IMG/VR virus record: IMGVR_UViG_3300015371_000187
Coordinates: 1-23,175 of that record
Direction: 5' to 3' (one strand)
Source: a virus
DNA length: 23,175 bases
The position numbers and the translations under genes were made by a program. How positions within the stretch are numbered: position 1 is the first letter of the stretch; every line of letters starts with the position of its first letter. Below, piece after piece: positions 1-23,175 of the stretch. The notes beneath the pieces were generated by a model. That model ran no database searches. It saw only the letters and a program-made list of their open reading frames with translations, and was not told the origin of the DNA.

Positions 1-300
1 CGCTATGATCGCCGCGCCGGTGCCGGCCGCCGTACCAGTGCCCGCCGCGCTCGCGCTTGCCGGCGCGATGGCTCGGCCGGTGCCAGCCGCTGCGCCAGTG
101 TCGGCCGACGCGCCGCTCGCTTGATCGATCGCCCGGCCGACGCCAGGCGCCGCCGCCACGCCCGACGCCGCACCGGCGCCCGCTGCGATTGTCAGGCCGA
201 CGCCGGCCGCTGTCGCCACGCCCGCCGCGCTCGCAACCGCCAACGCGAGAGCCCGGCCGATCGCGGCGGCGATGGATGTGCCCGCCGCACTGCCTGCCGA
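1..300 (-). repeat. Five in-register 60-bp repeats encoding 20-residue units
   Basis: Reading the minus strand from 300 to 1, successive 60-base blocks (300-241, 240-181, 180-121, 120-61, 60-1) encode five variants of one 20-residue unit, with no insertion or deletion between them. Recurring positions are Ala-Ala-Gly at unit residues 5-7, Ala-Ala-Gly at 11-13 and Ala-Ile near residues 17-18. Nucleotide identity is moderate while the protein pattern is kept, which suggests an old, selected repeat rather than a recent slippage product. The array continues beyond the window edge, so copy number is unknown. Confidence 0.7.
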
Positions 301-372
301 TGCCGCCGTGCTCGGCCCGCCGCCGCCTTGCCGTTGCAGACCGAAGCGCAGGCTTAACGAAAGGCCGGCCAT
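1..372 (-). CDS. Partial Ala/Gly-rich tandem-repeat protein (tail-fibre region), cut by window edge
   Basis: An uninterrupted minus-strand frame starts at ATG 372 and runs off the window at position 1 (124 codons visible). The start lies three bases after the stop of the preceding gene and has GAGGT as a Shine-Dalgarno about 8 bases upstream. The first 24 residues (MAGLSLSLRFGLQRQ, then Gly-rich) precede five in-register 20-residue repeats made almost entirely of Ala, Gly, Ser, Thr, Val and Ile. The approximate unit is ASASAAGTGTAAGTGRAIAx. No family is recognised. Its place at the end of the tail-tip genes suggests a virion appendage, but that is positional inference. Low-complexity GC-rich DNA can stay open by chance; the Shine-Dalgarno, coupled start and exact 20-codon period argue that it is coding. 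The C-terminus is outside the window. Confidence 0.7.
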   Translation of the reverse strand, partial: MAGLSLSLRFGLQRQGGGGPSTAASAGSAAGTSIAAAIGRALALAVASAAGVATAAGVGLTIAAGAGAASGVAAAPGVGRAIDQASGASADTGAAAGTGRAIAPASASAAGTGTAAGTGAAIIA

Positions 373-375
373 CGG

Positions 376-681
376 TTAGACCTCGCCCGCGACTTTATCG
401 CCGGAGTCGACGTAATATTGATATGGCAGATTGGCTTTCAGAAAGTGCGCGTTGCGAACGCCGGCGTTATCTGCCGGATCGGGATCACCGCCGATCGCGA
501 CCCAACAATCGGCGCTGGCGAGCAGTTCGACGACATCCTCTTCCGGTGCCGCCTCAAGATCGCCGGTTCCCGGCAAGGTGATGACCTCGGATCGCGCCGC
601 CGCGCCGATGGCGATTGATCCAATGTCGGCGTCAACGTCGTTCATGTTGCCGCGCGTGAAAGTGACGGTGACGGTTGCCAT
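376..681 (-). CDS. Small hypothetical phage structural protein (tail-tip region)
   Basis: A 101-residue protein if started at ATG 681. This start is preferred over the in-frame ATG at 696 because GGAGG sits about 8 bases before 681, and the longer form would have its start inside that Shine-Dalgarno region. The sequence is acidic and probably all-beta, with no membrane segment. A central segment (DCWVAIGGDPDP) and C-terminal motif (YYVDSGDKVA) resemble small uncharacterised proteins often seen among phage tail or fibre genes, where Asp-Cys-x-Val-Ala-Ile-Gly precedes a Pro-rich turn. It lies between the Ig-domain fibre gene and the repeat protein. A virion-associated role is inferred from position only. 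Confidence 0.75.
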   Translation of the reverse strand: MATVTVTFTRGNMNDVDADIGSIAIGAAARSEVITLPGTGDLEAAPEEDVVELLASADCWVAIGGDPDPADNAGVRNAHFLKANLPYQYYVDSGDKVAGEV

Positions 682-705
682 GGGTTTTTCCTCCATAGTT
701 GGCGG

Positions 706-2307
706 TTAGGCGTCAAATGCGATTGCCAAAAGCGTTCCACGATAATTCGAGCCGGTCGCCGTGACGCCGACGCTGATCGAGCCGCCGGTGTCAAAGACGG
801 TCATAGCTGATTCACTGCGCTCATCGGTGCCGTTATTGAGCGCGGCCCGCTCGTCGAGGTTCGACCATGCGGCGGCGCTGGCATTGTTCGCGAACCATAG
901 GGCAATGGCGACGCTGTCGTTGGGAACGTCAATCGCGGCGCTATAGCCGAGGCCGGCAACGGCCGGCGTATCAACGGCGGTGTCGGCGATCGTGCCGGGC
1001 AGGCCGTAAACCGCATATGCGTAAAGGTGCATGAAAGAGCTGCCCGACGTCGTCGTTACCACGATATTGCCGCTTGTCCCGGTCGGCACTGCCGCGTACC
1101 AAATCGCATAGGTGTTATCGGCATCGACGCCGCCGGAAACGGCTTTCGTCGCCGTGACGCCGCCGATCGTGACGGCGGTGATCGTCTTTGTGCTCGACAG
1201 CTCGACGGCGAGCGCCGCGACAATCACGCGGCTTGCGTCGGCCGTGCCGAAATCGACGCCGGATTTCGTAAAGCTTGCGCCCGAGGTGAAGGTGCGGGAA
1301 GCGTGCTTGAAGGCGGCAAGGAAGGATCGAACGTTGATCGTGAAGGCGTCGAGATCGACCGTCGCGCCGTGGTCATCCGTCGCCCTGATGACAATTCCCG
1401 ATGCGACGCCGGTCGCCGATGGCGTGCCGGATATGGCGCCGGTCGAGCTATTGAGCGACAGGCCAGCCGGCAGCGATCCGGAATGGACGCTGTATGTGTA
1501 TGGCGGAACGCCGCCGGCCGCGCGCACGGTAAAGCCGGCATAGGCCAGGCCGTCCATTGCGTTCGGTTCCGGCGTGCCGGCGATCGTGAAGGGCAGGCCC
1601 TCGGCCGACGCGACCAGCATCGCCGCCGACGTCATCGCCGGGTAAATCTCGATCTTGCGAAAGCGCGCGGTGTGAAACCACCAAAACTCCGCATCATTGC
1701 CGCCGAAGAACATCGCGGCGAGCGCGACCATGTTCGATTGCTGATCATAGGTGACAGGGTCGAGCATTTCGGCAAAGGCGCCATTGTGCGCGACTTCGTT
1801 TTCGAAGCTGCCGCCGTTTGGCCGGCCGATGGTGAAAGCCGTTCGAACGATCGCCGTCGGATCGATGCCGGCCGCCGTGTAAGCCGTGCCGGCCGAATAC
1901 CATGTGTCCGCGTCTTCGCCTTGAATGGCGTCATCCGTATAGACTTCGATCCAATGGTCGGCGTCGTCGAAAACCGGCGTTTGGCTCATGATGACGATCG
2001 GCCCGTCGTCGGTCGCGCCGCCATAGTCGATTTCGAAAATGAAGGTGATCCCGGTATCGAGCGCGGCAAAGACGGCGGTCAACAGCGCGGCCGAGGCCTC
2101 CGGCCGGTTCGAATTCGCCTCGAAAACGCCCATGCCGGAACCATTGAAGCCGCCGGCATCGGTGCCGGTGAAGATCGCGGCCAGGTTGGACACGGCGCCG
2201 CCCAACTCGTAAACCCCGCCGACGAAGTCGAGATAAGCGATCGCGCCGGGATGCGTGACGGGCTGGCCGGCGATAAGCAGGCCCATAGAAGCAACTGCGC
2301 CGTACAT
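706..2307 (-). CDS. Tail fibre/receptor-binding protein with Ig-like (He_PIG) domain
   Basis: A 533-residue protein from ATG 2307, which overlaps the stop of the preceding gene as TAATG. The open frame extends further upstream, but that part is Arg-rich and lies over the preceding gene, so it is rejected. Residues 20-225 look like a beta-rich, lectin-like N-terminal region rich in Gly, aromatics and acids. Residues about 258-325 match the putative Ig family He_PIG, with motifs GGVPPYTYSV, SLPAGLSLNSSTGAISGTP and ATDDHGA. Residues about 330-533 form a Ser/Thr/Val-rich beta domain like the C-terminal domains of tail fibres, with no catalytic motif seen. Its place after the hub suggests host recognition. 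Domain naming is by motif reading, not by search. Confidence 0.75.
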   Translation of the reverse strand: MYGAVASMGLLIAGQPVTHPGAIAYLDFVGGVYELGGAVSNLAAIFTGTDAGGFNGSGMGVFEANSNRPEASAALLTAVFAALDTGITFIFEIDYGGATDDGPIVIMSQTPVFDDADHWIEVYTDDAIQGEDADTWYSAGTAYTAAGIDPTAIVRTAFTIGRPNGGSFENEVAHNGAFAEMLDPVTYDQQSNMVALAAMFFGGNDAEFWWFHTARFRKIEIYPAMTSAAMLVASAEGLPFTIAGTPEPNAMDGLAYAGFTVRAAGGVPPYTYSVHSGSLPAGLSLNSSTGAISGTPSATGVASGIVIRATDDHGATVDLDAFTINVRSFLAAFKHASRTFTSGASFTKSGVDFGTADASRVIVAALAVELSSTKTITAVTIGGVTATKAVSGGVDADNTYAIWYAAVPTGTSGNIVVTTTSGSSFMHLYAYAVYGLPGTIADTAVDTPAVAGLGYSAAIDVPNDSVAIALWFANNASAAAWSNLDERAALNNGTDERSESAMTVFDTGGSISVGVTATGSNYRGTLLAIAFDA

Positions 2308-2867
2308 TATGCCGTGGTCTCCTGTGCCAAGAGGCCGAACAAATCCCAGGTATTGGCGGCGACTTTCTTCGCCGTGACGACGGCGCCGAGGATCGCGGTT
2401 GATGCCAAGAAACCGTCGGGAATATTGAGCGTCACGCCGACGCCGGCGGAAAATTCCAGCGCACCGGCGCCGCATTGGCGGAAATGGATTTCGGCGTCGA
2501 CAAGGAACGGCTCGGCCGTGTCGTTCGGGATCGTCACCGCGCAACCGGCGGCGTTGGTGCAGCGGAAATAAAAGCTCGCCTGCTCATTGGCCGGCGTCAA
2601 CGTCGTGCCGGTGACAGCAAGGGTTTGCGTCGGTCGCTGCATCGAGCGCGGCAAGGTGAAAGGCCCGAACGTGCTGGCGTCTTCCATGACGATCGTAATC
2701 GTGTCGCCGGTTTGGATGATGTTGGCGATTTGGTTCGGCTCGACCGGCGAGCCCTCCAAATCTTCAATCCGCTGCTCGTGGCCATAGAAATTTTCGTCGA
2801 CCTCGGCCGGCGTGAGGTTCGAACCTTTGCCCGCGCCCCAAGCGCCGGCGGTGCGATAAATCGTCAT
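2307..2867 (-). CDS. Tail appendage protein, fibre-anchor-like N-terminus
   Basis: A 186-residue protein from ATG 2867 with AAGGTGG as Shine-Dalgarno. Its start overlaps the preceding stop (ATGA) and its stop overlaps the next start (TAATG). The N-terminus (RTAGAWGAGKGSNLTPAEVD, followed by an N-F pair) is a pattern I recognise from many phage tail-fibre and virion surface proteins, where it probably anchors to the tail tip. Residues about 75-170 form a predicted beta-sandwich containing two Cys. No enzymatic motif is visible. It probably connects or accompanies the Ig-domain fibre encoded next. Structural role is likely; exact function unknown. Confidence 0.75.
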   Translation of the reverse strand: MTIYRTAGAWGAGKGSNLTPAEVDENFYGHEQRIEDLEGSPVEPNQIANIIQTGDTITIVMEDASTFGPFTLPRSMQRPTQTLAVTGTTLTPANEQASFYFRCTNAAGCAVTIPNDTAEPFLVDAEIHFRQCGAGALEFSAGVGVTLNIPDGFLASTAILGAVVTAKKVAANTWDLFGLLAQETTA

Positions 2868-3613
2868 GATGCCACCTTTTCGAGCAGGATGATCACGCGG
2901 CTTTCCGCGTCTGGCCGCAACTTTGTTGCGACAGGATTATATGTTTTGCCGAGATAAGTCGCGTTCACGCCATCCATCGGGAAGAAAAGCGACAGCGTCG
3001 GCAGGAAAGAGCCGGGCGTGTAAGACCGCGCGCGAAAGGTCACATCCGGCGAAAGAGCGTGATAGCAGCACATAATGGCGCCGCTTAATTCCATCAAAAA
3101 GTTAATGTCGACCGTCGAGTCGGTGTTTTCGTTGAAACGCAAATCGGTATACCCCGGCACCGGCAAATCAGGATCGGGCGGCGTCAAGGTCGATCCCGGC
3201 GACGGCAGATAAAACGGATCGTCAACGCCGCCGTCGTGACGGGTAAACGGCGAGTAAATTGTTTCCATGCTTCCCGGCAGATCCGGCATTGTCGCGCCAT
3301 AGTCGCCCCATTCGAGCGACTGCCATTCGCCGCCCTTCCAAAGCCAGGCGTTTAGAATTTTCTGCTCGTCGGTCGGGCTTTCGATCGGCACGCCCAAAGA
3401 TGAAAGATACGTTCCGTAATAGCGATGCAAGCCGCTCGACAGATTATCGTCCGGCGAAATCTCATGTTCCGGCGGCGAGCAGGAAACCGGATTGTCGAAT
3501 TCCTTTTCGCCGCGATAAGAGATTTCCAGCGCCAGGAACCGCGCACCCCATCCGACCTCTATTATTGTCCGGAAAGGGTCGAGGACTACGGGATTAGCGA
3601 CCGTGCCGGGCAT
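2864..3613 (-). CDS. Hypothetical tail-tip protein
   Basis: A 249-residue protein starting at ATG 3613, overlapping the previous stop by one base (TAATG); GAGG lies upstream. It ends in an ATGA overlap with the following fibre gene. The sequence is rich in Pro, Asp, Tyr and Trp, with a Pro-rich stretch around residues 140-155 and two adjacent Cys near residue 181. There is no signal peptide, membrane segment or recognisable catalytic motif. Its position between hub and fibre genes suggests a baseplate or tail-tip component. I do not recognise the family. Confidence 0.75.
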   Translation of the reverse strand: MPGTVANPVVLDPFRTIIEVGWGARFLALEISYRGEKEFDNPVSCSPPEHEISPDDNLSSGLHRYYGTYLSSLGVPIESPTDEQKILNAWLWKGGEWQSLEWGDYGATMPDLPGSMETIYSPFTRHDGGVDDPFYLPSPGSTLTPPDPDLPVPGYTDLRFNENTDSTVDINFLMELSGAIMCCYHALSPDVTFRARSYTPGSFLPTLSLFFPMDGVNATYLGKTYNPVATKLRPDAESRVIILLEKVAS

Positions 3614-4023
3614 TAAGTTTCCGCCTCTTCATTCTTGAAATTCAGCCGGATCAATTCGCCCTTCGGCGTCTGGAACGTGATCTTTTCGACGCGTTGCACG
3701 ATCACGTATTGATCGGAGTCATCGGGGTTTTCGACGCGAACGTCGGACGTTTCGCGCGACATCTCAAACCAATCAATGACCGGTTGCTCTTTGTCGTCTT
3801 CGTCGTTTTTCGGGAAATCCGGCCAATTGACGATTTGGATCGTGGGCAAGATCCTTTCGCCCTTCATTTGCACGACGAAGCGCGACGGCTTGCCCCATCG
3901 CACATGCGCCTCGCCGCTTTGATCCTCGGTCGGCTTGCGCGCCAAGAGCCGGGCGAGGAAGGTCGAGCCGCGACTTGTGTCGGTTCCCCTGAAATCGTAT
4001 CCGCCGCCGAACCAATTGCCCAT
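3613..4023 (-). CDS. Hypothetical tail protein, 136 aa
   Basis: A 136-residue, charged, soluble protein starting at ATG 4023, one base after the hub gene stop, and ending at the start of the next gene. The N-terminus is Gly-rich and aromatic (MGNWFGGGYDF). The middle contains a hydrophobic beta-like stretch and a Trp-Pro-Asp-Phe segment, and the C-terminal third (residues about 100-136) alternates hydrophobic and charged residues. No family is recognised. Gene order (hub, this, tail-tip proteins, fibres) suggests a small baseplate or tip protein. Confidence 0.7.
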   Translation of the reverse strand: MGNWFGGGYDFRGTDTSRGSTFLARLLARKPTEDQSGEAHVRWGKPSRFVVQMKGERILPTIQIVNWPDFPKNDEDDKEQPVIDWFEMSRETSDVRVENPDDSDQYVIVQRVEKITFQTPKGELIRLNFKNEEAET

Positions 4024-4024
4024 T

Positions 4025-5785
4025 TTACGCCGCCTCTAAATCGATGGTTTTCGGCAGCGCCAGCGCGCTAACGGTCAAGTCGTAAACCGTTTCAAACGGC
4101 CCCTTCGAGATCGGGAATAGGGTTAGATCAACCTCGGTATAGGCTTGATCGAGGGCGTTGCCGGTTTCGTCGATCGAGCCGGCAAAAGCCCCGATCAAGG
4201 CCCGCTGATCGCTTTCGCCGTTGATGACGAAAAGCGAGTCGACGATCTGCGCTTGCGTGAAATTGTCGAAATCAATGCCATCGTCATTCGGCGGCACGGC
4301 CGAATAATCGGTAACGGTGACCTCGCCGGAAACCACCGTCGACGACGCGCCGGCGTAGTATTGCCAGCCGGTCGCGACATAGCCCGTATCGACATAAGAC
4401 GGCGTGCCCGTGGCCGCCGATATTGCGTTGCCCTTGCCGATCGAGCAGCCAATGACGAAGCCGGCGACGGCCTCGCCGCTGTCGCCGTCGACCGATAGCG
4501 AATAGGAGATGATTTTTCCGATCGCCGCGCCGCCCGGCAAGCGCGCATCTTCGATGCGGATCGCCTTCCGGCAAGAGAAGGCGAGGCCGTTCGCCAGCGC
4601 CGTTTCCCCCTTGATCTCGACCGATCGCGCCCGCGCGCGAAGCCTGGCGCGCGCCACGGCGACAAGATAATCGACGGACTGTTTTCCGCGATCGGTCGGC
4701 AGATAGGCGCGGCGGCGCCGGGAAATGATCGGCAGGGCGCCGCCGGGATCGATCGGCTCGCCGACGAGATCCGACGACAGCGTGACGCTAAGCGGCTCGG
4801 TTTCGTCGGGATCACTGATAAAGGCTTGTGCGTCGGCCGTGAGGGTAAAGCGCACCAACTCGCGCCGGGATCGCGTCACGTCGTACCGCGCCGAAAGCGT
4901 CGGGATCATTTTCCAGCACGGCCATTTCGCTATAGATCCGCCCCATCCGTTAGACGACGACAGGACTTGAGTTTGAAAATCCTCCGGCACGACGAAGCCG
5001 TCGGCGCGCATGATCGAGGACGGCCCGAAAGACCAGCCGCCGCCGATATTGGCGCCAGGCGTCGGCCAATCTTCCATAAGGCCCTGGCCGGTAAATGAGG
5101 ATATGACGCCGCCCGTCGAGGTGCCGGCCGCCTGAAACGCGGCGAGCAGCGCCGGCACCAAATCGAAAACGCCGGTTGCCGCTTGTTCCCATCCGATCGC
5201 CGCTTCCACGGTGATGCGCGTCGCCGGCGCCATGCCGAAGGAAAGCTCGATGGAATCCCGGATCACGTCGTCGACAAGGTCAATCAAGCCGTCTTCGGCT
5301 TCGAGCACATCGGAGGCGGTGACGGCGTGGGTTACGCGGTCGATATGCCACAAGGCCGAGCGGCTTTCGAGCACGGCGTCGGGATCGCCGATCAATTCCG
5401 GCGTAATCCAGACGGAGTCCCAAAACGGCGCGACTTTCAGAAGGTCGGCGGCGGCGGCCTTGGCGGCGGCATAATCGACCGGGCGAGCTGCCAAGGTCAG
5501 CCGCACGGCGTTTCCGATGATCTCTTCCGGCATGGCGACCAGCCGGCCGAAAAACAGCGGTTGCCCGCCGGCCGTGTCGCCAAGGTCGATCGAGAACCAC
5601 GCCCATAATTTGCGCGCCGGATTGAGCAGGCCTTCGCGCGGATTGACGATATCAACCGTCATCGTGGCGAATTCGCCCTCGGCGTGGCTGATCTCGAAGG
5701 CGAAAACCTGCTCATCTTCGCGCAAAAACGCGTCGTCAAAGGCGGTGTCTGTCTCGTCGACCCATGCGAAATAATAGGTTGCCAA
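4025..5785 (-). CDS. Tail hub/baseplate protein (gp27-like position), TTG start
   Basis: A 586-residue protein. The start is TTG 5785, giving MATYYFAWVDE: AGAGG lies about 8 bases upstream, the preceding stop is three bases away, and the next in-frame Met is not until about residue 42. The N-terminal 120 residues look like the first beta domain of phage hub proteins (EISHAEGEFATMTVDIVNP, then a FFGRLVAMPEEI segment), which describe a quantity measured within the tail axis complex. The middle has a long Arg-rich stretch (residues about 355-395), and the last 200 residues are beta-rich. The place after the tape measure and a Dit-like gene is that of the tail hub or tail-associated tip protein. 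The hub call rests on position and N-terminal pattern. Confidence 0.7.
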   Translation of the reverse strand: MATYYFAWVDETDTAFDDAFLREDEQVFAFEISHAEGEFATMTVDIVNPREGLLNPARKLWAWFSIDLGDTAGGQPLFFGRLVAMPEEIIGNAVRLTLAARPVDYAAAKAAAADLLKVAPFWDSVWITPELIGDPDAVLESRSALWHIDRVTHAVTASDVLEAEDGLIDLVDDVIRDSIELSFGMAPATRITVEAAIGWEQAATGVFDLVPALLAAFQAAGTSTGGVISSFTGQGLMEDWPTPGANIGGGWSFGPSSIMRADGFVVPEDFQTQVLSSSNGWGGSIAKWPCWKMIPTLSARYDVTRSRRELVRFTLTADAQAFISDPDETEPLSVTLSSDLVGEPIDPGGALPIISRRRRAYLPTDRGKQSVDYLVAVARARLRARARSVEIKGETALANGLAFSCRKAIRIEDARLPGGAAIGKIISYSLSVDGDSGEAVAGFVIGCSIGKGNAISAATGTPSYVDTGYVATGWQYYAGASSTVVSGEVTVTDYSAVPPNDDGIDFDNFTQAQIVDSLFVINGESDQRALIGAFAGSIDETGNALDQAYTEVDLTLFPISKGPFETVYDLTVSALALPKTIDLEAA

Positions 5786-5788
5786 GGC

Positions 5789-6220
5789 TTAAACCTCTTC
5801 GAGCTGTAGCGACCATGACACCTGGCGCCCGTACTCATCTTCACGCAACTGCCATTCCGTCACCATCATTGACAGTTGCGGCCGATAATAGGTCATGGCG
5901 CCCTCGACCCGCGACGAGCCGGAAACGACGGAACGATCGGGCGAGCCCGATGCGGTCGGATAACAAAGCTCGGCGATGCAATCGACGGTCACCGTCTTGC
6001 CCGGCCAAATGCCGTTGACGGCCGGCGATAGCTGATCGCTGCCGCTGATCGTCGTCGTGTATTTGCGCAATTGCGTTTCGGAGAGATTGCGCAGGGCGCC
6101 GTTGATCGTGCGCCGCAATTGGGCGGCGGCGTCGATCGGCTGCAACGTCTGCTCAAGACCACGCGCCGAATAGGGCGCCACGCCGATGCCGGAGAGAACC
6201 AAAAGTGTTTCGTTTGCCAT
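5789..6220 (-). CDS. Probable distal tail protein-like, 143 aa
   Basis: A 143-residue protein starting at ATG 6220, three bases after the tape-measure stop, with GGAAA upstream. N-terminal motifs include GIGVAPYSARGLEQTLQPI, followed by a polar region with TISGSD and a C-terminal segment WQLREDEYGRQVSWSLQLEE. It has a beta-rich pattern, two Cys (in the DCIAELC segment) and no membrane segment. The gene directly between tape measure and hub in siphoviruses normally encodes the distal tail protein, or a component that links tube to hub. No sequence family is confidently recognised, so the role is positional. Confidence 0.6.
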   Translation of the reverse strand: MANETLLVLSGIGVAPYSARGLEQTLQPIDAAAQLRRTINGALRNLSETQLRKYTTTISGSDQLSPAVNGIWPGKTVTVDCIAELCYPTASGSPDRSVVSGSSRVEGAMTYYRPQLSMMVTEWQLREDEYGRQVSWSLQLEEV

Positions 6221-6223
6221 GGC

Positions 6224-9200
6224 CTATTTCCAGCTTGGCGCCTTGCCGGCGATGCGCAGGCCTCGGCGTCCGTTATGTTTGGCCAGCCGGTCGGCGACGT
6301 CTTCCGGCGCGATCAGTTCAAAACTCTGGCCGTCGAAATGCAGGCTGATCGGCCGGCCGCTGCTCGACGGCGGCGCCACCTGGCCGCCATTGGCGAACGC
6401 CGGCACCATGGCCGGAACGCGCATGCCGTCGGTGAGGCGCGAAACCATGCCGCCGCCGGCCAGGCGTAGGCCTTTCATGAAGTCTTTCGGCAGGCGTAAG
6501 GAATTCAGCATGGCGAGCAGGCCGGCGCCGTATTTGCGCACCGCCGCCGCCCGCAAGACGAATTCGCCATCCGAAAGCCGCGTGAGGATCGAGTCGCTTG
6601 TCGAGGTGCCCGGCCCCGAGACGCCGCCGCCCGAACGCGCCAGGCCGCCGCCGGCAAGCCGCGTCACCGGCCCGCCGTTTGCCCGCTCGCCCGCGCTCGA
6701 TGTGGCCGACCGCGCGCGCGATGCTGCCGCCTCGGCCCGCGCCGCAAGCGACTCGAGCGTCGCCACGGCGCTTTGCAATTGCGACGTCATCGAGTTGACG
6801 GCGGCGAGCATGGCTTCGAATTGCGTTTGAACGGCCGATGTCATCTTCGCCAGGATTTCGGCGATCCGCGTTCCCGCCTGCTCGAAAGGCGCGATCAGCA
6901 GTTGACTAAGCCCGCCGCCGATATCGGTCGCCGCCGTTTGCACCGTTTGAAGCATCACGGTGACGTTAGCCGGGATCGACGTTAACGCCTCGGCGATCTT
7001 ATCGCGCGCATCGGTGAAAGGCTTCGAAAGCGTATCAGCAATGCCGCTTGTGGCTTGCGCCTGCTCGCCGCCGGCGGCATCGGCGGCAGGTTTGACGCCG
7101 CCGCCCATCGCCCCGGCAATCGCCGGCGGCACGCGGGAAACTTCGGCGATCACGCCGTCGGCCGCCGCCTTGGCCGCTGCCGGCACATCCGAAAGCCCCG
7201 TCGTCATCGCGTCGGCGATCGTCGGTTGCCCTTTCAGCTCCTCCGGAACGTGGATAATCATCGCCGAGACGTCGTCTTTGACCTTGCCGACGGTATCGCC
7301 GGCCTTCTCAGCGCTCGCCGAAACGTCGTCAAGCGATTGCTTGCTTTGTTCGGCCGCCTTGCCGAGACCTTCGGCAAGGTCGAAGGTTTGTTGAATCGGC
7401 TTGCCTGCTTTGTCGGTCGTATGAACGGTGATCGTCTTATTGAGTTTGTCGACCTGTTTCGCCGTGTCCGCGACTTTCGCCGAGGCCTCGCCGGCGGCGT
7501 TGGCAACGGCGTTCTGCCCTTCGGTGAAGTTGCGCGCCTGAAACTCGGCATCGCTCATCTTGCCGGAAAGCAACGCGATCCAATCGGTCTCTTCTTTGAG
7601 TTTGCCGAAAAGCCCCTCGGCGCTTTGCGCCTGGTCGGTCAATGCCTTTGCGACGTTGTTAAGCGCCGGATTTGCCGCGCCGATCTGGCGAACCTGCTCG
7701 ACGAAGGCCGGCAGCGATCCGCCTTTTACAAAAGCGTCGATCGCCGCCATGAATGGCCGCCATTGTTCCAATATCTTCGGCGGTGCGCGGCCGGTTTGCG
7801 CCGATACGTCGAGCGATTTCGCGATGAGGCCCATTTGTTCGGAGAGATGGCCGCGCAGCTCGGCGAGTTGGGTATCGAACGACTTTTGCAGATCGCCGAG
7901 GTTTGCCCGCGTATCGATGAGCGATTGCAGTTTGACTTTGTTGGTCATTGCCGCGACTTTGCGGCCGGCCTGGTCGTAAGCGGCGCCGACGCTGTTAACG
8001 ACGGTTTCGTGCCGCTCCATTGCCGCCGTTGCGGTATCGGTGCGCGTCGCCCAAAGCGCTATCCCGGCCGAGATGGCGGTAACAGCAATGGCAATGACGG
8101 GGTTTGCTTTGGCGAGGTTCAAAGTCGCGAGTGCAAGCGAGGCCGCCGAGCGCAACAGGCGAAACGCGCCGGTAACCTGGCCGACGGCGAGCGCTATCGC
8201 AATCATCGTGCCGTTAATGTTAAGCCCGGTGAAAGCGCGCACGGCGGCGGCGGCACCGTCGAGCGTCTTTTTGAAGAGGCCGAGCACCGGGATAACAACG
8301 CCGGTAAAAACCGAACTCATGGCCTTTCCGAAATCGATCACGGCGTCGCGCCATGCGATCACCCAGATATTCTTAACGGCGGCATCCTTGCCGGAGAGGG
8401 CGGCGATAACATCTTGAATGATCGGGATCGCCTGATCTGTGAGGCTTTTTGCAAAGCCAAGAATGGCGTCTTTATTCGAGATCAACGCGTCGCGCAGCCG
8501 GTGCGCGCCTTCGGTGATCGCCGGCGCGAAGAGAATGCCGATCTGATTTTTAATGCCGAGCGTCGCGCGAGAAACCTCATTGAGCGCGTCGCCCAATGCG
8601 TCGCCGATTTCCTTTTGCGAGTCGGTGAAGACGATACCGAGGTGTTCGGCCGTGTCGCCGAGCTTGATCAGCCCATCGCGGCCTTCATTGAGGAAGGGGA
8701 TAAGCGCGGCGCCGGACTTGCCGAAGATCTCGATAGCCGCCGCCGATTTTTTGACGCCGTCGGGCATCTTCGAAAAGGCTTCGGCGAGATCTCGAATAAT
8801 GGTTTCGGTCGGCTTCATTTTGCCGTGGGAGTCGGTGACCGAAACGCCAAGGGCGGTGAATTTCTCTTTCGCGCCTTTGGTGCCGGCCGATACCTCGCCA
8901 AGCGCCTTGTTCAGTTTCGACATCGCGGCGCCGAAAGCATCGGCCTCGACGTTATTTTGTTCGGCGGCGAAGGCAAGCCGGCCGTAGGCGTCGACCTGTA
9001 AGCCAGCCGATTGCGCCGCCTTGCCGGCAGCGTCGGCGGCATCGGCGCCGCTCTTAGCAACAGCGGTGATCGCGCCAGCGGCGGCGAGGCCGGCGGTATT
9101 TAGGCCGGCGAAGACAAAGGCCAGTTGTTTGCCCGTGTTCGCCAGGTCGCGCCCGAAATTGTCGAGTTTTTTGCCGAAATTGATATCGACCTTTGACGCG

Positions 9201-9316
9201 GCTTTGGTGAGTTGACCGAAGGCCCTTTCGCCGGCGGCGCCGAGCGCCTTTAATTGCGCTTCGATCTCTTTGCCGCCGTCAAGCGTGATGCGCTGTTTGA
9301 TCGTGCCGCGTGCCAT
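6224..9316 (-). CDS. Tail tape measure protein
   Basis: A 1030-residue protein starting at ATG 9316 right after the previous stop (TAAATG). It sets tail length during assembly and is ejected with DNA. Evidence: the largest gene in the tail module; Ala/Lys/Asp-rich alpha-helical sequence with coiled-coil character; hydrophobic segments near residues 60-90 (around FVFAGLNTAGLAAAGAITAV) and about 370-425 (NPVIAIAVTAISAGIALWA); and a C-terminal Gly-rich region with SDSILTRLSDGEFVLRAAA around residues 905-926, a motif widely shared by tape measure C-termini. At about 1.5 angstrom per residue, a tail of roughly 150 nm would be expected. No lytic transglycosylase or peptidase motif is seen. Confidence 0.93.
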   Translation of the reverse strand: MARGTIKQRITLDGGKEIEAQLKALGAAGERAFGQLTKAASKVDINFGKKLDNFGRDLANTGKQLAFVFAGLNTAGLAAAGAITAVAKSGADAADAAGKAAQSAGLQVDAYGRLAFAAEQNNVEADAFGAAMSKLNKALGEVSAGTKGAKEKFTALGVSVTDSHGKMKPTETIIRDLAEAFSKMPDGVKKSAAAIEIFGKSGAALIPFLNEGRDGLIKLGDTAEHLGIVFTDSQKEIGDALGDALNEVSRATLGIKNQIGILFAPAITEGAHRLRDALISNKDAILGFAKSLTDQAIPIIQDVIAALSGKDAAVKNIWVIAWRDAVIDFGKAMSSVFTGVVIPVLGLFKKTLDGAAAAVRAFTGLNINGTMIAIALAVGQVTGAFRLLRSAASLALATLNLAKANPVIAIAVTAISAGIALWATRTDTATAAMERHETVVNSVGAAYDQAGRKVAAMTNKVKLQSLIDTRANLGDLQKSFDTQLAELRGHLSEQMGLIAKSLDVSAQTGRAPPKILEQWRPFMAAIDAFVKGGSLPAFVEQVRQIGAANPALNNVAKALTDQAQSAEGLFGKLKEETDWIALLSGKMSDAEFQARNFTEGQNAVANAAGEASAKVADTAKQVDKLNKTITVHTTDKAGKPIQQTFDLAEGLGKAAEQSKQSLDDVSASAEKAGDTVGKVKDDVSAMIIHVPEELKGQPTIADAMTTGLSDVPAAAKAAADGVIAEVSRVPPAIAGAMGGGVKPAADAAGGEQAQATSGIADTLSKPFTDARDKIAEALTSIPANVTVMLQTVQTAATDIGGGLSQLLIAPFEQAGTRIAEILAKMTSAVQTQFEAMLAAVNSMTSQLQSAVATLESLAARAEAAASRARSATSSAGERANGGPVTRLAGGGLARSGGGVSGPGTSTSDSILTRLSDGEFVLRAAAVRKYGAGLLAMLNSLRLPKDFMKGLRLAGGGMVSRLTDGMRVPAMVPAFANGGQVAPPSSSGRPISLHFDGQSFELIAPEDVADRLAKHNGRRGLRIAGKAPSWK

Positions 9317-9973
9317 TTAGTCGAGCCCTTTTTTCGCCACCTGGCCTAAGAAAATCTCGCCGAGCCGATCGGCCGCTTGCTTGGTGATCTCACGAATTGA
9401 GAACCGGTCGCGAAGCTTTACCGAGTCGACCGCGACAAACAACGGAACCGCGCGGATAACGCCGGAGCCGGCGGCACCCTTGCGCAGCTTTGAGATTGTG
9501 ATTTTGCCAACGTCGCCGCTTTCGGCCTGGCCTTTCGAAACCGCCATTTTCCCGGCGAGCAGCGGCTTTTTGCCGGCGCGGCGGATGAAGACAAGCGGCC
9601 CGATTTCCTTTTTGTAGCGTTCGGCCGTCATCCGGTTGCGGCCGATTTTCTTCGGCGTGCTCGACAGCGGCAACCACAAGCGCGGTTTGCCTCGGATCGT
9701 GGCGCCGGTTTCGAAAACGTCGGCGTAGGGGATTTTGTGATAGACCAGCGCGGCGGCATTGAGCGAAACGCCGCGCTTCGGATAGACGTCCACGCGAAAG
9801 GCATTTTGCCAGCGCTTGCCGAAGCCGGCGCTTGCGATGTCGCGCCGGCCCTCGGTTTTGATCGTTTCGGCGGTCTCGATCATTGCGGCGCTTCCGGCCT
9901 CGGCAAGCGGTTTGTAAATATCCCGCAAAGCCTGCTCGAATTCGCCTTTCAGCGCCGCATAGATGAGTTTCAT
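9317..9973 (-). CDS. DUF6441-like phage tail protein
   Basis: A 218-residue basic protein starting at ATG 9973, overlapping the stop of the frameshifted chaperone frame (ATGA). It contains a helical N-terminal region (residues 1-45), a motif IPYADVFETGATIRGKPRLW followed by LPL (residues about 80-103), and a C-terminal helical region. This pattern resembles DUF6441 proteins of alphaproteobacterial phages, recalled rather than searched. It sits between the tail assembly chaperone and the tape measure, where some phages encode a minor tail component. The function is unknown; it may assist tail initiation or be a tail completion protein. Confidence 0.75.
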   Translation of the reverse strand: MKLIYAALKGEFEQALRDIYKPLAEAGSAAMIETAETIKTEGRRDIASAGFGKRWQNAFRVDVYPKRGVSLNAAALVYHKIPYADVFETGATIRGKPRLWLPLSSTPKKIGRNRMTAERYKKEIGPLVFIRRAGKKPLLAGKMAVSKGQAESGDVGKITISKLRKGAAGSGVIRAVPLFVAVDSVKLRDRFSIREITKQAADRLGEIFLGQVAKKGLD

Positions 9974-10574
9974 TCCTTTTCCATATCCTTCAATGTTCGC
10001 CGGAGATCGGCCGGCTTGCCGCGCGAGGCGTTAAAGCCGGTCACTAGATCGCGAGCCATTTCGCGCTTCTTGCGAAGGTTGGCGAAATACAGAAAACCGA
10101 CGATCCGGCGCGGCGTGTATGACCAAACCGCCGCCGGCGGGTGGCCCATGGCGATTAGCTCCTCGACGCTTTCCGCAATTTCGTAACCGGCGCCGTATTT
10201 GATTGATCGTCTCCGAGGCCGAGCATCGCCGTTAGCCTTTGGATGAAAGGGGCGATGCCCTCCGGCATGGTTACTTTCATGATTGCTTCGAGCAAATCGG
10301 CTTGCGCGGTGGCCGGCAGCTTGCGCGCCTTCGCTTCATAAGCCTCATCGCCAGGCGCACCGCAGCCGGCGGCGATGATGGCCGCCACGGCGTCGACGCC
10401 CATCGCGGCCCATCGGTCGGCCGAAACGCTCTTGCCGGTGACTGCCGCGCGGATCTCTGGAAAGCGGTGGAATAGATGGGCGATGCCCTCGGCGGAAATG
10501 CCAGGCACGTCAATTTTTGTGCCGTTGATCGTCACGGTTTCGACGACGTCGGCGATATCGAGCAAGCCCGCCAT
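9970..10574 (-). CDS. Tail assembly chaperone, long form by -1 frameshift (gpGT-like)
   Basis: The gene at 10574-10155 is followed by an overlapping -1 frame that stays open to TGA at 9972-9970, sharing ATGA with the next start. If ribosomes slip back one base at CCCTTTC (minus strand 10251-10245), residues 1-110 are joined to 91 further residues, giving about 201 aa. The extension begins HPKANGDARPRRR and contains AVWSYTPRRIVGFLYFANLR, a Trp/Pro plus helix pattern like T-type extensions. It has no suitable start of its own. Organisation matches lambda gpG/gpGT: two overlapping frames directly before the tape measure module. Long and short forms would coat the tape measure and recruit tube subunits. 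Slippage itself is inferred. Confidence 0.75.
10155..10574 (-). CDS. Tail assembly chaperone, short form (gpG-like)
   Basis: A 139-residue acidic, helical protein from ATG 10574 with a strong AAAGGAG Shine-Dalgarno. It follows the tail tube gene after a hairpin-containing gap. Residues 1-45 (INGTKIDVPGISAEGIAHLF) and a helical core with AADLLEAIMK-like segments fit tail assembly chaperones of long-tailed phages, and its length equals lambda gpG (140 aa). The last 29 residues lie beyond the predicted slip site and would be present only in the unshifted product. It is not expected in the finished virion. Confidence 0.8.
   Translation of the reverse strand: MAGLLDIADVVETVTINGTKIDVPGISAEGIAHLFHRFPEIRAAVTGKSVSADRWAAMGVDAVAAIIAAGCGAPGDEAYEAKARKLPATAQADLLEAIMKVTMPEGIAPFIQRLTAMLGLGDDQSNTAPVTKLRKASRS
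10245..10251 (-). promoter_or_regulatory. Candidate -1 ribosomal frameshift site CCCTTTC
   Basis: In the zero frame the minus strand reads gcC CCT TTC, an X XXY YYZ heptamer (codons 108-110 of the chaperone). After a -1 slip the P- and A-site tRNAs would re-pair on CCC TTT, and the frame stays open for 91 codons. Lambda uses GGGAAAG at the same place. Other heptamers in the overlap do not fit the X XXY YYZ rule. No strong stimulatory structure was recognised downstream. Confidence 0.65.
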
Positions 10575-10609
10575 GCGGGACTCCTTTGTCTAGGGTTGAA
10601 ACGACGAAT

Positions 10610-10640
10610 AGCCGCGCAAGGGAAAAACCCCTGCGCGGCT
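10610..10640 (-). terminator. Strong intergenic hairpin after the tail tube gene
   Basis: Positions 10610-10622 and 10628-10640 form 13-base arms with one mismatch around a 5-base loop (T5 on the minus strand). The hairpin lies in the 91-base gap between the tail tube stop and the chaperone start. The bases following on the minus strand (ATTCGTCGTTTC) are not a clear U-run, so it may be a leaky attenuator or a 3' stabiliser for the tube message rather than a full terminator. Confidence 0.6.
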
Positions 10641-10665
10641 TGGAAATTGCGTAAAGATGCGGCGC

Positions 10666-11175
10666 TTAGGTCGCATCGATAACTTCGATCGTGCCGAACG
10701 AGCCGCCGGTTTGCAGGACTTCGCCGGTCAGCTCGATTTGGCCCCATTCATCGGAGATCAGCGACAGCGAGCCCGACGGCCCGAACGAAACCGATGGAAG
10801 GGTGACGTTCACCCTATTGCCGATATCGTTCGTTCCTTGGAAGGCGATGGCGCCTTTGATTTCCGACTCGCTGAAAATCTCGAATTCGGCATTGCCGGCG
10901 GTGTTGCTTGTCGCTTCGCCAAGCAAGAGCAGGGCGAGGTTTTCGGCGGTCAATTCGTCGAGCACGATACGCAACGCGAGCGACTTTTCGAGCGTGATCG
11001 ACCTATCTTTGGTCCGGACACCCGTCCGCGACGAAAAGTGATCGAGCTTTTCGGTTGCCGGCGTGGCCTCGACCTCCGGCGCGTTGCCCAGGTCGCGTTG
11101 GCTTCCGCCGCTCGGCGTAAACTTGATGATGCCCTTGCCGATGAAGTAATTCAGGACATTGGGAGAGGTTGGCAT
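10666..11175 (-). CDS. Major tail tube protein
   Basis: A 169-residue beta-rich protein from ATG 11175, with AAAGGAG about 10 bases upstream. The N-terminus (YFIGKGIIKF) describes a 'fixed' first strand typical of tail tube proteins. It is followed by an acidic, Thr-rich loop region with EATPATEKLDHFSS and later beta segments such as VTLPSVSFGPSGSLSLI. Gene order (tail terminator, this, frameshifted chaperone, tape measure) is that of siphovirus tube genes. Six-fold rings of this protein would form the tail shaft. A strong Shine-Dalgarno and the hairpin after the gene fit a high-copy product. Confidence 0.85.
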   Translation of the reverse strand: MPTSPNVLNYFIGKGIIKFTPSGGSQRDLGNAPEVEATPATEKLDHFSSRTGVRTKDRSITLEKSLALRIVLDELTAENLALLLLGEATSNTAGNAEFEIFSESEIKGAIAFQGTNDIGNRVNVTLPSVSFGPSGSLSLISDEWGQIELTGEVLQTGGSFGTIEVIDAT

Positions 11176-11199
11176 TTCATGGACTCCTTTCGAGAGGCT

Positions 11200-11643
11200 T
11201 TAGACAGAACCTGGCCGCAGCACATAGCGAAACGAAAATGACAGGCCGATTTCGCCTGTCATGGTTCGACCGCGTGCCAGGCCGGACGCGGCGCCGTCAT
11301 ACCGGCCGCCCTCATTGTCTTTGGTGAGGCCGATAAGCTGCGAATCGTTGGCGACGGCGTTAATCACGCGCGCCCGATAGAGGTTGATTTGCGTGCCGAC
11401 GGTGGCCGATTTGTCGGCGAGCACGACGTAAAATTCCGGCGTCATGGTGATAATGCGCGGCGCCTTCGGCGGCCGGCCGATAGGGTCGTTATCGTCGGCC
11501 GTCTCGTCGCCGTCGAGAATGACGATCGCCGGCAGCGCGGTTTCGGGCAGATCAAGGTCATTGCGTTTCACCGTCTTGATCCCGGTGATACCACCGGCGA
11601 CCACCACAAGGCGCGCCAAAATGTCTTCGCGCAGATCGGTCAT
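11200..11643 (-). CDS. Tail terminator/tail completion protein (gpU-like position)
   Basis: A 147-residue protein starting at ATG 11643 with an ATGA overlap with the upstream gene. It begins with a helix (MTDLREDILARLVVVA), continues with an alternating strand and loop region (PAIVILDGDETADD, then MTPEFYVVLAD), and ends in beta structure (GEIGLSFSFRYVL). This order of helix, strand, long loop and closing strands, plus its place directly before the tail tube gene, fits tail terminator or tail completion proteins, which cap the tube and join it to the head. Sequence identity to a named family was not established. Confidence 0.7.
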   Translation of the reverse strand: MTDLREDILARLVVVAGGITGIKTVKRNDLDLPETALPAIVILDGDETADDNDPIGRPPKAPRIITMTPEFYVVLADKSATVGTQINLYRARVINAVANDSQLIGLTKDNEGGRYDGAASGLARGRTMTGEIGLSFSFRYVLRPGSV

Positions 11644-11984
11644 GATTGCAGCTCCAAAATCAGCACGATTTCACCGGCCGTTTCGCCCGACGGAACCGGC
11701 TTTGGATGATGGCTAACGATGCGCCAGACGTTGCCGGAAAAGGCGATCGTCGCTTCGTCGAGGCTTGCCCGCGTGAGGCCGACGCCGAGCAGATCCGACA
11801 GGCGCAGAATAGCGCCCGGCTCGACCGTGCCGATTGCCACATTGTCGCCGACCATGACGCCGCCGGTCTTGTCGATCACCGTTAGATCGGCTTCGGTCGC
11901 GTCGCTATCGTCAATTGTCAGGATCGCCGGCACGCCGAAGGCGGTGTAAAGCGGCGCAAGCAACAGATCACCGTAATCAATCAT
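11640..11984 (-). CDS. Head-tail connector/attachment protein (gpFII-like position)
   Basis: A 114-residue beta-rich protein starting at ATG 11984; the start overlaps the last codons of the glycosyltransferase gene, and its stop overlaps the next start. The sequence is acidic, with a conserved-looking N-terminal YTAFGVPAILTI segment (first strand of small phage joining proteins) and a C-terminal WRIVSHHPKPVPSGETAGEI segment, which resembles head-tail attachment proteins that report on the base of the portal ring. Its place directly upstream of the tail terminator fits a head-tail joining role. Confidence 0.65.
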   Translation of the reverse strand: MIDYGDLLLAPLYTAFGVPAILTIDDSDATEADLTVIDKTGGVMVGDNVAIGTVEPGAILRLSDLLGVGLTRASLDEATIAFSGNVWRIVSHHPKPVPSGETAGEIVLILELQS

Positions 11985-12591
11985 TCGCCGCGCTCCATTC
12001 TTCGCTTATCCAGTCGGCGCCGAGGGCGAGCGCTTCGGCCGGCTTCGGCCGCCCGTGAAAATAGACGAGCCGGCAATCGGCCGGCGGTCGAGCGATGCCC
12101 ATCATTTCCGCCTTGTACGATCGGCAAAGCCCGGCCTCATAAAGCGCCGCGTCGGGCACCTGGCGAGTGAGCCAATCTTGATCACCGTGCATTTGCCCCG
12201 TGACGCCCGGCGTGAAGTCATCCCAAACCCGCGACAAGCTGCCATCGGTCGACATGACCGACGAATTGAAGCCCGGTCGCCACCGATCTTTCAGGATCGT
12301 AAGCGGCGCGGCCCGGTGCAGACTCGTGACGTCGCCGACGACGACGCAATCGAGATCCAAGAAGAGAAACGGGATCTTGAGCGAGAAAAGCCAAACTTTC
12401 CACCACCACCCCGTTAACGTCGGCGCGACCGGCAGCAAGGGCGCCGTGATCGCGACGCCGGTCGGATCGTCGGTAAAGCACACGATATCGACCGGCTCGG
12501 CCGCATGCCGGCGGATCGACCGCGCCAGGCGGTTGACGTCGTCGGCCGTATATTTCGAACCCCATTTGAGCAGAAAAACCGGAACCGCCAT
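11977..12591 (-). CDS. GT-A-type glycosyltransferase-like protein
   Basis: A 204-residue protein if started at ATG 12591, two bases after the methyltransferase stop; an in-frame TTG at 12612 would add seven residues and is less likely. The N-terminus (PVFLLKWGSKYTADDVNRL) and TDD at 40-42 fit the nucleotide-binding half of a GT-A fold. FLDLDCVVVGD (77-87) carries the DxD motif (D79, D81) that binds metal and sugar nucleotide. HGDQDW (135-140) and YFHGRPKP (177-184) resemble acceptor and C-terminal motifs of small phage-borne transferases. No signal peptide or membrane anchor is present, so it would act in the cytoplasm. The sugar and acceptor are unknown. Last gene of the enzyme cassette. Confidence 0.75.
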   Translation of the reverse strand: MAVPVFLLKWGSKYTADDVNRLARSIRRHAAEPVDIVCFTDDPTGVAITAPLLPVAPTLTGWWWKVWLFSLKIPFLFLDLDCVVVGDVTSLHRAAPLTILKDRWRPGFNSSVMSTDGSLSRVWDDFTPGVTGQMHGDQDWLTRQVPDAALYEAGLCRSYKAEMMGIARPPADCRLVYFHGRPKPAEALALGADWISEEWSAAND

Positions 12592-12593
12592 CG

Positions 12594-13106
12594 TCAGACG
12601 TGAGTCCACCAAACATTATCGGTCGCCGTCTGGTATTCCGGCACCAAATCTTTCACGGCGGCTTTGACGGTCGGCCAATCGATATCATGGCCGGAAAGCA
12701 GGCCGCCCGGTTTCAGCTTCGGCCGCCATAGCTCGATATCGCGCCGGCAACCGGCTTCGGAATGATCGGCATCGATAAAGACGCCGCACAATGAACCGTC
12801 TTCGATCAGCGGCGCCGCTTCGCTCGTTTCCATGATCAGAATTCGCGCCCGATCGCCGTAATCCTTGGCCTTCGTCGTCACATGGGCGCGCAGGCCGTCC
12901 ATATTCCAGGCCTTGTAAGTCTCGGCGCCTGGCGCGACGTTGCCAGGCCGCTTAATCCAGGCATCAACGCCGATCATGGAAAGATCCGGGCACGTGTCGA
13001 GCAGGTGGAAAAACGTCCGGCCTTTCCACAATCCAAGCTCGGCAAAGCGCCGCATCCCGTGCTTTTTGACCATGTCGGCTAAGAAATATTCGCGGGTGAG
13101 AGACAT
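12594..13106 (-). CDS. Class I SAM-dependent methyltransferase (Methyltransf_24-like)
   Basis: A 170-residue protein from ATG 13106. The open frame extends to 13283, but that extra part overlaps the preceding gene and is Arg-rich, so the shorter start is chosen (overlap 28 bases). Motif I is FAELGLWKGRTFFHLL (21-36), motif II is IGVDAW (45-50), the post-I acidic segment is GVFIDADHSEAG (108-119), and KLKPGGLLSGHDID (130-143) is a hallmark of Methyltransf_24-type enzymes. The family uses S-adenosylmethionine, often on sugars or glycan-linked groups. The substrate is not visible here. Flanking glycosyltransferase-like genes suggest it modifies a sugar. Confidence 0.82.
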   Translation of the reverse strand: MSLTREYFLADMVKKHGMRRFAELGLWKGRTFFHLLDTCPDLSMIGVDAWIKRPGNVAPGAETYKAWNMDGLRAHVTTKAKDYGDRARILIMETSEAAPLIEDGSLCGVFIDADHSEAGCRRDIELWRPKLKPGGLLSGHDIDWPTVKAAVKDLVPEYQTATDNVWWTHV

Positions 13107-13708
13107 TCGAGGCTTTCTTCGATCGTTGCATGACGAAACGCGGTGACCGCGCTCGACCGGTTGCAATTGATGACGTCGGCGCCGATGGTTTGCGCCAGGC
13201 CGGCCAGTCTGGAAAACCGCGCCGCCCATTTCGGATATTGCAGGACACCAAACCGGCTTCGCCAGGAATAGCCCCGGTGCCAATGGCCGGCGTTGGTCAT
13301 GTCATAGCCGAGCAGGTGGATAGGCGAGGCGCCGCGAATAAGTGTCATCGCCAGCGCTGCAAAGCCGGAGTTGCCGCCGGTGAAAAGCGTATCGTCAAAG
13401 GCCGAAACGCCGCCGGCATTGACGCGCCGAAAGAGCCGCGCCCGCTCGACCGGGCAGCGATAATTGAGCGGCACGGCGGCGACGATCTCGCCGGGAAACT
13501 CGCGCAAGAGATCCGCGCGCTTTTCAAGCCAAACCGTGTCGATCGTGAAGGCGACGTCGGCGAACGGCACATATCGCACCGCGTCGTTTATCGCCACGAT
13601 GATGCCCCGCCCGCGCAGCCGCTCGAAATCGAAGTCGGTCAAGGATGGCCCGCCACCGATCAGAAAGGCCGGCCGACCGGTCCAATCTCTTTCAAGCCGC
13701 GCGAACAT
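13079..13708 (-). CDS. DUF115/GT42-like (MptE-like fold) protein, paralogue B
   Basis: A 209-residue protein from ATG 13708, overlapping the upstream paralogue by 17 bases. Signature segments: FLIGGGPSLTDFD (15-27), VAINDA (38-43), TGGNSGFAALA (110-120), HLLGYDM (131-137) and GHWHRGY (141-147). The pattern GGGPSL...N...SG...G...LLG.D...H is shared by DUF115/MptE-like proteins and the Campylobacter sialyltransferase CstII (GT42). I infer a nucleotide- or sugar-nucleotide-binding Rossmann-like fold. The actual reaction is unknown. It differs from its neighbour most in the middle (residues 60-105), the probable acceptor side. Confidence 0.72.
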   Translation of the reverse strand: MFARLERDWTGRPAFLIGGGPSLTDFDFERLRGRGIIVAINDAVRYVPFADVAFTIDTVWLEKRADLLREFPGEIVAAVPLNYRCPVERARLFRRVNAGGVSAFDDTLFTGGNSGFAALAMTLIRGASPIHLLGYDMTNAGHWHRGYSWRSRFGVLQYPKWAARFSRLAGLAQTIGADVINCNRSSAVTAFRHATIEESLECLSPANIS

Positions 13709-14324
13709 GGGCGAGCACCGTTTCGAGATCCGCGAAGGGAAAGCACTTGAGCGCCGAAGCCGGGTTGCAGTTGAAAACCTCGACGCCCTCGGCGATCAGC
13801 TCGCCGCCCATGCGTTCAAGCGCCGGGATGAAGTCGGATTGATAGCGATCCCGCGCCGGCGCCTTGTGATTGTCGTGCCAATGGCCGCCGCCCATATCGA
13901 AGCCGAGTAGGTAAATCGGATTGGCACCGAAGAGATAGGCCAGGTTCAACGCGTTCGAACCGCTACAAATGCCGGCGAGTTTGGTTGGATCGCGGGAAAG
14001 CGATGATCCCTTATCGCGCCATAGCCGGCGGATCGGCACGCCCTCGACGGTGATCAGATCGACGGCCCGCGTCACCGCATAGCGCCCGCGAAAGAGGTGA
14101 AGCCGGTCGAGGTTCCAGCCAAACCACCGTGACATTCCGTCGGCGAAATAAAGCACGTCGGCAAATGGCGCCAGGTCAAGGCCGGCGTCGTTTACCGCGA
14201 TCAGACGCCCCCGGCCGATCAGCCGGGAAGCGTCAAAGCCTTTCAGCGACGCGCCACCGCCAAGGATAAAAGCCGGCTCGCCGGCCCATTCCCTCGGCAC
14301 CTGCCACGCCGCCGGAAAACCCAT
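13692..14324 (-). CDS. DUF115/GT42-like (MptE-like fold) protein, paralogue A
   Basis: A 210-residue protein from ATG 14324, starting one base past the DUF2190-like gene stop. Segments: FILGGGASLKGFD (19-31), IAVNDA (42-47), CSGSNALNLAYLFGA (120-134), YLLGFDMGGGHWHDNH (138-153) and VFNCNPASALKCFP (183-196). These line up in order with the next gene, so the two are tandem paralogues. CstII-type sialyltransferases have comparable GNGPSL and SG...IYLSG.D motifs; DUF115 proteins also act in flagellin glycosylation. Virion or host-surface glycan modification is a reasonable inference, but no substrate can be read from sequence. Confidence 0.72.
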   Translation of the reverse strand: MGFPAAWQVPREWAGEPAFILGGGASLKGFDASRLIGRGRLIAVNDAGLDLAPFADVLYFADGMSRWFGWNLDRLHLFRGRYAVTRAVDLITVEGVPIRRLWRDKGSSLSRDPTKLAGICSGSNALNLAYLFGANPIYLLGFDMGGGHWHDNHKAPARDRYQSDFIPALERMGGELIAEGVEVFNCNPASALKCFPFADLETVLAHVRAA

Positions 14325-14325
14325 A

Positions 14326-14673
14326 TCAGAACGAGCCGTTCAGCCGGACTTTGCCGACGGCCGACGGATTGGCGGCGATCTCGACGGCGACGCCGATCAG
14401 CGTGTTACCGCTCGACGACGAAGTGACGACGCGCAGCGTATTGTTCCAATAGATTTTCTGGCCGACCGTCCAGGCCTGCGCCGAAGTCTTCGGCAGCTCC
14501 CAAACGCCTGTCGTTTCGAAAGCGCCCTCTTCGCCGGCCGGAACATCGGTGATCGCGATCCCGAAAATCGAGCCGGCGAGGAAACCGTCGCCGGATGCGA
14601 GATCGTGCGCCGGGCTTGTGTCCGGATTGAGCAGCGTCAGGCGGTCGCCTTGCTGAATAAAATTCTTGGCCAT
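14326..14673 (-). CDS. DUF2190-like capsid decoration/cement protein
   Basis: A 115-residue protein from ATG 14673 with AAAGGAC about 9 bases upstream. It shows the DUF2190 pattern: N-terminal QGDRLTLLNPD, AGSIFGIAITDVPAGEEG (residues about 33-50), GVWELPKTSAQAWTVGQKIY and a C-terminal IGVAVEIA segment. DUF2190 proteins are capsid-decorating or stabilising proteins encoded next to the major capsid gene, as here. It would sit on the outer capsid surface, which makes it a possible acceptor for the glycan enzymes encoded next. Confidence 0.82.
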   Translation of the reverse strand: MAKNFIQQGDRLTLLNPDTSPAHDLASGDGFLAGSIFGIAITDVPAGEEGAFETTGVWELPKTSAQAWTVGQKIYWNNTLRVVTSSSSGNTLIGVAVEIAANPSAVGKVRLNGSF

Positions 14674-14715
14674 TGCGGTTTGTCCTTTTCATGCGGGAAG
14701 GATTGGGGAAGGGAG

Positions 14716-14738
14716 GCGCCCGGCGCGCGGCCGGGCGC
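14716..14738 (-). terminator. GC-rich hairpin after the major capsid gene
   Basis: Perfect 8-base arms (14716-14723 and 14731-14738; GCGCCCGG pairing with CCGGGCGC) around a 7-base loop, about 8 bases after the capsid stop. The minus strand continues with a pyrimidine-rich stretch (CTCCCTTCCCC), not a U-run. It may attenuate transcription after the capsid gene or protect its 3' end. Confidence 0.5.
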
Positions 14739-14745
14739 TTTCCGC

Positions 14746-16824
14746 TTAGACGCCGCTAGAGCGCAGCAGCGGACGGAAATCGAGCGCCTTCACGGCGGCA
14801 TCGATGCGCACCTTGAATTCGACGCCATCAACCTGCCATCCGTCTTGCTGCTCAAGCGTCGGGTTGGCGTTGCCGTCGAGGTACGACACTTCGATCGTGT
14901 CATACTGCGCCGGATCGGCGGCGAGATACCATTTCGCCGTCGAGTTGGCCGAAAGCCTGGCCTCCGAAATGACCTCGGCCATCGATCGAACATAGTTCGG
15001 CGCACGCGTGTTATTCGTGCCGGAGGCGGTCACCTCGAATTCGGAGGCGAGCACCTGCGCCGCCTTGCCTTCCAATTCCACCGGAACGAGAAGGAATTTC
15101 GGGCGGATATTCAAACCGCCCGGCGCGATGCTGTCAGGGTCGGTTTGCCGGGCCATCTTGGCGCGCGCCGAGTCGAGCGCGGCGGTAGTGATTGCGCCGG
15201 TCGCTTCGTTATGGTGCGCATTGTCGAAGAGCGCGACGCCGTCGGACATCAACGGGTTATCGGTCAGCACGGCATAGACGAGATTGCCGACCGTCCGGCT
15301 TGCCGCGCGGCCCATGCGCGACGGGATTTTCGAAAACACGCTCATATCATCGTTGATGATGGCTTGTCGGGTGATCGAAAACATCTTGCCGTAGGTGGCG
15401 AGCTGCGTCAGCTCGCCATGCTCGCCAATGGTTCCGTAGGTGTATTCCGCACCTTCGAGAACCACGTCGAGCGACGGGAAGAGGTTCAAGTCGACTCGCT
15501 TCGTCGGCTTGAAGTCGGTCAGCGTGCCGCGTGACGTCCAAGCGGTGTAGGTTTCCGGCGCCTCCAAATAGCCTTTCAGCATGGACTTGTTGGCGACGTT
15601 GCCGAGGATTTCGACAAAGTCGGATGTCGAATGCGTGGCGCCGGCCATGGTATAGCGGCGCATGCCAAGCGCCATTCCGGCCATATGCATGACCGAACCC
15701 ATTTCGATATCCTTCACGCCCTGATTTCGCAGATGCTGCCGGGCAAGCTCGCGAAGCGACATCGAGGAAAATTCGTTGACCTCGCCGCCTTCCAAACCGA
15801 CCTTGCGCAACAGCGCCCGTTCGGCGCCCTGCATAAACCTGTCGCGCCCGTCGGCGGTAACCGTTGCATTCGGCGACACGCGCCCGCCGCCCGGCTCATT
15901 GTCGGCGAGATGATTGATAATCATCGTCTGCGCCTTGCCGAAGTCGCCACCGGATTCCGCGACGATCTTGTTTGCAGCGGCAAGCGTCATCTTCGCCGAG
16001 GTGCAAAGCTCAAGAATGCGCATGACTGCGCCTTCGTTGCTTGCCGTCGGTGCCGGTTCGGCGGCCGGTGCCGGTGCCGGCAAAGGTGCCGCAGCGGTTA
16101 CAGGTGCCGGCGTGGTATTGTCCGCCGGGTTGGTTTTCGTGGTCATGATAATTTCCTTTCGTTTGTGCCCGGCGGAAACCGAAGCGACCATCGGCAGGCC
16201 TTGCGCCTGGCGATCCTTTGCCAGCGCGCCGAGGCCCGCCGGTGCATGCATGTATGTGCGATAATCGAATGTCGTATCGGCCTTGGCCGGTGCCGCTTCG
16301 CCCTCGATCGCGGCGGTTGCGAAGCCTTGTTTGACGGCTTCGTCAGGCCCCATCCATGTTTCAGCGCGCATCATTTCGCGCACCGCGTTCGCGTCGAGGC
16401 CGGTACGATCGGCGTAAACATTCGCGAAAATGTCGGCCATCGTGTCGAGGACATTCGCCGTGCGCCGATGTTCGTCGGCCGGCCCGAGCGTGATTCCCGA
16501 TGGTTCATGGATCATCATCAGCGTGCCGAGCGGCATCTGAATTTCGTCGCCGGCCATGGCAATGACCGACGCGGCCGAAGCGGCGATTGCGTCGATTGCA
16601 ATCGTCACCTTGCCGTCGTGGCGTTTCAGGGCGTTGTAAATCGCCGAGCCTTCCATGGCGATGCCGCCGCCCGAATTGAGCCGCACCGTAATGTCGCCTT
16701 CGAGCTGCGACAGCGCTTCAATGACGCCCTGCGAATTGAAGCCGGTATCGTCCCAAAAGTCGTAAAAGCCGACCGGCCCATAAAGCACCAATTCGCCGTT
16801 AACGATCAGCTTAGACATTGCCAT
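14746..16824 (-). CDS. ClpP-type prohead protease fused to Mu gpT-like major capsid protein
   Basis: One 692-codon frame. Start: ATG 16824 has AGGAG only 3 bases away, while ATG 16818 (two codons later) has it 9 bases away and may be used instead. Residues 1-200 are a ClpP/S49-type protease: RLNSGGG (48-54), AASAASVIAMAG (81-92) with S83 aligning with the ClpP serine, MIHEP with H106, and E155 where ClpP has its catalytic Asp. A Pro/Ala linker covers about 231-262, then a helical, scaffold-like stretch (263-310). Residues about 380-692 match Mu gpT-like major capsid proteins (TSDFVEILGNVANK, ITRQAIINDD, ALFDNAHHNEATG). The protease would mature the shell. The frame overlaps the portal gene by 14 bases. 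See the internal start at 16146. Confidence 0.9.
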   Translation of the reverse strand: MAMSKLIVNGELVLYGPVGFYDFWDDTGFNSQGVIEALSQLEGDITVRLNSGGGIAMEGSAIYNALKRHDGKVTIAIDAIAASAASVIAMAGDEIQMPLGTLMMIHEPSGITLGPADEHRRTANVLDTMADIFANVYADRTGLDANAVREMMRAETWMGPDEAVKQGFATAAIEGEAAPAKADTTFDYRTYMHAPAGLGALAKDRQAQGLPMVASVSAGHKRKEIIMTTKTNPADNTTPAPVTAAAPLPAPAPAAEPAPTASNEGAVMRILELCTSAKMTLAAANKIVAESGGDFGKAQTMIINHLADNEPGGGRVSPNATVTADGRDRFMQGAERALLRKVGLEGGEVNEFSSMSLRELARQHLRNQGVKDIEMGSVMHMAGMALGMRRYTMAGATHSTSDFVEILGNVANKSMLKGYLEAPETYTAWTSRGTLTDFKPTKRVDLNLFPSLDVVLEGAEYTYGTIGEHGELTQLATYGKMFSITRQAIINDDMSVFSKIPSRMGRAASRTVGNLVYAVLTDNPLMSDGVALFDNAHHNEATGAITTAALDSARAKMARQTDPDSIAPGGLNIRPKFLLVPVELEGKAAQVLASEFEVTASGTNNTRAPNYVRSMAEVISEARLSANSTAKWYLAADPAQYDTIEVSYLDGNANPTLEQQDGWQVDGVEFKVRIDAAVKALDFRPLLRSSGV
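16144..16161 (-). promoter_or_regulatory. Internal Shine-Dalgarno and in-frame ATG at the protease-capsid junction
   Basis: On the minus strand, GAAAGGAAATTATC stands directly before an in-frame ATG (16146-16144), which is codon 227 of the fusion. The AAGGA core with about 7 bases spacing is close to ideal. Initiation here would give a separate 466-residue capsid precursor (16146-14746, beginning MTTKTNPADN) lacking the protease. It lies exactly at the domain boundary, so it may be the capsid gene's original start, still active. Confidence 0.65.
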
Positions 16825-18355
16825 TATCTCCTGTCTGTTGTGATGGATCGCCGCCGCCGGCGCTGCCGTCTTCCGTGGGCAACGTCACGGCGTTGCCGAC
16901 GCTCGTCACGCGACGCGGATCGCTGTCAAAGACGAGCCCGAGCTTGTCGGCGCGCGCGTTCGACTCGGCGATTTCGGCGTCGAGATCGGCCGGATCGTGC
17001 CCGAGCTTGCGCTGTTCATTCGGCCGCGACGAAAGACCGGTGCGGATCGCGTCGCGCGCCGCCCTGGTTTCCTCGGCCGGGTTGATCATTTCGCGCGGTG
17101 AAGGCGTCCAGCGGATTGTTGCTTTCGGCGCCCGGCCCGTCATCAGCAAGACGGCGTCGAGAAACCACCGGCCGAGCGGGTGGCAAAGCTGTGGCAAAAG
17201 CATGTGCTCTTGCGTCGTGCCGATTGTCCGCTGAAACTCAAGCCAGCCCATGCGGCCGGACGAAAAGTTGACGCCTTTCAGATCGCCCGAAAGCGCCTCG
17301 TAAGACATGCCAAGGCCGACGGCGATCTCTTGCAACTCTGCCCGCTTGTATGCGTCGTATTCGCCGACCGACGGCGGCGTGCCGAAGGTCACATCTTCGC
17401 CAGGACGAAGCCGCTGGATAAGGCCGGGCTGCAATTCCTCGACCGAATAGGGCTGGCCGGACTCGGCTTGCTTGATCGCATCGCCACCGCCGCTAACGTC
17501 GTCGTCGGCGGTGACGAAGGCGGCAAAGCAGGCGGCGACTTTCTGGCGAACGAGCTGCGCGTCGGAATAGTCGGCGAGATCGCGCATTTTCAGGATGACC
17601 GGCGCGAACCATGTCACGCCGCGAACCTGGCCTGGCCGATCGATGCGGTAAACGTGCGCCACATCTTCGGCCGGAATGAACCGGCTTTCATAGTTCGTCT
17701 GCCGCGTGGCATACGATCCGGGATGCTCGGTAAAGAGCCAATAGCCGGAACGCCGGCCGATCGGATCATATTCCACGCCTTGAACGATCTGGCCGCCGTT
17801 CGGCAACGGCCCATCTTTGTTCGTGTCGAAATAATCGGGCTCAAGAACTTCGAGCTGAAAGGGCAGGGGATAGCCATCCTCGACCCGCCGGCGCCGGCGC
17901 CGCACAAGGCATTCGCCGCTTTCGGCAACGGTCGCCATGATCAGCCCTTGCAGGCCGTAAAGGTTCATTTGCCCGTTGACGTCGCAAGCCGGCGTGTCGA
18001 AATGCGCCTTGATCAGCGCTTCGAGGGCAGTCCGTTCGGATTTGCTCGTCGAAACGACCGACGGAAAAATGCCAGGCCCGACGACATTGTTTTTCAGAAC
18101 GGACTTGCGGCGCGCCGCATAGGGATTGTTGCGCACCATGTCGCGCGCGACGTCGCGCAGCCGGCCGAGCGCCGGCAGGTTTTCGGCGTTGGCATCGGTC
18201 GAGGTGACGCGCCAGCCCTGCGCGCGCCGGCCTTTGGTCGCGCCGTCGTATGCCATGCGCGCAGCGGCCAGGGCGGCGGCACGGTTGCGCGCCTGCTCGC
18301 GTTTCAGCGCCCGCGCCGGAGCGACGGCGGCAATCATCCTATCAATGAAATTCAT
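16811..18355 (-). CDS. Portal protein, lambda gpB family
   Basis: A 514-residue protein from ATG 18355, three bases after the gpW-like stop; its end overlaps the capsid fusion gene. Lambda-type portal features: N-terminal helical Arg-rich region with AARMAYDGA, the ARDMVRNNPYAARRKSVLKN segment (about 69-88), NVVGPGIFP (about 89-97), GLQGLIMATVAESGECLV (about 133-150) and VLEPDYFDT (about 169-177), with a polar C-terminus. Length compares with lambda gpB (533 aa). Twelve copies would form the DNA entry channel and dock the terminase. Family assignment is by these motifs and by position between gpW-like and capsid genes. Confidence 0.93.
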   Translation of the reverse strand: MNFIDRMIAAVAPARALKREQARNRAAALAAARMAYDGATKGRRAQGWRVTSTDANAENLPALGRLRDVARDMVRNNPYAARRKSVLKNNVVGPGIFPSVVSTSKSERTALEALIKAHFDTPACDVNGQMNLYGLQGLIMATVAESGECLVRRRRRRVEDGYPLPFQLEVLEPDYFDTNKDGPLPNGGQIVQGVEYDPIGRRSGYWLFTEHPGSYATRQTNYESRFIPAEDVAHVYRIDRPGQVRGVTWFAPVILKMRDLADYSDAQLVRQKVAACFAAFVTADDDVSGGGDAIKQAESGQPYSVEELQPGLIQRLRPGEDVTFGTPPSVGEYDAYKRAELQEIAVGLGMSYEALSGDLKGVNFSSGRMGWLEFQRTIGTTQEHMLLPQLCHPLGRWFLDAVLLMTGRAPKATIRWTPSPREMINPAEETRAARDAIRTGLSSRPNEQRKLGHDPADLDAEIAESNARADKLGLVFDSDPRRVTSVGNAVTLPTEDGSAGGGDPSQQTGDNGNV

Positions 18356-18358
18356 CGA

Positions 18359-18559
18359 TCAAAGGCCCCGCGAAAAGCCGGCGACGGTGCGGCGCGGCGG
18401 CCCGGCGGTCGGGTTAACTTCGCCCTCCATATCGGCGAGCGCCTGGCGCATTTCCGCCAATGAACGATAGGTGATCTGCTCGTCGCCATGGCGAACGATC
18501 AGCACGCCGGAGGCGATGGCCCTTTTCAGTGCATCGATTTGCGCTTGCGTATAGGCCAT
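18359..18559 (-). CDS. gpW-like head-tail joining protein
   Basis: A 66-residue protein from ATG 18559, with AAGGTGAT upstream inside the end of the large terminase gene. The compact pattern (YTQAQIDALKRAIASG, then a short hairpin and ITYRSLAEMRQALADME) is two helices around a beta hairpin, the gpW fold. Lambda gpW is 68 aa and lies at the same place between terminase large subunit and portal. It would join the portal vertex after DNA filling to stop leakage and allow tail attachment. Confidence 0.85.
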   Translation of the reverse strand: MAYTQAQIDALKRAIASGVLIVRHGDEQITYRSLAEMRQALADMEGEVNPTAGPPRRTVAGFSRGL

Positions 18560-18563
18560 TTGA

Positions 18564-20729
18564 TCACCTTGAAAACCAATTGCCGCCAGGGCGGTTAATC
18601 CATGTTCGCTTCGCCGGCGGCGTTTGCCTGGTCGGCTTCGGCGGTGTTGCTGCCGCTTCCGGCTTTGCCGGCTTCGGCGTCTTCATGCGTCGCTTTGCCG
18701 GCGCCGCCCCGATCTCGATCGGCACCGCATAGGAGTTTTCCGGCCCGGCCAGCGCCCACGCCGGCGGCCTTTCCCAATTGATGCGCTCGGCTTTAAGCAC
18801 GATCGCCAACGCCTTGCCGTAAACCGCCAAGTCGAGCGCTTCGTTTCGAAGGCCGCTTTTGACTTCGCGCCAACCGAAATCGGTTCGCGCTTCGGCGCAG
18901 AATTCCGCAAAGACCGTATCGGCGAGCTGATCGGGCAGATGATATTTGCCCGGCCCCGAGTCCTTGCGCGTCAAAGCCATAATCACTTCGTCTTTGAGCG
19001 GATCGGTGCCGGCCTCGACGATCATCAGATCCGACTTGCGCCGTTTCTTGGTGCCCTGCACCTTCTCCGGCGTTTTATAAACGGCGCGTTCGCGATCGGT
19101 GCCGCCTCGGCCGCGCACCACAAAGCAGCGGCTCGCATTGCCGGCGCGGCGATGGTGGCGCCACCAGTGATAAGCGTGGTCTGTCGTGCCCTTGGCGCCG
19201 TGCAAGTCGACGACGATCGCGCGCGGCAAGAGGCCGTAACCGGTGCCGGTCACCGGATAGGCGACATCGAGCAGCGCCGACAGCACCGCCCAATCTTCAT
19301 AATATCGCGGCGGATCAATCGACCGCGTCGAGGCGTTCGGCGCATCGGCCGGCGGCGTATGGATATCGAAGCGATCGATAAGCCAGCGCTCAAGACCTGG
19401 CGCCCATGCGTCGACCTGTACGACGAAGCGGTTAGGTTGCACGTCGACTTGCACCGTCACAAATCGGGCATCGGCCGGCGCGACGCGCAGCGGATAGGCA
19501 TCCGATAGCGCTTTCAGCGTCTCCGGCTGAAGTTGCTCGCCGAGCGTGCGGATTTGCGGCAGGTATGGCCGGCCCTGGTCAATATTCGTGGTCGCCTTTA
19601 AGGCGCCTTCGTCGCCGGTGTCTTCGAATTGCAAGCGGCCTTGTTCGGCGCGCAAGATCAATTGTTCCCAGCTTTGCAGCGCCGCGACCGGCCCTTCGAG
19701 CCAATACGAAACAACGTCGGTATCGCGCACCGCGTCGTCATCGATCGGCACCAAGCTTTGCCCGTCGTTCGTTTCGTGCAACCAAAGGCCGGAGCAATTC
19801 AGTTCATACTTGCGATCCGGTCCGATGATGCAGCCGTTCGGGCAAACCATGGTGACGGTCTTTGCCGTCTCGCCCGGCGTCGATTTCCGCTCATAGTGCA
19901 GCCGTTCCATCAACGGCCGGAAAGGGTCGCGGCAATGCGGACACGTCCAATAAAACCCGCCGCGCGTGCCGGCGTTATATTCGGCCAGGATGCCGGAGCA
20001 TGGCGGCGCCTCATGAAGCGTCGTCGCTTCCCAATCGTCGCGCTCGATCACGCGGCCAGGCGAGGACTCGCAAACGACCATGGCTTGCGATCCGGCGTGT
20101 TGCGTGCGCTTGCGGGCAAGGAAGAAAGCCGAGCCTTCGCCGTCGACGTCGTCGGGCATACGGTCATAGTCCGTAAGCAGCACGTCGAAATATTCGTTTT
20201 GCGAAAAGTATCCGATCACCGGCCAGCGGATTTGCAAATTCATCCCGGCCGAAAACTTCTTTTCGTGGATGTTATCGGAGCCGCGCCCGGTCATCTGTCG
20301 AGCGCGAAGCGTCCGGCTTGCCCGCAACATCGGCGATAGCTTGCGTTCCGAAAACTGCTTTGCAACATCTTGCGTCGAGCAGACGACCAGCATGTCGCGC
20401 GGGTTACACTCGATACGATGGCCGATCGTGTTCAAGATCAACGGTTCGGTTTTCGAGGTACGCGCCGGCCCGACGAAGACGACGGCGCCGTAACGCCTCG
20501 ACGTCGTCATGCGTGACGGCTCGACCATGTACGCCGCGAAGTCATTGCGCCAAGGTCCGGAAAAACCGGGCGAGGCGATCACCCGCGATTTTTCCGCCCA
20601 GGTCGGCACGTCGATTCGCCGCGCCGGTTCCAAGACCGTAAGCGCCGCGCCGGCCGCCTCGAAGGGATCGGCGAAAGTCGGCGGCGGCACCGGCGGCAAA
20701 AACCGCTCCCATGCGCTGCGATCAGGCAT
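18564..20729 (-). CDS. Terminase large subunit, lambda gpA family
   Basis: A 721-residue protein from ATG 20729, overlapping the small-subunit stop by 8 bases. The ATPase P-loop is atypical but family-like: VVFVGPARTSKTE (83-95), with K93 and T94. The Walker B region is FDVLLTDYDRM (181-191). CPHC (263-266) with CPNGC (296-300) makes the zinc-ribbon seen in gpA-type proteins. The C-terminal half (from about residue 405) begins with VTVQVDVQPNRFVVQV, the first strand and Asp of the nuclease domain. The C-terminal end is Lys/Pro-rich. It cuts concatemeric DNA, probably at cos, and pumps it through the portal. Slightly longer than lambda gpA (641 aa). Confidence 0.95.
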   Translation of the reverse strand: MPDRSAWERFLPPVPPPTFADPFEAAGAALTVLEPARRIDVPTWAEKSRVIASPGFSGPWRNDFAAYMVEPSRMTTSRRYGAVVFVGPARTSKTEPLILNTIGHRIECNPRDMLVVCSTQDVAKQFSERKLSPMLRASRTLRARQMTGRGSDNIHEKKFSAGMNLQIRWPVIGYFSQNEYFDVLLTDYDRMPDDVDGEGSAFFLARKRTQHAGSQAMVVCESSPGRVIERDDWEATTLHEAPPCSGILAEYNAGTRGGFYWTCPHCRDPFRPLMERLHYERKSTPGETAKTVTMVCPNGCIIGPDRKYELNCSGLWLHETNDGQSLVPIDDDAVRDTDVVSYWLEGPVAALQSWEQLILRAEQGRLQFEDTGDEGALKATTNIDQGRPYLPQIRTLGEQLQPETLKALSDAYPLRVAPADARFVTVQVDVQPNRFVVQVDAWAPGLERWLIDRFDIHTPPADAPNASTRSIDPPRYYEDWAVLSALLDVAYPVTGTGYGLLPRAIVVDLHGAKGTTDHAYHWWRHHRRAGNASRCFVVRGRGGTDRERAVYKTPEKVQGTKKRRKSDLMIVEAGTDPLKDEVIMALTRKDSGPGKYHLPDQLADTVFAEFCAEARTDFGWREVKSGLRNEALDLAVYGKALAIVLKAERINWERPPAWALAGPENSYAVPIEIGAAPAKRRMKTPKPAKPEAAATPPKPTRQTPPAKRTWINRPGGNWFSR

Positions 20730-21360
20730 CGAGTGAATCCCGCGAACCGCTGGCGATCGGATGATCGAGCCAAAATCTTTCGATGGCGCCGCGCGTGCCG
20801 GCGACGATCTCGTCGCAAATGTCGATCAGCGCATTGACGATATTCGGTTGCAACGCGTGGCGCCGTTCGATCACATCCGGCGCCGCGTTCAAGCTGTCGC
20901 GGATGATCGCGAAGATGATCTCGAAGGCCTCTTGCACGTCTTCGCGGCGCATCAATTCGTTGCGTTCCTGGCGAAACCGCTCTTGCTCGATCTGCGCCGC
21001 CATGATTTCGCGGCGCGTCTTAGGGTCGAGCGCTTCGATCGTGTCGGCATCGCCGCCGACCACCGCGACCCGCATCGCCGCCTTGGCCAGCCGCACCTTT
21101 TCCGACTGCAAAGCCTCGTCGGCTTTCTGCGCCTGGCGCCACGCCCAGCAATGCGACAGTTGCAATTCATAGGGTTTGCCCTGGCCGCCCTCTTGGATGA
21201 CCGGCATTCCCTTCGCAATCCATGCCGTGACCGTGTTCGGCATGACCTGAAAGGCTTCGGCCAGGTCGTCGCGTGACATGACGCAATCGGCAGTGTCGGC
21301 CGGCAGCGGATACCGCTTGCACAATTTGGCAATCTCGGCGGCGCTAAGTTTGTTTGTCAT
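20722..21360 (-). CDS. Terminase small subunit (Nu1-like)
   Basis: A 212-residue protein from ATG 21360, the only start in the frame after a stop about 30 bases upstream; there is no clear Shine-Dalgarno. Residues about 26-76 form a winged helix-turn-helix (MSRDDLAEAFQVMPNTVTAW, then a Lys-Gly-Met-Pro turn), the DNA-recognition domain of Nu1-type subunits. The rest is helical, acidic and Arg-rich, with a C-terminal helical section that probably contacts the large subunit. It recognises the packaging site. Coupled to the large subunit gene by an 8-base overlap. Lambda Nu1 has 181 aa. Confidence 0.88.
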   Translation of the reverse strand: MTNKLSAAEIAKLCKRYPLPADTADCVMSRDDLAEAFQVMPNTVTAWIAKGMPVIQEGGQGKPYELQLSHCWAWRQAQKADEALQSEKVRLAKAAMRVAVVGGDADTIEALDPKTRREIMAAQIEQERFRQERNELMRREDVQEAFEIIFAIIRDSLNAAPDVIERRHALQPNIVNALIDICDEIVAGTRGAIERFWLDHPIASGSRDSLDA

Positions 21361-21420
21361 CCGATCATCATCATGTTGACGGTTAATTTAGCCGCGCCGC
21401 ATATAGCCCTGTCGCCTGCG

Positions 21421-21520
21421 CTGCCGCCCCCCCCGCTTTCAGTTTTCGGCCGGGAAGAACCTAGCCCGCACCCCCTTCGCACCTGCACCATGCGGCGCCC
21501 CGCGGTTTCGCACTTGCGAG
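21421..21520. other. Candidate cos (packaging) region
   Basis: Lambda-type terminases cut at cos, upstream of the small subunit gene, which is here. Two GC-rich patches recall lambda cosN. The plus strand at 21492-21511 reads GCGGCGCCCCGCGGTTTCGC, which resembles lambda GGGCGGCGACCTCGCGGG followed by TTTTCGC but in the opposite orientation to the terminase genes. The minus strand at 21437-21417 contains a G run followed by GGCGGCAGCGC, resembling the left part in the expected orientation. Either may be chance in GC-rich DNA. Confidence 0.3.
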
Positions 21521-21549
21521 ATGCCGGGCACCCCTCCCGCCTTCCATGG

Positions 21550-21657
21550 TCACGAAGCGATAATGATCGCGACGATGAAAGCGAACGCGAAAACAATCGC
21601 GCATCGATCGATGGCAAGACGGGCAACGTTTGCTTTCAATGCGAGGCGTGTCGGCAT
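21550..21657 (-). CDS. Possible 35-residue membrane peptide
   Basis: ATG 21657 to TGA 21552-21550 encodes 35 residues: a basic start (MPTRLALKANVARLAIDR) followed by a 17-residue hydrophobic segment beginning CAIVFAFAFIV, with a single Ser before the stop. That is the topology of a small inner-membrane peptide, positive end inside. No good Shine-Dalgarno precedes it, and no family is recognised. It would be the first gene of the transcript from the promoter at 21752-21723. It may be a real small gene or a chance frame. Confidence 0.35.
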   Translation of the reverse strand: MPTRLALKANVARLAIDRCAIVFAFAFIVAIIIAS

Positions 21658-21722
21658 GGCAATGGTCCGGTGCGGTGTGACTGCATCGGGCTTATGTAGT
21701 GGCAATTTCTGGAAGTAAGCGA

Positions 21723-21752
21723 TTTATATGGTTTCCGGTCACATCGTGTCAA
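21723..21752 (-). promoter_or_regulatory. Sigma70-type promoter reading into the terminase genes
   Basis: On the minus strand, TTGACA (21752-21747, perfect -35) and TATAAA (21728-21723, five of six -10 matches) are separated by 18 bases. It begins 15 bases after the stop of the DUF6456-like gene. A transcript would start near 21715 and carry about 355 bases of leader before the small terminase start. A 6-base inverted repeat, GTAAGC at 21715-21720 and GCTTAC at 21765-21770, brackets the promoter and might be an operator. Confidence 0.7.
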
Positions 21753-21766
21753 CGTGCAACGATTGC

Positions 21767-22294
21767 TTACCGAGACTGCGCCTTGGTGGCGAGGCCCCAT
21801 AGTTCGGCCAGGCGGTCGAGGCTGGCGCGCAGGTCGTCAGTGATTGCACGCTTTGCCCGCTTGCTTACGTTCGGGCCAAGCTCGGCCATTGAATAGCCCT
21901 CGCCACATATGCGCGAGACAAGCTTATAACGGTGATCGCCTAAGCAGCGGTGCGCGCGGCGCAGCTCATGAGCGGCGTTGACCTGGCCTTCGGAGATGGG
22001 ATCGGCCCGCTTGCCGCCGTCGACATAGGTTCGTCCATAGTCGATAGCGCCCGCACCCTTGCCGCCCATCGCTTCCCATAGCATGCGGAACCGATTGGCC
22101 GCTGCCACCTGCGCGGCGTCGATCCTGTCGCGTGAAGCAAGCGAGGTGATAAGGCTTTCACGGATATTCACCACGGCGTTGATATGCGTCGGGTTGGTGC
22201 CATCGGTGACGCGCAAGGCGGTATAGGTTGGATTGTCGATAACGACGCCGCGCAATGCCCGATGGTGAGAGATGGGCGGCTTTTTGTTTTCCAT
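21767..22294 (-). CDS. DUF6456-like protein, candidate late regulator
   Basis: A 175-residue protein from ATG 22294; the frame is open to 22501 but that part is Arg-rich and overlies the preceding gene. Residues about 68-170 follow a DUF6456-type pattern: RFRMLWEAMGGKGAGAIDYG (68-87), VDGG (91-94), ELRRAHRCLGDHRYKLV (110-126), ICGEGYSMAEL (129-139), then a basic segment SKRAKRA and a final helix with LAELWG. The segment 134-165 could hold a helix-turn-helix-like unit. DUF6456 is common in alphaproteobacterial DNA-binding proteins. Position just before the late promoter suggests a transcription regulator, like RinA/ArpU in other phages; that role is inferred. Confidence 0.65.
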   Translation of the reverse strand: MENKKPPISHHRALRGVVIDNPTYTALRVTDGTNPTHINAVVNIRESLITSLASRDRIDAAQVAAANRFRMLWEAMGGKGAGAIDYGRTYVDGGKRADPISEGQVNAAHELRRAHRCLGDHRYKLVSRICGEGYSMAELGPNVSKRAKRAITDDLRASLDRLAELWGLATKAQSR

Positions 22295-22304
22295 GGCGCT
22301 TTTC

Positions 22305-22321
22305 TTTGAGTGCGACTCAAA
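22305..22321. promoter_or_regulatory. Perfect palindrome, possible operator
   Basis: TTTGAGT (22305-22311), spacer GCG, ACTCAAA (22315-22321). It lies 10 bases upstream of the DUF6456-like start and inside the 47-base gap after the Cys-rich gene. A weak -10-like TAGAAT (minus, 22341-22336) lies upstream. Dimeric binding, perhaps by the protein encoded next, would fit. It is not followed by a U-run, so a terminator is unlikely. Confidence 0.45.
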
Positions 22322-22341
22322 ACGTGTATGCGCCGATTCTA

Positions 22342-22677
22342 CTATCGCCGCCGATGCGCGCGCAAAGCCTCGTCTATGGATTGATAGGCCTCGCCCTTGG
22401 GATCGAGGGCGGCAGGATCGAAATCCGTTATCCGTTCGGCGATTTGCATGATCTGATTTGGCCGGTCGGTCCGATGCAGCACCGCCATAAGGCCGGCGCA
22501 TTGTTGCGGCCGATCGCCGGCGCGATCGGTGTAATCGGCGTCATAATCGACTGTTTTGTGACATTGGAAGGCCGGCGCCGCGATGATTTCGGCCAAGCGG
22601 TCCGGATGCAGGGCGAACGACTCGCCGTTGCCTTTGCGAAACGGGCAATTCATGCAAGGCCGTTTAAGATCGAACAT
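22342..22677 (-). CDS. DUF6283-like small Cys/His protein
   Basis: A 111-residue protein from ATG 22677, overlapping the preceding stop as TGATG (an in-frame TTG at 22680 is not preferred). C8 and C11 (CMNCPFRKG), C39-H40 (FQCHKT) and C60 (QQCAG) form a metal-site-like pattern, as in DUF6283 proteins: CxxCPFR, then CH, then C-x-G. Zinc or iron-sulfur binding is possible. The function is unknown. It precedes the operator-like palindrome and the candidate regulator. Confidence 0.65.
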   Translation of the reverse strand: MFDLKRPCMNCPFRKGNGESFALHPDRLAEIIAAPAFQCHKTVDYDADYTDRAGDRPQQCAGLMAVLHRTDRPNQIMQIAERITDFDPAALDPKGEAYQSIDEALRAHRRR

Positions 22678-23162
22678 CAATGGCGGCTTTCGAATTTGCC
22701 GATTTCGGCGAGCGCCCTTGCGTAACAGTCTTCACAAAGAACGACGGCGCGATCGTGGTCGAGCGGCTTGCCGAAATCCTGCCGATATTTGGCCTCGGCC
22801 TCGCCTTCCGACCATCCTGAAATGTAGGTTTCGCCGCACGCGTCGCACTGATATTTTTCCAGCCCCTTAATTTTCGGCCCCTCCGGCTTTTTCGCCTTGG
22901 TTTGCACCCACGCCTCGCGAATGACGGCGATCTCGGCGGATAAGCCGATTTGCAGATATTCGCGCCCGTTCGGCTTGCGAAGGCCGCCGACCTCGCCCTC
23001 GGCGAAAACCGACCATTCGCCGCAACCGATGCAAAAGCTTAAATCGCCGTCTTTCGGGCTTTGCTTCGGCCTTTTGCCGCCCTGTGGCGCGTTTAACGCC
23101 ATATCGTTATCCCGGCCGCAAAACGGGCATGTGGTCGCGTGCTCATGTGATGGCGATTTCAT
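22677..23162 (-). CDS. Double zinc-ribbon-like hypothetical protein
   Basis: A 161-residue protein from ATG 23162; a weak GGAA precedes it, and the window ends 13 bases upstream of the start. Four CxxC pairs are visible: C12/C15, C44/C47, C106/C109 and C143/C146. These form two probable four-cysteine zinc-binding sites, one in each half, separated by a helical middle. Proteins with such ribbons often bind nucleic acid or act as adaptors. No specific family is recognised. It is the first gene in the visible transcription direction. Confidence 0.7.
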   Translation of the reverse strand: MKSPSHEHATTCPFCGRDNDMALNAPQGGKRPKQSPKDGDLSFCIGCGEWSVFAEGEVGGLRKPNGREYLQIGLSAEIAVIREAWVQTKAKKPEGPKIKGLEKYQCDACGETYISGWSEGEAEAKYRQDFGKPLDHDRAVVLCEDCYARALAEIGKFESRH

Positions 23163-23175
23163 TTCAGCAAATTCC

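Follow-up and report, generated by a model that had tools for sequence, protein, structure and literature searches.

The DUF115-DUF115-glycosyltransferase unit is a recurrent, uncharacterised phage module, and a four-gene version of it lies within the head-tail region of the viral DNA analysed here (23,175 nucleotides, hereafter the window). The four genes, termed DA, DB, MT and GT (Table 1), probably form a late-expressed glycan cassette that puts a methyl-capped glycan on a virion protein.

Table 1. Cassette genes and neighbouring head-tail genes of the window.
Feature	Coordinates	Strand	Basis
Portal protein	16811..18355	-	PF05136, 359 bits
ClpP-type prohead protease fused to major capsid protein	14746..16824	-	PF00574, PF25209, phrog_133
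Cement/decoration protein, DUF2190 (Phage_cement_2)	14326..14673	-	PF09956, 105 bits; phrog_122 head decoration
DA, predicted Maf/GT42-like (DUF115, phrog_4603) glycosyltransferase, 210 aa	13692..14324	-	phrog_4603 and predicted fold
DB, predicted second DUF115-type protein, 209 aa	13079..13708	-	phrog_4603
MT, class I SAM methyltransferase (Methyltransf_24), 170 aa	12594..13106	-	PF13578
GT, predicted GT8-type glycosyltransferase (phrog_1962, PmgQ-like), 204 aa	11977..12591	-	phrog_1962 and predicted fold
Joining-protein candidate	11640..11984	-	Position; conserved in L001, L002, L081, L089
Joining/terminator candidate	11200..11643	-	Position; conserved in L001, L002, L081, L089
Major tail protein	10666..11175	-	phrog_807, 127 bits

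The cassette is flanked by the portal, ClpP-capsid fusion and cement genes upstream and by tail genes downstream, and the order of transcription is cement, DA, DB, MT, GT and joining-protein candidate. Coordinates and families confirm the initial annotation of a linked glycan/methyl enzyme block of four overlapping genes: all four genes are confirmed in place, with slightly corrected start codons. MT starts at ATG 13106 and GT at ATG 12591, which falls at the conserved N-terminus and makes TTG 12612 unnecessary. Overlaps are noted between DA and DB (17 nt), DB and MT (28 nt), and GT and the next gene (8 nt), while the GT ATG follows the MT TGA by 2 nt; an internal promoter search of the block gave a signal no higher than in shuffles. 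The two genes that follow GT have no Pfam or PHROG family match and are, thus, labelled head-tail connector genes by position and conservation. In comparison with the sister contig L001, the dN/dS is 0.12 for DA, 0.27 for DB, 0.03 for MT and 0.27 for GT, values near those of the flanking virion genes, which span 0.06-0.20. All four genes are evolving under purifying selection and, given this closeness to the virion genes, are not chance ORFs. An NCBIfam search with the four proteins gave no usable match.

DA and DB match phrog_4603, an 'alpha-2,3-sialyltransferase' family, at 106 and 103 bits, respectively. The corresponding PF01973 scores (16.3 and 21.4 bits) are below the gathering score of 34.6; thus, the proteins are named Maf/GT42-like and are not considered Pfam members. 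PF01973 is now termed MptE-like and was formerly DUF115/Maf_flag10. The solved fold closest to the AlphaFold model of DA (pLDDT 89.3, pTM 0.90) is that of 5MU5, a Maf flagellin glycosyltransferase (196 aligned residues, rmsd 3.5, Z 16.2), which scores well above an archaeal HPPK (Z 11.7) and CstII (Z 11.1). On this modelled Maf/GT42-like fold, DA is a predicted glycosyltransferase. Maf_flag10 (PF01973) enzymes attach nonulosonic acids to the Ser/Thr residues of flagellin by O-linkage (PMC11339370). DA shares the catalytic-domain fold and the GxGPSL, NSG and GxD motifs with these motility accessory factors but is a single small domain that is missing the N- and C-terminal domains of Maf, and flagellin is not an evident target. 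DB retains the near-invariant columns of the DUF115 family and, by its sequence, is a second DUF115 protein that diverged anciently from DA. A recent tandem duplication, in which DA and DB are sisters, is rejected (p-AU 0.0004); the grouping of DB with the PmgP/XacN1-b clade is not rejected (p-AU 0.115), and the unconstrained tree pairs DB with a fusion protein of contig L089 (98/72). Direct searches of the single DA and MT sequences against solved structures returned nothing useful, and no relative was recovered when genome contigs were scanned with the DA group.

GT matches the phrog_1962 glycosyltransferases at 84 bits, with additional profile matches to Skp1-galactosyltransferase (4.5e-9) and glycogenin. 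The AlphaFold model (pLDDT 88.6) aligns with glycogenin (Z 16.9) and LgtC (Z 16.3), and the folds of glycogenin, Skp1-galactosyltransferase and LgtC all score Z 16-17. While identity to these GT8 family members is 15-18%, GT shares with them the fold, the DxD motif (DLD) and the C-terminal HGxxKP motif (HGRPKP in GT, of the HGxPKP or HxxGxxKP type) and is predicted, from model and motifs, to be a GT8-type (glycogenin/LgtC-like) enzyme. Profile matches and modelled folds, thus, support the earlier assignment of the DUF115 and DxD proteins as glycosyltransferases. Glycogenin and Skp1-galactosyltransferase, which are nearest to GT, both act on cytoplasmic proteins.

MT scores 56.4 bits against PF13578 (Methyltransf_24), above the cut-off of 26.3. 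The PHROG label 'DNA methyltransferase' is not adopted for MT, as the match covers a single domain of a 599-position multidomain profile. A sugar hydroxyl is suggested as the MT substrate indirectly, by analogy to the Xanthomonas jumbo phage XacN1, in which a TylF/Methyltransf_24 domain fused to GT occupies the equivalent slot. Across loci, this middle slot holds a methyltransferase of the TylF, FkbM or Methyltransf_11/12 type, a sulfotransferase or a phosphatase. Such alternation of unrelated enzymes is best read as variable decoration of a common product, a glycan.

The recurrence of the module was assessed in IMG/VR loci anchored on GT alone, with counts based on profile hits to stop-to-stop frames, since simple gene calls were unreliable where high-GC DNA contains long antisense ORFs. 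A DUF115 gene lies within 3 kb of GT in 22 of 29 distinct loci, and the DUF115 matches in the GT-anchored contigs are almost all inside this distance (29 inside, 1 outside); by comparison, none of 14 contigs with another GT subfamily carries DUF115. A DUF115-based scan retrieved almost exclusively P1-like contigs and was kept out of these statistics. Of the 22 linked contigs, 17 place the genes in a capsid, portal or connector neighbourhood, and several unrelated types of capsid are represented. The view that virion joining proteins are normally the sole occupants of this stretch does not hold, as DUF115, GT and methyltransferase genes recur there in D3, PAJU2, S20 and many IMG/VR contigs. The head-module position is common but not universal: DUF115 and GT also co-occur outside head modules in P1 and XacN1, and the DUF115 gene of CcrColossus follows a tail gene. 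The order DUF115a-DUF115b-(decorating enzyme)-PmgQ-like GT is found in the window, L001, XacN1, RAS14, P1, L069, L094, L099 and L184; phiNP, L070 and L101 keep this order but lack the middle gene. Fusions include GT-DUF115 (n = 2; L089 and L102) and methyltransferase-GT (XacN1 and RAS14). The recurrent order, linkage and fusions point to one common pathway. Separate occurrence of the four genes in relatives, named in the initial annotation as evidence against a cassette, is seen in part: contig L002 keeps DA next to an unrelated methyltransferase and is missing DB and GT. Thus, the four genes need not all be present together; linkage between DUF115 and GT is nonetheless strong.

Several other phages carry related genes. 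XacN1 (ORF375-ORF374-ORF373) and Stenotrophomonas phage RAS14 encode the four activities in the order of the window (DUF115, DUF115, TylF/Methyltransf_24 methyltransferase and PmgQ-like GT). These copies differ in the fusion of methyltransferase to GT and in their location beside ribonucleotide reductase outside the head module; the first DUF115 gene of RAS14 is broken into two frames. At least two glycoproteins are reported from XacN1 virions by authors who did not recognise the cassette copy (PMC5852040); these authors credit glycosyltransferases ORF328 and ORF334, which XacN1 also encodes. In Escherichia phage P1, the genes pmgO-pmgP-ppp-pmgQ share the DUF115-DUF115-X-GT order, with pmgQ 28% identical to GT over 95% coverage; however, a protein-phosphatase gene takes the place of the methyltransferase, and the genes are termed 'putative morphogenetic'. 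Pseudomonas phages D3 (orf7, orf12-13) and PAJU2 (ORF010-012) have DUF115 and methyltransferase genes in the equivalent place among capsid/connector genes but differ in having one DUF115, a different kind of methyltransferase and no PmgQ-like GT found there. The initial claim of an undescribed system is, thus, upheld in part: similar genes are annotated in P1, D3 and XacN1, while no paper was found that assigns a function to genes of these types or treats them as one unit.

In the proposed mechanism, GT would transfer a hexose from a UDP-sugar, DA and DB would add further residues, and MT would cap a sugar hydroxyl with a methyl group. The donors of DA and DB are probably CMP- or other nucleotide-activated sugars of the host, perhaps nonulosonic acids. 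A phage-made CMP-sugar donor was considered and rejected; CMP-sugar synthetase (PF02348) occurs in 0 of 26 carrier records, many of which are fragments. The most likely acceptor is a virion protein that would be modified on Ser, Thr or Tyr while in the cytoplasm, either ahead of assembly or in the course of it. The resulting particles may be coated with a methyl-capped glycan, which would affect adsorption, shielding or stability. A virion protein is the favoured candidate acceptor based on the head-module position, the protein-modifying nearest folds and the reported XacN1 glycoproteins. The adjoining DUF2190-like protein, suggested earlier as the acceptor, is rejected in this general role, as PF09956 is present in just 2 of the 31 records that bear the cassette, and these two are close relatives. 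An analogy, not a homology claim, is drawn to A064R of chlorovirus PBCV-1 (eukaryotic host, N-glycan), in which two GT domains and a methyltransferase domain build and 2-O-methylate the major-capsid-protein glycan in the cytoplasm (PMC7019647). Phage-encoded glycans are also described on capsid and tail-tube subunits of mycobacteriophages (Freeman 2023, cited in PMC12619734), a group with no member among the matches listed.

The cassette may instead act from the cytoplasmic face on a glycan of the host surface (LPS/LOS, capsule or a flagellin sugar), late in infection or during lysogeny, and so change adsorption or exclude competitors. The GT8 and GT42 families include the LOS enzymes LgtC, whose fold score is level with those of protein-modifying enzymes, and CstII; D3, PAJU2 and P1 have a temperate lifestyle; PmgQ-like GTs that stand alone adjoin tail-fibre genes (Chlobot), and the GT of DSL-LC06 is near heptosyltransferase-like and KpsC-like genes. 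The initial annotation took the absence of signal peptides as consistent with a cytoplasmic acceptor, but enzymes of LOS synthesis, LgtC and CstII among them, work on the cytoplasmic side too, so a virion acceptor and a host-surface acceptor cannot be told apart on this ground. Action on the host surface is nevertheless considered unlikely, as the cassette is placed repeatedly within the late head-connector module, the block includes no membrane-anchor, flippase or polymerase gene, and late surface editing leaves little time to act.

Two other readings are given far less weight. One takes DA and DB for small-molecule enzymes, such as MptE-like pterin pyrophosphokinases, and their neighbours for unrelated morons in one permissive site; it accords with the Pfam name of PF01973, the HPPK match, the partial gene sets of L002 and D3 and the known use of head-tail modules as moron sites. 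This is very unlikely, since Maf is clearly nearer to DA (Z 16.2 vs 11.7), the recurrent order, linkage and fusions indicate one pathway, and DUF115 and GT travel together beyond head modules. A role in DNA hypermodification or anti-restriction at the packaging step is likewise very unlikely: the cassette is near packaging genes, MT falls in a PHROG 'DNA methyltransferase' family and phage glycosyltransferases that hypermodify DNA exist (Pyle 2024, cited in PMC12619734), whereas Pfam places MT in Methyltransf_24, its XacN1 counterpart matches the sugar O-methyltransferase family TylF, a sulfotransferase occupies the MT slot elsewhere and no base-modifying gene is seen within the window. Hypermodification is also not known from P1 DNA.

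Beyond the window, the virion-glycan reading may extend, tentatively, to a widespread unnamed module of siphoviruses, P1-like phages and jumbo phages that would use host nucleotide-sugars to place a short glycan, capped interchangeably by methyl, sulfate or phosphate-related groups, on capsid or connector proteins. Such a module would be the phage counterpart of PBCV-1 capsid glycosylation and would explain the orphan P1 genes. Phage virion glycosylation is rarely shown and, where shown, affects particle recognition. If the module glycosylates virions, it would be a common one, a function would be provided for the long-orphan P1 genes and the head-module 'sialyltransferase' genes, and a source of soluble protein glycosyltransferases with exchangeable caps would become available. 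P1 is a model phage in which the question is testable; its pmgO, pmgP, ppp and pmgQ genes are not needed for plaques (PMC10695390), as expected of a decoration.

The window is a 23-kb piece of an uncultured tailed phage in which the minus strand encodes, in order, the terminase genes, portal, a ClpP protease-capsid fusion, DUF2190 cement protein, two DUF115-type (Maf/GT42-like) proteins (DA and DB), a methyltransferase (MT), a GT8-type glycosyltransferase (GT), two small unmatched genes, major tail protein and tape measure. The neighbours among DA, DB, MT and GT abut or overlap, and promoter-like sites inside the four-gene block do not exceed chance expectation. All four have dN/dS of 0.03-0.27 against the near relative L001, similar to the flanking structural genes; they are genuine genes under selection, co-oriented with the virion genes. 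At the tail end of the window, three large minus-strand proteins (706-2544, 2864-3613 and 4025-5785) match no PHROG family.

Positions of the terminase and cassette genes in the window
Feature	Position	Strand
Terminase genes	20722-21360, 18564-20729	minus
DA	13692-14324	minus
DB	13079-13708	minus
MT	12594-13106	minus
GT	11977-12591	minus

DA and DB score under the Pfam cut-off for PF01973, and each matches phrog_4603 (named alpha-2,3-sialyltransferase) at ~105 bits. A profile built from 16 phage DUF115 proteins finds Maf glycosyltransferase 5MU5 as its best match (2e-4), followed by GT42 sialyltransferases (3e-3); the motifs GxGPSL, NSG and GxD align in register. The DA model (pLDDT 89.3, pTM 0.90) likewise matches Maf first among solved structures (Z 16.2, 3.5 A, 196 residues); archaeal HPPK (Z 11.7) and CstII (Z 11.1) rank lower. 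Maf_flag10 (PF01973) is the CstII-like central domain of Maf, a group of enzymes that add nonulosonic acids to flagellin by O-glycosylation (PMC11339370). GT matches phrog_1962, with profile matches to the UDP-galactose:glucoside-Skp1 galactosyltransferase (4.5e-9) and glycogenin. Its model (pLDDT 88.6) folds as a GT8 enzyme, with Z scores of 16.9 to glycogenin, 16.6 to the Skp1 enzyme and 16.3 to LgtC, and the protein retains the DLD and HGxPKP motifs. MT is of the Methyltransf_24 family (Pfam).

Judged by order, linkage, fusion and phylogeny, the DUF115-GT cassette is a recurrent unit. XacN1 has the same order as the window (DUF115-DUF115-ORF373), with ORF373 fusing a TylF/Methyltransf_24 domain to a PmgQ-like GT, whereas MT and GT are separate in the window. 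Stenotrophomonas phage RAS14 shares the XacN1 arrangement; its first DUF115 gene is split into two frames relative to XacN1 (L021:3969-4656), a frameshift or sequencing error. P1 carries pmgO-pmgP-ppp-pmgQ, and phage phiNP DUF115-DUF115-GT. When IMG/VR was scanned with the GT profile only and near-duplicates were removed, GT lay no more than 3 kb from a DUF115 gene in 22 of 29 contigs, not fully independent phylogenetically; DUF115 matches numbered 29 within that distance (178 kb) versus one beyond it (121 kb), and 0/14 contigs carrying another GT subfamily had a DUF115 match. Single-protein GT+DUF115 fusions occur in contigs L089 and L102, each half of the former matching its PHROG family. 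XacN1, RAS14, P1, phiNP and seven contigs each have a second DUF115 that falls in a single clade (99/98), separate from the first DUF115; DA clusters with the first copy of XacN1 (98/96). Topology tests do not reject DB as a member of the second-DUF115 clade (p-AU 0.115) but do reject a recent duplication linking DA and DB (p-AU 0.0004). Another GT-family branch has four tandem GT paralogues without DUF115 in several IMG/VR contigs (L005, L007-L017), and a 1258-aa protein with two GT8-like domains is encoded upstream of portal and protease-capsid genes (L097:2232-6005).

The slot between or beside DUF115 and GT is exchangeable. It holds methyltransferases of the FkbM (L076, L078, L084, L086, L102), TylF/Methyltransf_24 (XacN1, the window) or Methyltransf_11/12 type (L002, L099), a sulfotransferase (L104; L081, phrog_3347) or a phosphatase (P1). 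A conserved sugar-enzyme pair with swappable small-group transferases would be expected if the common product is a variably decorated glycan. The function-unassigned phrog_2518 (326-332 aa), possibly a further glycan enzyme, recurs within these cassettes (L089:6012-6989, L187:8335-9330). Every enzyme family is already known and annotated, and a search limited to open-licence papers found no publication that describes the DUF115-DUF115-(decorator)-GT8 arrangement as a single unit or assigns it a function; the module is classed as a variety of phage-encoded glycan cassette.

The initial annotation held that location matters, which gains support: capsid, portal, adaptor, head-closure, neck or similar genes lie within ~4 kb in 17 of the 22 linked contigs (manual count, identities confirmed for representative contigs), and the cassette often directly separates the capsid gene from adaptor Ad1. 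Its assumption that the region is usually reserved for joining proteins fails, as DUF115 or methyltransferase genes occupy it in D3, PAJU2, S20 and IMG/VR contigs. The deposited record of PAJU2 names its DUF115 protein ORF010 (L196:881-1450) a 'structural protein'. P1, XacN1 and CcrColossus carry cassette-type genes outside the head module; in the last, a Caulobacter phage, DUF115, nucleotide-sugar transferase, methyltransferase and family-9 GT genes directly follow a large tail gene (L188:4989-9542). The glycan genes of the 30-kb phage DSL-LC06 are unusually numerous: a methyltransferase, a heptosyltransferase-like gene, FkbM, two GTs, a KpsC-like gene and a sialyltransferase (L193:1732-9017). 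The DUF2190 cement protein, proposed as acceptor from its adjacency, is unlikely to be a general dedicated acceptor because capsid types vary among carriers and DUF2190 occurs in only 2/31 carrier records.

Virion glycosylation is the favoured, but unproven, role of the cassette. Maf, glycogenin and Skp1 galactosyltransferase act on cytoplasmic proteins; as these nearest folds are protein-modifying, a virion-protein acceptor is favoured, and at the late stage implied by the structural module site, the abundant cytoplasmic substrates would be virion proteins. Action on the host surface is rather unlikely, yet the lipooligosaccharide (LOS) enzymes LgtC and CstII share the GT and DA folds, and the missing signal peptides, earlier read as a sign of a cytoplasmic acceptor, do not decide between the two targets. 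In XacN1, at least two virion glycoproteins are reported, which its authors attribute to ORF328 and ORF334 (PMC5852040); the phage carries the full cassette, with ORF373-375 deposited as 'hypothetical'. In P1, plaque formation requires none of the four genes pmgO, pmgP, ppp and pmgQ (PMC10695390); this agrees with a decorating function and rules out that they are essential for assembly in that phage. No CMP-sugar synthetase is found in the carrier records scanned, so the donor would be host-supplied. PBCV-1 A064R offers a mechanistic parallel, by analogy and not kinship: two GT domains and a methyltransferase domain of this protein act in the cytoplasm to assemble a glycan of the capsid and 2-O-methylate it (PMC7019647).
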